Of a stretch of DNA of 64,000 nt, positions 1-64,000 are shown piece by piece (within the stretch, counting starts at the first letter, position 1; the number at the start of each line of letters is the position of its first letter). The notes beneath the pieces were generated by a model, which ran no database searches, had not been told where the DNA came from, and saw only the letters and a program-made list of their open reading frames with translations. Source of the stretch: Pseudomonas putida (GTDB lineage Bacteria > Pseudomonadota > Gammaproteobacteria > Pseudomonadales > Pseudomonadaceae); assembly GCF_005080685.1 (NCBI RefSeq), contig NZ_CP039371.1, positions 806,001-870,000 of the forward strand, written 5' to 3'. A program made the position numbers and the translations under genes.

Positions 1-24
1 GAAATACACAAAGAAAATTTATCA

Positions 25-906
25 ATGATCCGTGAACTGAAGACCCTGGTCGCCGTGGCACGGGAGGGCACTTTTGCCGCCGCCGCGCAGAAGATCGGCC
101 TCACCCAGGCAGCCGTGAGCGCGCAGATCGCCCGCCTGGAAAGCGAACTTGGCCTTGAGCTGTTCGACCGGACCGGGCGCAGTGCCCACCTCAATTCGGT
201 GGGTTACCAGACCTTGCAACAGGCCCAGGAGCTGATCCGCCTGTACAACAACCTCGGCTCGCCAGCGCCCGAGACCCTGGCGCCGCAACGGGTGAGCCTG
301 GGCGCCATCGCCTCGGTCCAGCGGATGCTCCTGCCCGGTGCCCTGGCGCGCTTCCACCAGCAGTGGCCGAACCTGCGCTCGCGGGTGTTGCCGGGGTTGT
401 CGATGGAGCTGCTCGACCAGGTCGATGCCGGCGAGATCGACCTGGCAGTGATCATCCACCCGGCATTCGCCTTGCAAAGCGACCTTAAGTGGCGGCCACT
501 GGCCAACGAGCCCTACCGCTTGCTGGTGCCGAAAAGGGCCCCGCAGGAGGACTGGCGCGAGCTGCTCGCCAGCCAGCCGTTCATCCGCTACGACCGCGCC
601 TCGTTCGGTGGACGCCAGGTCGACCGCTTTCTGCGCCGGATGCACTTCACCCCCCGCGAGCTGTGCGAACTGGATGAACTGGAGGCCATCGGCAAGCTGG
701 TGGCCAATGGCGTCGGCGTGGCCATCGTGCCCGAGACCGTCGGGCACAAGGCCTGGCCGGCCGGTGTGCGGGCCTTGGACCTGGGCGAGCATACGTTCTA
801 TCGCGATATCGGCTTGGTGCATCACTCAAGCCGCAGCCCGAACGAGCCGGTGATGATCCTCGCCGGGCTGCTGGAGGCTCAGGCCGGCAAGGCGGCTGCG
901 GGATGA
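25..906 (+). CDS. LysR-family transcriptional regulator
   Basis: A 293-residue protein with the standard LysR layout. The N-terminal winged helix-turn-helix occupies about residues 1-60 (FAAAAQKIGLTQAAVSAQIA, then a recognisable LELFDR wing). A periplasmic-binding-like effector domain follows from about residue 90 to the end. Length is normal for the family. The ATG lies only 24 bases into the window, so its promoter and any divergent target gene are outside the window and the ligand cannot be guessed. No strong Shine-Dalgarno is visible in the AT-rich leader. It converges with the EEP-fold gene, whose stop lies 7 bases past this stop. The family call is firm; the specific role is unknown. 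Confidence 0.9.
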   Translation: MIRELKTLVAVAREGTFAAAAQKIGLTQAAVSAQIARLESELGLELFDRTGRSAHLNSVGYQTLQQAQELIRLYNNLGSPAPETLAPQRVSLGAIASVQRMLLPGALARFHQQWPNLRSRVLPGLSMELLDQVDAGEIDLAVIIHPAFALQSDLKWRPLANEPYRLLVPKRAPQEDWRELLASQPFIRYDRASFGGRQVDRFLRRMHFTPRELCELDELEAIGKLVANGVGVAIVPETVGHKAWPAGVRALDLGEHTFYRDIGLVHHSSRSPNEPVMILAGLLEAQAGKAAAG

Positions 907-913
907 CGCCCGT

Positions 914-1993
914 TCAGGGGCGGGGCGGCAGTAGCAGGTGGGCGAGCACCGGCAGGTGATCGGAGATCTGCAGGGTGTCCTGCTGCAGCACCTTGGCATC
1001 CTGGCGCAGCAGCCGAGGGCTGTGCAGCAGGTAGTCCAGCGTGCGGTCCGGGCCGTTGGCTGCCGGGTCATTGGGGAAGTGGGTCAGCCAGGCATCGCGT
1101 TCGGCGCCACTGGCTTCGGCATTGCTGGGAATCAGCGGGTACTTGTCCCACAGCAGGTGCAGGTCGCTGTCGGCCGGGTAGGCCCCGCGCAGCGCTGGCG
1201 GCAGGCGCCGGTACTGGCCCAGCGGCAGCAGGTTGAAGTCGCCGCCGATCACCCAGGGCGTGCCCTGGCCTTCCAGGCGATCGAGCACCTTGGCCACATG
1301 GGCGACCTGGCGGCGTTGCACGTCGCTGCCGGGGCGGTAGGGCGACAGGCGTGTGTTGAGCACCGCCAGGCGTCCGCCACCTGCGATGGGCAGGTAGCTG
1401 ACCAGCAGCCCCGGTTGCGGTTGCAACAGGCGCTGCAGGGCGTTGCCGGCATCGTTGGGCAAGGCGAGGCGTTCGGCCTTGCCGATCGGGTAGCGGCTGA
1501 GGGTGGCCAGGGTGCGGCCGACACTGCCGAGCACATGCCGATCGGGCACCAGCCCGGCCTGCCAGTCGTAAGCCTGGGCGGTGCAGGGATAGAGGTCGGC
1601 CAGGCGCTCGCGCAGCAGCGCCAGCTGGTCCTGGTAGTCGGTGGCCTTGGTGTTCTTGTCCAGTTGCTGCAGCAGCACCACGTCGGGCTGCTCCGCGCGG
1701 ATGACCCGGGCCACTTCATCGAGGTTGAACGCCAGGTCCTCGGGGCTGGGCCGGGTGTCGTCGCCGCGGCCCTGGTCGTACCAGAACACGTAGCGCTTGC
1801 CGGCCAGGTACTGCACGTTCCAGGTCATGACCTTGAGCGCCTGCCCGGCCTGCAGCGGCGCCGGATTGCCCTGGCACGCCACCGGCACGGCCTCGCGTTG
1901 CGCGGGCTGCCAGCTCAGGTGGTTGGCGAGCAACCACAGCAGGGCCAGCAGGAGGAGGAGGAGCAGCAGGACGTTGCGCAGTAGTCGGGTCAT
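914..1993 (-). CDS. Endonuclease/exonuclease/phosphatase-fold protein, membrane anchored
   Basis: A 359-residue protein. It starts with a poly-leucine membrane segment (residues about 8-22), then an EEP catalytic domain. Family motifs seen are MTWNVQY, VLLQQLDKN, GGDFNLLP and, near the C-terminus, ISDHLPVLAHL with the catalytic Asp-His pair. EEP proteins cleave phosphodiester or phosphomonoester bonds in nucleic acids, lipids or inositol phosphates, and the substrate here is not deducible. The membrane segment puts the domain at or across the inner membrane. The ATG at 1993 is chosen because the membrane segment begins directly after it. The open frame runs further upstream but would overlap the neighbouring YciC-like gene, and no good Shine-Dalgarno decides the matter. 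Confidence 0.8.
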   Translation of the reverse strand: MTRLLRNVLLLLLLLLALLWLLANHLSWQPAQREAVPVACQGNPAPLQAGQALKVMTWNVQYLAGKRYVFWYDQGRGDDTRPSPEDLAFNLDEVARVIRAEQPDVVLLQQLDKNTKATDYQDQLALLRERLADLYPCTAQAYDWQAGLVPDRHVLGSVGRTLATLSRYPIGKAERLALPNDAGNALQRLLQPQPGLLVSYLPIAGGGRLAVLNTRLSPYRPGSDVQRRQVAHVAKVLDRLEGQGTPWVIGGDFNLLPLGQYRRLPPALRGAYPADSDLHLLWDKYPLIPSNAEASGAERDAWLTHFPNDPAANGPDRTLDYLLHSPRLLRQDAKVLQQDTLQISDHLPVLAHLLLPPRP

Positions 1994-2055
1994 CGGCTCG
2001 GCTTGTCGGTGCGGGTGGGGGCCAGCATAACCGAGCCGTTCGTCGGCGGGCCAGC

Positions 2056-2712
2056 TCAAGCGCCGGCTTCGCCCTCCAGCAGCATGAACAGGCGGTACAA
2101 CACCACGGTGATGAACAGGCTGAGGAAGCCGTTCAGGCTGTCGAGCAGCAGCTCGACCCCTGGCGCGGGATCGGGAAATGCCGTCATCAGCAGTGCATCG
2201 ATCAGCCACAGCGGCGCCAGCACCGCCAGCAGGCAGACCAGGATGCGCAGGAAATTGCCGGTGGTCATCGCGGCGCTGGCACGCATCGCCTGCATCACCG
2301 GCATGCCGCGCAGCACCAGCAGGTATTCGGCGAACACCAGGTTGATCATGATCCAGATTCCCGGAATGACCAGCAGCGCCAAGCCCGCGATGATCAGCAG
2401 GAAGCTGATCACCAGCAACATGACCAGGGGAGCCCAGAGCTGCGCGGCGCGCGCCAGCAGATCGCGGTTGGCGATCTGCTGGTCATTGCTGCGGGTGTCG
2501 AGGTAGAGAATCAGCGCGGCGTTGTACAGCGGGTACAGCGCCAGGCCCACCGCCGTGGCAGCGGCCATCCCCGAGCGCTCGCCGAGCTGACTCATCAGCA
2601 GCTGGGAGAGCAGGGACTCGAGCACGATCAACGGCAGGCACAGGGTGACGATGTTGCCCAAGTGGGAGCGGAAGAAGTAGAGGGAGTCACGCAAAACGCT
2701 AAGCGGATTCAT
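2056..2712 (-). CDS. YciC-like (UPF0259-type) integral membrane protein
   Basis: A 218-residue, strongly hydrophobic protein with about five to six predicted membrane segments (for example LVMLLVISFLLIIAGLALLV and ILVCLLAVLAPLWLIDALL). The N-terminus MNPLSVLRDSLYFFRSHL resembles the YciC/UPF0259 family, whose molecular role is undefined. It lies just upstream of the EEP-fold gene on the same strand, with 62 bases between, so the two may be co-transcribed. Its start is divergent from the DUF2076 gene, with about 155 bases between. Assignment rests on recalled family resemblance and hydropathy. Confidence 0.75.
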   Translation of the reverse strand: MNPLSVLRDSLYFFRSHLGNIVTLCLPLIVLESLLSQLLMSQLGERSGMAAATAVGLALYPLYNAALILYLDTRSNDQQIANRDLLARAAQLWAPLVMLLVISFLLIIAGLALLVIPGIWIMINLVFAEYLLVLRGMPVMQAMRASAAMTTGNFLRILVCLLAVLAPLWLIDALLMTAFPDPAPGVELLLDSLNGFLSLFITVVLYRLFMLLEGEAGA

Positions 2713-2867
2713 GGGTCGACATCACAGGACAGTCAAAACAGGGGCCTAACTTTAGCCCAGGGCGGTCACTTGCTGAAAAAACTTTCACCGTTCGGATGAT
2801 TGAATCCACTGCCCGAGCGCCCCATCTTGACACTGTCCGATGTCCCGCTCCCCCATGAGGTAGCCCA

Positions 2868-3644
2868 ATGAACACTGAAGAACAAACCCTGATCGACGGC
2901 CTGTTCGGCCGCATCAAGCAAGCCGAGGACCCGAGCCAGCCGCGTGACGCCCAGGCCCAGGCGCGCATCGAGGAGCACCTGCGTCAGCAACCGGCCGCGC
3001 CGTACTACATGGCCCAGGCGATTCTCGTGCAGGAAGCGGCGCTCAAGCGCCTGGACGAGCAGAACAAGCAACTCGAGGCCGAGCTGCAGCAGGCCCGTGC
3101 CCAGGCCGAGGCCAGCCGTGGCCAGGCCAGCAGCGGCGGTGGTGGCTTCCTGTCCGGCCTGTTCGGCTCGCGCAACCCGGCGCCTGCGCCACAGGCGCAA
3201 GCCCAGGCACAGTTCCAACCCCAGGCCCAACCGCAGCGGCCAGTGGCTCCCGGTGGCGGCTGGCGTGAACCCTCCGCCCCTGGCTACGCCGCGCCTCAGA
3301 CGCAGCAGCCCGGCTTTGGCGCGGCACCGGCCCGTGGCGGCGCCAGCAGCTTCCTCGGCGGGGCCATGCAAACTGCTGCGGGCGTGGCCGGTGGCGTGCT
3401 GCTGGCGCAGGGCATCAGCAGCTTGTTCAACCACCACTCGCAGCCCGAGGAAGTGGTCGAGGTGATCAAGGAAGAACCTGCGCCGGCCAGCGATACCGGC
3501 GGCTGGCAGGACCAGGGTGGCCAGCAGCAGGTCGCCGACAACGGCGGCTGGGGCGACCAGGGTGGCTATGCCGACAGCGGCTACGACAGCGATTATGGCA
3601 ACGACGATGGCGGCTTCTTCTCCGACGACGACTCCTACGTCTGA
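2868..3644 (+). CDS. DUF2076 domain protein with low-complexity tail
   Basis: A 258-residue protein with N-terminus MNTEEQTLIDGLFGRIKQAE, typical of DUF2076. Residues 1-85 are a charged, largely helical region rich in Glu and Gln. Residues about 95-165 are low complexity in Gln, Ala, Pro and Gly. A glycine-rich hydrophobic patch follows (SSFLGGAMQTAAGVAGGVLLAQGIS), then an acidic Gly/Asp tail. The hydrophobic patch suggests membrane association, and the family is described as a probable periplasmic ligand sensor. The Shine-Dalgarno GAGGT lies close upstream of the ATG. Function is unproven. Confidence 0.85.
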   Translation: MNTEEQTLIDGLFGRIKQAEDPSQPRDAQAQARIEEHLRQQPAAPYYMAQAILVQEAALKRLDEQNKQLEAELQQARAQAEASRGQASSGGGGFLSGLFGSRNPAPAPQAQAQAQFQPQAQPQRPVAPGGGWREPSAPGYAAPQTQQPGFGAAPARGGASSFLGGAMQTAAGVAGGVLLAQGISSLFNHHSQPEEVVEVIKEEPAPASDTGGWQDQGGQQQVADNGGWGDQGGYADSGYDSDYGNDDGGFFSDDDSYV

Positions 3645-3708
3645 CGGCTCTGGCATACTGCGGGCATTTTCAGGGGCGCGGTGCGCCCCTTTCTGCCGAG
3701 GGTATGTC

Positions 3709-4188
3709 GTGAAGAAGATCGCGTTGTTCGCCGATGTGCAGAATCTCTATTACACCGTGCGCCAGGCGCACGGTTGCCATTTCGACTACACCGCGTTGTG
3801 GGCCGACGTCAGCCGCGAAGGGCAGATCGTCGAGGCCTTCGCCTATGCCATCGACCGTGGCGACAGCAAGCAGCAACAGTTCCAGCAGATCCTGCGCAAC
3901 CTGGGCTTCGAGGTGCGGCTCAAGCCGTTCATCCAGCGCAGCGACGGCTCGGCCAAGGGCGACTGGGACGTGGGCATCACGCTGGATGTGATCGATGCGG
4001 CCAGCCGGGTCGACCAGGTGGTGCTGGCCTCTGGCGACGGTGATTTCGACCTGTTGCTCGAGCGGGTGATCCAGCGCCATGGCACCGAGGCGGTGGTGTA
4101 TGGCGTGCCAGGGTTGACGGCGTTGTCGCTGATACGTGCAGCCAGCCGTTATGTGCCGATCGAGGGGCGGTTGTTGTTGCGGCATTGA
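3709..4188 (+). CDS. NYN/PIN-like domain protein (LabA/DUF88 type)
   Basis: A 159-residue protein that starts at GTG 3709, preceded by GAGGG. The open frame extends further upstream, but only this start puts the protein at the conserved VKKIALFADVQNLYYTV. The NYN fold is a PIN-like nuclease fold with clustered acidic residues. Here these are the Asp of FADVQN, the GDWDVGITLDVIDAA segment and the VLASGDGDFDLLLE motif. Family members are candidate RNases acting on RNA; the substrate is unknown. It follows the DUF2076 gene by 64 bases on the same strand, so co-transcription is possible. Confidence 0.85.
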   Translation: MKKIALFADVQNLYYTVRQAHGCHFDYTALWADVSREGQIVEAFAYAIDRGDSKQQQFQQILRNLGFEVRLKPFIQRSDGSAKGDWDVGITLDVIDAASRVDQVVLASGDGDFDLLLERVIQRHGTEAVVYGVPGLTALSLIRAASRYVPIEGRLLLRH

Positions 4189-4275
4189 GTGTGCGCGAGG
4201 GCGCACCACGATATTCCGTGGTGCCACCAAAGGCGAGCAACCATGGCCTGGCAGACATAGGCACGTTGCAACAAA

Positions 4276-4300
4276 TGTAGGAGCGGCCTTGTGCCGCGAT
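4276..4300 (+). repeat. Single REP-like half repeat
   Basis: A lone copy of the 'tgtaggagcggcctt..gccgcga' REP-type motif that elsewhere in this window occurs as inverted pairs. It sits between the NYN gene and the DMT exporter. Confidence 0.55.
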
Positions 4301-4419
4301 GCGCCGCGCGGGCGTCGCTCGATCTGACAGGCACAAACTATCTCACGGCATGCGCTTATCTTTACTCGGTCAGCGCACTAAACTGGGGCGCCCGTAAACG
4401 GATTTAGAGTGCCCCTGCC

Positions 4420-5331
4420 ATGCCTGCCTCCCGCCGCTTCCCGTTGTTGCTCATCGGCGCTTTTCTCGCCCTGTACCTGATCTGGGGCTCCACCTACCTG
4501 TTCATCCGCATTGGCGTGGAGTCCTGGCCGCCGATGCTGATGGCCGGTGTGCGCTTCATGGTCGCCGGCGCTCTGCTCTACGGCTTCTTGCGCTGGCGCG
4601 GCGTGCCGGCACCCACATGGCCGCAATGGCGGGCGGCAGGGGCGATCGGCTTTCTGCTGCTCAGCTGTGGCAACGGCGGCGTGACCGTGGCCGAGCATGC
4701 CGGGGTCGCCTCGGGCGTGGCGGCGCTGGCCGTTGCCACCGTACCGCTGTTCACCCTGTTGTTCGGCTTGCTGTTCGGCCAGCGCAACTCGCGTTTGGAA
4801 TGGGCCGGGATCGCCCTCGGCCTGGTCGGCATCGGCCTGCTCAACCTGGGCTCGAACCTGCAGGCCAGCCCCATCGGCGCGGCGCTGATCCTGTTCGCCG
4901 CAGCGTCCTGGGCCTTTGGCTCGGTCTGGAGCAAATCGTTGCCGCTGCCCGCAGGCCCCATGGCCAGTGCCGCCGAGATGCTCGTCGGCGGTGCGGTGCT
5001 GTTGCTGGGCAGCGCCGTGTCGGGCGAGCGCATGACCCAAATGCCCAGCGCCGCCGGTTGGGGCGCACTGGCCTACCTGGTGCTGTTCGGCTCGATCCTG
5101 GCGTTCAGCGCCTACATGTACCTGCTCAAGCACGTGCGCCCGGCCGCCGCCACCAGCTACGCCTATGTCAATCCGGCGGTCGCGGTGCTGCTGGGGATCG
5201 CCTTCGCGGGCGAGCGCATCGGCGCCGAGGAGTGCCTGGCCATGGCGGTGATCATCAGCGCGGTGGTGCTGATCGGCCTGCCGCAGTGGCGCCGGCCGGC
5301 GCGGCCGCTGGAAGGGGAAATCTGCAAGTAG
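4420..5331 (+). CDS. yedA: EamA/DMT-family inner-membrane exporter, YedA-like
   Basis: A 303-residue protein with ten hydrophobic segments and two EamA repeats (about residues 8-140 and 150-290). The N-terminus FLALYLIWGSTYLFIRIGVESWPPMLMAGVRF is the signature start of YedA-type drug/metabolite exporters. Such proteins export small metabolites or drugs across the inner membrane by proton coupling. The substrate is not deducible from sequence. The Shine-Dalgarno is weak. It stands alone upstream of the helicase gene, on the same strand, with 55 bases between. The symbol is by similarity only. Confidence 0.8.
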   Translation: MPASRRFPLLLIGAFLALYLIWGSTYLFIRIGVESWPPMLMAGVRFMVAGALLYGFLRWRGVPAPTWPQWRAAGAIGFLLLSCGNGGVTVAEHAGVASGVAALAVATVPLFTLLFGLLFGQRNSRLEWAGIALGLVGIGLLNLGSNLQASPIGAALILFAAASWAFGSVWSKSLPLPAGPMASAAEMLVGGAVLLLGSAVSGERMTQMPSAAGWGALAYLVLFGSILAFSAYMYLLKHVRPAAATSYAYVNPAVAVLLGIAFAGERIGAEECLAMAVIISAVVLIGLPQWRRPARPLEGEICK

Positions 5332-5386
5332 GGCAGGGCATTGCGGTAAACTTGCCGCCTTCGCTGAACCCCCTGACGGTATTGCC

Positions 5387-6715
5387 ATGAATTTCGCCAA
5401 ACTCGGCCTGATCGAACCCCTGCTGCGTACCTTGCAGCATTTGGGCTACAACTCTCCGACCCCGGTCCAGGCCCAGGCCATCCCAGCCGTGCTGGCCGGC
5501 CGCGACCTGATGGCCGCAGCCCAGACCGGCACCGGCAAGACCGCCGGCTTCGCCCTGCCGGTCCTGCAACGCCTGGCCCTGGAAGGCGAGAAGGTCGCCA
5601 GCAACTCGATCCGCGCCCTGGTGCTGGTGCCGACCCGCGAGCTGGCCGAGCAGGTCCATGCCAATGTCCGCGAGTACGCCGAAAACCTGCCGCTGAGCAC
5701 CTACGCGGTGTACGGCGGCGTCAGCATCAATCCGCAGATGATGCGGCTGCGCCGCGGCGTCGACCTGCTGGTGGCGACTCCCGGCCGGCTGCTCGACCTG
5801 TTCCGGCAGAACGCGATCAAGTTCAACCAGGTGCAGACCCTGGTGCTCGACGAAGCCGACCGCATGCTCGACCTGGGCTTCGCCGAGGAGTTGCAGGCGG
5901 TGTACGCCGCCTTGCCGCGCAAGCGCCAGACGTTGCTGTTCTCGGCGACCTTCTCCGAGCAGATCCGCATGCTCGCCGGGCTGGCGCTGAACGACCCCCT
6001 GAGCGTCGAGGTCAGCCCGCGCAATGCTGCCGCCACCACGGTCAAGCAGTGGCTGGTGACGGTGGACAAGAAGCGCAAGGCCGACCTGTTCTGCCACCTG
6101 CTGCGCAAGCAGCGCTGGAAGCAGGTGCTGGTGTTCGCCAAGACCCGCAATGGCGTCGACCAGTTGGTCGAACGCCTGCTGGGCGAGGGCGTCAATGCCG
6201 ACGGCATCCATGGGGATCGTCCCCAGGCCACGCGTCAGCGCGCCCTGGACAGCTTCAAGGCGCGTGAGGTGCAGGTGCTGGTGGCCACTGACGTAGCCGC
6301 CCGAGGCCTGGACATCGACGACTTGCCGCTGGTGGTCAACCTCGACCTGCCGATCGTCGCCGAGGACTATGTGCACCGCATTGGCCGTACTGGCCGGGCG
6401 GGCAACAAGGGGGAGGCGATCTCGCTGGTGTGTGCCGATGAAGTGCAGTTGCTGGCATCGATCGAAACCCTCATTCGCCAGACCCTGCCGCGTCATGACG
6501 AGCCGGATTTCATTCCCGACCACCGGGTGCCGATGACCGATGCCAGTGGCCAGGTGATCAAGAAGCCGAAAAAGCCCAAGAAGCCCAAGGAGAACAGCGC
6601 CAAGCGTGGCCTGGGGCGGTGGATGGACAGTGAAGAGAACGCCGCCCCTGCGCAGGTGAAGGCCGTGCGCAAGGTGCCGAGCTTCAACGGCGGGCCGCGC
6701 AAGCGTAAGCCATGA
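5387..6715 (+). CDS. rhlE: DEAD-box ATP-dependent RNA helicase, RhlE type
   Basis: A 442-residue protein with the complete DEAD-box motif set: Q-motif region TPVQAQAIPAVLAGRD, Walker A AQTGTGKT, PTRELAEQV, DEAD box VLDEADRMLD, SATFS, and the helicase C-terminal HRIGRTGRAG. It uses ATP to unwind short RNA duplexes, for example in ribosome assembly or mRNA decay. The C-terminal 60 residues are lysine- and proline-rich (KKPKKPKKPK), an RNA-binding tail common in RhlE paralogues. Pseudomonads carry several RhlE-like helicases, so which paralogue this is remains open. Confidence 0.88.
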   Translation: MNFAKLGLIEPLLRTLQHLGYNSPTPVQAQAIPAVLAGRDLMAAAQTGTGKTAGFALPVLQRLALEGEKVASNSIRALVLVPTRELAEQVHANVREYAENLPLSTYAVYGGVSINPQMMRLRRGVDLLVATPGRLLDLFRQNAIKFNQVQTLVLDEADRMLDLGFAEELQAVYAALPRKRQTLLFSATFSEQIRMLAGLALNDPLSVEVSPRNAAATTVKQWLVTVDKKRKADLFCHLLRKQRWKQVLVFAKTRNGVDQLVERLLGEGVNADGIHGDRPQATRQRALDSFKAREVQVLVATDVAARGLDIDDLPLVVNLDLPIVAEDYVHRIGRTGRAGNKGEAISLVCADEVQLLASIETLIRQTLPRHDEPDFIPDHRVPMTDASGQVIKKPKKPKKPKENSAKRGLGRWMDSEENAAPAQVKAVRKVPSFNGGPRKRKP

Positions 6716-6734
6716 CCCGAAACTGACGCAGCCT

Positions 6735-6823
6735 CCTGTAGGAGCGGGTTTACCCGCGAACCAGACACCGCGGTGCATGGCACCGGCTACGCCGGTGTTC
6801 GCGGGCAAGCCCGCTCCTACAGG
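6735..6823. repeat. Inverted pair of REP elements
   Basis: Two REP copies face each other. The left reads 'cctgtaggagcgggtttacc' onward, and the right is its near reverse complement ending 'ccgctcctacagg'. The arms enclose about 38 bases that also contain a 'caccggc/gccggtg' hairpin. It lies between convergent genes, where such pairs often act as terminators or mRNA-stabilising hairpins. Confidence 0.85.
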
Positions 6824-6856
6824 GAATAGCGCTGGTTGTTAGAAATTGAGCATGTG

Positions 6857-8098
6857 TCAGCGTGTGGATTTCACCCAGCCTGCCGCCGCTCTCCCCGCCC
6901 GCAATCCACTGGCAAAGCACGCGGTCAACAGATACCCACCCGTCGGCGCTTCCCAGTCGAGCATCTCGCCAGCACAGAACACGCCCGGCAGCGCCTTCAC
7001 CATCAACCCCGCATCCAGCCCCTCGAAGCGCACGCCGCCGGCACTGCTGATCGCCTCGTCCAGCGGCCGGGTACGTACCAACGTGATCGGCAGCGCCTTG
7101 ATCGCCCGCGCCAGCGCCTGCGGATCGGCGAACGTGGCCGCATCGGTCAGCTCACGCAGCATGCCCGCCTTGACCCCGTCGATACCTAACTGCCCTTGCA
7201 GGTGCTTGGCCATCGAGCGTGATCCACGTGGCCTGGCCAGCGCCTTGGCAATGTTGTCCACAGGCTTGTCCGGCAAAAGATCGAGCAGCAGCGTGGCCTG
7301 CCCGTCACGGGCGATGGCCTCGCGCAGTGGCGCCGACCAGGCATACACCAGGCTGCCTTCCACCCCTTGCGCGGTGAGAATGAACTCGCCTTTGCGCGAC
7401 GCCATGCCGGGCATGCCCAGGGCGATGTTCTTCAGCGGTGAGCCAGCGAACTTGTCGCGCAGCACCGCGCTCCAGCCCTCGACCTCGAACCCACAGTTGC
7501 TCGGCTGCAATGGCGAGATATCCACAGCCCGCTCGGCCAGCAGTGGCTGCCAGGCCCCATCGGAGCCCAGCCGTGCCCAACTGCCGCCGCCCAGGGCGAG
7601 CACCACGGCGTCGGCCTGCAGCTGCAATTCACCCTGTGGATAAGCGATTCGCAAGCTGCCATCGGCATTCCAGCCCAGCCAGCGGTGGCGGGTGTGGATA
7701 ACCACGCCGCTGTCGCGCAGGCGCTTGAGCCAGGCGCGCAGCAGCGGCGCGGCTTTCATGTCGGTGGGAAAGACCCGGCCCGAGGTGCCCACGAAGGTGT
7801 CGATGCCCAGGCCATGGATCCATTGCCGTAGGGCATCGGCGTCGAAGTCGCGCAGCAGGGCGTCGATCTGGTCCTGGCGCTCTGCGTAGCGTGCCTTGAA
7901 CTGTGGATAAGCTTCCGAATGGGTGATGTTCATGCCGCCCACGCCGGCCAGCAGGAACTTGCGCCCTACCGATGGCATGGCGTCGAACACCTGTACCGCC
8001 AGGCCCGCCTGGGCCATTGCTTCGGCAGCCATGAGGCCGGCCGGGCCGCCGCCGATGACGACGGCGAGGGGAGGGGATGCGCGGTGAATATCGGACAT
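6857..8098 (-). CDS. TIGR03862/HI0933-type FAD-dependent flavoprotein
   Basis: A 413-residue protein that starts with the dinucleotide-binding motif VVIGGGPAGLMAAEAMAQAG. Other motifs are VGRKFLLAGVGGMNITHSE and the C-terminal GVFCAGEMLDWEAPTGGYLLTACFASG, which binds FAD. These are diagnostic of the HI0933/BaiN-like flavoproteins of the TIGR03862 subgroup. The reaction is unknown. The start at 8098 gives MSDIHRASPPLAVVIGGG; an in-frame ATG 33 bases upstream would add 11 residues that look non-conserved. It stands alone, with the helicase gene converging on it across a REP pair. Confidence 0.85.
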   Translation of the reverse strand: MSDIHRASPPLAVVIGGGPAGLMAAEAMAQAGLAVQVFDAMPSVGRKFLLAGVGGMNITHSEAYPQFKARYAERQDQIDALLRDFDADALRQWIHGLGIDTFVGTSGRVFPTDMKAAPLLRAWLKRLRDSGVVIHTRHRWLGWNADGSLRIAYPQGELQLQADAVVLALGGGSWARLGSDGAWQPLLAERAVDISPLQPSNCGFEVEGWSAVLRDKFAGSPLKNIALGMPGMASRKGEFILTAQGVEGSLVYAWSAPLREAIARDGQATLLLDLLPDKPVDNIAKALARPRGSRSMAKHLQGQLGIDGVKAGMLRELTDAATFADPQALARAIKALPITLVRTRPLDEAISSAGGVRFEGLDAGLMVKALPGVFCAGEMLDWEAPTGGYLLTACFASGLRAGRAAAGWVKSTR

Positions 8099-8247
8099 GG
8101 CGGGCAGCAGGCTGTGGAAAAGAGCGCACATTCTAGCCTGCCGCGGCCATCGGAAGCACTGGTCAAAAAATGATCATGTCTACGCAGGCCACGCCGGCCG
8201 AGGGCTGCAGGGCCTTTCACAGAGGTTATCCACAAGCGGTTCCACAG

Positions 8248-9162
8248 TCATTGTGAACAACCGACGACCCGCGCCGCGCTGTGGTGCAGGATACCGTGGC
8301 GCCGGGCCAACGCCTGGCGATCCTTGCTGTAGCCACCGCCGATCACGCCGACCACGGGAATGTCGCGGCCCAGGCAGTGGCGCAGCACCTGTTCGTCACG
8401 TGCGGCCAGGCCTTCGTCGGTCAGTTGCAGGTAGCCCAGGGCATCGTCCTTGTGCACGTCGACGCCGGCGTCGTACAGCACCAGGTCGGGGCGGTACAGC
8501 GGCAGCAGGTAGTTCAGCGCATCGTCCACCACCTTCAGGTAGGCAGCGTCGCCCATGCCTCGCGGCAACGGGATGTCCCAGTCGCTGTGAGCCTTGCGTG
8601 CCGGGAAGTTCTGCTCGCAGTGCAGCGACACGGTGATCGCCTCCGGCGTGTCGTGAAGGATGCGCGCCGTGCCGTCGCCCTGGTGCACGTCGCAATCGAA
8701 GATCAGTACCCGGTGCACGCGCCCGGCTTCGAGCAAATAGCGGCTGATGACCGCCAGGTCGTTGAAGATGCAGAACCCGGCCGGGTGATCGTAGTGGGCG
8801 TGGTGGGTGCCGCCGGCCAGGTGGCAGGCGATGCCATGCTGCAGGGCCATCTCGGCGGTCAGCAGCGAGCCACCCACCGCACGCACGGTTCGCCGGGCCA
8901 GGGCCTCGCTCCAGGGCAGGCCGAGGCGGCGCTGGTCCTCGCGGGACAGCTCGCCGTTCATGTAGCGCTCGATGTAGTCGCGGTCATGGGCCAGGGCGAG
9001 GATGTCGTTGGGGCAGATTTCCGGGCGCAACAAGTCTTGGTCGTTGACCAGCCCACTGTCGACCAGGTGGTCGCGCAGCAAGCGGAACTTGTCCATGGGG
9101 AAGCGGTGCTCGGCGGGGAATTCCGGGCTGTAGTCGTCGTGGTAGATCAGCGGCAACGGCAT
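8248..9162 (-). CDS. Histone-deacetylase-superfamily hydrolase
   Basis: A 304-residue protein of the class II-like HDAC/AcuC/AphA arginase-fold superfamily. Zinc and catalytic motifs are visible: GGTHHAHYDHPAGFCIFND (His-His pair), DCDVHQGDGTA (zinc Asp-x-His) and YDAGVDVHKDDALG (second zinc Asp). Such bacterial enzymes remove acetyl groups from small amides, polyamines or lysine. The substrate here is unknown. The start at 9162 gives MPLPLIYHDDYSPEFPAEHRFPM, matching the usual N-terminus of the family, though the Shine-Dalgarno is poor. It lies 149 bases upstream of the flavoprotein gene on the same strand. Confidence 0.88.
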   Translation of the reverse strand: MPLPLIYHDDYSPEFPAEHRFPMDKFRLLRDHLVDSGLVNDQDLLRPEICPNDILALAHDRDYIERYMNGELSREDQRRLGLPWSEALARRTVRAVGGSLLTAEMALQHGIACHLAGGTHHAHYDHPAGFCIFNDLAVISRYLLEAGRVHRVLIFDCDVHQGDGTARILHDTPEAITVSLHCEQNFPARKAHSDWDIPLPRGMGDAAYLKVVDDALNYLLPLYRPDLVLYDAGVDVHKDDALGYLQLTDEGLAARDEQVLRHCLGRDIPVVGVIGGGYSKDRQALARRHGILHHSAARVVGCSQ

Positions 9163-9244
9163 GGGGCATTCGCAATGGGGGCCAGCGCTGATCTTGCCAT
9201 GGATGGCAGGGGTCGCGCCCGCCCTGTAGACGATGGCTGCGATG

Positions 9245-9931
9245 CTATCTCCCGGCGCTGGCCAGCACCCGCCGCCAATCCGGCTCGTTCAGCCGGCCCA
9301 GGATGCGCGTCTTGCCGTTGGCATCGACCGAGACGAACAACGCACTGGCATACCCGCTCTCGCGTTCGCCCCCAGCCACCCCTTGCTCGCGCTGGAAGTG
9401 GTCGATGCAACCGTTGTGGGTCACCAGCACCAGGTTGTGCCCGGCCCGTTTGCGCGCCAGCGCCTCGCTGGCGAACGTGCGGTCGCAGCTTTCCAGCCAG
9501 TCTTCACTTTCCACGGCCTGGCCGAGGATGAAGTGCGCGGTTTGCCGGGTGCGCAGTTTCGGGCTGCTGAGCAGGTCGGCGCTTGCCAGTCCCAGCGTGT
9601 GGAGGCCCTCGCCGACGCGCATGGCCGCTTCGCTGCCGGCCACGGTGATGCCGGTGCCGTCGTCCAGGCACGGGCCGGGGGCGCTGTCGCAGCGCTCGGC
9701 GTGGCGGATCATCACGATCACCGCGCCCTCGGCCCAATCCTGGAGCAGGCCGCTGTCACTCAACTGCCGTTCGTTGCCAAGGTCCACGATGTGCGTCCTC
9801 GTCGCCAGCCAGGTGGTCAATGCCGCCACGACCATGCACAGGCCGAGGGCGGCGCCGAGGGCCTTGCGCGACAGCCGTCGCTTGCGTCGCAGGTGGATGG
9901 CCGAGTGTCCCAGGGTGGTGCTAGGCAGCAT
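9245..9931 (-). CDS. Histidine-phosphatase-superfamily protein with N-terminal membrane anchor
   Basis: A 228-residue protein. Residues about 25-45 form a membrane segment (ALGAALGLCMVVAALTTWLA) preceded by Arg/Lys, so the catalytic part should be periplasmic. The catalytic motif is VIMIRHAERCD, followed by LLSSPKLRTRQTA (second Arg) and VLVTHNGCI (second His), as in the phosphoglycerate-mutase-like phosphatases. The layout resembles the Ais/PmrG periplasmic phosphatases that act on lipopolysaccharide heptose phosphate, but that role is only a suggestion. The ATG at 9931 is chosen for the GGAG six bases upstream; longer in-frame starts lack this. Confidence 0.78.
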   Translation of the reverse strand: MLPSTTLGHSAIHLRRKRRLSRKALGAALGLCMVVAALTTWLATRTHIVDLGNERQLSDSGLLQDWAEGAVIVMIRHAERCDSAPGPCLDDGTGITVAGSEAAMRVGEGLHTLGLASADLLSSPKLRTRQTAHFILGQAVESEDWLESCDRTFASEALARKRAGHNLVLVTHNGCIDHFQREQGVAGGERESGYASALFVSVDANGKTRILGRLNEPDWRRVLASAGR

Positions 9932-10094
9932 GCGTGGCTCCGATGGCAAGCGTTGGATGGCAGGCATTGTGCGAAGCGTGCTGTCGGGGCCTGGTGAAGA
10001 CGCCGTGAAAATTGCATTGGCACTGCAGTGTTGGGTGAAAATGCGCCGTACGCCTACGCTGTAGGCTGACACACCGCAAAACCGGAGCCCCTCA

Positions 10095-10667
10095 ATGAGC
10101 CCCATCCGCGAACTGCACAGCGCCCGCCTGTTGCTGCGCCAATGGCAGGATGACGACCTGCGCGAGTTTGCCGCGATGTGCGCCGATCCGCAGGTGATGC
10201 GTTACTTCCCCGCGCCCCTGACGCGCCTGGAAGCGGCGGCGCTGATCGGCCGTATCCGTGGCCATTTCAACGAATACGGATTCGGCCTGTGGGCCCTGGA
10301 GCGCACCGACAGCGGCGCCTTCATCGGCATGACCGGGCTGCTCAACGTCGACTTCGACGCGCCCTTCGCCCCGGCGGTGGAAATCAGCTGGCGCCTGGCC
10401 CGGCGGCACTGGGGCCTGGGCTTCGCCAGCGAGGCGGCGTGGACTTGCCTGCGGTGTGCTTTCGCCCAATTGCGCCTGGAAGAGGTGGTGTCGTTCACGA
10501 CCGAGAGCAATCTGCCATCGCAGAAGGTCATGCAGGCCATCGGCATGGTCCAGGACCTCGAAGGCAGCTTCGAACACCCGCGCCTGCCCAGTGGCCACCC
10601 GTTGCGCCGTCACGTGCTCTACCGCATGGACCGCCCGCACTGGGAGCAGACCCTGCGCTCTGAATGA
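10095..10667 (+). CDS. GNAT-family N-acetyltransferase (RimJ/RimL-like)
   Basis: A 190-residue protein that starts SPIRELHSARLLLRQWQDDDLREFAAM, the usual opening of the RimJ/RimL-type acetyltransferase branch. It continues with an acetyl-CoA-binding region around WRLARRHWGLGFASEAAW and ends YRMDRPHW. It should transfer acetyl from acetyl-CoA to an amine on a small molecule or a protein N-terminus. The target is unknown. GGAG lies seven bases upstream of the ATG. It is divergent from the histidine-phosphatase gene. Confidence 0.87.
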   Translation: MSPIRELHSARLLLRQWQDDDLREFAAMCADPQVMRYFPAPLTRLEAAALIGRIRGHFNEYGFGLWALERTDSGAFIGMTGLLNVDFDAPFAPAVEISWRLARRHWGLGFASEAAWTCLRCAFAQLRLEEVVSFTTESNLPSQKVMQAIGMVQDLEGSFEHPRLPSGHPLRRHVLYRMDRPHWEQTLRSE

Positions 10668-10756
10668 CCCTCCATGCGTGGCGCCGATGACAAACCCTGT
10701 ATCATTCGAACCTGTGACCGCAGTAGAGCTGTGATGCCTAGCTAGGAGAATTTCCA

Positions 10757-11626
10757 ATGAGTCATGTGCTGGACGACTTGGTCGACCTGTTGAGCCTGGA
10801 GTCGATCGAGGAGAACCTGTTCCGTGGGCGCAGCCAGGACCTGGGCTTCCGCCAACTGTATGGTGGCCAGGTGCTGGGCCAGTCGTTGTCGGCGGCCAGC
10901 CAGACGGTGGAGGATTCGCGCCATGTGCATTCGCTGCACGGCTACTTCCTGCGCCCGGGCGATGCCACCCTGCCGGTGGTGTACTCGGTGGACCGCGTGC
11001 GTGATGGTGGCAGCTTCAGCACCCGTCGGGTGACCGCGATCCAGAAAGGCCAGACCATTTTCACCCTCAGCGCGTCGTTCCAGTACGACGAAGAGGGTTT
11101 CGAGCACCAGACGCAGATGCCCGACGTGGTCGGCCCGGAAAACCTGCCGACCGAGGTCGAGCTGGCCCAGCCCATGGCCCACCTGCTGCCCGAGCGGATC
11201 CGCGACAAGGTGCTGTGCGCCAAGCCGATCGAGATCCGCCCGGTGACCGAGCGCGACCCGTACAACCCCAAACCGGGCGACCCGGTGAAGTACGCCTGGT
11301 TCCGCGCCGATGGCGTGCTCCCGGACGTGCCGGCGCTGCACAAGTACCTGCTGGCGTACGCCTCGGACTTCGGTCTGCTGACCACCTCGCTGTTGCCCCA
11401 CGGCAAGTCGGTGTGGCACCGCGACATGCAGATCGCCAGCCTCGACCATGCGCTGTGGTTCCACGGCAACCTGCGTGCCGACGACTGGCTGCTGTACGCC
11501 ACCGACAGCCCCTGGGCCGGCAACGCCCGTGGCTTCTGCCGCGGCAGCATCTTCAACCGCGCCGGCAAACTGGTGGCGTCGTCGACCCAGGAAGGCCTGA
11601 TCCGACACCGCAAGGACTGGGCATGA
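10757..11626 (+). CDS. tesB: Acyl-CoA thioesterase II
   Basis: A 289-residue double hot-dog protein. It hydrolyses acyl-CoA to free fatty acid and CoA in the cytoplasm. TesB features are GRSQDLGFRQLYGGQVLGQSL, HSLHGYFLRPGD, and the C-terminal DHALWFHGNLRADDWLLYATDSPWAGNARGFCRG with the catalytic Asp. Length is the family norm. The Shine-Dalgarno AGGAG is well placed. The stop overlaps the start of the following HAD gene (ATGA), so the two are translationally coupled. Confidence 0.95.
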   Translation: MSHVLDDLVDLLSLESIEENLFRGRSQDLGFRQLYGGQVLGQSLSAASQTVEDSRHVHSLHGYFLRPGDATLPVVYSVDRVRDGGSFSTRRVTAIQKGQTIFTLSASFQYDEEGFEHQTQMPDVVGPENLPTEVELAQPMAHLLPERIRDKVLCAKPIEIRPVTERDPYNPKPGDPVKYAWFRADGVLPDVPALHKYLLAYASDFGLLTTSLLPHGKSVWHRDMQIASLDHALWFHGNLRADDWLLYATDSPWAGNARGFCRGSIFNRAGKLVASSTQEGLIRHRKDWA

Positions 11627-12213
11627 GCCTCGGCGAGATCCGCAATTGGGTGTTCGACATGGACGGCACCCTGACCGTGGCGGTGCACGACTTCGCCGCC
11701 ATTCGCGTGGCGTTGGGCATTCCGCCCGAGGACGACATCCTCACCCACCTGGCGGCTTTGCCGGCCGAACTGGCAGCCGCCAAGCATGCCTGGCTGCTGG
11801 AGCACGAGCGCGACCTGGCGGTGGCTTCGACCGCTGCCGAGGGTGCGGTGGCGCTGGTGCGTGAGCTGGCCGGGCGCGGTTGCCGGCTGGGCATCCTCAC
11901 CCGCAATGCACGGGAGCTGGCGCATGTCACGTTGGAGGCCATCGGCCTGGCGGATTGCTTCCCGGTCGAGCACATTCTCGGGCGTGACGAAGCGGCGCCC
12001 AAGCCGAGCCCGGATGGCTTGCTGAAGATCGCCGACGCCTGGGGCGTGCCGACCAGCGAGATGGTGATGGTGGGCGACTATCGATTCGATCTGGATTGCG
12101 GGCGGGCGGCGGGGACGCGCACGGTGCTGGTCAACCTGCCGGACAATCCCTGGCCGCAGCTGGCGGACTGGCATGCGGCGGATTGTCGGGCGTTGCAGGG
12201 GATGCTGGGCTGA
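11623..12213 (+). CDS. HAD-superfamily phosphatase (HAD-IA)
   Basis: A 196-residue haloacid-dehalogenase-like hydrolase. Motif I is VFDMDGTLT (nucleophile Asp), motif II LTRNA, and motif IV MVGDYRFDLDCG. It should dephosphorylate a small phosphometabolite; the helical cap between the first two motifs is the kind that selects substrate. The start ATG at 11623 overlaps the tesB stop by four bases, so the pair is translated together, but no obvious pathway joins thioesterase and phosphatase. Confidence 0.87.
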   Translation: MSLGEIRNWVFDMDGTLTVAVHDFAAIRVALGIPPEDDILTHLAALPAELAAAKHAWLLEHERDLAVASTAAEGAVALVRELAGRGCRLGILTRNARELAHVTLEAIGLADCFPVEHILGRDEAAPKPSPDGLLKIADAWGVPTSEMVMVGDYRFDLDCGRAAGTRTVLVNLPDNPWPQLADWHAADCRALQGMLG

Positions 12214-12224
12214 GATTCGGCGTG

Positions 12225-12272
12225 TCAGTGCTGGCCCTTTCGCGCCGAACCGCCGCGAAAGGGCCGCCACTG
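12225..12272. repeat. Long hairpin downstream of the HAD gene
   Basis: A 12-bp perfect stem 'ggccctttcgcg' (12233-12244) pairs with its reverse complement at 12254-12265 across a 9-base loop. An outer 7-bp stem gtcagtg/cactgac extends it. There is no T-run, so it is more likely a REP-like or transcript-stabilising hairpin than a classical terminator. Confidence 0.7.
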
Positions 12273-12315
12273 ACTATGCTGAACCCTTGTCTTCCCCGTG
12301 AATGGAACCCCTGCC

Positions 12316-13326
12316 ATGACCCACAAAGCCATCTACGTGAAACCCGGCGGCGGCTACGACAAGGTCGAAGTCGGCACCTGCGAAGCCCCCGCGCCGCAGG
12401 CCGGCGAGATCACCGTGCGGCTGCACGCCAGTTCCCTCAATTACCACGACTTCGCCGTGGTCAGCGGCATGTGGGGCCCGAGCGAGCGACGCATCCCTAT
12501 GGCCGATGGTGCTGGCGAAGTCGTTGCGATCGGCGCCGGCGTGAGCGAATTCAAGGTCGGCGACCCTGTCGTCAGCACGTTCTTCCCCGATTGGATCGAC
12601 GGCCAGCCCCTGCTCGAAGGCTTCGCCAGCGTGCCCGGCGACGGCATCGACGGCTATGCCCGTGAGCAGGTCACCGCCCGCGCCACCTCCTTCACCCTCG
12701 CACCCCAGGGCTTCAGCCACGCCGAGGCCGCCACCCTGACCACCGCCGGCCTCACTGCCTGGCGTGCGCTGATGAGCGACGATCACCTGAAACCTGGCGA
12801 CACCGTACTGGTGCAAGGCACCGGCGGGGTGTCGATCTTCGCCCTGCAGTTCGCCAAGCTGGCCGGTGCCACGGTGATTGCCACCTCGTCCAGCGATGCC
12901 AAGCTCGAACGCCTCAAGGCCCTGGGCGCCGACCACCTGATCAACTACCGCAGCACCCCAGCGTGGGGCGAGAAGGTACGTGAGCTTACCGGCAATCGCG
13001 GCGTCGACCATGTGATCGAAGTGGGTGGCCCGGCGACCCTGGAGCAATCGATTATCGCTGCACGGATCGGCGGGCATGTGTCGCTGATCGGCATTCTCAC
13101 GGGTGTGGCCGGGCAACTGCCGCTGGTGCAGGCGTTGGTGCGGCAGATCCGCCTGCAAGGCGTGCTGGTGGGCAGCCGCGCGCAGCAGCAAGCGATGGTC
13201 CGGGCGATCGACGCCAATGGCCTGCGGCCTGTGGTGGACAAGCACTTCGAGCTGGAGCAGATCGTCGAAGCGTTCCGCTACCAGGAGAGTAACCGGCATT
13301 TCGGCAAGATCTGTTTGACCTGGTAA
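12316..13326 (+). CDS. Zinc-independent MDR alcohol dehydrogenase / quinone-oxidoreductase-like
   Basis: A 336-residue medium-chain dehydrogenase/reductase. The N-terminal GroES-like part has LHASSLNYHDFAVVSGMWG where zinc enzymes would have a catalytic Cys, so the catalytic zinc site is absent. The NAD(P)-binding Rossmann part has VLVQGTGGVSIFALQFAKLAGATVIATSSS. It should reduce or oxidise a small carbonyl or alcohol with NAD(P)H; the substrate is unknown. The ATG at 12316 is preferred to an in-frame GTG 18 bases upstream because MTHKAIYVKPGG begins at the conserved first strand. Confidence 0.85.
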   Translation: MTHKAIYVKPGGGYDKVEVGTCEAPAPQAGEITVRLHASSLNYHDFAVVSGMWGPSERRIPMADGAGEVVAIGAGVSEFKVGDPVVSTFFPDWIDGQPLLEGFASVPGDGIDGYAREQVTARATSFTLAPQGFSHAEAATLTTAGLTAWRALMSDDHLKPGDTVLVQGTGGVSIFALQFAKLAGATVIATSSSDAKLERLKALGADHLINYRSTPAWGEKVRELTGNRGVDHVIEVGGPATLEQSIIAARIGGHVSLIGILTGVAGQLPLVQALVRQIRLQGVLVGSRAQQQAMVRAIDANGLRPVVDKHFELEQIVEAFRYQESNRHFGKICLTW

Positions 13327-13372
13327 AACCTCAAGACAGTGCTGACGTTGGGGTTGCAGACCTGACGCGGTC

Positions 13373-13492
13373 CTTGTGGGAGCGGCCTTGCGTCGCGAAA
13401 GGGCGGCGCAGCAGCCCCTCGATTTCAGCGCCGAAGCCAAGGGTATGGGGCCGCTATGCGGCCCTTTCGCGACGCAAGGCCGCTCCCACAAG
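13373..13492. repeat. Inverted pair of REP-like elements
   Basis: The left arm 'cttgtgggagcggccttgcg' onward and the right arm ending 'ccgctcccacaag' are near-perfect reverse complements of about 30 bases. They are separated by about 60 bases that contain a second hairpin (gggccgc/gcggccc type). It sits between the convergent MDR dehydrogenase and FCD regulator genes. Confidence 0.85.
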
Positions 13493-13518
13493 AAAAAGTG
13501 TGGGTTACCTGGCAATCA

Positions 13519-14217
13519 TCAATCCGGCAACAACCGATCCCGGCTGTTGGACAGGTGCAAACAGATCGCTGCCCGCGCCGCATCCGGGTCCTGGCGGCGG
13601 ATGGCATTGAGGATCGCCTCGTGCTCCAGGTTGGCCAGGTAGGCATGCCGCGCCAGGTTCGCCCCGGCGCGCTCGGCCAGGGCCATGCGGTTACGTGGGA
13701 TCAGGCCATTGCCCAGTTGCGCCATCATTTCGCTGAAGTACAGGTTGCCGGTGGCCTCGGCGATCAACAGGTGGAAGCGACGGTCCGCCTCGATGCAACT
13801 GTCTCCGGCGGCCGCCAGATCCTGGTAGTCGTCCAGGGCCTGGCGCATGCGTGCCAGGTGCTTGTCATCGCGGCGCACGGCCGCGAGGGCGGCCGCCTGG
13901 CCCTCCAAACCGATGCGCAATTCCAGCAGGTCGCGCACGCTCGCGGCGTTTTCCGCACCCACCCGCAGGCTGCCCTGGGCCAGACGTTCGATCACGAACG
14001 TGCCGATGCCGTGACGCGGCTCTACCAATCCCGAAGCCTGTAGTTTGGACAGGGCTTCGCGCACCACGGTGCGGCTGACCCCATGCTCGCGCACCAAGGT
14101 GTTTTCCGAGGGCAGCTTGTCGCCGGGCTTGAAGGTGCCCAACAGGATTTGCTGGGTCAGGCGCGAGACCAGGTCGTGTGCACGGCTGTGGCTGCGTGGG
14201 GCGGCAGGTTGGGGCAT
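13519..14217 (-). CDS. FadR/GntR-family (FCD) regulator of the sugar-acid genes
   Basis: A 232-residue regulator. The N-terminal winged helix (about residues 8-75) contains the GntR signature GDKLPSENTLVREHGVSRTVVREALSKLQASGLVEPRHGIGTFV. The C-terminal FCD all-helical ligand domain has the metal-binding His/Asp pattern (DRRFHLLIAEATGN and HEAILNAIRRQD). It lies divergent from the glucarate transporter and dehydratase genes, so it most likely represses them and releases DNA on binding an aldarate or derivative. Two exact FCD-type operator sequences lie in the intergenic region. GGAG sits seven bases before the chosen ATG; longer in-frame starts are rejected. Confidence 0.88.
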   Translation of the reverse strand: MPQPAAPRSHSRAHDLVSRLTQQILLGTFKPGDKLPSENTLVREHGVSRTVVREALSKLQASGLVEPRHGIGTFVIERLAQGSLRVGAENAASVRDLLELRIGLEGQAAALAAVRRDDKHLARMRQALDDYQDLAAAGDSCIEADRRFHLLIAEATGNLYFSEMMAQLGNGLIPRNRMALAERAGANLARHAYLANLEHEAILNAIRRQDPDAARAAICLHLSNSRDRLLPD

Positions 14218-14243
14218 GAGCGGACTCCGTGGCAGGTGCTGGC

Positions 14244-14254
14244 TTGTATGACAA
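14244..14254. promoter_or_regulatory. Candidate FCD/GntR operator, site 1
   Basis: TTGTATGACAA is an exact match to the FadR-subfamily consensus TNGTNNNACNA and is palindromic. It lies 27 bases upstream of the regulator's own start codon, consistent with autoregulation. Confidence 0.65.
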
Positions 14255-14305
14255 GTTAATCGATAAAAATATTTTCTGCCGCTTTTTTCCTGGCGTAGCA
14301 CGAGA

Positions 14306-14316
14306 GTGTTCTACAA
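14306..14316. promoter_or_regulatory. Candidate weak FCD/GntR operator, middle site
   Basis: GTGTTCTACAA matches TNGTNNNACNA except at the first base. It lies between the two exact sites in the same divergent intergenic region. Confidence 0.3.
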
Positions 14317-14388
14317 GATAAACGCTATTTCGCAGCAATATCGCCATTAATCAGCTTGTACTTTGTCTTTTCGACGCCGTTACCCATC

Positions 14389-14399
14389 TTGTCGTACAA
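14389..14399. promoter_or_regulatory. Candidate FCD/GntR operator, site 2
   Basis: TTGTCGTACAA is a second exact, palindromic match to TNGTNNNACNA. It lies about 80 bases upstream of the MFS transporter start, where it could block that promoter. Confidence 0.65.
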
Positions 14400-14479
14400 C
14401 CTTGCCGCGCATATGCTCCACCCCATTGTCCTGCCCGACAACCCGACCCGCACAAAAACAATTAGTGGGAGATCCACAA

Positions 14480-15817
14480 GTGAACGACACCCTCGCTCCG
14501 TCTGCCCGGAATGAAGGCGACGCCCTGGCCAGCGCCGTGACCAAGGTCAAGCGCCACGTCCTGCCGCTGTTTGTCATCATGTTCATCGTCAACTACCTCG
14601 ATCGCGTCAACATCGGCTTCGTCCGCCCGCACCTGGAAAGCGACCTGGGTATCAGCGCCGCCGCCTACGGTTTTGGCGCCGGCCTATTCTTCATTGGCTA
14701 CGCCTTGTTCGAAGTGCCCTCCAACATGCTGCTGCAACGTGTCGGTGCGCGCCTGTGGCTGACCCGCATCATGTTCACCTGGGGCCTGGTGGCCACGGCC
14801 ATGGCCTTCGTGCAGAACGAAACCCAGTTCTATGTGCTGCGCTTTTTGCTGGGTGTAGCGGAGGCGGGCTTCTTCCCCGGCGTTATCTACTATTTCACCC
14901 GCTGGCTGCCGGCGGCCGAGCGGGGCAAGGCGATTGCCATCTTCCTCAGCGGCTCGGCACTGGCTTCGCTGATCTCAGGTCCCTTGGCCGGGGCGCTGAT
15001 GCAGATCCAGGGCATGGGCCTGCACGGCTGGCAGTGGATGCTGTTCATCGAAGGCATGGCCTCGGTGGCGCTGTGCTTCTTCGTGTTCTTCTGGCTCGAC
15101 TCCAAACCCCAGGATGCCAAGTGGCTGAGCCAGGCCGAGCAGGATGCATTGGTCGACACCATCGACCGCGAGCAGCGCGAGCGCGAAGCGTCCGGCGTGG
15201 TCAAACCCTCGGTCTGGAGCCTGCTCAAGGACCGCCAGATCGTGCTGTTCTGCCTGATCTACTTCTGCATCCAACTGACCATCTATGCCGCGACCTTCTG
15301 GCTGCCGAGCATCATCAAGCGCATGGGCGAGTTGAGCGATCTGCAGGTCGGCTTCTTCAACTCCATCCCATGGCTGATCTCGATCCTGGCCATGTACGCC
15401 TTCGCCGCCGGTTCCAGCCGCTGGAAGTTCCAGCAGGCCTGGGTGGCCGGTGCGCTGGTGGTCGCTGCTCTCGGCATGTTCATGTCCACCACCGGTGGAC
15501 CGGTATTCGCCTTCGTCGCCATCTGCTTCGCCGCCATCGGCTTCAAGTCGGCCTCGTCGCTGTTCTGGCCGATTCCGCAGGGCTACCTGGATGCACGTAT
15601 CGCCGCGGCGGTGATCGCACTGATCAATTCGGTCGGCAACCTCGGCGGCTTCGTCGCCCCCACCACCTTCGGGCTGCTCGAGCAGCAGACCGGGTCGATC
15701 CAGGGCGGGCTGTATGGCCTGGCCGTGACCTCGGTGCTGGCGGCCATCGCCGTGTTCTTCGTCCGTACCCGCCCCAAGGGCGTTCCTTCCCATGACCTCA
15801 AGGCCCTTCGTCCTTGA
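14480..15817 (+). CDS. gudP: MFS transporter, anion:cation symporter family (glucarate/galactarate-type)
   Basis: A 445-residue protein with about twelve membrane segments. The motif FIVNYLDRVNIGFVRPHLESDLG and the family loop FEVPSNMLLQRVGARLWLTRIM place it in the ACS branch of MFS sugar-acid importers. It is expected to import glucarate or a related aldarate with protons. The start is taken as GTG 14480, which has GGGAG about eight bases upstream; earlier in-frame starts would add about 39 non-hydrophobic residues. The downstream neighbour is glucarate dehydratase and the upstream divergent neighbour is an FCD regulator. Substrate is inferred from this context, so the symbol is provisional. 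Confidence 0.82.
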   Translation: MNDTLAPSARNEGDALASAVTKVKRHVLPLFVIMFIVNYLDRVNIGFVRPHLESDLGISAAAYGFGAGLFFIGYALFEVPSNMLLQRVGARLWLTRIMFTWGLVATAMAFVQNETQFYVLRFLLGVAEAGFFPGVIYYFTRWLPAAERGKAIAIFLSGSALASLISGPLAGALMQIQGMGLHGWQWMLFIEGMASVALCFFVFFWLDSKPQDAKWLSQAEQDALVDTIDREQREREASGVVKPSVWSLLKDRQIVLFCLIYFCIQLTIYAATFWLPSIIKRMGELSDLQVGFFNSIPWLISILAMYAFAAGSSRWKFQQAWVAGALVVAALGMFMSTTGGPVFAFVAICFAAIGFKSASSLFWPIPQGYLDARIAAAVIALINSVGNLGGFVAPTTFGLLEQQTGSIQGGLYGLAVTSVLAAIAVFFVRTRPKGVPSHDLKALRP

Positions 15818-15850
15818 GTCAGACCCACTGATGACTGCGAGACAACAACC

Positions 15851-17206
15851 ATGAACATGCAGACGACACCCGCGCTCCATACCCAAACGCCCGTGGTCAC
15901 CGACTTGCGCGTGATCCCGGTGGCTGGCCACGACAGCATGCTGCTCAACCTCAGTGGCGCCCACGGCCCGTACTTCACCCGCAACGTCGTGGTGCTGCGC
16001 GACAGCGCCGGCAATACCGGGCTGGGCGAGGTGCCCGGTGGCGAGAAGATCCGCCAGACCCTGGAGGACAGCCGCAGCCTGGTGGTCGGCCAGCCGATCG
16101 GCCATTACCAGCGCGTGCTCAACGCCATGCGCCAGACCTTCGCCAACCGTGATTCGGCTGGCCGTGGCCTGCAGACCTTCGACCTGCGCATCACCGTGCA
16201 CGCAGTCACCGCCATCGAGTCGGCCTTGCTCGACCTGCTTGGCCAGCACCTGAACGTACCCATGGCGGCGCTACTCGGCGAAGGCCAGCAACGCGATGCG
16301 GTGAAGATGCTGGGCTATCTGTTCTACATCGGCGACCGTCAGCAGACCGACCTGGCCTACCGCAACGAAGCCGATGCCGACGACGACTGGTTCCGTCTGC
16401 GCCACGAAAAGGCGCTGACCCCCGAGGCGGTAGTACGCCTGGCCGAAGCCGCCAAGCAGCGCTATGGCTTCAGCGACTTCAAGCTCAAGGGCGGCGTGCT
16501 GCGTGGCGAGGAAGAAATGGAAGCGGTGACCGCCCTGGCCGAGCGCTTTCCCGAAGCGCGCATCACCCTCGACCCCAATGGCGCCTGGTCGCTCAAGGAG
16601 GCCATTGCCCTGTGCCGCGACAAGCACGATGTGCTGGCCTACGCCGAGGACCCGTGCGGCGCCGAGAATGGCTATTCGGGCCGTGAGGTGATGGCCGAGT
16701 TCCGCCGCGCCACCGGCTTGCCGACCGCCACCAACATGATCGCCACCGACTGGCGGCAGATGGGCCACGCGATCCAACTGCAATCGGTGGACATCCCGCT
16801 GGCCGATCCGCACTTCTGGACCTTGCAGGGTTCGGTGCGGGTGGCGCAGATGTGCAACGACTGGGGCCTGACCTGGGGTTCGCATTCGAACAACCACTTC
16901 GACATTTCCCTGGCCATGTTCACCCAGGTGGCGGCGGCGGCGCCGGGCGAGATCACCGCGATCGACACGCACTGGATCTGGCAGGACGGCCAGCGCCTGA
17001 CCCGTGACCCACTGCGTATCGTCGATGGCCATGTGCGAGTGCCAGAGCGACCGGGGCTGGGCGTGGAAATCGACGAAGACCAGTTGGCCAAGGCGCACGA
17101 GTGCTACCGCAACATGGGGCTGGGCGCACGGGATGACAGCGTGGCGATGCAGTTCCTGATTCCGGGGTGGCAGTTCGATAACAAGCGGCCTTGCCTGGTG
17201 CGGTGA
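15851..17206 (+). CDS. gudD: Glucarate dehydratase
   Basis: A 451-residue enolase-superfamily enzyme. It dehydrates D-glucarate (often also L-idarate) to 5-keto-4-deoxyglucarate, the first step of aldarate catabolism. The N-terminal capping domain has [18 protein letters not shown] and [15 protein letters not shown]. The barrel carries the KxK-type base [11 protein letters not shown], metal ligands in [11 protein letters not shown] and YAEDPCG, and the catalytic His in [16 protein letters not shown]. Length matches characterised GudD. It lies 33 bases after the transporter, so they form an operon. Genes for the next steps (dehydratase to ketoglutarate semialdehyde and its dehydrogenase) are not in this window. 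Confidence 0.95.
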
Positions 17207-17219
17207 GCCATAGGGCCTC

Positions 17220-17285
17220 TTCGCGGGACAAGCCCGCTCCCACAGGCTGGGCGCAGAACCTGTGGGAGCGGGCTTGTCCCGCGAA
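17220..17285. repeat. Inverted pair of REP elements
   Basis: 'ttcgcgggacaagcccgctc' onward at 17220 is followed after about 11 bases by its near-perfect reverse complement ending at 17285. It separates convergent gudD and the LysR gene. Confidence 0.88.
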
Positions 17286-17299
17286 GGGGCCAGCGCCAT

Positions 17300-18187
17300 T
17301 TATCCTGCTTCGAAAAACCCCCGCGCCATCGCCACGAACGCCACCAACACCGGGTTCGGGTTATCTCGGCAATACGCCAGAAAGATCTCCGCCTGCTGCT
17401 CCATCCCCTGCAGCGGCCTGAACACCACCTGCTCCAGGCGCAACGCCTGCGCCGAGGCCGGCACTACCGCGCAACCCAAGCCGACATTGACCAATCCCAG
17501 CACCGAGTGGGTCTGCCCCAACCGGTGCAGATAACGCGGCTGTACCTCGTGTCGGGCGAACAGGTTGGCGATGCGGTCATGCAGGTAACGCCCTTCGCCC
17601 GCGCTGTACATGATGAACGGCTGTTCGTGGAAGTCGTCCGGCCTGAGCCGTTCGCGGCTGCTCAACGGGTGCCCGGCTGGCAGCGCGGCCACGAACGGTT
17701 CGCGGTGGATCGGCACGTACTCGACGCGAGCGCTGGGCAGCACCTGGCGAACCAGGCCGATGTCGATCAGGCTGGCTTCCAGGTCATGCACCTGGGTGCT
17801 GGAAACGCTTTCGCTGAGCATCAGTTCGATATCCGGCAGGGTCTTGCCGGCGTGCACCAGCAGGCGCGGGATCATGCTGTAGGCGCCCACTGCGGTGAAA
17901 CCCAGGGTCAACCGGCCGGCCTCGCCGTGGGCGATCCGCCGGGCCGAGTGGCTGGCGGTCTCGGCGATATGCAGGATGCGCCGGGCGTCTTCGAGAAAGC
18001 TCATGCCGGCAAGGGTCAACCGCGCCTGGCGGTTGTTGCGTTCGAGCAACAACACCCCGAGCGAATGTTCCAGCAGCTGGATCTGCCGGCTCAGCGGCGG
18101 CTGGGTCATGTGCAGGCGGGTGGCCGCACGGCCGAAATGCAGCTCTTCGGCAACGGCGACGAAGCAACGCAGCTGGTGCAGCTCCAT
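17300..18187 (-). CDS. LysR-family transcriptional regulator
   Basis: A 295-residue protein. The N-terminus MELHQLRCFVAVAEELHFGRAATRLHMTQPPLSRQIQLLEHSLGVLLLERNNR is a classic LysR helix-turn-helix of the CbbR/BenM-like type. The effector domain follows. It is divergent from the 2-hydroxyacid dehydrogenase gene with 99 bases between, so by usual LysR logic it probably controls that gene and the MFS gene after it. The inducer is unknown. The start codon is well supported because MELHQLR is the conserved family opening. Confidence 0.92.
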   Translation of the reverse strand: MELHQLRCFVAVAEELHFGRAATRLHMTQPPLSRQIQLLEHSLGVLLLERNNRQARLTLAGMSFLEDARRILHIAETASHSARRIAHGEAGRLTLGFTAVGAYSMIPRLLVHAGKTLPDIELMLSESVSSTQVHDLEASLIDIGLVRQVLPSARVEYVPIHREPFVAALPAGHPLSSRERLRPDDFHEQPFIMYSAGEGRYLHDRIANLFARHEVQPRYLHRLGQTHSVLGLVNVGLGCAVVPASAQALRLEQVVFRPLQGMEQQAEIFLAYCRDNPNPVLVAFVAMARGFFEAG

Positions 18188-18286
18188 GATTCAATTCCTG
18201 AATTATTCGATCCAGCATCTATATTAGACCTGTATCAAATGCCGGCCTAGCATCGACCCATGTCTTCGAACTGCCGGATACCCACG

Positions 18287-19228
18287 ATGAACCAGAACAC
18301 CATCGACGTGCTGTTGACCCAGCCCGTGCCCGAGGCCATCGATGCCCAGCTGGTCGCTGCCTACCAGGTGCACCGGTTGTACCAGCAGAGCAACCCGCAA
18401 CAGCTGCTCGACGAAGTCGGTCCACGCATTCGCGGTGTGGTCACCGGTGGCGCCAAGGGGTTGTCCAACGCCCTGATGGACCAGTTGCCTGCCCTGAACA
18501 TCATCGCCATCAGCGGCATCGGTACCGACGCCGTGGACCTGCGCCATGCGGCCAGCCGCGGCATTCACGTGACCACCACACCGGGTGTGCTCACCGCCGA
18601 TGTCGCCGACATGGCTCTGGGCCTGATCATCAGTACCTTGCGCCGACTGGGCGAGGGCGAGCGGTTGGTGCGCGATGGCTTGTGGGGCACGGTCAACCTG
18701 CCGCTGGCGCGCAAGGTCAGCGGCATCGACCTGGGCATCGTCGGCCTGGGCCAGGTGGGCAAGGCCATCGCCCGCCGCGCCGCCGCCTTCGACATGCGCA
18801 TCGCCTATCACGGGCGCCGCGAACAGCCGGGCTCGGGTTACCGCTACGAGGCCGACCTGGTGGAACTGGCGCGTTCGGTGGACGTGCTGGTGGTCGCCGC
18901 CTCCGCCGATGGCGGCCAGGTGCTGGTGACCGCCGAAGTGCTCGAAGCGCTCGGGCCGCAGGGTTACCTGATCAACGTGGCGCGCGGCAAGCTGGTGGAT
19001 GAGCCGGCACTGGTCGAGGCGCTGCGCGAAGGGCGTATCGCCGGCGCCGGGCTGGACGTGTTCGTCGACGAGCCGCATGTGCCGCCTGCGCTGCGCGACC
19101 TCAACCAGGCCAGCCTGCAACCGCACCGGGGCAGCGCCACGCTGCAGACCCGGCTGGAGATGGGGCAGATGGTGCTCGACAACCTGGCTGCCTGTTTCCG
19201 AGGGGAGATGCCACCCAATCGCGCATAG
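18287..19228 (+). CDS. D-isomer-specific 2-hydroxyacid dehydrogenase (glyoxylate/hydroxypyruvate reductase-like)
   Basis: A 313-residue NAD(P)-dependent dehydrogenase. The Rossmann motif is GIVGLGQVGKAIARRAAAFDM. The catalytic triad appears as Arg in INVARGKLVDE, Glu in LDVFVDEPHVP and His in LQPHRGSATLQTR. It should interconvert a 2-keto acid and a D-2-hydroxy acid, perhaps in sugar-acid catabolism given the neighbours. The ATG at 18287 is chosen over an ATG 27 bases upstream because MNQNTIDVLL fits the family start. Neither has a strong Shine-Dalgarno. An MFS transporter follows after 95 bases. Confidence 0.87.
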   Translation: MNQNTIDVLLTQPVPEAIDAQLVAAYQVHRLYQQSNPQQLLDEVGPRIRGVVTGGAKGLSNALMDQLPALNIIAISGIGTDAVDLRHAASRGIHVTTTPGVLTADVADMALGLIISTLRRLGEGERLVRDGLWGTVNLPLARKVSGIDLGIVGLGQVGKAIARRAAAFDMRIAYHGRREQPGSGYRYEADLVELARSVDVLVVAASADGGQVLVTAEVLEALGPQGYLINVARGKLVDEPALVEALREGRIAGAGLDVFVDEPHVPPALRDLNQASLQPHRGSATLQTRLEMGQMVLDNLAACFRGEMPPNRA

Positions 19229-19323
19229 CCGCCATCGCCGGCAAGCCGGCGTATCACAAGGCCCACAGGCCACACCTTCTCTTCACAAGAACAATCGCTT
19301 CCATCGAGAAGCAAGAGGGTCAC

Positions 19324-20667
19324 ATGAACAGCAAATCCGCCGTCGCCGCACCGCAGGCACTGGCTGGGGTCAATCGCCATCGCTTCCTGATCCTGGCGCT
19401 GATCTTCGTCATCACCGTCATCAACTACGCCGACCGCGCCACCCTGTCGATCACCGGTACCGAGGTGCTCAAGGACCTGGGCATGGACCCGGTGATGCTC
19501 GGCATGGTGTTTTCCGCCTTTGCCTGGGCCTACGCCCTTGGCCAGGTCCCCGGCGGCTGGTTGCTCGACCGCTTCGGCGCGCGCCGGGTGTATGGCGTCA
19601 GCCTGATCCTCTGGTCATTGTTCACCTTGATGCAGGGCACCGTGGGCTGGATGGGCCTGGCGGGCGCTTCGGCGGCGGTGGCGTTGTTCTCCATGCGCTT
19701 CATGCTCGGCCTGGTGGAGTCGCCAGCGTTTCCGGCCAACTCGCGGGTAGTCAGCTGTTGGTTCCCCACGCGTGAGCGGGGCACGGCATCGGCCTTGTTC
19801 AACTCGGCGCAGTACATGGCAGTGGTGGTGTTCGCCCCGCTGATGGCCTGGATGACCCACACCCTCAGCTGGGAGCAGGTGTTCATCTGGATGGGCGTGC
19901 TGGGGCTGTTGCTGAGCCTGGTGTGGTTCCGCCTCTACCATGAGCCGCATAGCGCCCCGGGGCTCAGCCGCGAAGAACTCGACTACATGCGTGAGGGTGG
20001 TGCACTGGTCGACCTGGAAAAAGAACGCAAGACCGCCAAGAGCAAGCCGACCCGTGCCGAAGTGATGCAGTTGTTCACCAGCCGCAACCTGTGGGCGGTG
20101 TACCTGGGCCAGTACTGCATCACCGCGCTCACCTATTTCTTCATCACCTGGTTCCCGATCTACCTGATCAAGGGCCGCGGCATGACCATCATGGAGGCTG
20201 GCTGGGTCGCCGCGTTGCCGGCGATCTGCGGCTTCACCGGCGGCATTCTCGGCGGTTTCCTCTCCGATTGGCTGATCAGCCGTGGCGTGCATCCTTCCAA
20301 GGCCCGCAAGACTCCGTTCGTGATCGGCATGGCGTTGTCCACCAGCCTGGTGCTGGCCAACTACGTCGACGGCAACGCCGCGGTGATTGCCTTGATGACC
20401 CTGGCGTTCTTCGGCAAGGGCCTGGCGGCGGTGGGTTGGGCGGTACTGTCGGATGTGGCGCCGAAGAAGATGGTCGGCCTGTGCGGCGGTGTGTTCAACG
20501 GCATCGGCAACATCGCCGGCATCGTCACGCCGCTGGTGATCGGTTACGTGGTGGCCTCCACCGGCTCGTTCAACAACGCACTCTGGTTCGTGGCCGCCCA
20601 TGGCGTGCTGGGAATCCTCGCTTACCTGTTGCTGGCCCGGCGCTTCGAGCGTACCGGACAGGCGTAG
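19324..20667 (+). CDS. MFS transporter, ACS family (sugar-acid type), second copy
   Basis: A 447-residue, twelve-segment transporter. It starts RFLILALIFVITVINYADRATLSITG and has the loop QVPGGWLLDRFGARRVYG, both typical of the hexuronate/glucarate/galactonate branch of the ACS family. It is a different subtype from the transporter upstream of gudD. AGAGGG lies well placed before the ATG. It probably imports the substrate handled with the preceding 2-hydroxyacid dehydrogenase. The exact substrate is unknown. Confidence 0.85.
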   Translation: MNSKSAVAAPQALAGVNRHRFLILALIFVITVINYADRATLSITGTEVLKDLGMDPVMLGMVFSAFAWAYALGQVPGGWLLDRFGARRVYGVSLILWSLFTLMQGTVGWMGLAGASAAVALFSMRFMLGLVESPAFPANSRVVSCWFPTRERGTASALFNSAQYMAVVVFAPLMAWMTHTLSWEQVFIWMGVLGLLLSLVWFRLYHEPHSAPGLSREELDYMREGGALVDLEKERKTAKSKPTRAEVMQLFTSRNLWAVYLGQYCITALTYFFITWFPIYLIKGRGMTIMEAGWVAALPAICGFTGGILGGFLSDWLISRGVHPSKARKTPFVIGMALSTSLVLANYVDGNAAVIALMTLAFFGKGLAAVGWAVLSDVAPKKMVGLCGGVFNGIGNIAGIVTPLVIGYVVASTGSFNNALWFVAAHGVLGILAYLLLARRFERTGQA

Positions 20668-20687
20668 GCAGACGCCTGAGCAACAGG

Positions 20688-20713
20688 GCCCCGGGAGACC
20701 GGGGCTTTTTTTT
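20688..20713 (+). terminator. Rho-independent terminator after the second MFS gene
   Basis: A 7-bp stem GCCCCGG/CCGGGGC with GAGA loop is followed by eight T. The T-run directly abuts the left end of the inverted-repeat element at 20714. Confidence 0.9.
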
Positions 20714-20775
20714 GGTTCTTCACGGATTGTCGGGGAGCTTGGCTTGGCATTTATATCGTGAGCTGATCCATTGTG

Positions 20776-21024
20776 TGTAGCGGCGCTACCGGCCCCTTCC
20801 GCCTTTACGGCGGGCTCCTTTGTTCTTGGACAAAGGAGCGCAAAACCGCTTGCTCCCCCATACGGCCCCTACGCTGCGCTTCGGGGTTCCCTCGCTTCGG
20901 CGCCTTCCGGGCCCGCGCGGCCTACGACTTGCTCCGCAAGTCTACATCTCGCGCCTCCGGCTACGCCGGAGGGTGCTTCGCACCTGGCCCTCCAGCCACC
21001 TACGCTCGGCCTCCTGAGGTCGCG
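20776..21024 (+). repeat. Left arm of the inverted-repeat element
   Basis: Hairpins visible in the arm: GCTCCTTTGT/ACAAAGGAGC around the loop TCTTGG (20814-20839), CTCCGGCTACGCCGGAG (about 20955-20971), GACTTGCTCCGCAAGTC (about 20926-20942) and GGTGCTTCGCACC (about 20972-20984). Confidence 0.8.
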
Positions 21025-21173
21025 GGTAGATCAAGATCAAAAGCCAGATCAAAAGCCAGAGCAACGGCAGGCGAATCGCTGCGCTCTCGCGGTTTACCTA
21101 TCGCTTTGTGTTGTAGCAGATAGCGCGGTGTCTCTTTCGAAGATAACGCCAGTGCAGGCGCCGCCCCTAACTT

Positions 21174-21420
21174 CGCGACGTCAGGAGGCCGAGCGTAGGC
21201 GCCTGTAGGGCCAGGTGCGCAGCACCCTTCGGCGTAGCCGAAGGCGCGAGATGTAGACTTGCGGAGCAAGTCGTAGGCCGCGCGGGCCCGGAAGGCGCCG
21301 TAGCGAGGGGACCCGTAGCGCAGCGGAGGGCCGGATGCAGGAGCGAGCGGTTTTGCGTCCCTTTTTCCAAGAAAAAAGGGACCCGCCGTAAAGGCGGAAG
21401 GGGCCAGTAGCGCCGCTACA
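21174..21420 (-). repeat. Right arm of the inverted-repeat element
   Basis: This is the reverse-complement copy of the left arm. Read on the minus strand, its first hairpin is GTCCCTTTTT/AAAAAGGGAC with the same TCTTGG loop. Its later hairpin is CTTCGGCTACGCCGAAG. Stem changes relative to the left arm come in pairs that keep base pairing. Confidence 0.8.
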
Positions 21421-21502
21421 CAAAATGGACCGTTCCCAATCTCAATGCCAACAAGCCAAGCCAAGCCAAGCCAAGCCCAATCCCGACAATCCGTGAAGAA
21501 CC

Positions 21503-21830
21503 TTTTTTTACCTGTACCTACCCAACCACACCCAAATGAAAAGCGGAACCTCCAGACGACCCGATGGCGCATCCAGACATGCCATTCGCGACATCTGGCG
21601 CGAATGGAAATGCGTTGTCGTGATCGCGCACCTACGGGACGTTCTCGTGTAAATTCCCGGCGCCGCAGGGGGCTTAAATGGACCCCGAATTGCTGGTGCG
21701 TTGCTCTGTAAAGCGTGCAGAAGGTCAACAACAGAGCGTGAGCGACGTGTCATTCCCCTCGTCTTCAAGGAGCTTTTTTCGCCTACGCCTGCCCGTCCTT
21801 CCTTGTGTCAGCAAAAAGAGAACAAGATCA
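21503..21830. other. Upstream region of the gabP-like gene, no gene seen
   Basis: A stretch of about 330 bases without a credible coding region. It holds a gctctgt/acagagc inverted repeat (about 21701-21745) and should contain the gabP promoter. I cannot assign -35/-10 elements with confidence. Confidence 0.5.
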
Positions 21831-23222
21831 ATGAACACCGTGGGATCTGATGGCAACCTTGCACAAGGTTTCAAGCCGCGTCATGTAACGATGCTGTCCA
21901 TCGCGGGCATCATCGGTGCCGGACTTTTCGTGGGTTCCGGGCACGCCATCGCGGCGGCCGGGCCTGCCACCATAATTTCTTACTTCGTGGCCGGGACCCT
22001 GGTGGTGCTGGTCATGCGCATGCTCGGCGAAATGGCCGTGGCGCATCCCGACACCGGATCGTTCTCCACCTATGCCGACCAAGCCATCGGCCGCTGGGCC
22101 GGCTACACCATCGGCTGGCTGTACTGGTGGTTCTGGGTGCTGGTGATTCCGATCGAGGCGCTGGCCGCCGGGCACGTGCTCAATGCCTGGTTCCCGGACA
22201 TCCCCAGCTGGATATTCGCCCTGGCCTCGGTGGTGCTGCTGGCCGGCACCAACCTGTTCAGCGTGGCCAAGTATGGCGAGTTCGAGTTCTGGTTCGCCAT
22301 TCTCAAGGTCACCGCCATTCTCGGCTTCATCGGCCTGGGCTTCGCCGCCCTGATGGGCTGGCTGCCCAACCGCGAGGTCAGCGGCCTCAGCGGCCTGATG
22401 GCCGAGCACGGCGGCTTCGCGCCCAAGGGCTGGTCGGCGGTGATCGGCGCGTTCATCACCGTGATGTTCAGCTTCATCGGCACCGAGGCGGTGACCATCG
22501 CCGCCTCCGAATCCAGCGACCCGTCGCGCAACATCGCCAAGGCCACGCGCTCGGTGATCTGGCGGATCAGCACCTTCTACATCCTGTCGATCTTCGTGAT
22601 CATCTCGGTGGTGCCGTGGAACGACCCGCAGTTGGCGGTGGTGGGTTCGTACCAGCGCGCACTGGAGATCATGAACATCCCCAATGCCGGCTTCATGGTC
22701 GACCTGGTAGTGCTGGTGGCGGTGACCAGCTGCATGAACTCGTCGATCTACATTGCTTCGCGGATGATGTATTCCCTGGCCAAGCGTGGCGATGCCCCTG
22801 CGATGCTCAACAAGACCTCCAAGGTCGGTGTGCCGCGCGCCGCGGTGTTCGGCAGCACGTTGATCGGCGCCGCCATCGCGGTGCTCAACTACTTTGCGCC
22901 GAAGGGCGTGTTCGAGTTCCTCCTGGCCAGCTCAGGTGCCATCGCGCTGCTGGTGTACCTGGTCATCGCCATCTCCCAGCTGCGCATGCGTCGCCGCCTG
23001 GAGCGCGAGAACACCGAGCTGAAATTCCGCATGTGGCTGTTCCCGTACTTGACCTGGGCGGTGATCCTGTTCATCGGCGGGGCGCTGGCGGTGATGATGT
23101 ATACACCCGAGCATCGTGCGGAAGTGAGTTCGACCTTGGGCCTGGCGATCGTGATTTCCTTCCTGGGGATCGTCACCTCGCGGGGCCATGCGCAGACGGT
23201 GGGGGCGCGGTCGATGGGGTGA
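21831..23222 (+). CDS. gabP: Amino-acid permease, GABA permease-like (APC family)
   Basis: A 463-residue inner-membrane permease with about twelve membrane segments. The opening MNTVGSDGNLAQGFKPRHVTMLSIAGIIGAGLFVGSGHAIAAAGPA and the segment MLGEMAVAHPDTGSFSTYAD are typical of the AAT branch of the APC family, and closest by eye to GabP (4-aminobutyrate uptake). An in-frame upstream extension of 51 codons is rejected because the conserved N-terminus begins at 21831. No GABA catabolic genes (gabT, gabD) are adjacent, so another amino acid is possible. A clear terminator follows. Confidence 0.82.
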   Translation: MNTVGSDGNLAQGFKPRHVTMLSIAGIIGAGLFVGSGHAIAAAGPATIISYFVAGTLVVLVMRMLGEMAVAHPDTGSFSTYADQAIGRWAGYTIGWLYWWFWVLVIPIEALAAGHVLNAWFPDIPSWIFALASVVLLAGTNLFSVAKYGEFEFWFAILKVTAILGFIGLGFAALMGWLPNREVSGLSGLMAEHGGFAPKGWSAVIGAFITVMFSFIGTEAVTIAASESSDPSRNIAKATRSVIWRISTFYILSIFVIISVVPWNDPQLAVVGSYQRALEIMNIPNAGFMVDLVVLVAVTSCMNSSIYIASRMMYSLAKRGDAPAMLNKTSKVGVPRAAVFGSTLIGAAIAVLNYFAPKGVFEFLLASSGAIALLVYLVIAISQLRMRRRLERENTELKFRMWLFPYLTWAVILFIGGALAVMMYTPEHRAEVSSTLGLAIVISFLGIVTSRGHAQTVGARSMG

Positions 23223-23248
23223 ACGCGTTCACCTTGCGGTAGGGCCGA

Positions 23249-23280
23249 GGGCACCAGTGGATGGGTGCCCTTTGCTTTTT
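23249..23280 (+). terminator. Rho-independent terminator after gabP
   Basis: Stem GGGCACC (23249-23255) pairs with GGTGCCC (23264-23270) and is followed by TTTGCTTTTT. Confidence 0.82.
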
Positions 23281-23365
23281 GAAACACGTGTTCGAGGTTG
23301 CCAGGGGCGGGGCGGCGCCTCTTCGGGAGTAGACTTTCTGGGGTATTCACACAGGGAGTCGCTTC

Positions 23366-24154
23366 ATGAGTGGGCAACATCAAGAACCACAAACGCCCAA
23401 TGCCCTCGCTTCGGGAAAGGATGACCCCGGCTCGACCACTTCTCCTGGATGGCCCGGCGCAAGTAGAACTCACGCTCCTCGGGTAGTTTGCTCAGGGTGA
23501 GAATGGTCAGATTCTTGGTCCACGGCAATTGTGTCAGCAGTGCTGACACTTTCTCAGTTGGAGCGCCAATTCAAGACCTCGCTTTTCGAACGCAGCATTG
23601 CCAGCCCGACAAAGGCTTCGGCAGCACTGAAGCAGCAATATCCGGCGGCAATGGACGTTTTCGAGATGCCTACATGGTCGAGTTTCCGGGGTTACCCCAA
23701 GGCCATGCCGAAGCCGATTTGCACCGCGCATTGATGGAGCGCCTGAAGGCGTTCCTGGTCGAGCTGGGCCGGGATTTCTGCTTCGTCGGTTCCCAATACC
23801 CTCTGCAGGCGGGAGGCCGGGACTTCGCATTGGACCTGCTCTTCTTCCACCGCAGGCTTAACTGTCTGGTCGCGATCGAGCTAAAGGTCGGTCGCTTCGA
23901 GCCGGAGTACCTGGGCAAGCTCGATTTCTATCTCGAGGCCTTGGACCAACGAGCGCAAGGCTCATGAAAACCCGGCCATCGGGGTGCTGTTGTGTGCCAG
24001 CAAGGAGGACGAAGTGGTCGAGTACGCGCTCAATCGCAGTGTGTCCCCCGCGTTGATCGCGCAGTACCAGACGCGTCTGCCGGACAAGGCGCTGCTGCAG
24101 GCGAAGTTGCATGAGTTCTATGCCTTGGGCTCCGTTGAAGAACAGGGCGCTTAG
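23366..24154 (+). pseudogene. DUF1016/YhcG-type PDDEXK nuclease gene, wrecked by inversion and frameshifts
   Basis: The remnant has three parts. A plus-strand start follows a GGGAG Shine-Dalgarno and encodes MSGQHQEPQTPNALASGKDD (23366-about 23426). The next 120 bases (about 23427-23549) make sense only on the minus strand, where they read VSALLTQLPWTKNLTILTLSK, then REFYLRRAIQEKWSSR, a central YhcG segment. From 23556 the plus strand resumes with QLERQFKTSLFERS and runs to the stop at 24152-24154 through the PDDEXK part (GGRDFALDLLFFHRRLNCLVAIELKVGRFEPEYLGKLDFYLEALD). Two further single-base frameshifts lie near 23668 (between MDVF and RDAYMVEF) and near 23947 (before ERKAHENPAIGVLLCASKEDEVVEYAL). 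Most of the N-terminal domain is missing. The intact family acts as putative Holliday-junction-type nuclease or phage-defence factor; this copy cannot be functional. Confidence 0.85.
23531..23549. repeat. Quasi-palindrome at the inversion breakpoint
   Basis: GTGTCAGCA-G-TGCTGACAC is a perfect 9-bp inverted repeat with a one-base centre. It lies exactly where the inverted piece of the DUF1016 pseudogene meets the non-inverted C-terminal part. Confidence 0.8.
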
Positions 24155-24333
24155 CGCGGCTCCGGTGTCTGGCATCCCTTCCACTGCGGCCATCCCAAGC
24201 CCTGCGGCGCATCATGGATGGCCCATTGCAATTATCTTTTTCAATGCCACAACTATTTTCACCGCTAAATGTCATTCTTTGCAGGTCGGCCGTTTATGGG
24301 GATGCCGGCCCACCCGCATAGGAGCGAAGAAAA

Positions 24334-25182
24334 ATGGTAGCACTGCACGACAGCACGTTGGACAGCATCAAGAACAACCAGGCGCAACTGCTGACTCAAT
24401 GGACAGCGGCCCTGGAGGCCAACGGCGCCAACCGCAATCTCAGGGAACAGACCGTGTTGCAGGAAACCCGCGACTTCCTGCAACTGTTCGTCGATGGCCT
24501 GCAATCAGGCAGCGGTGGCATCGCCGATCTGGAGTGGGAAGAAACCCGCCGTTTCCTGGAAAAACTCTCGGCCAGCCGTGCGCAACTGGGCCACGACTCC
24601 CACCAGGCAGCGTATTTCATCTTCGCCCTAAAGGGCCCGCTGTTCGGTCTGCTGCAAACGCATTTCCGCGATGACCCGGCGCGCCTGGCCGAACAGTTGT
24701 GGGTCATCTCCGAGCTGCTGGATACGCTCGGCATGCACACCATCCGCACCTATCAAAAGACCCGTGAAGCGGTGATCAAGCGCCAGCAGGAAGAACTGCT
24801 GGAACTGTCCACCCCAGTGGTCAAGCTGTGGGATGGCGTGCTGGCGCTGCCGCTGATCGGCACCCTGGATTCGCAACGCAGCCAGACGGTGATGGAATCG
24901 CTGCTGCAGCGCATCGTCGATACCGGTTCGGAAATCGCCATCATCGACATCACCGGCGTGCCGACCGTCGATACCCTGGTTGCCCAACACCTGCTCAAGA
25001 CCGTCACTGCCATCCGCCTGATGGGCGCCGACTGCATCATCAGCGGCGTACGTCCGCAGATCGCGCAGACCATCGTGCACCTGGGCCTGGACCTGGGCAC
25101 CCTGACCACCAAGGCCAACCTCGCCGATGCCCTGAAGCTGGCGCTCAAGCGCCTGGGCGTCAGCCTGGACGGGCAGGGATAG
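24334..25182 (+). CDS. rsbR: RsbR-type stressosome scaffold/sensor
   Basis: A 282-residue protein. Residues 1-150 form an all-helical N-terminal sensor domain of the RsbR_N (globin-like) type. Residues about 158-275 are a STAS domain. The STAS part contains IIDITGVPTVDTLVAQHLLKTVTAIRLMGADCIISGVRPQIAQT, matching Bacillus RsbRA, with Thr214 at the position of the RsbT-phosphorylated threonine. With RsbS it should build the stressosome, which holds RsbT until a stress signal arrives. A good Shine-Dalgarno (AGGAG) precedes the ATG. It is the first gene of a six-gene operon in which RsbS starts five bases after this stop. The signal sensed is unknown. Confidence 0.92.
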   Translation: MVALHDSTLDSIKNNQAQLLTQWTAALEANGANRNLREQTVLQETRDFLQLFVDGLQSGSGGIADLEWEETRRFLEKLSASRAQLGHDSHQAAYFIFALKGPLFGLLQTHFRDDPARLAEQLWVISELLDTLGMHTIRTYQKTREAVIKRQQEELLELSTPVVKLWDGVLALPLIGTLDSQRSQTVMESLLQRIVDTGSEIAIIDITGVPTVDTLVAQHLLKTVTAIRLMGADCIISGVRPQIAQTIVHLGLDLGTLTTKANLADALKLALKRLGVSLDGQG

Positions 25183-25186
25183 GCCC

Positions 25187-25549
25187 ATGGAGCGTATCCC
25201 GATTCTGCAAATGGGCGAGTTCCTGCTGGTGACGATCCAGGTCGACATGCACGACAAGCTGGCCATGCGTCTGCAGGAGGACCTCACCGACCGTATCAGC
25301 GCGACTTCCGCCGCTGGCGTGTTGATCGACATCTCGGCGCTGGACATGGTCGACTCGTTCATTGGCCGGATGATCGCCGACATCGCCAGCCTGTCGCGGC
25401 TGATGGACGCCCAGGTGATGCTGGTGGGCATGCAGCCGGCCGTGGCCATCACCTTGGTGGAACTGGGCCTCACCCTGCCTGGGGTCAGCACGGCGCTGGA
25501 CGTAGAGCGTGGCATGCAGCGGCTCAGCCAGCATGTGAGGCGCCTATGA
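25187..25549 (+). CDS. rsbS: RsbS-type STAS antagonist, stressosome core
   Basis: A 120-residue single STAS domain protein beginning MERIPILQMGEFLLVTIQVDMHD. The motif ALDMVDSFIGRMIADIASLSRLMDAQVMLVGMQPAVAITLVELG is typical of RsbS. Ser57 in VDSFIGR corresponds to the serine phosphorylated by RsbT in Bacillus. Its role is to form the stressosome core with RsbR and sequester RsbT until phosphorylated. Its stop overlaps the rsbT start (ATGA). Confidence 0.93.
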   Translation: MERIPILQMGEFLLVTIQVDMHDKLAMRLQEDLTDRISATSAAGVLIDISALDMVDSFIGRMIADIASLSRLMDAQVMLVGMQPAVAITLVELGLTLPGVSTALDVERGMQRLSQHVRRL

Positions 25550-25950
25550 ACAGCGAGCACAGTGGCAGCCTGCCGGTGCGTATCGAGCAGGATGTGGTAC
25601 TGGCCCGGCAACTGGCGCGCAAGCTCGCCAGCGACTGCGGCATGCGCCTGGTTGACCTGACCAAGCTGGTGACCGCCGTCAGCGAGCTGGCACGCAACAC
25701 CGTGGTCTATGGCGGTGGCGGTGACATGGATTGGCAGGTGCTCGAACAAGCGGGCCGTACTGGCGTGCGCTTGCTGTTTCGCGACGAAGGCCCTGGCATC
25801 GCCGACCTGAAGCTGGCCCTGACCGACGGCTGGACATCGGGCAACGGCCTCGGGCTCGGCCTGACCGGCGCTCGGCGCCTGGTGGACGAGTTCGAACTGG
25901 ACACCGCGCCCGGCGAGGGCACGCGGGTGACGATCACACGATGGATATGA
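25546..25950 (+). CDS. rsbT: RsbT-type serine/threonine kinase
   Basis: A 134-residue GHKL-fold kinase with the N-box ELARNTVVYGGGG, the G1 box DEGPGI and the G2 box GLGLGLTGARRL. It should phosphorylate RsbS and RsbR in the stressosome, then be released to act on a downstream partner. In Bacillus that partner is the phosphatase RsbU; here the partner is not obvious. Start and stop overlap both neighbouring genes by a few bases, showing translational coupling. Confidence 0.93.
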   Translation: MNSEHSGSLPVRIEQDVVLARQLARKLASDCGMRLVDLTKLVTAVSELARNTVVYGGGGDMDWQVLEQAGRTGVRLLFRDEGPGIADLKLALTDGWTSGNGLGLGLTGARRLVDEFELDTAPGEGTRVTITRWI

Positions 25951-26957
25951 ACATCCCTGCCAGCAGGACGCTGGTATTGCCCCTGGAGGAGGCCAGCCAG
26001 ATCGGCCATGCCCGGCGCACCGCGCAGCGCCTGGCCGAGCAGCAAGGCTTCGACGGCGAAGACGCCGGGCGGGTGGCCTTGCTGGCCACCGAGCTTGCCA
26101 GCAACGTGCTCAAGCATGCCGGGCGGGGCACCTTGCAGCTGCGGGCGGTGCCCGGTGCCAATGGCGCGGGTGTCGAACTACTGGCCGTCGATCAGGCCGG
26201 TGGCTTCGATGCCGAGATCTGCCTGGCCGATGGCTACTCGACCGGTGGCACCCAAGGCATCGGCCTGGGCGCCATCGCGCGCCTGGCCGAAGTGTTCGAC
26301 ATCCATACCGACGCTGGCGGTTCCGTGGTCATGGCGCGCCTGTACCGGCGCGATGCCAAAGGTAGCGATCTGCGCATCGGCGTCAGTCATCATGCACTGC
26401 ACGACGATCCCGCCTGTGGTGACACCTGGCATGTGGTGCTTGCCCAAGGGCGGCTCAGTGCCCTGCTGGTCGATGGCCTGGGCCATGGCCCCGAGGCCGA
26501 AGAGGCGGCCCAGAGCGCCGCTGCCGCGTTCGCCGAGGACGCCTTTCTCGACCCGCTGCTGCTGATCGAGCGCATGCACCTGGCCATGAGCGGAACCCGC
26601 GGAGGCGCCGCGGCCATCGCCCAGTATGACGCGAGCACCGGTCGACTCAGCTTCACCGGTATCGGCAACATCGGCGCCAGCCTGGTAACGCCGACCAAGG
26701 CGCGCGGCCTGGCCTCTTTGGCGGGCTTCCTCGGCGGGCAGTACCGCAAGGCCCAGGTCTTCGACTACGCTGACGTGACTGGCAATCTGCTGATCCTCTA
26801 CAGCGACGGCCTGCAGTCGCGCTGGAACCTTCAAGACTACCCTGGCCTGGTGCACCGTCACCCGGCCGTGATTGCTGCCGTGCTGCACCGCGATTTCTGC
26901 CGAGGGCGGGACGACGTGACGGTACTGGTCATCGACCTGGAGCCTACCCATGGCTGA
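25941..26957 (+). CDS. Fusion of RsbW-like GHKL kinase domain and RsbX-like SpoIIE/PP2C phosphatase
   Basis: A 338-residue two-domain protein. Residues about 8-135 form a GHKL ATPase domain (LLATELASNVLKHAG N-box; STGGTQGIGLGAIARLAE G-box). Residues about 145-335 form a SpoIIE-type PP2C domain with metal-binding motifs LLVDGLGHGPEAEEAA, YSDGLQSRW and GRDDVTVLVIDL. The phosphatase part resembles RsbX, which resets the stressosome by dephosphorylating RsbS and RsbR. The attached kinase-like domain is absent from Bacillus RsbX and may bind the complex or a separate antagonist. The start ATG at 25941 overlaps the rsbT end; an ATG six bases later is also possible. Confidence 0.87.
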   Translation: MDMNIPASRTLVLPLEEASQIGHARRTAQRLAEQQGFDGEDAGRVALLATELASNVLKHAGRGTLQLRAVPGANGAGVELLAVDQAGGFDAEICLADGYSTGGTQGIGLGAIARLAEVFDIHTDAGGSVVMARLYRRDAKGSDLRIGVSHHALHDDPACGDTWHVVLAQGRLSALLVDGLGHGPEAEEAAQSAAAAFAEDAFLDPLLLIERMHLAMSGTRGGAAAIAQYDASTGRLSFTGIGNIGASLVTPTKARGLASLAGFLGGQYRKAQVFDYADVTGNLLILYSDGLQSRWNLQDYPGLVHRHPAVIAAVLHRDFCRGRDDVTVLVIDLEPTHG

Positions 26958-27816
26958 ACCCACCACCACCGAACAGGCCGCGCTGATCGCTCGCTTGCAG
27001 GGCGAGAACGACGCCTTGCGCGCCGAGCTCGAAGAAACCAACCAGGGCGTGCTGGCCCTGTACGCCGAACTGGACCTGCAGGCCGAGCAACTGCGCCAGG
27101 CTTCGGACCTGAAAAGCCGCTTCCTGTCATACATGAGCCACGAGTTCCGCACCCCGCTGGGCTCGATCCTGAGCATCACCAGCCTGCTCGCCGACGAGTT
27201 GGATGGCCCGCTGTCCGAAGAGCAGCACCGCCAGGTGGCTTTCGTCAGCACTGCCACCCGCGAGCTCTCCGACATGGTCGACGACCTGCTCGATCTGGCC
27301 AAGATCGAGGCCGGACGCATCACCATCTCGCCGGCCTGGTTCGACATGTTCGACCTGTTCGCCGCGCTACGCGGCATGTTCCGGCCGATCGTCGATGCCA
27401 CCGCGGTCGACCTGATTTTCGAGGAGCCGGTGGGCTTGCCGCGGCTTTTTACCGACGACAAGAAGCTCGCGCAGATCCTGCGCAACTTCATTTCCAACGC
27501 CTTGAAGTTCACCACCCGCGGTGAAGTGCGGGTATCGGCGCAACTGGTCGAGGCGGGCAACATCCGTTTCGCCGTCAGCGACACCGGCATCGGCATCGCT
27601 CCCGAGCTGCTGGGCACGCTGTTCGAGGATTTCGCCCAGGTCGACTCGCCGCTGCAGAAGCGCCTGCGTGGCACCGGCCTGGGCCTGTCGCTGTGCAAGC
27701 GCTTCGCTACGTTGCTGGGCGGCGAGGTCGGTGTGCACAGCGAGCCCGGGACAGGCTCTTCCTTCTTCGTGACCATTCCTCTGGCCCTGGCCCAGGAGAG
27801 CGTGGATGAAACCTGA
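26950..27816 (+). CDS. Soluble sensor histidine kinase of the stressosome operon
   Basis: A 288-residue kinase without membrane segments. A coiled coil (about residues 8-55, rich in Leu, Glu and Gln) leads into HisKA with the phospho-acceptor His64 in FLSYMSHEFRTPLGSIL. A HATPase domain follows with NFISNALKFTT, DTGIGI and RGTGLGLSL. There is no PAS or other sensor, so it probably receives its input by protein contact, perhaps from released RsbT. It overlaps the phosphatase-fusion gene by eight bases and the hybrid kinase gene by eleven. Confidence 0.9.
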   Translation: MAEPTTTEQAALIARLQGENDALRAELEETNQGVLALYAELDLQAEQLRQASDLKSRFLSYMSHEFRTPLGSILSITSLLADELDGPLSEEQHRQVAFVSTATRELSDMVDDLLDLAKIEAGRITISPAWFDMFDLFAALRGMFRPIVDATAVDLIFEEPVGLPRLFTDDKKLAQILRNFISNALKFTTRGEVRVSAQLVEAGNIRFAVSDTGIGIAPELLGTLFEDFAQVDSPLQKRLRGTGLGLSLCKRFATLLGGEVGVHSEPGTGSSFFVTIPLALAQESVDET

Positions 27817-29752
27817 CCTGCGCCTGCTCATCGTCGACGACAACGTCGCCACCCGCTACGCCCTGCGCCGCCGCCTCAGCGCGCAGGGCTACGAAGTGCT
27901 CGAAGCGGGTACCGGCGGCGAAGGGCTGGCGTTGATTCGCGACGAACAGGTGGATGCGCTGATTCTCGACGTCAACCTGCCAGACATGAGCGGCTTCGAC
28001 ATCGTCCGGCTGTTGCGCCAGGACAGCCGCACCGCACTGTTGCCGGTGATTCACGTGTCGGCGGCGTCGATCCAGAGCGGCGACATCATCACCGGCCTGA
28101 ACGCCGGCGCCGACGCCTACCTGATCCACCCGGTAGACCCCGACGTACTGCTTGCCACGCTGCGCACCTTGCTGCGCGTGCGCGACACCGAACGCGCCCT
28201 GCGCCAGAGCGAGGCGCGCTTCCAGGAAATCTTCCGCGGGGTGTCTGCGCCCATCGCCGTGCTCGACGGCGAGCTCAAGGTGCACGAATGCAACCATGCT
28301 TTCGCCCACCTGGTGCAGGACAACCGCGACCCGCAGCGGCTGCACGAATGCTTCGCCGACGGCCAGGACGCGGCGCTCGAAGAGTTGCGCCAGCACCTGG
28401 CGGCGGGCCAGCGCTGGAAGGGTACCTTGGGCATGCGCCTGCACGGCCAGCCGCGTGACACCGAGTGGCAGCTCTCGCCCTACCAGGCGCCGGGCTTGTG
28501 CCTGGTCTTCGTCGAAGACATCACCGAGCACCGCCACCGCGAACGCTCGCACCTGGCGCGCCTGGACGACGCCAACAGCCAGTTGGCCAAGGAAGTCGCC
28601 GAGCGCGTGCGCACCGAGGCGCAGCTGTTGCAATTGCAGAAGATGGACGCTCTAGGCAGCCTGACCGGCGGCATCGCCCACGATTTCAACAACCTGCTCA
28701 CCGGCATCATCACCAGCCTCGAACTCATTCGTAAGCGGGTGGCGGAAAACCGCGTGGAGAAGGTGCCCAAGTACGCCGAGGCGGCGCTGAGTTCGGCCAA
28801 CAGCGCCGCCGTGCTCACCCACCGGCTGCTGGCTTTCGCTCGCCAGCAGCCGCTGGACACGCGCCCGGTGGACGTCCACCAGCATGTGCGCTCACTCGAA
28901 GAACTGCTCACCCGCACCATCGGCGAACGCATCACCCTGACCCTCGAACTGTCCAGTCGACCGGCCATCGCGCTGGTCGACCCCGTGCAGCTCGAAAGCG
29001 CGGTGCTCAACCTGGTGATCAATGCCCGCGATGCCTTGCCCAAGGGCGGGCAGATCTGGGTCAACACCTCGGCGGCCTGGAGCCATGGCGACCCCAACCT
29101 CGCTGACGGCGCGTACGTGGCGGTGACCGTGCGCGACAACGGCAGTGGGATCGAGGCGGAGTTGCTCGACAAGGTCTTCGACCCGTTCTTCACCACCAAA
29201 CCCCTCGGCCAGGGCACCGGCCTGGGCCTGTCGACCATCTATGGCTTCGCCCGCCAGTCCGGTGGGCATGTGGAGCTGCGCAGCGTGGTCGGCAAGGGCA
29301 CCGAAGTGACATTGTTGCTACCGGCCAGCGCCGAGGCGGCGGTGGCCGTGGAACGCGAGGTGGACGATGACCAGCAAGGCAATGGCGAGCATGTGCTGAT
29401 CGTCGAGGACATGGCCTCGGTGCGGCTGTCGGTCGCCGAGGCGTTGGGCGAGGAGGGGTATAACTGCACGCTGGCGTCGACCATCGACGAGGCGCTGGAG
29501 TACCTGCAAGGTGAGGGGGTCATCGACCTGCTGCTGACCGACGTCGGCCTGCCGACCCTGAGTGGGCGTGAGCTGGCGGACATCGCCCGGATGCACCGGC
29601 CAGGTTTGCCAGTGCTGTTCATGACCGGGTATGCCGATGCGGCGTTGGATCGCCAGGCATTCCTGGGCACCGGGATGGACATGCTGGTCAAGCCGTTCAA
29701 ATTGTCGGAGCTGCTCGACAAGGTGAAGCATGCGGTGGTGCGCTTGGGGTGA
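27806..29752 (+). CDS. Hybrid response regulator - PAS - histidine kinase - response regulator
   Basis: A 648-residue protein. Residues 4-120 are a receiver domain with phosphoacceptor Asp55 (LILDVNLPD). Residues about 132-240 are a PAS-like domain. A coiled coil leads to HisKA with His292 (LGSLTGGIAHDFNNLLTGI) and an ATPase domain (NLVINARDALPKGG, DNGSGI, GQGTGLGLSTIYGFARQSGG). Residues about 528-645 are a second receiver with Asp579 (LLLTDVGLP). No DNA-binding, cyclic-di-GMP or other output domain is present. It likely receives phosphate from the preceding kinase and passes it to an unlinked regulator. It is the last gene of the stressosome operon. Confidence 0.9.
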   Translation: MKPDLRLLIVDDNVATRYALRRRLSAQGYEVLEAGTGGEGLALIRDEQVDALILDVNLPDMSGFDIVRLLRQDSRTALLPVIHVSAASIQSGDIITGLNAGADAYLIHPVDPDVLLATLRTLLRVRDTERALRQSEARFQEIFRGVSAPIAVLDGELKVHECNHAFAHLVQDNRDPQRLHECFADGQDAALEELRQHLAAGQRWKGTLGMRLHGQPRDTEWQLSPYQAPGLCLVFVEDITEHRHRERSHLARLDDANSQLAKEVAERVRTEAQLLQLQKMDALGSLTGGIAHDFNNLLTGIITSLELIRKRVAENRVEKVPKYAEAALSSANSAAVLTHRLLAFARQQPLDTRPVDVHQHVRSLEELLTRTIGERITLTLELSSRPAIALVDPVQLESAVLNLVINARDALPKGGQIWVNTSAAWSHGDPNLADGAYVAVTVRDNGSGIEAELLDKVFDPFFTTKPLGQGTGLGLSTIYGFARQSGGHVELRSVVGKGTEVTLLLPASAEAAVAVEREVDDDQQGNGEHVLIVEDMASVRLSVAEALGEEGYNCTLASTIDEALEYLQGEGVIDLLLTDVGLPTLSGRELADIARMHRPGLPVLFMTGYADAALDRQAFLGTGMDMLVKPFKLSELLDKVKHAVVRLG

Positions 29753-29795
29753 AAGGCTGTGCGCCTCGTTGCAGGCGCGCCGACCACCCCTTCGT

Positions 29796-31958
29796 TCAGG
29801 CCGCCGCCCGATCGCCGTCGCCGCTCACCTCGAACTGCCCCACCAGCTTCTCCAGCTTGTTGGCATTGACCTTCATCGTCTGCGCACTGTTCTGCAGCAC
29901 CACCCCCGTCTGGCGCATCTCGGCCGAAGACTGGTCGACCTTCTCGATGGTCTTGCCGCACGCCAGGCTGTGGGCGTTGAGTTGCTGGATGATGGCGAAC
30001 ATGCTCTCCACGGCTTGATGCAACTGCACGTTTTCCGATGATGCATCCTCGGCCAGGCGCAGGCTGTCATCCACGTTCTTGACCCCTTCTTCCATGAAGC
30101 TGACGGCCTTCTGGGTCTCGTTCTGCAGGCCTTCGACCATGCTGCGGATGTCATCGGCGGCTCGCGAGGTACGAGCGGCCAGGTTGCGGACCTCCTCGGC
30201 CACCACGGCGAAACCGCGCCCGTGGTCACCTGCCCGTGCGGCCTCGATGGCGGCATTGAGCGCCAGCAGGTTGGTCTGGCTGGTGATGTCGCTGATCAAC
30301 CCAGTGATGTTGCCGATCTGGGTCATGCGGCTGTCGAGCAACTGCACGCTCGAAGACGACCGCTGCACCACGTCGCGAATCGACTGCGTGCCGGCTTGTA
30401 CCGAGACGAATTGTTCGTGGGCGCGGCTGACGACTTCGTCCATGGCCTGTTTCATCTGTTCGGCACTGGCCGAGGCCTGCTGGATTTCGCCAAGCTGATC
30501 CTCGACGATGATCATCATCTGGTGCACGGCATCGGCCACTTCGCTGGAGGTCAGGCTGGCCTGCTGGCTGCGCTGGAGCATCATCTGGTTGGTGGCGCCG
30601 ACGTTGCGGCTGGCCTTGACCACCTGGCCGACCACCGAATCGAGGCGGTCGATGAAACTGTTGATCCAGCGCCCCATGTCGCCGCTCTCATCATTGGCCA
30701 TGACAGTGATGTCCAGGCGCTGGCGCAAGTTGCCTTCGCCTTCGGCGATGGTGCGCAGCACGTCGGTCATGCCGTTCAGGCGCGCAGCCAGGCGCTTGGG
30801 CCCGAGTCTGCTGAAGAGCACGGCGGCGCAGAGCATGCTGAGCAGCATGACCGCGTCGTTCATGCCTTGGGACAGACCGGCGTAATGCTGCACGGCCACG
30901 TTGCAGCCGAGCAGTCCGGCCATGGTGGCCACGTACGGCTTCATCAACCCATGGGTGAGCGAGCGACGGCGATAGACCTCTTCGAGATCGGCCTCGCACA
31001 TCATCCCCCAGCGGTCGGGCGAGCCCGGCAACTGAAAGGTGATGCCCTTGCCGACCACCGGAATGTGGCGGTAGTCGGAGTAACCGGGGTAGGTCACGAA
31101 CAGGTTCGAGCCATGACGGATGGTTTCGCGCACGCCAGGGTGCAGTTGCTTGGTCGCAGGGTCGGTGAAGCGCAGCTCCAATTCGGTGTGTTGCTGGATC
31201 TTCACCGTGGACCAGGGCGTGTGCACGCCGCTCTTGAGGTTTTCGCCATGGCTGAAAGTGCCGTCCTCGAAGCGCGAGCGCGACAGGGCGGTGCCAGGTT
31301 GCAGGGTCGGGTCGAAATGCGATTGCGCCATGAACAGGTAGTTGTCGCCCGACTCGGCGAAGATGTGCCCGGCCTCGCGCTGGATGAGGTCGCCGAGGAC
31401 ATCGTTCGGCACGCGGGCGCAGAGGCAGCCGAGTGTTTTGCCGGCGACTTTCAGTGGCTGGTAGAACATCAGCGTCACGGCATCGTGGAAGCGCGACGAT
31501 GACGGGCCGATCTGCAGGGTGAGCGGGTCGCTGTAGGGGCCGTGCAGGAAGGGCGCCTTGAGGCCTTGTGCTAGGGCTTTGTGGTGCGCGAGCGGCTGGC
31601 CGTCGCGGCGGTCCCAGGTCGACGTGATGACAGCGCCGCTGATGTCGACGACGAACAGTTCGGAAATGTCTTCGGCCCGGTGGAGTTTGTCCGCCAGCAG
31701 TGTGTGGTCGAGTTGGGTCAGGTCGTCGCTGAAATGCTCGGCCAGTTCGGCCAGGTGCTCCCATTGTTCGCGTGCCCAGTTTTGCAGGAGGCGCACGCGG
31801 GTTTGGGCGATGGCTTCGAAGGTCTGTTCGATTACCGGGTAGGCAGATTGATTGAGCCGGCATGACCAGCCCATGGAGAGCTTCCCGGTCTTGCCGAACC
31901 ACGGTAGCCAGCGTTTTTCGCTGGAAGAGAGCTGCATGGCGTGGCTTGCGAGCGTCAT
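29796..31958 (-). CDS. Methyl-accepting chemotaxis protein with unusual N-terminus
   Basis: A 720-residue chemoreceptor. The C-terminal part (about residues 430-720) is a complete signalling domain with the hairpin tip ITSQTNLLALNAAIEAARAGDHGRGFAVVAEEVRNLAARTSRAADDI. Residues about 40-330 form a Cache-like sensing region (SAYPVIEQTFEAIAQTRVRLLQNW ... YSDYRHIPVVGKGITF). Only one clear hydrophobic region (about residues 345-395) precedes the HAMP-like segment, and no N-terminal membrane segment is visible. The start ATG 31958 has AGGGG upstream. It converges with the stressosome operon with 43 bases between. The ligand is unknown. Confidence 0.88.
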   Translation of the reverse strand: MTLASHAMQLSSSEKRWLPWFGKTGKLSMGWSCRLNQSAYPVIEQTFEAIAQTRVRLLQNWAREQWEHLAELAEHFSDDLTQLDHTLLADKLHRAEDISELFVVDISGAVITSTWDRRDGQPLAHHKALAQGLKAPFLHGPYSDPLTLQIGPSSSRFHDAVTLMFYQPLKVAGKTLGCLCARVPNDVLGDLIQREAGHIFAESGDNYLFMAQSHFDPTLQPGTALSRSRFEDGTFSHGENLKSGVHTPWSTVKIQQHTELELRFTDPATKQLHPGVRETIRHGSNLFVTYPGYSDYRHIPVVGKGITFQLPGSPDRWGMMCEADLEEVYRRRSLTHGLMKPYVATMAGLLGCNVAVQHYAGLSQGMNDAVMLLSMLCAAVLFSRLGPKRLAARLNGMTDVLRTIAEGEGNLRQRLDITVMANDESGDMGRWINSFIDRLDSVVGQVVKASRNVGATNQMMLQRSQQASLTSSEVADAVHQMMIIVEDQLGEIQQASASAEQMKQAMDEVVSRAHEQFVSVQAGTQSIRDVVQRSSSSVQLLDSRMTQIGNITGLISDITSQTNLLALNAAIEAARAGDHGRGFAVVAEEVRNLAARTSRAADDIRSMVEGLQNETQKAVSFMEEGVKNVDDSLRLAEDASSENVQLHQAVESMFAIIQQLNAHSLACGKTIEKVDQSSAEMRQTGVVLQNSAQTMKVNANKLEKLVGQFEVSGDGDRAAA

Positions 31959-32194
31959 TGATAGCCCCTGTTGTTATAGTTTGATGGCAAACTGATAGCA
32001 ATTTTTGCGCCAGGTCGTGAGGGGGCTAACGATTCCGCGAGGAGCAGGGGTTGAGGGGGCGTGCGAGTGGAAGGTGGTCTTGTGAGATGCCAAATTGGTG
32101 CGATGTGCGCACCATGAGTGCGCAGGTAGCCAAGGTCGATATCAGGAAGACCGAGTGTTCGAGCGGTGACTTGAATCCGGTGAATGTCAGGCAC

Positions 32195-32223
32195 AAAAAA
32201 AGACGTCCGGGGACGTCTTTTTC
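32195..32223 (-). terminator. Rho-independent terminator of tmRNA
   Basis: On the minus strand AGACGTC/GACGTCT forms a stem followed by a T-run. The region is flanked by an A-run and a T-run, so it could work in both directions. It begins nine bases past the 3' end of ssrA. Confidence 0.85.
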
Positions 32224-32231
32224 TGAGGATT

Positions 32232-32623
32232 TGGTGGAGCCGGGGGGATTTGAACCCCCGTCCGCCAGTACTCCGCTGTCGGTACTACATGCTTAGCCGT
32301 GTCTACTGAGTTAATCCGCAGCCGCCCGACGGGCAGGGTGCTTTGGACGAGTTGGGTAAGTTTTAGTCGCTTTGCCCCCAACGTGCTACACGACGATCCT
32401 GTTCTGTATGACAATCACTTCGGGTTTACAGGCATCCCCTGGTGATTGCTGGAGCCGAAGCTACCAGGAGAGCGGGCTCAGCTGCTTACGCAGCGAGAGC
32501 GTAACCCTCGTAGTTTTCGTCATTGGCAACTATAGAAAGTTGCAACAGTGGATTTACGAGTTCTGTTACCAACTCGGCATGCACCTAGAGTTTCGCAACC
32601 GGCGTCGAATCCTAATCGGCCCC
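32232..32623 (-). ncRNA. ssrA: Transfer-messenger RNA (tmRNA, 10Sa RNA)
   Basis: The 3' end on the minus strand reads GGGGGTTCAAATCCCCCCGG then CTCCACCA, a tRNA-like T-arm and acceptor with encoded CCA. The 5' end is GGGGCCGATTAGGATTCGAC. The tag reading frame runs from 32527 down to 32486: resume codon GCC, then the peptide ANDENYEGYALAA and stop TAA. The RNA, with SmpB (gene at 41082-41564), rescues stalled ribosomes and adds the degradation tag. A candidate -10 (TATACT) lies at 32666-32671 on the minus strand, implying a longer precursor that is trimmed. No integrase or island lies at its 3' end here. Confidence 0.97.
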
Positions 32624-32665
32624 ACGCTACAGCTCTAGCTTACGTACCTTTCGGCACGTGCGGCC

Positions 32666-32671
32666 AGTATA
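32666..32671 (-). promoter_or_regulatory. Candidate -10 element of the ssrA promoter
   Basis: TATACT on the minus strand lies about 43 bases before the mature 5' end of tmRNA. No convincing -35 is visible. Confidence 0.45.
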
Positions 32672-32725
32672 CGTGATTGTGCGAGCGACGTCGACAGCAG
32701 GCCGGGTCGCCCGCGCCGCGAGGGC

Positions 32726-33019
32726 TCAAGCACCGCTGCCGCCGGCCGAGCCGCTGCCTTTCTCGGTTTTTTCCAAGTGCTCCAGCACCTTGCTGGTGAG
32801 GGCGATGCATTTCTCCTTGTCGCCCGAAGCCTGGGCGGCCTTGGCCTCGTCGACCTGTTCGGTGACGGCCTTGTCCAGGCCTTCGGAAGTGGCGCCGGCG
32901 GTGGCCATGCTGTTGCCGATCTTCTGCAGGTTGATGGCGCACAGGTCGTCGGCGGCGAACACCGGCGAAGCCAGGAGGGTAGCGGCCGCGAACAGGGCCG
33001 AAAGCGCGGTACCTTTCAT
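32726..33019 (-). CDS. Small secreted protein of unknown function
   Basis: A 97-residue protein with a clear signal peptide (MKGTALSALFAAATLLASPVFA, cleavage probably after VFA). The mature part is about 75 residues (DDLCAINLQKIGNSMATAGATSEGLDKAVTEQVDEAKAAQASGDKEKCIALTSKVLEHLEKTEKG), helical, with two cysteines that may pair in the periplasm. AAGGAG precedes the ATG at 33019; an in-frame extension of 24 codons is rejected. Such proteins are common in pseudomonads, with no known role. Confidence 0.82.
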   Translation of the reverse strand: MKGTALSALFAAATLLASPVFAADDLCAINLQKIGNSMATAGATSEGLDKAVTEQVDEAKAAQASGDKEKCIALTSKVLEHLEKTEKGSGSAGGSGA

Positions 33020-33155
33020 GGGTGTCTCCTTGTAGGGCCTCTGGAGGGTGGGCCTGTAAGGGTTGACTGTGGCGGATTTGCGGCGGTTCAATCGCGATGA
33101 TGGCGGGGCGGCATGACGGTGTGTGGCGAGATGTTGCAGGCCGCTCCCGCAGGGG

Positions 33156-33407
33156 TCAGTGGGACTTGTTCAGGCCCAGTTCGATGTCGTCGATCAGCGC
33201 CTTGGCCATTTCACTGAGGATGCGCGCGGCGCTGCCAGCCTTGCGGTCGTTTTCCATTTCGGCCTCGGTGGTGAGGTGGCGGATGCAGCCGAGCAGGATC
33301 GAGAGTTGGCTGAAGGCGTGGTCGAAGGGGATGCCGGGTTGCAGGCGGAACAGGTCGAAGGTTTCGATGCCGGCGGTGGTGGTGCGGGTGGGGTCGGTTG
33401 TGTCCAT
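33156..33407 (-). CDS. DUF3077 domain small protein
   Basis: An 83-residue protein. The segment FDLFRLQPGIPFDHAFSQLSILLGCIRHLTTEAEMENDRKAGSAARILSEMAKALIDDIELGL is the DUF3077 pattern common in Pseudomonas: a predicted three-helix domain with a conserved Cys in LGCI. Function is unknown. It is alone on the minus strand between the secreted protein gene and a REP pair. Confidence 0.82.
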   Translation of the reverse strand: MDTTDPTRTTTAGIETFDLFRLQPGIPFDHAFSQLSILLGCIRHLTTEAEMENDRKAGSAARILSEMAKALIDDIELGLNKSH

Positions 33408-33456
33408 TGGGGCGGTTTCCTGAATTCGGTGGGGGATGGCACCGGCGGAGCCGGTG

Positions 33457-33538
33457 TTCGCGGGTAAACCCGCTCCTACAGGTACAGCGCCGAGTTTGAA
33501 GTTGGCGCTGTACCTGTAGGAGCGGGTTTACCCGCGAA
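33457..33538. repeat. Inverted pair of REP elements with extended stem
   Basis: 'ttcgcgggtaaacccgctcc' onward at 33457 pairs with its reverse complement ending at 33538. The pairing continues inward through 'tacaggtacagcgcc' and its complement, giving a stem of about 37 bp. Confidence 0.9.
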
Positions 33539-33557
33539 GAGGCCGGTTAGGCCGCTA

Positions 33558-33839
33558 TCAATGCAGGCTTGGTTTGCGCTCCAATGCCAACAACAAGGCA
33601 TCCGCCTGAGCCCAGGCAATCTGCATGGCGCGCAGGCCGTTCTCGACCGATTCGCGCATGGCTTCATCTTCGATGCTGTCGACGGCATAGCGGCATCGGT
33701 TATAGGCGATCATCAGGTAATGGGTGACGTTCATCACCACATGGTTCAAGGGCACATGGCGCTCGATGATGGCGTTGCAGAGGGTGGTGCCGTCGGGGAT
33801 CTGGTAGAAATGCGGTGAGTCGGGGACGATTTTTTTCAT
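33558..33839 (-). CDS. Small hypothetical protein, DUF3077/DUF6124-like
   Basis: A 93-residue protein, MKKIVPDSPHFYQIPDGTTLCNAIIERHVPLNHVVMNVTHYLMIAYNRCRYAVDSIEDEAMRESVENGLRAMQIAWAQADALLLALER. The opening and the helical remainder resemble the small Pseudomonas families DUF6124 and DUF3077, weakly. GGAG lies well placed before the ATG at 33839. An in-frame upstream extension of 75 codons has no Shine-Dalgarno and odd composition, so it is rejected. Function is unknown. Confidence 0.72.
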   Translation of the reverse strand: MKKIVPDSPHFYQIPDGTTLCNAIIERHVPLNHVVMNVTHYLMIAYNRCRYAVDSIEDEAMRESVENGLRAMQIAWAQADALLLALERKPSLH

Positions 33840-34165
33840 GCAGTCTCCTGAATGCTGAAGGACTGCCGCTTCCGTTCCACAGGAAGGGTGGCAGCTGTAC
33901 ACGGGGTGGAACCCGAGTGCATTCAGGAGTACTCGGTAGGCACGAGGCCTCCCGCGTACAGCCGCCATTAACGACACGCTCCAGAATGCTAGGCCGGGGT
34001 TCCACGCCCGGTCGCTGAACACCAGCGACTCGAACAGCCTAGGGAGCCAGGATTTTCGGGACAATCAGACGCGTGTCGACGCGACTCGTAGGATATTTCC
34101 AAAGGCTGCAAATCCCTACCACTTGTGCGTAGGAGGGATCTGAACCTTCTGTAGGATCCGTATCG
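33840..34165. other. Structured intergenic stretch, no gene seen
   Basis: A stretch of 326 bases without credible coding, but with several inverted repeats. 'ctcctgaatgc' (about 33843) pairs with 'gcattcaggag' (about 33919). Ctgccgcttcc pairs imperfectly with ggaagggtggcag (about 33864-33894). Ggggtggaaccc pairs with ggggttccacgccc (about 33904 and 33992). Gtcgctg pairs with cagcgac (about 34011-34029). The first repeat includes the Shine-Dalgarno of the 93-residue gene. It may hold a leader or small RNA; promoter and terminator are not evident. Confidence 0.5.
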
Positions 34166-36976
34166 TCAGATGCTCCGCGGACGCGTCACCCGGTCCACCA
34201 GGTAGACCAACCCGTGGTAATCGATCCCACTATGGCTCGACAGCCCGATCTCGCACGTCCGGCTGGTCGAGATCCCCTCGCTGCAATGCTGCACCGCATC
34301 CTTCAAACTACGCAGCGAGTGGGCATTGAGCTCCGGCGTGGTGAACCCCTTGTCCCCGGCAAACCCACAGCAATGAATTCCTTCGGGTACAACCACCTGC
34401 TTGCTGCAGCGCCGCGCCAGGTCGATCAGCGCCTGGCTTTCGCCCAGGTGCTGGGTGCTGCAGGTCACATGCACGGCCACCGGCTCGTCCTGAGGGGTGA
34501 ACTCCAGCCGGTCGAGCAGATGAGTGCGGATGAACCGCACCGGGTCGTACAGGTCCAGCCGGGTGTCTGCCATGTCCTGCACAAGGCGCAGGGTGCATGG
34601 GCTGGTGTCGCAATAGATGGGGTCGAGGCCGCCACGGCTGGCCTGCAGCAGGGCGTTGATCAACTCTTGGCGCTTGTGCTCGGCCTGCTCGGGGTAGCCT
34701 TTGGAAGCGAACGGCTGGCCACAGCACAGGCTGTCGGCGTTGTCCGGGAACACCACCTGATAGCCGGCTTTTTCCAGCAGCGAACGGGTCTTGTCCAGTA
34801 GCGTGCTCTGTTCGCGGTCGGCGTAGGCCGGGCCCATCGCCCGCGACACGCAGGCGGCGAGGTACACCACGCGCGGTCGGGCATCGTTGCTCGCCGGGCC
34901 GAAGGTCAGGTCGCGCACTGGTTGCGGCATCGCCGGTGTCCACTGTGGCAGGCGGCCGTTGCTGGTCTTGCTCAAGGCCGTGCTCCAGCGCGCCAGGCGC
35001 GGCGCGCCGAGCAGCTTGCGCGCGGTGTTGGCGGCAGTCAGGGTCAGGCGCGCGCCGCCCAGCGCGGTCTGGAAGTGCTCGGCCAGCCAGTCGGCAGCCT
35101 TTTCATGATTGGCGGCCTGGGAGCGCAACTTCTTCACCAGTTCGCCGGTGTTGATGCCCACCGGGCAGCGCTGGGCACAAAGGCCGGTGGCGGCACAGGT
35201 GTCGATGCCTTGGTACTGGTAGGTCTGCAGCAGTTCGCGGGTGTCGATGCCAGCGCGCTTTTTCGCCTGGATATCGCGCCACATGACGATGCGCTGGCGT
35301 GGGCTCAGGGTCAGCCCCTTGGACGGGCAGACTGGTTCGCAGAAGCCGCACTCGATGCACTTGTCGACGATCTCGTCGGCCGCCGGCAAGGGCTTGAGGT
35401 TTTTCAGGTGGATGTCCGGATCTTCGCTCAGCACCACGTCGGGATTGAGAATGCCGTTGGGGTCGAGCAGGCGTTTGAGCGCCCACATCAGCTGGTAGGC
35501 ATCCTGGCCCCACTCCAGCGCCACGAACGGCGCCATGTTGCGCCCGGTGCCATGCTCGGCCTTGAGCGATCCGCCGAATTCCACCGCCACCAACTGCGCC
35601 ACGTCGTCCATGAAGGCCTGGTAGCGGGCGACTTCCTCGGGGCTGTTGAAGCCCTGGGTGAAGACGAAGTGCAGGTTGCCCTCCAGGGCGTGGCCGAAGA
35701 TGATCGCTTCGTCGTAGTGGTGCTTGTCGAACAGCTCGATCAGGCGATTGACGCCCTCGGCCAGTTGCTCGACGGGGAAGGTCACGTCCTCGATGATCAC
35801 CGTGGTGCCGGTCTCGCGCACGGCGCCGACCGCCGGGAAGGTGTCCTTGCGGATTTTCCACAGCTGGTTGTACACCTGCGGGTCTTCGCTGAAGTCCACC
35901 TGCTGCTCCAGCGGGTAGTCGGCAATCGACGCCATGACCTGGCCAAGTTGCTCGTGCAGAAGGCTCTGGCTGGCGGCGCGGGACTCGATCAACAATGCGC
36001 AGGCATTGGCCGACAGGCCTTTTACCCACAACGGCATGCCCGGCATGTCCTGCACCGAGCGCAGGCTGCGGCGGTCGAGCAACTCCACCGCCGACACCGG
36101 CTGGCGCTTGAGCACGGTCACCGCGCGGCAGCAACTCTCGACGCTGGGGAACACCAGCAGCGCACTGGCCTTGTGTGGGTGATCGGGCACGGTGTCGTAG
36201 GTCACCGCGCTGATGAAGCCCAGGGTTCCTTCGGACCCGACCATCAGATGCTGGAGGATATCCAGCGGCTGGTCGTAGTCCACCAGCGCATTGAGCGACA
36301 GGCCAGTGGTGTTCTTCAGTCGGTATTTGTGTCGGATGCGGTCGGCCAGTTCGGTATTGGCACGGGTCTCGCGACCGAGCCGAGCCAAGGCCTCGAGCAG
36401 GTCGGCGTGGCTGCGTTCGAAGGCGGCCACGCTGGCCGGGTCTTCGCTGTCCAGGCGCGTGCCGTCGGCCAGCACCAGGCGCATGCCGGCCAGGGTGTGG
36501 TAGGTGTTTTGCGCCGTGCCGCAGCACATGCCGCTGGCATTGTTGGCGACGATGCCGCCGATCTTGCAGGCATTGATGGAAGCCGGATCAGGGCCGATCT
36601 TGCGCCCGAACGGAGCGAGCCAGGCGTTGGCCTGGGCGCCGATGACACCCGGTTGCAGGCGGATCTGCTCGCCGGCACCACGGATCTCTCGGCCATTCCA
36701 GTTATCGCCGAGCACGATCAGCAGCGAGTCACTGATGGCCTGCCCTGAAAGGCTGGTGCCGGCGGCGCGGAAGGTGACCGGCACGCGCTCGCGCTGGGCC
36801 AGGTGAATCAGCCCGACCACCTCGTCCTCGGACTCGACCCGCACCACCAGCTTGGGGATCAGCCGGTAGAAGCTGGCATCGGTGCCGAAGGCCAAGGTCG
36901 AGGTGGGGTCGTCGAAACGGCGTTCGGCGGGAATCAGGCGCTCGACATCACGCAGGAATGCAGCAGGCAAGCTCAT
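34166..36976 (-). CDS. dld2: FAD/iron-sulfur D-lactate dehydrogenase (Dld-II type)
   Basis: A 936-residue fusion. The N-terminal half is a GlcD/Dld-like FAD-binding oxidase (FGTDASFYRLIPKLVV, GTSLSGQAISDSLL, GGIVANNASGMCCG, MVGSEGTLGFISAVTYD). The C-terminal half is a GlpC-like iron-sulfur part with two ferredoxin clusters (CIECGFCEPVCP and CAATGLCAQRCPVG) and two cysteine-rich CCG motifs (SLCCGQPFASKG and HCCGFAGDKG). It should oxidise D-lactate to pyruvate and pass electrons to the quinone pool. It follows lldD in the lldP-lldD-dld order and is probably co-transcribed. The symbol varies in the literature (lldE, dld). Confidence 0.9.
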   Translation of the reverse strand: MSLPAAFLRDVERLIPAERRFDDPTSTLAFGTDASFYRLIPKLVVRVESEDEVVGLIHLAQRERVPVTFRAAGTSLSGQAISDSLLIVLGDNWNGREIRGAGEQIRLQPGVIGAQANAWLAPFGRKIGPDPASINACKIGGIVANNASGMCCGTAQNTYHTLAGMRLVLADGTRLDSEDPASVAAFERSHADLLEALARLGRETRANTELADRIRHKYRLKNTTGLSLNALVDYDQPLDILQHLMVGSEGTLGFISAVTYDTVPDHPHKASALLVFPSVESCCRAVTVLKRQPVSAVELLDRRSLRSVQDMPGMPLWVKGLSANACALLIESRAASQSLLHEQLGQVMASIADYPLEQQVDFSEDPQVYNQLWKIRKDTFPAVGAVRETGTTVIIEDVTFPVEQLAEGVNRLIELFDKHHYDEAIIFGHALEGNLHFVFTQGFNSPEEVARYQAFMDDVAQLVAVEFGGSLKAEHGTGRNMAPFVALEWGQDAYQLMWALKRLLDPNGILNPDVVLSEDPDIHLKNLKPLPAADEIVDKCIECGFCEPVCPSKGLTLSPRQRIVMWRDIQAKKRAGIDTRELLQTYQYQGIDTCAATGLCAQRCPVGINTGELVKKLRSQAANHEKAADWLAEHFQTALGGARLTLTAANTARKLLGAPRLARWSTALSKTSNGRLPQWTPAMPQPVRDLTFGPASNDARPRVVYLAACVSRAMGPAYADREQSTLLDKTRSLLEKAGYQVVFPDNADSLCCGQPFASKGYPEQAEHKRQELINALLQASRGGLDPIYCDTSPCTLRLVQDMADTRLDLYDPVRFIRTHLLDRLEFTPQDEPVAVHVTCSTQHLGESQALIDLARRCSKQVVVPEGIHCCGFAGDKGFTTPELNAHSLRSLKDAVQHCSEGISTSRTCEIGLSSHSGIDYHGLVYLVDRVTRPRSI

Positions 36977-37056
36977 GCAATCTCCTCAAAGGGTCACGGC
37001 GTCTCGCGCGCCGTTGTGCCCCCGGTCATTCAGGCGGTGTTTCTCAAGGCAGGCGC

Positions 37057-38202
37057 TCAGGCGCCCAGTTCGCGGACCAGCGAGTCGCGGGTGATCTCGC
37101 TGATCGACTTGGCGCCGGTGAGCACCATGGCCACGCGCATTTCCTTCTCGAACAGCTCCAGCAGGTTTTTCACCCCGGCCTGGCCATGCACGGCCAGGGC
37201 CCAGAGGAAGGCGCGGCCGATCAGGACGCTGTCGGCACCCAGGGCGATCATGCGCACCACGTCGAGGCCGCTGCGAATGCCGGAGTCGGCGAGGATCTTC
37301 AGGTCCCCCTTGACCGCATCGGCAATGGCCGGCAGGGCGCGGGCGCTGGACAGCACGCCGTCGAGCTGGCGACCGCCGTGGTTGGAGACGACGATGCCGT
37401 CGGCACCGAACTTGACCGCGTCACGCGCGTCGTCGGCATCGAGGATGCCCTTGATGATCATCGGGCCATCCCAGAAGTCGCGAATCCACTCCAGGTCTTT
37501 CCAGGAAATCGACGGGTCGAAGTTGGCGCCGAGCCAGCCGATGTAGTCGGCAAGTCCGGTGGGGTTGCCACGGTAGGTGGAGATGTTGCCCAGGTCGTGC
37601 GGACGGCCCATGACACCAACGTCCCAGGCCCATTCGGGGTGGGTCATGGCTTGCAGCACGCGGCGCATCGGCCCGCTCTTGCCGCTCATGCCAGAGTGGG
37701 CGTCGCGGTAGCGGGCGCCGGGCACCGGCATGTCGACGGTGAACACCAGGGTCTTCACCCCGGCGGCCTTCGCCCGCTCCAGCGCATTGCGCATGAAGCC
37801 GCGGTCTTTCAGTACATACAGCTGGAACCACATCGGTCGGTCGATGGCCGGAGCGACTTCTTCGATCGGGCACACCGACACGGTGGACATGGTGAACGGA
37901 ATGCCATGGGCCGCCGCCGCGCGTGCCGCCTGCACTTCGCCACGGCGGGCGTACATGCCGGTGAGGCCTACCGGAGCGAGGGCTACGGGCATGCTCAGGG
38001 TTTCGCCGAACAGCTCGGTCTTGAGGCTGAGCTCGGACATGTTCTTCAGCACACGCTGGCGCAGGGCGATGCTCGCCAGGTCTTCTACGTTGTGGCGCAG
38101 GGTGTATTCGGCATAGGCGCCGCCGTCGGCGTAGTGGAACAGGAAGGGAGGCAGCTTGCGTTGGGCCGCGGCGCGATAGTCGGTGGAGGCGGAAATGATC
38201 AT
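37057..38202 (-). CDS. lldD: L-lactate dehydrogenase (FMN, quinone-linked)
   Basis: A 381-residue FMN-dependent alpha-hydroxyacid dehydrogenase that oxidises L-lactate to pyruvate at the inner membrane. It starts [30 protein letters not shown]. It contains the FMN-barrel segments [21 protein letters not shown] (seen as [17 protein letters not shown]) and the active-site [13 protein letters not shown] with the catalytic His. Length is the family norm. The ATG 38202 is chosen because the conserved N-terminus begins there; an in-frame extension of 20 codons overlaps the lldP gap. It lies between lldP and the D-lactate dehydrogenase. Confidence 0.96.
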
Positions 38203-38263
38203 GGATTCTCGCAGCGTTGGTTGAAGGAGATGCCGGGCGCCAGGGCGCCCGGCCCCTTTCACT

Positions 38264-39934
38264 TTAGTGTTGAACCAGCATGCCGGTCAGCCAGTAGGCC
38301 TGGATCAGGGTGATCAGGCCGACGATGGTGGCGAAGAACAGGCTGTGCTTGACGGTGAAGCGGAACAGGTCCGATTCCTTGCCCACCAGGCCGGTGGCGG
38401 CGCAGGCCACGGCGATCGACTGCGGCGAGATCATCTTGCCGGTCACGCCGCCGCTGGTGTTGGCGGCCACCAGCAGGGTGTCGTTGACCCCGATCTGGTG
38501 CGCGGTGGTCGCCTGCAGCGAGCTGAACAGGGCGTTGGACGAAGTGTCGGAGCCGGTCAGGAACACGCCCAGCCAGCCGAGGAACGGCGAGAAGAACGGG
38601 AACGCAGCGCCGGTGCCGGCCAGGACCAGGGCCATGGTCGAGGACATGCCCGAATAGTTGGTGACGAAGGCGAAGGCCAGCACCATGCCGATCGACAGGA
38701 TCGGCCAGCGCAGCTCCCAGAAGGTTTCCTTGAAAGTGGTCAGACCAGTTTTGAAGTTGATCTTCAGGACTGCCATGGAAATCAGCGCCGAGAGGAAGAT
38801 CGCGGTACCGGTGGCGGAAATCGGGTCGAGCTTGAACACCGCTGGCATGGCGGTCGGCGCGGCGACGATCGGGGCGGTCTTGACCACCAGTTGGTCCAGG
38901 TGCGGGATGGCGAAGTTGAACACGAAGTTGTACATCGCGCCGCCTGGGGCGAAGGCTGCCTTGAACGGCTTCAGGGTCCAGATGGTCACCAGTACGGTGA
39001 GGATCAGGAACGGCGACCAGGCCTTGAAGATCTCGCCGAAGCTGTACGGGGTCGGTTGGCTGCCGCTCGGCTCGACCACGGCGGCGCCGACGCTGCCTTT
39101 GGCTTGTGCGAACGAGCGCTTGGGCTGCCAGACCTTGAGGAACAGGGTCAGGCAGATCAGGCTGGCCAGGGCCGAGGTGATGTCCGGCAGTTCCGGGCCG
39201 ATGAAATTCGAGGTGAAATACTGGGTCACGGCGAAGCTCAGGCCGGCGACCAGGGCGGCCGGCCAGGTTTCCTTCACGCCGCGCAGGCCATCCATCATGA
39301 ACACCAGCCAGAACGGCACGAACAGCGACAGCAGCGGCAGTTGGCGGCCAGTCATGGCGCCAATGTGGAAGGCGTCGATGCCGGTGACCTGGCCGGCCAC
39401 GATGATCGGGATGCCCAAGGCGCCGAAGGCCACTGGTGCGGTGTTGGCGATCAGGCACAGACCTGCGGCGTACAGTGGGTTGAAGCCCAGGCCCACGAGC
39501 AATGCGGCGGTGATGGCCACGGGCGCGCCGAAGCCGGCGGCGCCTTCGAGGAAGGCACCGAAGCAGAAGCCGATCAGCAGCACCTGCAGGCGCTGGTCGT
39601 CGGTGATCGACAGGACCGAGCTGCGGATCACTTCGAATTGGCCGCTCTTGACCGTGAGTTTGTACAGGAACACCGCGGCAACGATGATCCAGGCAATCGG
39701 CCAGAGGCCGTAGAGGAAGCCGTAGCCCGCAGCAGCCAGAGCCATGTCGACAGGCATCTGGAAGGCGAAGATCGCGACCAGGACCGACAGTGCGAGGGTG
39801 ATGCTGCCGGCGACGTGGCCCTTGAGGCGGAACACGGCGAGGGCGAGGAAGAAGAAGACGATTGGAATCACAGCTGCCAGGGCAGACAGGCCCAGACTTC
39901 CGAGTGGGGTATAGAGTTGTTGCCAGGTTTGCAT
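38264..39934 (-). CDS. lldP: L-lactate permease
   Basis: A 556-residue LctP-family transporter with at least twelve membrane segments, starting [44 protein letters not shown]. Family motifs include [30 protein letters not shown] and [15 protein letters not shown]. It imports L- and D-lactate (and glycolate) with protons. It is the first gene of the lactate operon, 61 bases before lldD. A perfect FCD-type operator lies 46 bases upstream of its start. Confidence 0.96.
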
Positions 39935-39979
39935 AGTGGGGTGGCCCCTAATTGTTGTTGGTCAGCACTGGCATTGGAT

Positions 39980-39996
39980 AATTGGTAAGACCAATT
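39980..39996. promoter_or_regulatory. LldR/PdhR-type operator
   Basis: AATTGGTAAGACCAATT is a perfect 7+3+7 palindrome matching the FadR-subfamily core TNGTNNNACNA and the AATTGGTnnnACCAATT form known for PdhR/LldR sites. It lies between the divergent lldP and lldR genes, nearer lldP. Confidence 0.85.
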
Positions 39997-40189
39997 TACA
40001 ATGTCTGGTCGCTAGGTTAAAAGCGCGCTCATGGCTGTGTCAATTTGTCCTTGGCGAAACTTTGGTCGAGTGACGATGGGCGGTGGCTGAACGGCTGCAA
40101 AAAACCTCAACTGATGGGTGCTGACACGGCGCGAATCAGTGAGAATAGCCGCCCCCCGAATTTGGCTGGGGGTCTGTGGAGAGCATGTG

Positions 40190-40957
40190 ATGGTTTTTGA
40201 TCAGGTCCGCCAACGGCGCTTGTCCGACGATATCGTCGATCGGTTGGAAGCGATGATTCTGGAAGGCACCCTGACCTCTGGGCAGCGGCTGCCGGCCGAG
40301 CGCGCCCTGGCCGAACAGTTCGGCGTATCACGCCCGTCGCTGCGCGAGGCGATCCAGAAGCTGGTGGCCAAGGGACTGTTGGTCAGTCGCCAGGGAGGCG
40401 GCAATTTCGTCGCCGAGTCGCTGGGTTCGACCTTCAGTGACCCCTTGCTGCAATTGCTCGAGCACAGTACCGAGGCCCAGCGCGACCTGCTGGAATTTCG
40501 CCATACGCTTGAGGCGTCATGCGCCTATTACGCCGCTCAGCGTGCCACCGAGCCCGACCGGATTCGGCTGAAGGCGGCATTCGACGTCTTGCTGGACTGC
40601 TATGCCCGGGCCGATGAGGTTACGCGGGCAGAAGAGGGCGCGGCCGATGCGCGATTCCACCTGGCCATCGCCGAGGCCAGTCACAACGCCGTGTTGCTGC
40701 ACACCATCCGTGGGTTGTTCGACCTGCTCAAGCGCAACGTGGTGACCAACATCGGTGGCATGTATCAGCAGCGGGCAGAGACGCGCGACATGCTGATCAG
40801 TCAGCACCGCGAGTTGTACCAGGCGATTGTCGAGGGTAGGGCGGAGGAGGCGCGGGAGGTGTCGAGCCGGCACATTCTTTATGTGCAGGAAGTGCTCGAA
40901 GAAGCCCAGGACGAGGCCCAGCGGGTGGCGCGGGCAGAGCGGCGCAGCGGGCGCTGA
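40190..40957 (+). CDS. lldR: Lactate-responsive FCD/GntR regulator
   Basis: A 255-residue FadR-subfamily regulator. The winged helix contains SGQRLPAERALAEQFGVSRPSLREAIQKLVAKGLLVSRQGGGNFV. The FCD domain holds the metal-ligand pattern DARFHLAIAEASHNAVLLH. It should repress lldP-lldD-dld and be relieved by lactate. It is divergent from lldP with the palindromic operator between them. The ATG 40190 follows GGAGAG; an upstream in-frame start adding 24 residues is rejected. Confidence 0.94.
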   Translation: MVFDQVRQRRLSDDIVDRLEAMILEGTLTSGQRLPAERALAEQFGVSRPSLREAIQKLVAKGLLVSRQGGGNFVAESLGSTFSDPLLQLLEHSTEAQRDLLEFRHTLEASCAYYAAQRATEPDRIRLKAAFDVLLDCYARADEVTRAEEGAADARFHLAIAEASHNAVLLHTIRGLFDLLKRNVVTNIGGMYQQRAETRDMLISQHRELYQAIVEGRAEEAREVSSRHILYVQEVLEEAQDEAQRVARAERRSGR

Positions 40958-40973
40958 AAGCTGTATTGGGTCA

Positions 40974-41056
40974 TTCGCGGGACAAGCCCGCTCCCACAGG
41001 ATCTGTGCCGAGCTTCGGTCAGCGCAGATCCTGTGGGAGCGGGCTTGTCCCGCGAA
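40974..41056. repeat. Inverted pair of REP elements
   Basis: 'ttcgcgggacaagcccgctc' onward pairs with its reverse complement ending at 41056. The pairing continues inward through 'ccacaggatctg' and its complement. It sits between convergent lldR and smpB. Confidence 0.9.
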
Positions 41057-41081
41057 AGGGCCGCAGCAGGCTAAAGAAGAC

Positions 41082-41564
41082 TCAGTCTTCCTTGCCCTTG
41101 TTGCGCACCGCACGCTGCAGCTCGCGGTTGGAGTCGCGTTCGCGCACGACGTCGCGCTTGTCGAACTCCTTCTTGCCCTTGCCAAGCGCGATCTCGCACT
41201 TGATCAGGTGCTTGCTCCAGTACAGCGCCAACGCCACGCAGGTATAGCCCTTCTGCGCCACGGCCGCTTCCAGGCGCTCGAGCTCGCGCTTGTTCAGCAG
41301 CAGCTTGCGCGTGCGGATCGGGTCGGCGATGACGTGGGTGCTGGCGGTGGTCAGCGGGGTGATGTGGCTGCCGAACAGCCAGGCTTCGCCATCCTTGAGC
41401 AGCACGTAGCTGTCGGTCAGGTGCGCCTTGCCGGCCCGCAGGCTCTTTACTTCCCAACCGGACAGGACCAGTCCGGCCTCGAACTTGTGTTCGATGAAGT
41501 AATCGTGTCGCGCTTTCTTGTTTTGCGCGATGGTCCCGGTCGGATGTTTCTTTTGCTTAGCCAT
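41082..41564 (-). CDS. smpB: SsrA-binding protein
   Basis: A 160-residue OB-fold protein that binds tmRNA and brings it to stalled ribosomes. It reads [54 protein letters not shown], the SmpB core, and ends in the basic tail [30 protein letters not shown] that mimics the codon-anticodon arm. The start at 41564 removes an in-frame 29-codon extension with no conserved sequence. Its RNA partner ssrA is at 32232-32623. Confidence 0.97.
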
Positions 41565-41726
41565 AGGGGCCGCATTATAGGCAGTCGGCGCGTCATCGGC
41601 TATGGGATTTCGGTGTGCTTGAGCCACTGCGATGAATACCGGACAATACAAAGCCTGTCACATGTACAGATTCTGTTTTCGGCACGCTGCGAAGCGCCGC
41701 CACCCAGCCTTGGAAGTGATGCCTGG

Positions 41727-42161
41727 ATGACTACCCATATTCAACGCTCCGCCCTGCTGCCGTACCCTGCCCAGGCGCTCTACGATCTGGTCAACGATGT
41801 GGCCAGCTACCCACAGTTTCTGCCGTGGTGCTCGGACTCGACGGTGCTCGAAGCCAGCGACACGAGCATGCGCGCCAAGCTCGAAGTGGCCAAGGGCGGC
41901 ATGAGCCAGCAGTTCGTCACGCGCAATGTGCTGGTGCCTGGGCAATCGATCGAAATGAATCTGGAAGAGGGGCCCTTCACCCAGTTGCACGGTGTGTGGG
42001 TATTCAAGGCGCTGGGCGAAAAGGCCTGCAAGATCAGCCTGGACCTGTCGTTCGACTACGCAGGCCCCTTGGTGCGCGCCACCCTCGGGCCGCTGTTCAA
42101 CCAGGCGGCGAACACCCTGGTGGATGCTTTCTGCCAGCGTGCCAAACAGCTCCACAGCTGA
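41727..42161 (+). CDS. ratA: RatA/COQ10-type START-domain protein
   Basis: A 144-residue protein, MTTHIQRSALLPYPAQALYDLVNDVASYPQFLPWCSDSTVLE, of the polyketide-cyclase/COQ10 START family. In E. coli the relative RatA was reported to block 70S ribosome association; eukaryotic COQ10 binds ubiquinone. Which role applies here cannot be told. It is divergent from smpB and converges on bamE. The ATG was chosen by its conserved N-terminus; the open frame continues far upstream through non-coding sequence. In many related genomes rnfH lies beside it; no such gene is seen here. Confidence 0.88.
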   Translation: MTTHIQRSALLPYPAQALYDLVNDVASYPQFLPWCSDSTVLEASDTSMRAKLEVAKGGMSQQFVTRNVLVPGQSIEMNLEEGPFTQLHGVWVFKALGEKACKISLDLSFDYAGPLVRATLGPLFNQAANTLVDAFCQRAKQLHS

Positions 42162-42181
42162 GGCGTCGGCGCGGCGCCAAC

Positions 42182-42214
42182 AAAAAGCCCGGACCATGGT
42201 CCGGGCTTTTTTTT
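42182..42214. terminator. Bidirectional rho-independent terminator between ratA and bamE
   Basis: A perfect 22-base palindrome centred on CCATGG (42186-42207) is flanked by an A-run on the left and a T-run on the right, so it can end transcription from both sides. Confidence 0.92.
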
Positions 42215-42227
42215 GCCTGCGCTGCAA

Positions 42228-42767
42228 TTACTGCGGCGAGGTTTCCAGCGGTGCTGGCGTCGGGACCGGCGTGGTCTCGATGGTATCGATCTCGCGCTGG
42301 ATCGACTCTTCGGTCGAGCCTGGCTTGGCCGGCTTCTCTTGCGGCTGTTCCGGCTGGGCGGGTGCCTGGCCTTCGGTGGCCGGGTTGACCGTGGTATCGC
42401 CGCTGCCGCCGAGGATTTCCTGGTCGCGGCTAACGCCCGGCATGAAATCGCCAGACAGGCTGACCAGTTGGTCGCTGTCGTTGAAGAACACGCTCATGCG
42501 TTCCTGCTGGCGTTTACCGCCGCCTGGCTGCAGGCTGTACAGGTAGTCCCAACGATTGGTGTTGAAGGTGTCCTGGAGGAGGGGGTTGCCCATGATAAAC
42601 CTTACTTGCCGACGGGTCATTCCGGGGCGTAATTGGTCTATCATGTCTTGCGTGACGACATTGCCCTGCTGGATGTCGATTTTGTAAACCCCGGGAAACG
42701 AGCAACCGGCGAGTGCGAGCAGTCCCACGAGGGTGAGGCTGGTTAGCAAGAGCTTGGTGTTTTGCAT
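42228..42767 (-). CDS. bamE: Outer-membrane assembly lipoprotein BamE (OmlA)
   Basis: A 179-residue lipoprotein with signal sequence [22 protein letters not shown], lipobox LALAGC and lipidated Cys22. The SmpA/OmlA core reads [57 protein letters not shown]. It is a subunit of the BAM complex that inserts outer-membrane proteins. The C-terminus is a Pro/Glu/Thr-rich tail longer than that of E. coli BamE. It is divergent from fur with 97 bases between, as in other pseudomonads. Confidence 0.95.
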
Positions 42768-42864
42768 CGGTGGGCGACTTCCACTATCTTGGCTGGACAA
42801 CGTAAACACCGATCATACCCGTATTAAGAGAAGCTGCGAAGCAGCATCGGCGAGAAAGCTGACC

Positions 42865-43269
42865 ATGGTTGAAAATAGCGAATTGCGCAAAGCCGGTCTC
42901 AAGGTGACCCTGCCTCGAGTCAAGATCCTACAAATGCTCGATTCTACCGAGCAACGTCACATGAGCGCGGAGGATGTCTACAAGGCGCTGATGGAAGCGG
43001 GCGAGGACGTCGGTCTGGCAACCGTGTATCGCGTTCTAACTCAGTTCGAAGCGGCAGGCCTGGTGGTTCGCCACAACTTCGACGGCGGCCACGCGGTCTT
43101 CGAACTGGCTGACGGCGGTCACCACGACCACATGGTCAACGTGGAGACCAGCGAAGTGATCGAATTCATGGACGCTGAAATCGAGCGCCGCCAAAGAGAG
43201 ATCGTGGCTGAACATGGCTACGAGCTGGTGGACCATAACCTGGTCCTGTATGTGCGTAAAAAGAAGTAA
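42865..43269 (+). CDS. fur: Ferric uptake regulator
   Basis: A 134-residue Fur. It starts MVENSELRKAGLKVTLPRVKILQMLDSTEQRHMSAEDVYKALMEAGEDVGLATVYRVLTQFEAAGLV (winged helix). The metal-site segments include HHDHMVNVETSEVIEF. Iron-loaded Fur binds operators and represses iron-acquisition genes. Length matches Pseudomonas Fur, which lacks the extra cysteine pairs of some homologues. The start is supported by the conserved MVENSELRKAGLKVTLPR; an upstream in-frame extension overlaps bamE. Confidence 0.97.
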   Translation: MVENSELRKAGLKVTLPRVKILQMLDSTEQRHMSAEDVYKALMEAGEDVGLATVYRVLTQFEAAGLVVRHNFDGGHAVFELADGGHHDHMVNVETSEVIEFMDAEIERRQREIVAEHGYELVDHNLVLYVRKKK

Positions 43270-43292
43270 CGATTTAGATCGTTATAGATAGC

Positions 43293-43316
43293 AAAGGCGA
43301 CCCTAGGGTCGCCTTT
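43293..43316 (+). terminator. Terminator-like hairpin after fur
   Basis: AAAGGCGACC and GGTCGCCTTT form a perfect 10-bp stem with a CTAG loop. The following bases are only moderately T-rich. It also lies after recN on the opposite strand. Confidence 0.75.
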
Positions 43317-43344
43317 GTGCTTTTCGGCTGGCCAAACGAAGGCG

Positions 43345-45017
43345 TCAGGCCTTGCCGGAAACTACCATCTTGCGCGCATGGGCCAACGACTCCTTGGTCA
43401 GGTCGATGCCACCCAGCATGCGTGCGACTTCCTCGACCCGTTCGCGTTTGCCCAGGCTGGCCACCGCGGTGTGGGTGGTGTCGCTGTTGCGCACCTTGTG
43501 CACGAACAGGTGGTGATGACCTTGCGCGGCCACCTGTGGCAGGTGGGTCACGGTCAGCACCTGGCCACGCTCGCCGAGGCGACGCAGCAATTGGCCAACG
43601 ATCTCGGCGGTAGGCCCGCCAATGCCCACGTCCACTTCGTCGAAGACCAGGGTAGGAATGCGCGAGGTCTGCGCGGTGATCACCTGGATCGCCAGGCTGA
43701 TACGCGAAAGCTCACCGCCCGAGGCAACCTTGGCCAGGCCCTTGAGCGGCTGCCCGGGGTTGGCGCTGACCAGCAGCTCGATCTGCTCCAGGCCGTGGGG
43801 TGACAGCTCGCTCCCTTCGTTGGGCGTGAGTTGGATGCAGAAACGCCCGCCTGGCATGCCCAGGCGCTGCACCTCCTGCTCGACCGCGACGGCCAGCTGG
43901 CGAGCAGCCTGCTGGCGCAAGGCGCTGAGTTCGGTGGCCTTGGCCTTGTAGTGCTGGGCGAAAGCCGCCTGTTCCTCGGCCAGGCGCTCCAGTGCTTCGT
44001 CACTGGCATTGAGGCCTTCGAGTTCATCCATCAACTGCTGCTGCAGGTGCGGCAGCTCCGTAGGGTGTACGCGATGCTTGCGGGCCAGGGTATAGATAGT
44101 GTCGAGGCGTTCTTCCAGGGCCTGCAGGCGCATGGGGTCGGCGTCGAAGTTGTCGAGGAAGCGGTTGAGTTCGCCCACCGCCTCCTCGACCTGGATCTGT
44201 GCGCTGGCGATCATGTTGGCCGCTTCGCCGAGTGCCTTGGGGCATTGGCGGCAGCGCCCAGGCGATTGAGGCTGGAGGTGAGGGCGCTGAGCACGTTGCC
44301 CGAATCGCTCTCGCTGCACTGGTCGATGACCTGGCGGCAGATGCCGAACAGCGCCTCGGCGTTGGTCAGGTTCTTGTGCTCCTGCTCGAGCAGCTCCAGT
44401 TCGTTTTCGCCCAGGCCGAGATTGTCGAGCTCTTCGAGCTGGTAGCTGAGCAACTGGTGGCGGGCGCGTTGCTCGTCGCCGGAGTTGGTCAGCCGCTCGA
44501 GCTCCAGGCGCGTCTGGTTCCAGCGCTTGGCGGCCAGCTGTACCTGGCGGGCCAGGTCGATGGCGCCGGCGTATTCGTCCAGCAGGCGGCGATGGGTATC
44601 GGTCTTGAGCAGCGACTGGTGCTCATGCTGGCTGTGGATGTCGATCAGCAGCTCGCCCAGGGCCTTGAGGTCGCTGAGCGGGCAGGGCGTGCCATTTATA
44701 TAGCCGCGGCTACGGCCTTCGGCGGTGATCACCCGGCGCAGGATGCACGGGCCATCGTTGGCCAGGTCGCGCTCGGCCAGCCAGGTGCCTGCCTCGGGGA
44801 TGTCGGCCAGGTCGAAGGTGGCGAGGATGTCCGCCTTGTCCGCGCCGGGGCGCACCACGCCGCTGTCGGCGCGGTCGCCAAGGGCAAGGCCGAGGGCGTC
44901 GAGCATGATCGACTTGCCCGCGCCGGTCTCGCCGGTGATGACGGACATGCCGCGAGCAAGCTCGAGGTCGAGGTGTTCGACGATGGCGTAGTTGTGGATG
45001 GACAGGTGCACCAGCAT
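43345..45017 (-). pseudogene. recN: DNA repair protein RecN, single-base frameshift
   Basis: RecN is an SMC-like ATPase of double-strand-break repair. The 5' part (45017 down to about 44243) reads MLVHLSIHNYAIVEHLDLELARGMSVITGETGAGKSIMLDALGLALGD with Walker A, through NVLSALTSSLNRLGAAANAP. It then shifts out of frame and stops near 44211. The rest continues in another frame (KALGEAANMIASAQIQVEEAVGELNRFLDNF ... VASGGELSRISLAIQVITAQT ... LVFDEVDVGIGGPTAEIVGQLLRRLGERGQVLTVTHLPQVAAQGH). A run of four G at 44239-44242 would restore one frame if it had five G. The locus of 1673 bases plus one gives 557 residues, the usual Pseudomonas RecN length. This is either a real mutation or a sequencing error. 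Confidence 0.92.
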
Positions 45018-45122
45018 GAGGACGACTCCCGAAGGTCATGTCTGGTTATTTATACAGTAGTTTTTTCGACCCTGCCAAGGGCCGCTCGGAGATTTTCCTG
45101 AGCGTTCGATAGGCAGTCGGCC

Positions 45123-45150
45123 CTTGAACCTGGTTTTTCCGACCCCATAT
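45123..45150 (+). promoter_or_regulatory. Heat-shock (sigma-32) promoter of grpE
   Basis: CTTGAAC at 45123-45129 and CCCCATAT at 45143-45150, with a 13-base spacer, match the sigma-32 consensus CTTGAA-N11-16-CCCCAT. It lies about 60 bases upstream of the grpE start. Confidence 0.85.
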
Positions 45151-45207
45151 AGCCGGCAGACACGACGAGCTTGGCTCGCACTACAGAAATCGCGAAGGAG
45201 AACCCCA

Positions 45208-45762
45208 ATGGCTGACGAACAGCTGGATGAGAAGAACCTTAACGCCGAAGAAGCTGGCGCAGACAACACCGATGCCCGCATTCAGGAGCTCGAGGAGCAG
45301 CTGGCTGCGGCCAAGGACCAGTCCCTGCGCGCTGTTGCCGACCTGCAGAACGTGCGCCGCCGCGCCGAGCAGGATGTCGAGAAGGCCCACAAGTTCGCCC
45401 TGGAGAAGTTCGCGGGCGACCTGCTGCCGGTCATCGACAGCCTGGAGCGTGGCCTGGAGCTGTCCAGCGCCGACGACGAGACCATCAAGCCGATGCGCGA
45501 AGGTATCGAGCTGACCCTGAAGATGTTCCACGACACCCTCAAGCGCTACAACCTCGAGCCGGTCGATCCGCACGGCGAACCGTTCAACGCCGAGCACCAC
45601 CAGGCCATGGCGATGCAGGAAAGCGCCGATGCCGAGCCCAACAGCGTGCTCAAGGTGTTCCAGAAGGGCTACCTGCTCAACGGCCGCCTGTTGCGCCCCG
45701 CCATGGTGGTGGTCAGCAAGGCGCCGAGCGCGCCGCAACCTTCTATCGATGAACAGGCTTGA
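45208..45762 (+). CDS. grpE: Nucleotide exchange factor GrpE
   Basis: A 184-residue homodimeric cochaperone that releases ADP from DnaK. The N-terminal half is a long acidic coiled coil ([61 protein letters not shown]). The C-terminal beta-wing domain contains [16 protein letters not shown] and [24 protein letters not shown] is well placed before the ATG 45208; an in-frame extension of 28 codons is rejected. It is first in the grpE-dnaK-dnaJ cluster and is driven by a recognisable heat-shock promoter. Confidence 0.97.
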
Positions 45763-45863
45763 AATTGATCGGGGCATCCCCATCTAAGTGTCAAGCGTTC
45801 AAGTATTACCGCAGTTGCCCAGAGTAGCGGCTGCCACCAAATTCAAGTTTCGGGAGAGTTAAC

Positions 45864-47789
45864 ATGGGTAAAATCATCGGTATCGACCTGGGGACCACCA
45901 ACTCGTGCGTCTCCATCCTGGAAAACGGTAGCGTCAAGGTCATCGAAAACGCCGAAGGCGCACGTACCACCCCTTCGATCGTCGCCTACGCCAACGATGG
46001 CGAGATCCTCGTCGGCCAGTCGGCCAAGCGCCAGGCGGTCACCAACCCGCACAACACGCTGTTCGCCGTGAAGCGTCTGATCGGTCGCCGCTTCGAAGAA
46101 GACGTCGTGCAGAAAGACATCAAGCTGGTGCCTTACAAGATCGTCAAGGCCGACAACGGCGACGCTTGGGTTGAAGCCAGCGACAAGAAGATGGCTCCGC
46201 CGCAGATCAGCGCCGAAGTCCTGAAGAAAATGAAGAAGACCGCCGAAGATTACCTCGGCGAGCCTGTGACCGAAGCGGTCATCACCGTTCCGGCCTACTT
46301 CAACGATAGCCAGCGCCAAGCCACCAAAGACGCCGGCCGCATCGCCGGTCTGGACGTCAAGCGCATCATCAACGAGCCGACCGCTGCTGCGCTGGCCTAT
46401 GGCATGGACAAGGCCAAGGGCGACCACACCGTCATCGTTTATGACCTCGGTGGTGGTACCTTCGACGTTTCGGTCATCGAAATCGCCGAAGTCGACGGTG
46501 AGCACCAGTTCGAAGTACTGGCCACCAACGGCGACACCTTCCTGGGTGGCGAAGACTTCGACATGCGCCTGATCGACTACCTCGTGGACGAGTTCAAGAA
46601 AGAGTCCGGCATGGACCTGAAGAACGATCCACTGGCTCTGCAGCGTCTGAAAGAAGCCGCTGAAAAGGCCAAGATCGAGCTGTCCTCTGCTCAGTCGACC
46701 GACGTCAACCTGCCGTACATCACTGCAGACGCTACCGGTCCTAAGCACCTGAACGTGAAGATTTCCCGCGCCAAGCTGGAATCGCTGGTCGAAGACCTGG
46801 TCTCGCGCACCATCGAGCCATGCCGCATCGCCCTGAAAGACGCCGGCATCGACGCCAGCAAGATCGACGACGTGATTCTGGTCGGCGGCCAGACCCGTAT
46901 GCCGCTGGTGCAAAAAGCCGTTGCCGACTTCTTCGGCAAGGAAGCGCGCAAGGACGTCAACCCGGACGAAGCGGTCGCCATGGGCGCTGCCATCCAGGGT
47001 GCGGTCCTGGCCGGTGATGTAAAAGACGTACTGCTGCTGGACGTCAGCCCGCTGACTCTGGGTATCGAAACCATGGGCGGCGTGATGACCCCGCTGATCG
47101 AGAAGAACACCACCATCCCGACCAAGAAGTCGCAGGTGTTCTCGACTGCCGACGACAACCAGGGCGCCGTGACCATCCACGTGCTGCAAGGTGAGCGTAA
47201 GCAGGCTGCGCAGAACAAGTCGCTGGGCAAGTTCGACCTGGCCGACATTCCGCCAGCACCACGCGGTGTGCCACAAATCGAAGTGACCTTCGACATCGAC
47301 GCCAACGGCATCCTGCACGTGAGCGCCAAGGACAAGGCCACCGGCAAGTCGCAGTCGATCGTGATCAAGGCCAACTCCGGCCTGTCGGACGATGAAATCG
47401 AGCGCATGGTGCGTGACGCCGAGGCCAATGCCGAGGAAGACCGCAAGTTCGAAGAGCTGGCCGCTGCCCGTAACCAGGGTGATGCGCTGGTTCACTCGAC
47501 CCGCAAGATGGTCGCTGACGCCGGTGACAAGGTCACCGCGGAAGAAAAAACGGCCATCGAGGCTGCCGTGGTCGCGCTGGAGGCTGCTGTCAAAGGCGAC
47601 GACAAGGCTGCCATCGACGCCAAGGTCGAGGAACTGTCCAAGGTCTCCGCGCCGGTTGCCCAGAAGATGTACGCCGAGCAGGGTGAGCAGCCTCAGGGCG
47701 GCGCCCAGCAGCAGGCCGAGCCGGAAGCCAAGCACGACGACGTGGTCGACGCCGAGTTCGAGGAAGTGAAAGACAACAACAAGCAGTAA
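45864..47789 (+). CDS. dnaK: Chaperone DnaK (Hsp70)
   Basis: A 641-residue Hsp70. The ATPase domain opens [22 protein letters not shown] and includes [43 protein letters not shown] and [16 protein letters not shown]. The substrate domain follows from about residue 390 ([20 protein letters not shown]). The C-terminal lid ends in a Gln/Glu-rich tail [16 protein letters not shown]. It folds and disaggregates proteins with DnaJ and GrpE. It lies 101 bases after grpE. Confidence 0.99.
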
Positions 47790-47801
47790 TGCCTGCATGT
47801 T

Positions 47802-47833
47802 GTCGGCCAGCCCACCGCCGTTTGGCGGTGAGC
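47802..47833 (+). other. Hairpin between dnaK and dnaJ
   Basis: 'ccagcccaccgcc' and 'ggcggtgagctgg' form a stem with a GTTT loop. No T-run follows, so partial termination or mRNA processing between dnaK and dnaJ is possible. Confidence 0.55.
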
Positions 47834-47992
47834 TGGTAGGATGTCGCCGCGCGGGGCTTGCTCCCGCGTTGGTGTGTCTGGAATACGAGAATTTTTACAG
47901 CATCTGTCAAAGCCTCTCGGAGGTTGGCAGGTGTTGCGGCACAGCGCATAGCGCAGAGGTATGCCGAACGCCCCCAAGAGTGCAAATGACCT

Positions 47993-49937
<1,945 letters not shown>

Positions 49938-50053
49938 GGGTTGGCGCAGTAACCCTCTGTCGCATTTGCGGTAGACCGGAAACGCTCTTTTCTGTAAGCT
50001 ACAGCTTTAGTGTGTCCACTAAAAGCGCGCAGCGAATTGAATTCAGCACATGA

Positions 50054-50091
50054 AAGCGGGGTGACGTGTCCATACGTCACTCCGCTTTTTT
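50054..50091 (+). terminator. Terminator/attenuator-like hairpin in the carA leader
   Basis: AAGCGG-G-GTGACGT pairs with ACGTCAC-T-CCGCTT across a 6-base loop and is followed by six T. It lies 45 bases before the carA start. It may end the dapB transcript or act as a conditional attenuator of carAB. Confidence 0.85.
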
Positions 50092-50136
50092 GCAACCTGC
50101 GATCGCCCTTTCATGCTTGATTTACGGGAGGTCTTC

Positions 50137-51273
50137 TTGACAAAGCCAGCCATACTCGCCCTTGCCGATGGCAGTATTTTTCGCGGTGAAGCCATCGGTG
50201 CCGACGGTCAGACCGTTGGTGAGGTGGTGTTCAACACTGCTATGACCGGCTACCAGGAAATCCTTACAGACCCTTCCTACGCCCAGCAAATCGTTACCCT
50301 GACCTACCCGCACATTGGCAACACCGGTACCACCCCGGAAGACGCAGAGTCGAACCGCGTCTGGTCCGCTGGCCTGGTCATCCGCGACCTGCCGCTGCTG
50401 GCCAGCAACTGGCGTAACACCCAGTCGCTGCCTGAGTACCTGAAGGCCAACAACGTCGTCGCCATCGCCGGCATCGACACCCGTCGCCTGACCCGTATCC
50501 TGCGTGAAAAGGGCGCCCAGAACGGCTGCATCCTGGCCGGTGACAACATCACCGAAGAGCAAGCCATCGCCGCTGCTCGCGCCTTCCCTGGCCTCAAGGG
50601 CATGGACCTGGCCAAGGTTGTCTCCACCACCGAGCGCTACGAGTGGCGTTCCAGCGTGTGGGAGCTGAAAACCGACAGCCACCCGACCATCGACGCGGCC
50701 GACCTGCCGTACCACGTGGTTGCCTTCGACTACGGCGTCAAGCTGAACATCCTGCGCATGCTGGTCGCCCGTGGCTGCCGCGTGACCGTGGTGCCGGCGC
50801 AAACCCCGGCCAGTGAAGTGCTGGCACTGAATCCGGATGGCGTGTTCCTGTCCAACGGCCCGGGTGACCCCGAGCCTTGCGATTACGCCATCCAGGCGAT
50901 CAAGGAAATCCTCGAGACCGAGATTCCGGTGTTCGGCATCTGCCTCGGCCACCAGCTGCTGGCCCTGGCCTCCGGTGCCAAGACCGTCAAGATGGGCCAC
51001 GGCCACCACGGTGCCAACCACCCGGTCCAGGACCTGGACACCGGCGTGGTCATGATCACCAGCCAGAACCACGGTTTCGCCGTCGACGAAGCCACCCTGC
51101 CGGGCAACGTCCGCGCCATCCACAAGTCGCTGTTCGACGGTACCCTGCAGGGCATCGAGCGCACCGACAAGAGCGCGTTCAGCTTCCAGGGGCACCCTGA
51201 AGCGAGCCCAGGCCCGACCGACGTCGCGCCACTGTTCGATCGTTTCACCGATGCCATGGCCAAGCGCCGCTGA
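50137..51273 (+). CDS. carA: Carbamoyl-phosphate synthase small subunit
   Basis: A 378-residue glutamine amidotransferase subunit that makes ammonia for CarB. It starts at TTG 50137 ([34 protein letters not shown]), with a strong GGGAGG six bases upstream. An ATG 24 bases earlier in frame has no Shine-Dalgarno and adds non-conserved residues. The amidotransferase part has the nucleophile Cys in [17 protein letters not shown] and the His-Glu pair in [11 protein letters not shown]. It is followed by carB after 106 bases. Confidence 0.95.
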
Positions 51274-51379
51274 GCATCCTGCATCAAGGCCCCGGGGCGG
51301 TATGTGCCGCGCCCGGAAGCGCCTGACCCAGATTGTTCAAGACGGCTTGCCGACTGACCCGCGGATTTGAGTGACAACC

Positions 51380-54597
<3,218 letters not shown>

Positions 54598-54601
<4 letters not shown>

Positions 54602-55080
54602 GCATTACCAAGTACCCGATGACCGTCCAGGGCGCTCGCGCCCTGGAAGAGGAGCTCCTGTTCCTGAGCAAGACCGAACGTCCGCGACTGAGCCAGGCAA
54701 TCGGTGAAGCGCGCGAGCTGGGCGACCTCAAGGAAAACGCCGAATACCATGCCGCTCGTGAAGAGCAGGGCATGGTCGAGGCGCGGATCCGCGATATCGA
54801 AGGCCGTCTGCAGAACTCGGTGGTGATCGATGTGACCACCATTCCTCACACCGGCAAGGTGATTTTCGGTACCACCGTGGTGCTGGCCAATACCGAAACC
54901 GATGAAGAGGTGAGCTACCAGATCGTTGGCGAGGATGAAGCTGACGTGAAACAGGGCAAGCTCTCGAGCGGTGCGCCGATTGCCCGTGCCATTATCGGCA
55001 AGGAAGAAGGCGATACTGTCGTCGTCGAGACGCCAAGCGGCACGGTCGAGTACGAGATTGTCGAAGTCAAGCACATCTGA
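54598..55080 (+). CDS. greA: Transcription elongation factor GreA
   Basis: A 160-residue factor that helps stalled RNA polymerase cleave backtracked RNA. The N-terminal coiled coil reads [57 protein letters not shown], with the acidic tip residues, and the C-terminal FKBP-like domain follows. It overlaps carB by four bases (ATGA), so carAB-greA are translated together, an arrangement shared by other pseudomonads. Confidence 0.97.
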
Positions 55081-55087
55081 TCGGCGC

Positions 55088-55498
55088 CTGCGGGCGCCAT
55101 CCCTCGAGGGTATCCTCTGGCAACTGGCCCAGGTTTTCTGGGTCGGTGGCCTGTGGGTGTTCCACGTGGGGCTGGTGCCGGCGCTCAAGGTCAGTGGCCT
55201 TGCGCCTTTGCTGGTGCAGGATGTTGCCGGGCAGATCGACCGCTGGTTGATCGGCGTGGCCTTGCTCGGGTTGTTGACCCAGCTGGCGGTGCTGGCGCGG
55301 GTGGACGGCCTGGCGGCCTGGTGGCGGCAGTTCCGTGGCCAGATGCTGTTGCTCGGCTTCGGTGCCTGCGTGGGGTACTACACCTTGCGCTACGGTATCT
55401 CGGTGGGCGAGCGCTGGCAGATGTTCTGCTTCCTGGTGCTGGGCTTCTCCGGCATCGTGCTGGTTGCCCAACCAGTCCCGGTCAAATCTCGGCGTTAG
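55088..55498 (+). CDS. Small DUF4149-like membrane protein, start uncertain
   Basis: About 130 residues. LEGILWQLAQVFWVGGLWVFHVGLVPALKVSG leads into four hydrophobic segments, ending VLGFSGIVLVAQPVPVKSRR, typical of DUF4149-type inner-membrane proteins near greA in pseudomonads. No ATG or GTG lies between the greA stop and the conserved region. The start could be a CTG (55088), another rare codon, or a GTG inside greA at 54971 that would overlap greA by 110 bases. Coordinates here use the CTG as a placeholder. Function is unknown. Confidence 0.6.
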   Translation: MRAPSLEGILWQLAQVFWVGGLWVFHVGLVPALKVSGLAPLLVQDVAGQIDRWLIGVALLGLLTQLAVLARVDGLAAWWRQFRGQMLLLGFGACVGYYTLRYGISVGERWQMFCFLVLGFSGIVLVAQPVPVKSRR

Positions 55499-55514
55499 CC
55501 CGATGGCTCGGCTC

Positions 55515-55630
55515 CTTGTGGGAGCGGCCCTGTGTCGCGAAAAGGGCTGCAAGGCAGCCCCAGCAATATCGGTGCTGATATCAAGGGGCCGCTTTGCGGC
55601 CCTTTCGCGACACAAGGCCGCTCCCACAGG
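55515..55630. repeat. Inverted pair of REP-like elements
   Basis: 'cttgtgggagcggccctgtg' onward pairs with its reverse complement ending 'cgctcccacagg'. An inner hairpin ggggccgc/gcggcccc lies between. It is the same subtype as the pair at 13373-13492. Confidence 0.85.
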
Positions 55631-55659
55631 TGCCGCGTCAGGTTGGCGGCCCTTAGCCG

Positions 55660-55968
55660 TTACTTGTAACGGTGGATGTTGGACAGCTGCTTGTTCGGCT
55701 GTGGATTCTTGCGGTAGATCAGTGCCTTCTTGCCGATGGTCTGTACCAGCTCGGCACGGCCTGCCTTGCACAGTTCGGCAATGGCGGCGGCACGCTCTTC
55801 GCGATCTTCCGAGCGAATTTCGACCTTGATCAGCTCGTGGTCGGCCAGTGCGCGCTCCAGCTCGGCGATCACGCCTTCGTTCAAACCGTTGCCAGCAACG
55901 ATCAGGACCGGCTTCAGGTCATGACCAATGGACTTGTATTGCTTCTTCTGCTCGTTATTGAGCGGCAT
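55660..55968 (-). CDS. yhbY: RNA-binding protein YhbY (CRM domain)
   Basis: A 102-residue CRM-domain protein, MPLNNEQKKQYKSIGHDLKPVLIVAGNGLNEGVIAELERALADHELIKVEIRSEDREERAAAIAELC. The GxxG-type loop is GNGLNEGV. It binds pre-50S ribosomal subunits. The start at 55968 removes an in-frame extension of 25 codons. It is divergent from rlmE with 102 bases between, as in E. coli. Confidence 0.94.
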   Translation of the reverse strand: MPLNNEQKKQYKSIGHDLKPVLIVAGNGLNEGVIAELERALADHELIKVEIRSEDREERAAAIAELCKAGRAELVQTIGKKALIYRKNPQPNKQLSNIHRYK

Positions 55969-56070
55969 AATCTGACCCTTTCCGTCTGATTCTGTAAAAT
56001 TGACCGGCATTTTACCCGAGGGCCACCGGCTCCGCCCAGTCAATCACGACGCATATCATCGAGGTGCCCC

Positions 56071-56697
56071 GTGGTACAACGTTCCAAAAGCAGCGCAAAC
56101 TGGCTGCGAGAACATTTCAACGATCCTTTTGTGAAGCAGGCGCAGAAGGATGGCTACCGCTCGCGTGCGAGCTACAAGCTGCTGGAGATCCAGGAGAAAG
56201 ACCGCCTGATCCGTCCTGGCATGAGCGTAATCGACCTCGGCGCGGCCCCGGGGGGGTGGTCCCAGGTGACCAGTCGTCTGATTGGTGGGCAGGGGCGTCT
56301 GATCGCTTCCGACATCCTGGAAATGGATTCGATCGCCGATGTGACCTTCATTCAGGGGGACTTCACCCAAGATGAAGTGCTGCAGCGCATTCTCGAAGCG
56401 GTCGGCGATTCGCACGTAGACCTTGTGATTTCCGACATGGCCCCCAATATGAGTGGTACGCCCGCGGTGGACATTCCGCGTGCCATGTTCCTCTGCGAGC
56501 TGGCCCTCGATCTGGCAACCCGCGTGCTCAAGCCCGGCGGTGACTTCCTGATCAAGATTTTCCAGGGCGAAGGCTTCGATGTGTACCTCAAGGACGTACG
56601 TAGCAAGTTCGACAAGGTACAGATGCGCAAGCCTTCGTCATCGCGGGATCGCTCCCGCGAGCAGTATCTGCTGGCCCGGGGATACAAGGGGGCATGA
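56071..56697 (+). CDS. rlmE: 23S rRNA (uridine-2'-O)-methyltransferase RlmE (FtsJ/RrmJ)
   Basis: A 208-residue SAM methyltransferase that methylates U2552 of 23S rRNA. It starts at GTG 56071 ([43 protein letters not shown], with the first K of the K-D-K-E tetrad). The SAM motif is [14 protein letters not shown], and the catalytic Asp is in [14 protein letters not shown]. The remaining Lys is in [12 protein letters not shown]. It precedes ftsH, as in many gamma-proteobacteria. Confidence 0.96.
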
Positions 56698-56889
56698 GGC
56701 GTGTAGCGGGGTGGCCGATAGTTATTTCCAATCGGCTGCTCCGTCAGGATCGTCCGAACTTCGTGTAGTCTAGGTTTCACAAAGGGTTACAGACGGTGCC
56801 TGCGGATGCGTAGGTAATGTAGTAAGTTAGGGCGATGAATATCATGCGAGGCACGGCTGCGTCGTGCGCCGGCCTCAGAGGGTAGCGAA

Positions 56890-58803
56890 TTGAACGACAT
56901 GGCAAAGAATCTGATCCTGTGGTTGATCATCGCAGCTGTCCTGGTGACGGTGATGAACAACTTCTCCAGCCCTAACGAGCCGCAGACCCTCAACTACTCC
57001 GACTTCATCCAGCAGGTAAAAGACGGGAAAGTCGAGCGCGTGACCGTCGACGGCTACATCATTACCGGCAAGCGCACCGACGGCGACAACTTCAAGACCG
57101 TTCGCCCGGCCATTACCGACAATGGCCTGATCGGCGACCTGGTCGACAACCACGTCACCGTCGAAGGCAAGCAGCCCGAGCAGCAGAGCATCTGGACCCA
57201 GTTGCTGGTCGCCAGCTTCCCGATCCTGGTGATCATCGCCGTGTTCATGTTCTTCATGCGCCAGATGCAAGGCGGCGCTGGCGGCAAGGGCGGGCCGATG
57301 AGCTTCGGCAAGAGCAAGGCGCGTCTGCTGTCCGAAGACCAGGTCAAGACCACCCTGGCCGACGTCGCAGGCTGCGACGAAGCCAAGGAAGAAGTGGGCG
57401 AACTGGTCGAATTCCTCCGCGATCCGGGCAAGTTCCAGCGTCTGGGCGGCCGTATCCCGCGTGGCGTGCTGATGGTCGGCCCGCCTGGTACCGGTAAGAC
57501 CTTGCTGGCCAAGGCCATCGCCGGTGAAGCCAAGGTGCCGTTCTTCACCATTTCCGGTTCCGACTTCGTCGAAATGTTCGTCGGTGTAGGTGCCAGCCGT
57601 GTTCGTGACATGTTCGAGCAGGCCAAGAAGCACGCACCGTGCATCATCTTCATCGACGAAATCGACGCCGTCGGTCGCCACCGTGGCGCCGGCATGGGCG
57701 GCGGTCACGACGAGCGCGAGCAGACCCTCAACCAGTTGTTGGTCGAGATGGACGGCTTCGAAATGAACGATGGCATCATCGTCATCGCCGCCACCAACCG
57801 TCCCGACGTACTCGACCCGGCGCTGCTGCGTCCCGGCCGCTTCGACCGCCAGGTGGTGGTCGGCCTGCCGGATATCCGTGGTCGTGAGCAGATCCTCAAG
57901 GTGCACATGCGCAAGGTGCCGGTGGGCGACAACGTCAACGCCGCAGTCATTGCCCGTGGTACTCCAGGCTTCTCCGGTGCCGACCTGGCCAACCTGGTCA
58001 ACGAAGCGTCGCTGTTTGCCGCACGTTCCAACAAGCGCTTGGTCGAGATGAAGGAATTCGAACTGGCCAAGGACAAGATCATGATGGGCGCCGAGCGCAA
58101 GACCATGGTCATGTCCGAGAAAGAGAAGCAGAACACCGCTTACCATGAAGCCGGTCACGCTATCGTTGGCCGCCTGGTGCCTGAGCACGATCCGGTCTAC
58201 AAGGTATCGATCATTCCGCGTGGTCGTGCCCTGGGTGTGACCATGTTCCTGCCTGAAGAAGACCGCTACAGCCTGTCCAAACGCGCGCTGATCAGCCAGA
58301 TCTGCTCGCTGTACGGCGGCCGTATCGCCGAGGAAATGACCCTGGGCTTCGACGGCGTGACCACCGGTGCATCCAACGACATCATGCGCGCCAGCCAGAT
58401 TGCCCGGAACATGGTCACCAAGTGGGGTCTGTCCGAGAAGCTCGGCCCGCTGATGTACGCCGAAGAGGAGGGCGAGGTATTCCTCGGCCGTAGCGCCGGC
58501 AGCCAGCACGCCAGCGTCTCGGGCGAAACCGCCAAGATGATCGACATCGAAGTGCGCAGCATCATCGACCAGTGCTATGCCACGGCCAAGCAACTGCTCA
58601 CCGACAACCGCGACAAACTCGATGCCATGGCCGAAGCGTTGATGAAGTACGAAACCATCGACGCCGAACAGATCGACGATATCATGGCTGGCCGTACCCC
58701 GCGTGAACCACGCGACTGGGATGACGATTCGGCTTCGGGTACCTCGGCACCTCAGGGTGACCGCCCGGAATCGCCGATCGGCGGCCCAGCGGCTCAACAC
58801 TAA
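56890..58803 (+). CDS. ftsH: ATP-dependent zinc metalloprotease FtsH
   Basis: A 637-residue membrane AAA+ protease. Two N-terminal membrane segments (about residues 8-24 and 105-125) flank a periplasmic domain. The AAA part has Walker [15 protein letters not shown], Walker [17 protein letters not shown] and [21 protein letters not shown]. The protease part has the zinc motif [11 protein letters not shown]. It degrades membrane proteins and soluble regulators such as LpxC and sigma-32. A TTG start at 56890 is used because GAGGG lies seven bases upstream; an ATG nine bases later is the alternative. Confidence 0.97.
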
Positions 58804-58811
58804 GGGCATCT

Positions 58812-59663
58812 ATGAGCTCCAAGCAGTACCCGACCCGGTTGCCTTGCGGCAACCGGGTTCTTGATCTTTCCCGTACCCATGTCATGGGTATTCTCAATAT
58901 CACCCCCGACTCCTTCTCCGATGGCGGGCGCTTCAGCCAGCGCGACGAGGCGCTGCGCCACGCCGAGGCCATGGTTGCCGCAGGCGCCACGCTGATCGAC
59001 ATCGGTGGCGAGTCGACGCGCCCTGGGGCGCGGGCGGTGTCGGTCACCGAAGAGCTGGAGCGCGTGGCGCCGATGGTCGAGGCGATCAACAGCCGTCTGG
59101 ACGTGGTCATTTCGGTCGATACCTCCACGCCCGCCGTGATCCGCGAGTCCGCCCGCCTGGGGGCCGGCCTGATCAACGACGTGCGCGCCCTGGAGCGCGA
59201 CGGTGCGCTGGATGCTGCCGCCGACACCGGCTTGCCGGTGTGCCTGATGCACATGCGCGGCGAGCCGGGCAACATGCAGGACTCCCCGCACTATGACGAT
59301 GTGACGGCCGACGTTACGCGCTATCTTGAACAGCGGATGGCTGCGTGCGCTGCCGCTGGTATCGGTGCTGAACGCATCGTCCTCGACCCGGGCTTCGGTT
59401 TTGCCAAGACCCTCGAGCACAACCTGAGCCTGTTCAAACACATGGAAGCCCTCTACCGCCTGGGACGCCCGCTGCTGGTGGGTGTTTCACGCAAGAGCAT
59501 GATAGGCCTTACCCTGGATCGCCCGGTGGCTGAGCGGCTGTACGGCAGCCTGGCCCTGGCCGCCCTTGCCATGACCAAGGGTGCGAGCATCTTGCGGGTT
59601 CACGACGTGGCCGAAACGGTCGACGTCGTGCGCATGATCGCTGCGGTCCAGAACGCCGAATAA
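58812..59663 (+). CDS. folP: Dihydropteroate synthase
   Basis: A 283-residue TIM-barrel enzyme of folate synthesis. It condenses 6-hydroxymethyl-7,8-dihydropterin diphosphate with p-aminobenzoate and is the target of sulfonamides. Signatures are [32 protein letters not shown] and [15 protein letters not shown]. It starts eight bases after the ftsH stop, in the usual ftsH-folP-glmM order. Confidence 0.96.
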
Positions 59664-59679
59664 GCACATTGGAGTCGTT

Positions 59680-61020
59680 ATGAGCAGAAAATATTTTGGT
59701 ACCGACGGCATCCGTGGCCGCGTCGGGGAATACCCGATCACTCCGGATTTCATGCTCAAGCTCGGCTGGGCGGCGGGCATGGCCTTCCGCAAGCAGGGCA
59801 AGTGCCAGGTACTGGTCGGCAAGGACACGCGGATTTCCGGCTACATGTTCGAATCGGCGCTCGAGGCCGGGTTGTCCGCTGCAGGCGCCGACGTGCTGCT
59901 GCTCGGGCCGATGCCGACCCCGGCTATCGCCTACCTCACCCGTACCTTCCATGCCGAAGCCGGTATCGTCATCAGTGCGTCGCACAATCCGCACGATGAC
60001 AACGGCATCAAGTTCTTCTCCGGGCAGGGCACCAAGCTGCCCGACGAGGTCGAGCTGATGATCGAGGAGTTGCTCGACCAACCGATGAGCGTGGTCGAGT
60101 CGAGCAAGCTGGGCAAGGTGTCGCGCATCAACGACGCGGCCGGTCGCTACATCGAATTCTGCAAGAGCAGCGTGCCCAGCAGCACCAGCTTCGAGGGCCT
60201 CAAGCTGGTGATCGACTGCGCCCATGGTGCCACCTACAAAGTGGCGCCAAGCGTATTCCGCGAGCTCGGCGCTGAAGTGACCGTGCTGCACGCCCAGCCC
60301 GATGGGCTGAACATCAACGAAAGCTGCGGCTCGACCCATATCGAGTCGCTGCAGGCTGCGGTGCTGGTCGGGCATGCCGACATGGGCATCGCCTTCGATG
60401 GTGACGGTGACCGGGTGCTGATGGTCGATCACACCGGCGCCATCGTCGATGGTGACGAGCTGCTGTACATCATCACGCGAGACCTGCACGAGCGTGGCAA
60501 GCTCGAAGGCGGGGCGGTCGGTACCCTGATGAGCAACCTGGGGCTGGAGCTGGCGCTCAAGGAACTGGATATCCCGTTCGTGCGGGCCAAGGTTGGCGAT
60601 CGTTACGTCATGGCCGAGCTGCTCGAGCGTGGCTGGCAGATCGGTGGCGAGAACTCCGGGCATATCGTCTGCTGCAACCACACCACCACAGGTGACGCGA
60701 TCATCGCCGCGCTGCAGGTGCTGATGGGCCTCAAGCGCCGTGGCGAAACCCTGGCGCAAGCCCGTCAGGCCGTGCGCAAATGCCCGCAGGTGTTGATCAA
60801 CGTGCGCTACGGTGCCAGCACCGTCGACCCGCTCGAGCATCCTGCGGTCAAGGAGGCCAGCGCCAAGGCGACCGAGGACATGGCTGGCCGTGGCCGGGTG
60901 CTCCTGCGCAAGTCGGGCACCGAGCCTTTGGTGCGCGTGATGGTCGAAGGCGACGACGAAAGTCAGGTGCGCCGCCATGCAGAGGCCCTGGCCAAGCTGG
61001 TTGGTGAAGTTTGTATTTGA
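59680..61020 (+). CDS. glmM: Phosphoglucosamine mutase
   Basis: A 446-residue alpha-D-phosphohexomutase that converts glucosamine 6-phosphate to glucosamine 1-phosphate for UDP-GlcNAc synthesis. It opens [26 protein letters not shown]. The phosphoserine loop is [19 protein letters not shown], the metal loop [13 protein letters not shown], and the C-terminal phosphate-binding loop [16 protein letters not shown]. It follows folP by 16 bases. Confidence 0.97.
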
Positions 61021-61086
61021 AAGGGCCTTGCCAGCGCAGATAGGGTTGGGTACTATCTGCGCCCACTTTGACCGACGAGGTAAAGC

Positions 61087-61842
61087 ATGCGTCGCCCCAT
61101 GGTAGCTGGTAACTGGAAGATGCACGGTACCCGCGCCAGCGTCGCTGAGCTGACCCGAGGCCTGAGCAATCTGGCTCTGTCGAGCGGAGTGGAAGTCGCG
61201 GTGTTTCCACCGGCCTTGTTCATCAACGATGTCGTCGATGGCCTGGCAGGAACGAAAATCATCGTTGGCGCACAGAATTCAGCTGTACAGCCCGAACAGG
61301 GCGCGCTGACCGGGGAAGTTGCTCCGAGTCAGTTGGCCGAAGCCGGCTGCAAGTTGGTGTTGATTGGTCACTCGGAGCGTCGCCAGATTATCGGCGAAAC
61401 TAACGAGGTACTGAATCGCAAGTTTGCAGCTGCCCAGGCAAGTGGTTTGAAGCCAGTACTCTGCGTAGGGGAAACTCTCGAAGAGCGCGAGGCGGGCAGG
61501 ACGCTGGAAGTTGTAGGGCGTCAACTAAGCAGTATCATCGACGCGTTCGGTGTTGCCGCTTTTGCCAATGCGGTTATCGCCTATGAGCCTGTTTGGGCCA
61601 TTGGCACAGGTTTGACGGCCTCGCCCGAACAGGCGCAGGATGTGCATGCAGCCATCCGAGCCCAGTTGGCGGCGCAGGACGCCGAAGTTGCCGAACGTGT
61701 GCAGCTTCTCTACGGCGGCAGCGTGAAGGCGGCCAATGCGGCCGAACTGTTCGGCATGCCGGATATCGATGGGGGGCTCATTGGTGGAGCTTCCCTGAAC
61801 GCAGACGAATTCGGTGCAATTTGTCGCGCCGCAGGAAACTGA
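61087..61842 (+). CDS. tpiA: Triosephosphate isomerase
   Basis: A 251-residue TIM barrel that interconverts dihydroxyacetone phosphate and glyceraldehyde 3-phosphate. The catalytic residues are seen in GNWKMHG (Lys), VLIGHSERR (His) and [11 protein letters not shown] (Glu), with the phosphate loop [13 protein letters not shown]. It follows glmM by 66 bases and precedes secG by four bases. Confidence 0.98.
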
Positions 61843-61846
61843 ACAA

Positions 61847-62239
61847 ATGCTGGAAACAGTTATCGTTGTTTTTCATCTGTTGGCAGCACTCTCGCTGGTA
61901 GTGCTGGTGTTGCTGCAACAGGGTAAAGGTGCGGAAGCAGGTGCATCTTTCGGCGCAGGTGCTTCTAATACTGTGTTCGGAAGCCAAGGTTCTGCTACCT
62001 TCCTGAGTAAGTTTACTGCTATACTCGCTGCCACTTTCTTTTTGACAGCACTTGGGTTAGGATACTTCGCAAAGGAGAAGGCTCACGAGCTAACTTCAGC
62101 AGGTCTGCCAGATCCAGCAGTGTTGGAAGTGAAAGAGCAGAAGCCGGCAGTAAATGATGATGTACCGGTGCTCCAGCAGCAGAAGAGCGAAACCACCCCT
62201 CAAGGTGACGTACCTCCTCCAGCCGAAGAGCAGAAGTAA
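61847..62239 (+). CDS. secG: Protein-export membrane protein SecG
   Basis: A 130-residue SecYEG subunit with two membrane segments ([22 protein letters not shown] and [19 protein letters not shown]). The loop [30 protein letters not shown] is the SecG signature, and a Pro/Glu/Gln-rich tail follows. The ATG 61847 follows AGGAAA. An in-frame start 33 bases upstream inside tpiA is rejected. This order (tpiA-secG-tRNA-Leu) is standard. Confidence 0.96.
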
Positions 62240-62260
62240 CGGGTTTCAAGTAGTAGTATT

Positions 62261-62347
62261 GCCGAGGTGGTGGAATTGGTAGACACGCAACCTTGAGGTG
62301 GTTGTGCCCATAGGGTGTAGGGGTTCGAGTCCCCTTCTCGGTACCAA
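62261..62347 (+). tRNA. tRNA-Leu (anticodon GAG)
   Basis: The sequence runs from GCCGAGGTGGTGG to CTCGGTACCA with encoded CCA. The anticodon stem CAACC/GGTTG encloses the loop TTGAGGT, so the anticodon is GAG. A long variable arm is present, as expected for tRNA-Leu. Confidence 0.97.
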
Positions 62348-62360
62348 TTGAAGCTTGAGA

Positions 62361-62382
62361 GCCCGCTTTAGCGGGCTTTCTT
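62361..62382 (+). terminator. Hairpin terminator after tRNA-Leu
   Basis: AGCCCGCT and AGCGGGCT form the stem with a TT loop, followed by TTTCTTG. Confidence 0.8.
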
Positions 62383-62446
62383 GCAGGTGGAGGTCTTGGA
62401 TTGACCCTGCACAGGGTTCGGTCTTATACTTTCGCCCCAGCTTTGT

Positions 62447-62523
<77 letters not shown>

Positions 62524-62532
62524 GCTTCAGCG

Positions 62533-62555
62533 GAGCCCCTTTTCAGGGGCTTTTT
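62533..62555 (+). terminator. Terminator after tRNA-fMet
   Basis: AGCCCCT/AGGGGCT stem with a TTTC loop, then a short T-run. Confidence 0.85.
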
Positions 62556-62602
62556 GCTAGCCGAACAGTTATTGGCGTCGTTGTCCAACGGCGCTTTCAG
62601 GG

Positions 62603-62625
62603 ATGGGCGCTTCGCCCATTTTTTA
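62603..62625 (+). terminator. Second terminator-like hairpin in the rimP leader
   Basis: ATGGGCG and CGCCCAT form a 7-bp stem with a three-base loop, followed by six T. It lies about 30 bases before the rimP GTG, so polymerase must pass it to express rimP-nusA. Confidence 0.85.
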
Positions 62626-62653
62626 TTTGCACAGCATGCACGAGGGGGTTCAG

Positions 62654-63112
62654 GTGTCGAGCAAGCTAGAACAGTTGCAGGCCTTGTTGGCCCCGGTTGT
62701 CGAGGGTCTGGGCTACGAATGCTGGGGGGTCGAGTTCATCTCCCAAGGTAAGCATTCGATACTGCGTATTTACATCGACAAGGAGGGCGGGATCCTGGTG
62801 GACGACTGCGAAGCGGTCAGCCGTCAGGCCAGCGCAATCCTCGATGTGGAAGATCCGATCAGCTCCGAATATACCCTTGAGGTGTCCTCTCCTGGCATGG
62901 ATCGCCCGCTGTTCACGCTAGAACAGTTTGCTTCGCATGCCGGCGAGCAAGTGAAGATCAAGCTGCGTACGCCCTTCGAAGGTCGTCGTAACTTCCAGGG
63001 CCTTCTCCGCGGTGTGGAGGAGCAGGATGTGGTGGTCCAGGTGGACAATCACGAGTTCCTGTTGCCGATCGACTCGATCGACAAGGCCAATATTATTCCC
63101 AGTTTTGACTGA
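62654..63112 (+). CDS. rimP: Ribosome maturation factor RimP
   Basis: A 152-residue 30S assembly factor. The start is GTG 62654 ([58 protein letters not shown]), with GAGGGGG just upstream. The longer in-frame start at 62603 lies inside the leader hairpin and is rejected. Conserved segments are [15 protein letters not shown] and the C-terminal SH3-like part ending [10 protein letters not shown]. It is followed by nusA after 59 bases. Confidence 0.95.
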
Positions 63113-63120
63113 GACGTGCC

Positions 63121-63144
63121 GGGCCCGGCGGACTATCCGGGCCC
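63121..63144 (+). other. Hairpin between rimP and nusA
   Basis: GGGCCCGG and CCGGGCCC form a perfect 8-bp stem with an 8-base loop. No T-run follows, so it may be a processing or pausing structure rather than a terminator. Confidence 0.7.
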
Positions 63145-63171
63145 AATGGCTTGCGCAAGGCGAGGCGTACG

Positions 63172-64000
63172 ATGAGCAAAGAAGTACTGCTGGTTGTTGA
63201 ATCGGTATCCAACGAAAAGGGCGTACCGCCCGGCGTCATTTTCGAGGCGCTGGAAGTGGCCCTGGCCACTGCGACCAAGAAACGTTTTGAGGACGAAGTC
63301 GACCTGCGTGTGGAAATCAACCGCCACACCGGTAGCTACGAGACCTTCCGTCGCTGGACCGTGGTCGAGGAAGACGACCTCGATGACCCGGCGATCGAGA
63401 CCTGGCCGAGCAAGATCCGCGAGACGCATCCGGAAGCCAAGGTCGGTGACGTGATCGAAGAGAAGATCGAGTCGATCGAATTCGGCCGCATCGCCGCCCA
63501 GACCGCCAAGCAGGTCATCGTGCAGAAGGTCCGTGAGGCCGAGCGCGCCCAGGTGGTCGACGCCTACCGCGAACGCGTTGGTGAGATCATCTCCGGCACC
63601 GTCAAGAAAGTCACCCGCGACAACGTCATCGTCGACCTGGGCAACAACGCAGAAGCGCTGCTGGCCCGCGAAGACATCATTCCACGTGAGACCTTCCGTG
63701 TCGGCGTGCGCCTGCGTGCGCTGCTCAAGGAAATCCGCACCGAGAACCGCGGTCCTCAGCTGATCCTGTCGCGCACCGCGCCGCAGATGCTGATCGAACT
63801 GTTCCGCATCGAAGTGCCGGAAATCGCCGAAGGCCTCATCGAAGTCATGGCCGCTTCCCGTGATCCGGGTTCGCGCGCCAAGATCGCCGTCCGCTCCAAG
63901 GACAAGCGCATCGACCCACAAGGTGCCTGTATCGGCATGCGTGGGTCGCGCGTCCAGGCCGTATCCGGCGAGCTGGGCGGCGAGCGTGTGGATATCGTCC
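63172..64000 (+). CDS. nusA: Transcription termination/antitermination factor NusA, cut by window end
   Basis: The first 276 residues are present and the gene runs past the window end. It opens [54 protein letters not shown], the NusA N-terminal domain that contacts RNA polymerase. An S1 domain (about residues 135-200, [28 protein letters not shown]) and the start of the first KH domain follow ([29 protein letters not shown]). NusA controls pausing, termination and antitermination. It is third in the tRNA-fMet/rimP/nusA order. Confidence 0.97.

Follow-up and report, generated by a model that had tools for sequence, protein, structure and literature searches.

A non-coding, probably mobile repeat of Pseudomonas putida with inverted arms that appear to be selected as a folded single strand

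The 789-bp element that begins at position 20714 of the window (the whole 64,000-nucleotide stretch of Pseudomonas putida DNA that was analysed) probably belongs to a non-coding repeat family that is mobile but non-autonomous, with selection acting on the arms in their folded, single-stranded form. Each of the two inverted arms would carry the same structured module, with a hairpin (A) outermost and then an H-type pseudoknot, and a pyrimidine-rich third strand would lie in the major groove of that pseudoknot's long stem (hairpin B). Relatives in several bacterial phyla point to this combination of pseudoknot and triple helix, which is more familiar from telomerase RNA and from certain riboswitches.

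Results and discussion

The window element and its ends

The element spans positions 20714 to 21502, is non-coding, and has an MFS transporter gene and an amino-acid permease gene as its neighbours, one on each side. The original prediction described it as free of any transposase and bounded by perfect 21-bp terminal inverted repeats, and both statements agree with our analysis: no evident gene was found inside, and the repeats are present at 20714-20734 and 21482-21502. Such ends are not expected by chance, since we estimate the expectation of a perfect 21-bp inverted match within 0.8 kb at about 800 squared divided by 4 to the 21st; a genome search with the end pattern (up to two mismatches) returned 27 matches, against 0 for the reversed pattern. 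The two arms are inverted relative to each other, as had been proposed, while the proposed length of about 248 bp did not stand: they measure about 310 and 330 bp, with an overall identity of 84% and a centre of 149 bp between them. A 141-nt block is 94% complementary between the arms and a 102-nt block 88% complementary. Immediately before the left end of the element comes the T-tract of a terminator-like hairpin, which is situated behind the transporter gene. The features are listed here with their coordinates, strand and basis.

20685-20713, plus strand: terminator-like hairpin with T-tract, host flank and not part of the element (also in relative G024 without the element)
20714-20734, plus strand: left 21-bp terminal inverted repeat, GGTTCTTCACGGATTGTCGGG (inverted-repeat match; genome pattern search)
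20776-20789, no strand: palindrome TGTAGCGGCGCTAC, left copy (sequence)
20799-20813, minus strand: left-arm hairpin A, CCGCC-TTTAC-GGCGG (covariation; structured strand taken as minus from G.U wobbles)
20814-20839, minus strand: left-arm hairpin B, GCTCCTTTGT-TCTTGG-ACAAAGGAGC (sequence and covariation)
20840-20849, minus strand: left-arm candidate third strand AAAA at 20842-20845 (position relative to relatives; window copy itself uninformative)
20840-20849, minus strand: left-arm CC 20846-20847 and GG 20828-20829, two pairs that may be what is left of the pseudoknot stem (position relative to relatives)
20850-21024, minus strand: remaining left arm, GC-rich, with hairpins (sequence)
21025-21173, no strand: central stretch separating the arms; contains two tandem copies of AGATCAAAAGCC at 21034-21057 (sequence)
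21174-21348, plus strand: remaining right arm, GC-rich, with hairpins (sequence)
21349-21356, plus strand: right-arm candidate third strand TTTT at 21351-21354, together with a GG that may belong to the pseudoknot stem (position relative to relatives)
21357-21382, plus strand: right-arm hairpin B, GTCCCTTTTT-CCAAGA-AAAAAGGGAC (sequence and covariation)
21383-21397, plus strand: right-arm hairpin A, CCGCC-GTAAA-GGCGG (sequence and covariation)
21407-21420, no strand: palindrome GTAGCGCCGCTACA, right copy (sequence)
21482-21502, minus strand: right 21-bp terminal inverted repeat (inverted-repeat match)

The pairing-preserving differences that had been read between the arms are visible in the sequences. 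The first hairpin (hairpin B) is GCTCCTTTGT/ACAAAGGAGC in the left arm (20814-20823/20830-20839) and GTCCCTTTTT/AAAAAGGGAC in the right arm (21357-21366/21373-21382), with pairing kept and the loop TCTTGG on the arm strand. A later hairpin reads CTCCGGCTACGCCGGAG in one arm and CTTCGGCTACGCCGAAG in the other, and one pair of the CCCC...GGGG hairpin is missing from both sides. Protein-coding sequence, which the original prediction had named as the reading to be checked against, was rejected: the arms differ by single-base insertions and deletions, their loops vary in length, and the open reading frames that cross the element are mechanical only. The left arm, folded by itself as DNA, gave a z of -1.84 relative to shuffled sequence, with 4 of 100 shuffles equally good, a mild excess that does not count in favour of structure. 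No Rfam family matched the window element at gathering score, all matches there being weak (E 0.11 to 4.1). The window arms carry a short version of the motif, with a third strand of four bases and a pseudoknot stem of two GC pairs, and because these are all that the window copy offers, a triple helix in its arms is predicted from the relatives described below.

Variable runs of GCTTG, GGGTTT or GGGCT units, some of them telomere-like and G-rich, lie between the outer end and the palindrome (window 20737-20748 and 21452-21476; also L011, L012, L053 and L057). Elsewhere in the window, a C4 antisense RNA match (33884-33972) and a tmRNA match (32232-32623) lie 1.3 kb apart and may mark a prophage beside the tmRNA gene.

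Dispersal in the genome and an empty locus

Sequence comparison demonstrates that the element is dispersed in many copies. In its own 6.6-Mb genome, 28 separate places (L001-L028) match it over 371-804 bp, and the 27 copies besides the window copy are 88-97% identical to it. Copies in which both arms aligned consist, by eye, of one arm of each of two types, apart from a few mosaics; these arm comparisons bear out the proposal of two diverged, inverted copies of one structured repeat unit. The comparison also reveals presence and absence at the locus. In relative G024 the same terminator-like hairpin continues into other sequence, with REP-like repeats by eye, and the element is for this reason regarded as absent there. 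The empty locus, the 28 genome places and the lack of a gene inside together support the proposed spread without a transposase of its own.

The gene context of the copies is relevant to a different reading, in which the motif would serve the cell as an RNA in 3' regions, for instance by forming a transcript end that stops exonucleases or by ending transcription from both directions between neighbouring genes, and its spread would be a side effect. By a crude open-reading-frame rule, 19 of the 28 copies could be classified (11 tandem, 7 convergent and 1 divergent), and 18 of these 19 lie downstream of at least one open reading frame; the window copy itself sits directly behind a terminator-like hairpin, and triple helices protect the 3' ends of eukaryotic RNAs, including that of a plant retrotransposon (PMC12501189, in excerpt). 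We nevertheless consider a primary cellular role doubtful, as 9 of the 28 copies fall outside the classification, the same locus in G024 lacks the element, the number of sites per genome ranges from 3 to 151, and the inverted pairing makes one arm antisense in any read-through transcript.

Several copies (L001, L002, L004, L009, L010 and L018) abut, by eye, T-tracts behind GC-rich stretches. An exact 7-bp AT-rich repeat was seen by eye in 3 of the 12 copies with both ends found, and no consistent target duplication emerges. Two small elements (L046, 134 bp, 163-296; L047, near 308) comprise, by eye, the outer parts alone, joined at one palindrome TGTAGCGRCGCTACA, and may have arisen by deletion or may be the ancestral element into which the core was inserted; L273, also in the own genome, is an isolated fragment of an end. 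An insertion sequence with an rve-type, IS481-like transposase (392 aa in five of seven) occupies the same arm position, in or by TGCTCC, in 7 of the 28 copies (L032, L033, L034, L036-L039). A second one, with a DDE_Tnp_1, IS4-like transposase (450 aa in two of three), lies inside hairpin A in 3 of the 28 (L034, L035 and L040), with GCCGTAAAGGC repeated on both of its sides.

Terminal inverted repeats, no evident gene and tens of copies are also what an ordinary MITE with fold-back arms would display, the hairpins then being incidental, and the element does combine such repeats with the lack of a transposase gene. The search for an autonomous parent of the 21-bp ends covered the ISL3 family and did not support one there: the genome contains one weak match to such a transposase (L295, 3294 bp), and GG[TC]TCTTCAC with up to one error is absent from that locus. 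This sole match without matching ends nearby, the three-way covariation presented below, and the fact that other genera have the module but not the 21-bp outer ends make the ordinary MITE a rather improbable description.

Covariation of the two hairpins

The original prediction suggested that other genomic copies be examined for covariation, and they do display it. A total of 97 arms were extracted and 57 were kept after a length limit, the removal of three arms interrupted by insertion sequences and a 97% identity filter; two long arms (from L086 and L082) were left out, giving alignment A1 of 55 arms. Because these arms were collected by sequence similarity and not by hairpin, they provide a fair test of the hairpins. 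Across hairpins A and B, 93.9% of cells are paired, and the covariation score of 0.322 compares with 0.106 (sd 0.009) in 500 shuffles, none of which reached it, and with at most 0.118 when the pairing was slid. Two stricter measures were weaker: 9 pairs changed on both sides against 7.2 (4 of 500 shuffles reach this), and 15 further pair types against 13.2 (reached by 32 of 500). Additional fully paired stem versions, for example GCAAC/GTTGC, CCTAC/GTAGG and GCTAC/GTAGC, occur in other copies.

A second stem and a mirrored tract

After hairpin B, read in the orientation of the arm, comes a short purine tract, a mirror image of the hairpin's purine strand, and next to it a stretch complementary to the hairpin loop. 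Hairpin, mirrored tract and loop-complementary stretch together constitute a predicted H-type pseudoknot with a third strand. Of 279 hairpin instances, the mirror test used the 135 with GCG[AG] or GCA[AG] upstream; many of the dropped ones are readings of the same sites on the opposite strand, and 11 loci were left with no instance. Since the search pattern for named records fixed the first three bases of the third strand, the tests use its later positions. Among 89 distinct combinations, positions 4-8 of the third strand gave 277 matches of 380, against 153 in permuted data (sd 8.8, maximum 184; 0 of 5000). The third strand as a direct repeat was rejected (343 of 647 matches, against 537 of 647 for the mirror repeat). 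For the pseudoknot stem, the mean longest Watson-Crick run in 129 instances was 3.86 against 2.92 when permuted (sd 0.07), and runs of 4 or more numbered 72 against 27.9 expected.

These results persist when related sequences are reduced to one representative. With one instance per group (99 instances in 42 hand-labelled groups, L229-L267 being dropped as they carry no label), the third strand matched at 80.1% against 47.2% (mean z 9.8) and the pseudoknot-stem run was 4.00 against 2.94 (mean z 8.7). In a set found without a third-strand condition, 24 of 26 third strands start with AAA; of the 111 positions further on, 87 match, compared with 50.9 (sd 5.1). The lengths of the A-runs in stem and third strand are correlated, with an r of 0.88 over 103 instances.

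All 51 sequences of one fixed geometry were aligned gap-free as alignment A2. Hairpin and pseudoknot stem together scored 0.414 for covariation against 0.136 (sd 0.012), with 0 of 500 shuffles reaching this, a value to which the long stem contributes partly by construction because the search pattern required its pairing. All four pseudoknot pairs show changes on both sides, with 77% of their cells paired and 23% unpaired. Two stricter measures were weak: 11 pairs changed on both sides against 8.9 (29 of 500 shuffles reach this), and 27 further pair types against 25.0 (110 of 500). Third-strand identity was 218 of 255, against 147 in column shuffles (sd 5.7, maximum 163), 62-138 when slid and 133 in the antiparallel direction; the column shuffles and the sliding rule out a composition artefact. 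The selection on folded RNA or single-stranded DNA that had been proposed from the window is thus supported by hairpin, pseudoknot-stem and third-strand covariation alike.

Exceptions exist: L122 is a perfect palindrome without a third strand, L134 has a broken third strand and L139 a broken pseudoknot stem, and among the sites listed the third strand is absent from three in G688, two in G690 and two of four in G687. In 20 relatives, Rfam at gathering score gave one match, TwoAYGGAY in L105 (1178-1285), outside the motif (1501-1606).

Covariation can also arise by mutation, through template switching in quasi-palindromes combined with gene conversion between copies, with no selection at work. 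The stem versions of hairpin B do look, by eye, as if they had been swapped like cassettes between copies of the own genome. Correction of this kind produces nested inverted repeats; it yields neither a third strand with mirror polarity nor a second stem that is not nested, and here third strand and second stem covary across 42 groups in several phyla. We therefore regard a mutational origin as very improbable, and of all the rival explanations it is the only one that is clearly disfavoured.

Base triples and the folded strand

On the outward strand, from the centre of the element to its ends, T·A-T and C·G-C account for most of the triples in the 51 sequences; some T-A inversions have G·T-A (e.g. 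in L161, from Rhizobacter, and L129), and the rest are other base combinations. The parallel pyrimidine-motif triple helix is built from triples of these kinds, recognition of a TA pair by G included. As far as sequence can tell, the covariation fits a Hoogsteen third strand parallel to the purine strand, and we infer that these combinations form a real triple helix.

Comparison of the arms further reveals a strand bias in the wobble pairs. In the 55 arms, wobbles in hairpin B fall 25 to 0 in favour of one strand; the count for hairpin A (8 against 4) is hardly informative. The middle pair of GTNAC, in the orientation of the arm, is C.A or A.C in 72 of 135 instances and G.T or T.G in 0. Since the G.U wobbles fall on the outward strand, the fold is placed there, and the wobble bias and the pyrimidine-motif triples are therefore two signs that name the same strand. 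In each arm the structured strand would have its 5' side towards the centre and its 3' side towards the end of the element.

RNA is favoured over single-stranded DNA as the more likely material of this fold, because about half of the counted instances have G.U at one stem position, where U.G is the commonest state. A single-stranded DNA module would act as a structured end for an HUH-type or similar transposase, in the way of IS200/IS605 hairpins and REP sequences. Inverted paired units, dispersal and insertion beside T-tracts resemble REPINs, and the wobble pairs are compatible with DNA, G.T being tolerated in DNA hairpins too. Against this stand the commonest U.G state, which fits RNA better, and the GTAG or CGTC tags of REP sequences, which are not enriched by hairpin A: these tags or their complements were found around or outside it in 31 of 135 instances against 47 expected in shuffled flanks. 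We rate the DNA reading as possible though unlikely.

Distribution and arrangement in other genomes

Matches to the element (E up to 0.001) were found in 195 of 249 sampled genomes of the genus, its own included, and matches to part of the right arm in 23 of 59 sampled genomes of the family, in 10 of 19 genera. A model built on the 55 arms matched 12 of 274 genomes of the class, again with its own included, and at least two of these matches (L098 and L102) look like chance by eye; a hairpin-core pattern with no condition downstream matched 16 of 369 class genomes, against 1 for the reversed pattern. Named genome records contain at least 119 motif stretches. Among the matches listed are Pseudomonas, Cupriavidus, Xanthomonas, Aeromonas, Methylophilus, Thiobacillus and Lysobacter, as well as Cystobacterineae MAGs (Myxococcota), Pseudoflavonifractor (Bacillota) and Flavisolibacter (Bacteroidota). 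As a multi-copy repeat, the core motif occurs in Pseudomonadota, Myxococcota, Bacillota and Bacteroidota, in genomes as well as in MAGs, some of these phylum assignments resting on binning because the Myxococcota and several other records are MAGs. Pattern sites in 11 genomes numbered 151, 114, 69, 50, 45, 26, 18, 17, 6, 4 and 3, and the reversed pattern gave 0 in all 11. In other genera the module occurs without the outer 21-bp ends.

Mobile replicons gave little. The window element had 0 matches in 72,556 plasmid records and 0 in 50,697 phage records; in the plasmid records, a second Pseudomonas arm pair had one weak match and a Cupriavidus element none. The motif pattern was found in 5 stretches among 2.9 million viral contigs.

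The paired arrangement of the window copy recurs elsewhere. In named records, 10 of 14 pairs of neighbouring units within 1.2 kb are convergent like those of the window, 376-969 bp apart, so the inverted two-unit design is recurrent and not an accident of the window copy; the remaining pairs are two with both units on the minus strand, one with both on the plus strand and one back to back. Pseudomonas G672 has four pairs, each made of one constant unit and a different one, and G217 has the opposite, back-to-back arrangement of arms three times. One locus (G300:C1:5319096-5319567) carries one unit in three tandem copies at 216-bp spacing, followed by an inverted unit. Beside the motif in L094 there is a GTCATTCCGGG...CCCGGAATCC repeat, which may be of the MRSC-65-2 type of PMC11109978 (in excerpt).

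Proposed mechanism and significance

On the reading that we prefer, the module would be selected as a folded single strand that is recognised by, or protected from, a trans-acting factor, and the folded end would let a foreign enzyme spread the element. A further-reaching version is offered more tentatively, and we hold it at low confidence: the motif may represent a class of structured RNA in bacteria that has so far gone undescribed, a triple-helix pseudoknot like that of telomerase, present as two divergent copies per mobile element and spread through at least four phyla, in which the RNA would serve as the handle by which a trans-acting enzyme mobilises the element. The element would then be an RNA-dependent non-autonomous one outside the known IS200/IS605, IS110, REPIN and retroelement systems.

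Sequence alone rarely reveals covariation of base triples, which here runs from T·A-T to C·G-C, and to G·T-A at inverted pairs. With as many as 151 sites in one genome, the motif would permit a strong comparative test of triple-helix rules, and it offers a cheap in-vitro test case for a triple-helix pseudoknot. It also raises the question of how a structured repeat crosses phyla if not by plasmids or phages.

Comparison with known systems

No description of the motif was found in open-licence PubMed Central text, mostly titles and abstract openings, with searches that included motif strings. Among the closest repeats described there are the PIT or TM_ECO repeats of enterobacteria (PMC4666352, in excerpt), which are intrastrand-triplex repeats of 34-37 nt with a G/C-rich consensus of CCCTCNCCC...GGGNGAGGG, the latter twice. 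They resemble the motif in being dispersed intergenic repeats with pyrimidine, purine and mirrored purine tracts, some of them in inverted pairs of two types; the excerpt of PMC4666352 describes no second stem or compensatory three-way changes. Three tracts with a mirror-symmetric third strand are found in the motif family, the window copy being uninformative on this point, but the CCCTCNCCC/GGGNGAGGG/GGGNGAGGG consensus is not. Instead, the tracts of the motif are A/T-rich (ACTTT.../AAAGT), its predicted third strand is anchored by a pseudoknot stem, and the strand that the covariation points to is the opposite, pyrimidine-motif one.

Among the 250 mobile or repeat candidates counted in a 2024 survey (PMC11109978, in excerpt), MRSC-65-2 is likewise very abundant, multi-phylum and covarying. 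It differs in having a single long stem and a UYCCGG repeat, a distinction drawn from its described consensus for this one candidate of the 250. Identity with either the TM_ECO repeat or MRSC-65-2 was rejected, as their consensus differs from the motif. The R200 and R26 repeats of P. fluorescens (PMC2718517, in excerpt) are similar by description in arm size (320 and 352 bp), in a G+C content of about 60% and in occurring in tens of copies; the excerpted description mentions no pseudoknot or triplex.

REPINs and RAYT-linked REP sequences also consist of inverted structured units in many dispersed copies in Pseudomonas, the REP units being 20-40 nt palindromes with a GTAG or CGTC tag (PMC3116915 and PMC3733652, in excerpt). 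The unit studied here, unlike these, is about 250-300 bp long with a predicted pseudoknot and no enrichment of the tag by hairpin A; the window does have a palindrome, GTAGCGGCGCTAC, 9 bp outside hairpin A. In a plant retrotransposon, the ENE triple helix in the element RNA aids mobilisation, which provides a parallel for the proposed role; according to the same excerpt (PMC12501189) the ENE forms with the poly(A) tail of the RNA, whereas the bacterial motif has an internal third strand in a pseudoknot predicted from sequence.

The organisation of the motif resembles that of REPINs and of the enterobacterial triplex repeats, and its mode of action would be that of the triple-helix pseudoknots in telomerase RNA and certain riboswitches. 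By the features tested, the motif appears as neither a REP sequence nor a TM_ECO repeat. Two interleaved stems with covariation, a feature of the H-type pseudoknot, are evident from the score and the paired cells, the counts of pairs and pair types being weak. Telomerase RNA and the riboswitches are functional RNAs with partners or ligands, whereas the motif is a multi-copy repeat known from sequence alone. Telomerase RNA contains a triple-helix H-type pseudoknot with major-groove U·A-U and C·G-C polarity, and the triples predicted for the motif share that polarity. A comparable H-type pseudoknot with a triple helix is described for SAM-V (PMC6061858, in excerpt) and for the guanidine-III riboswitch (PMC5696562, in excerpt).
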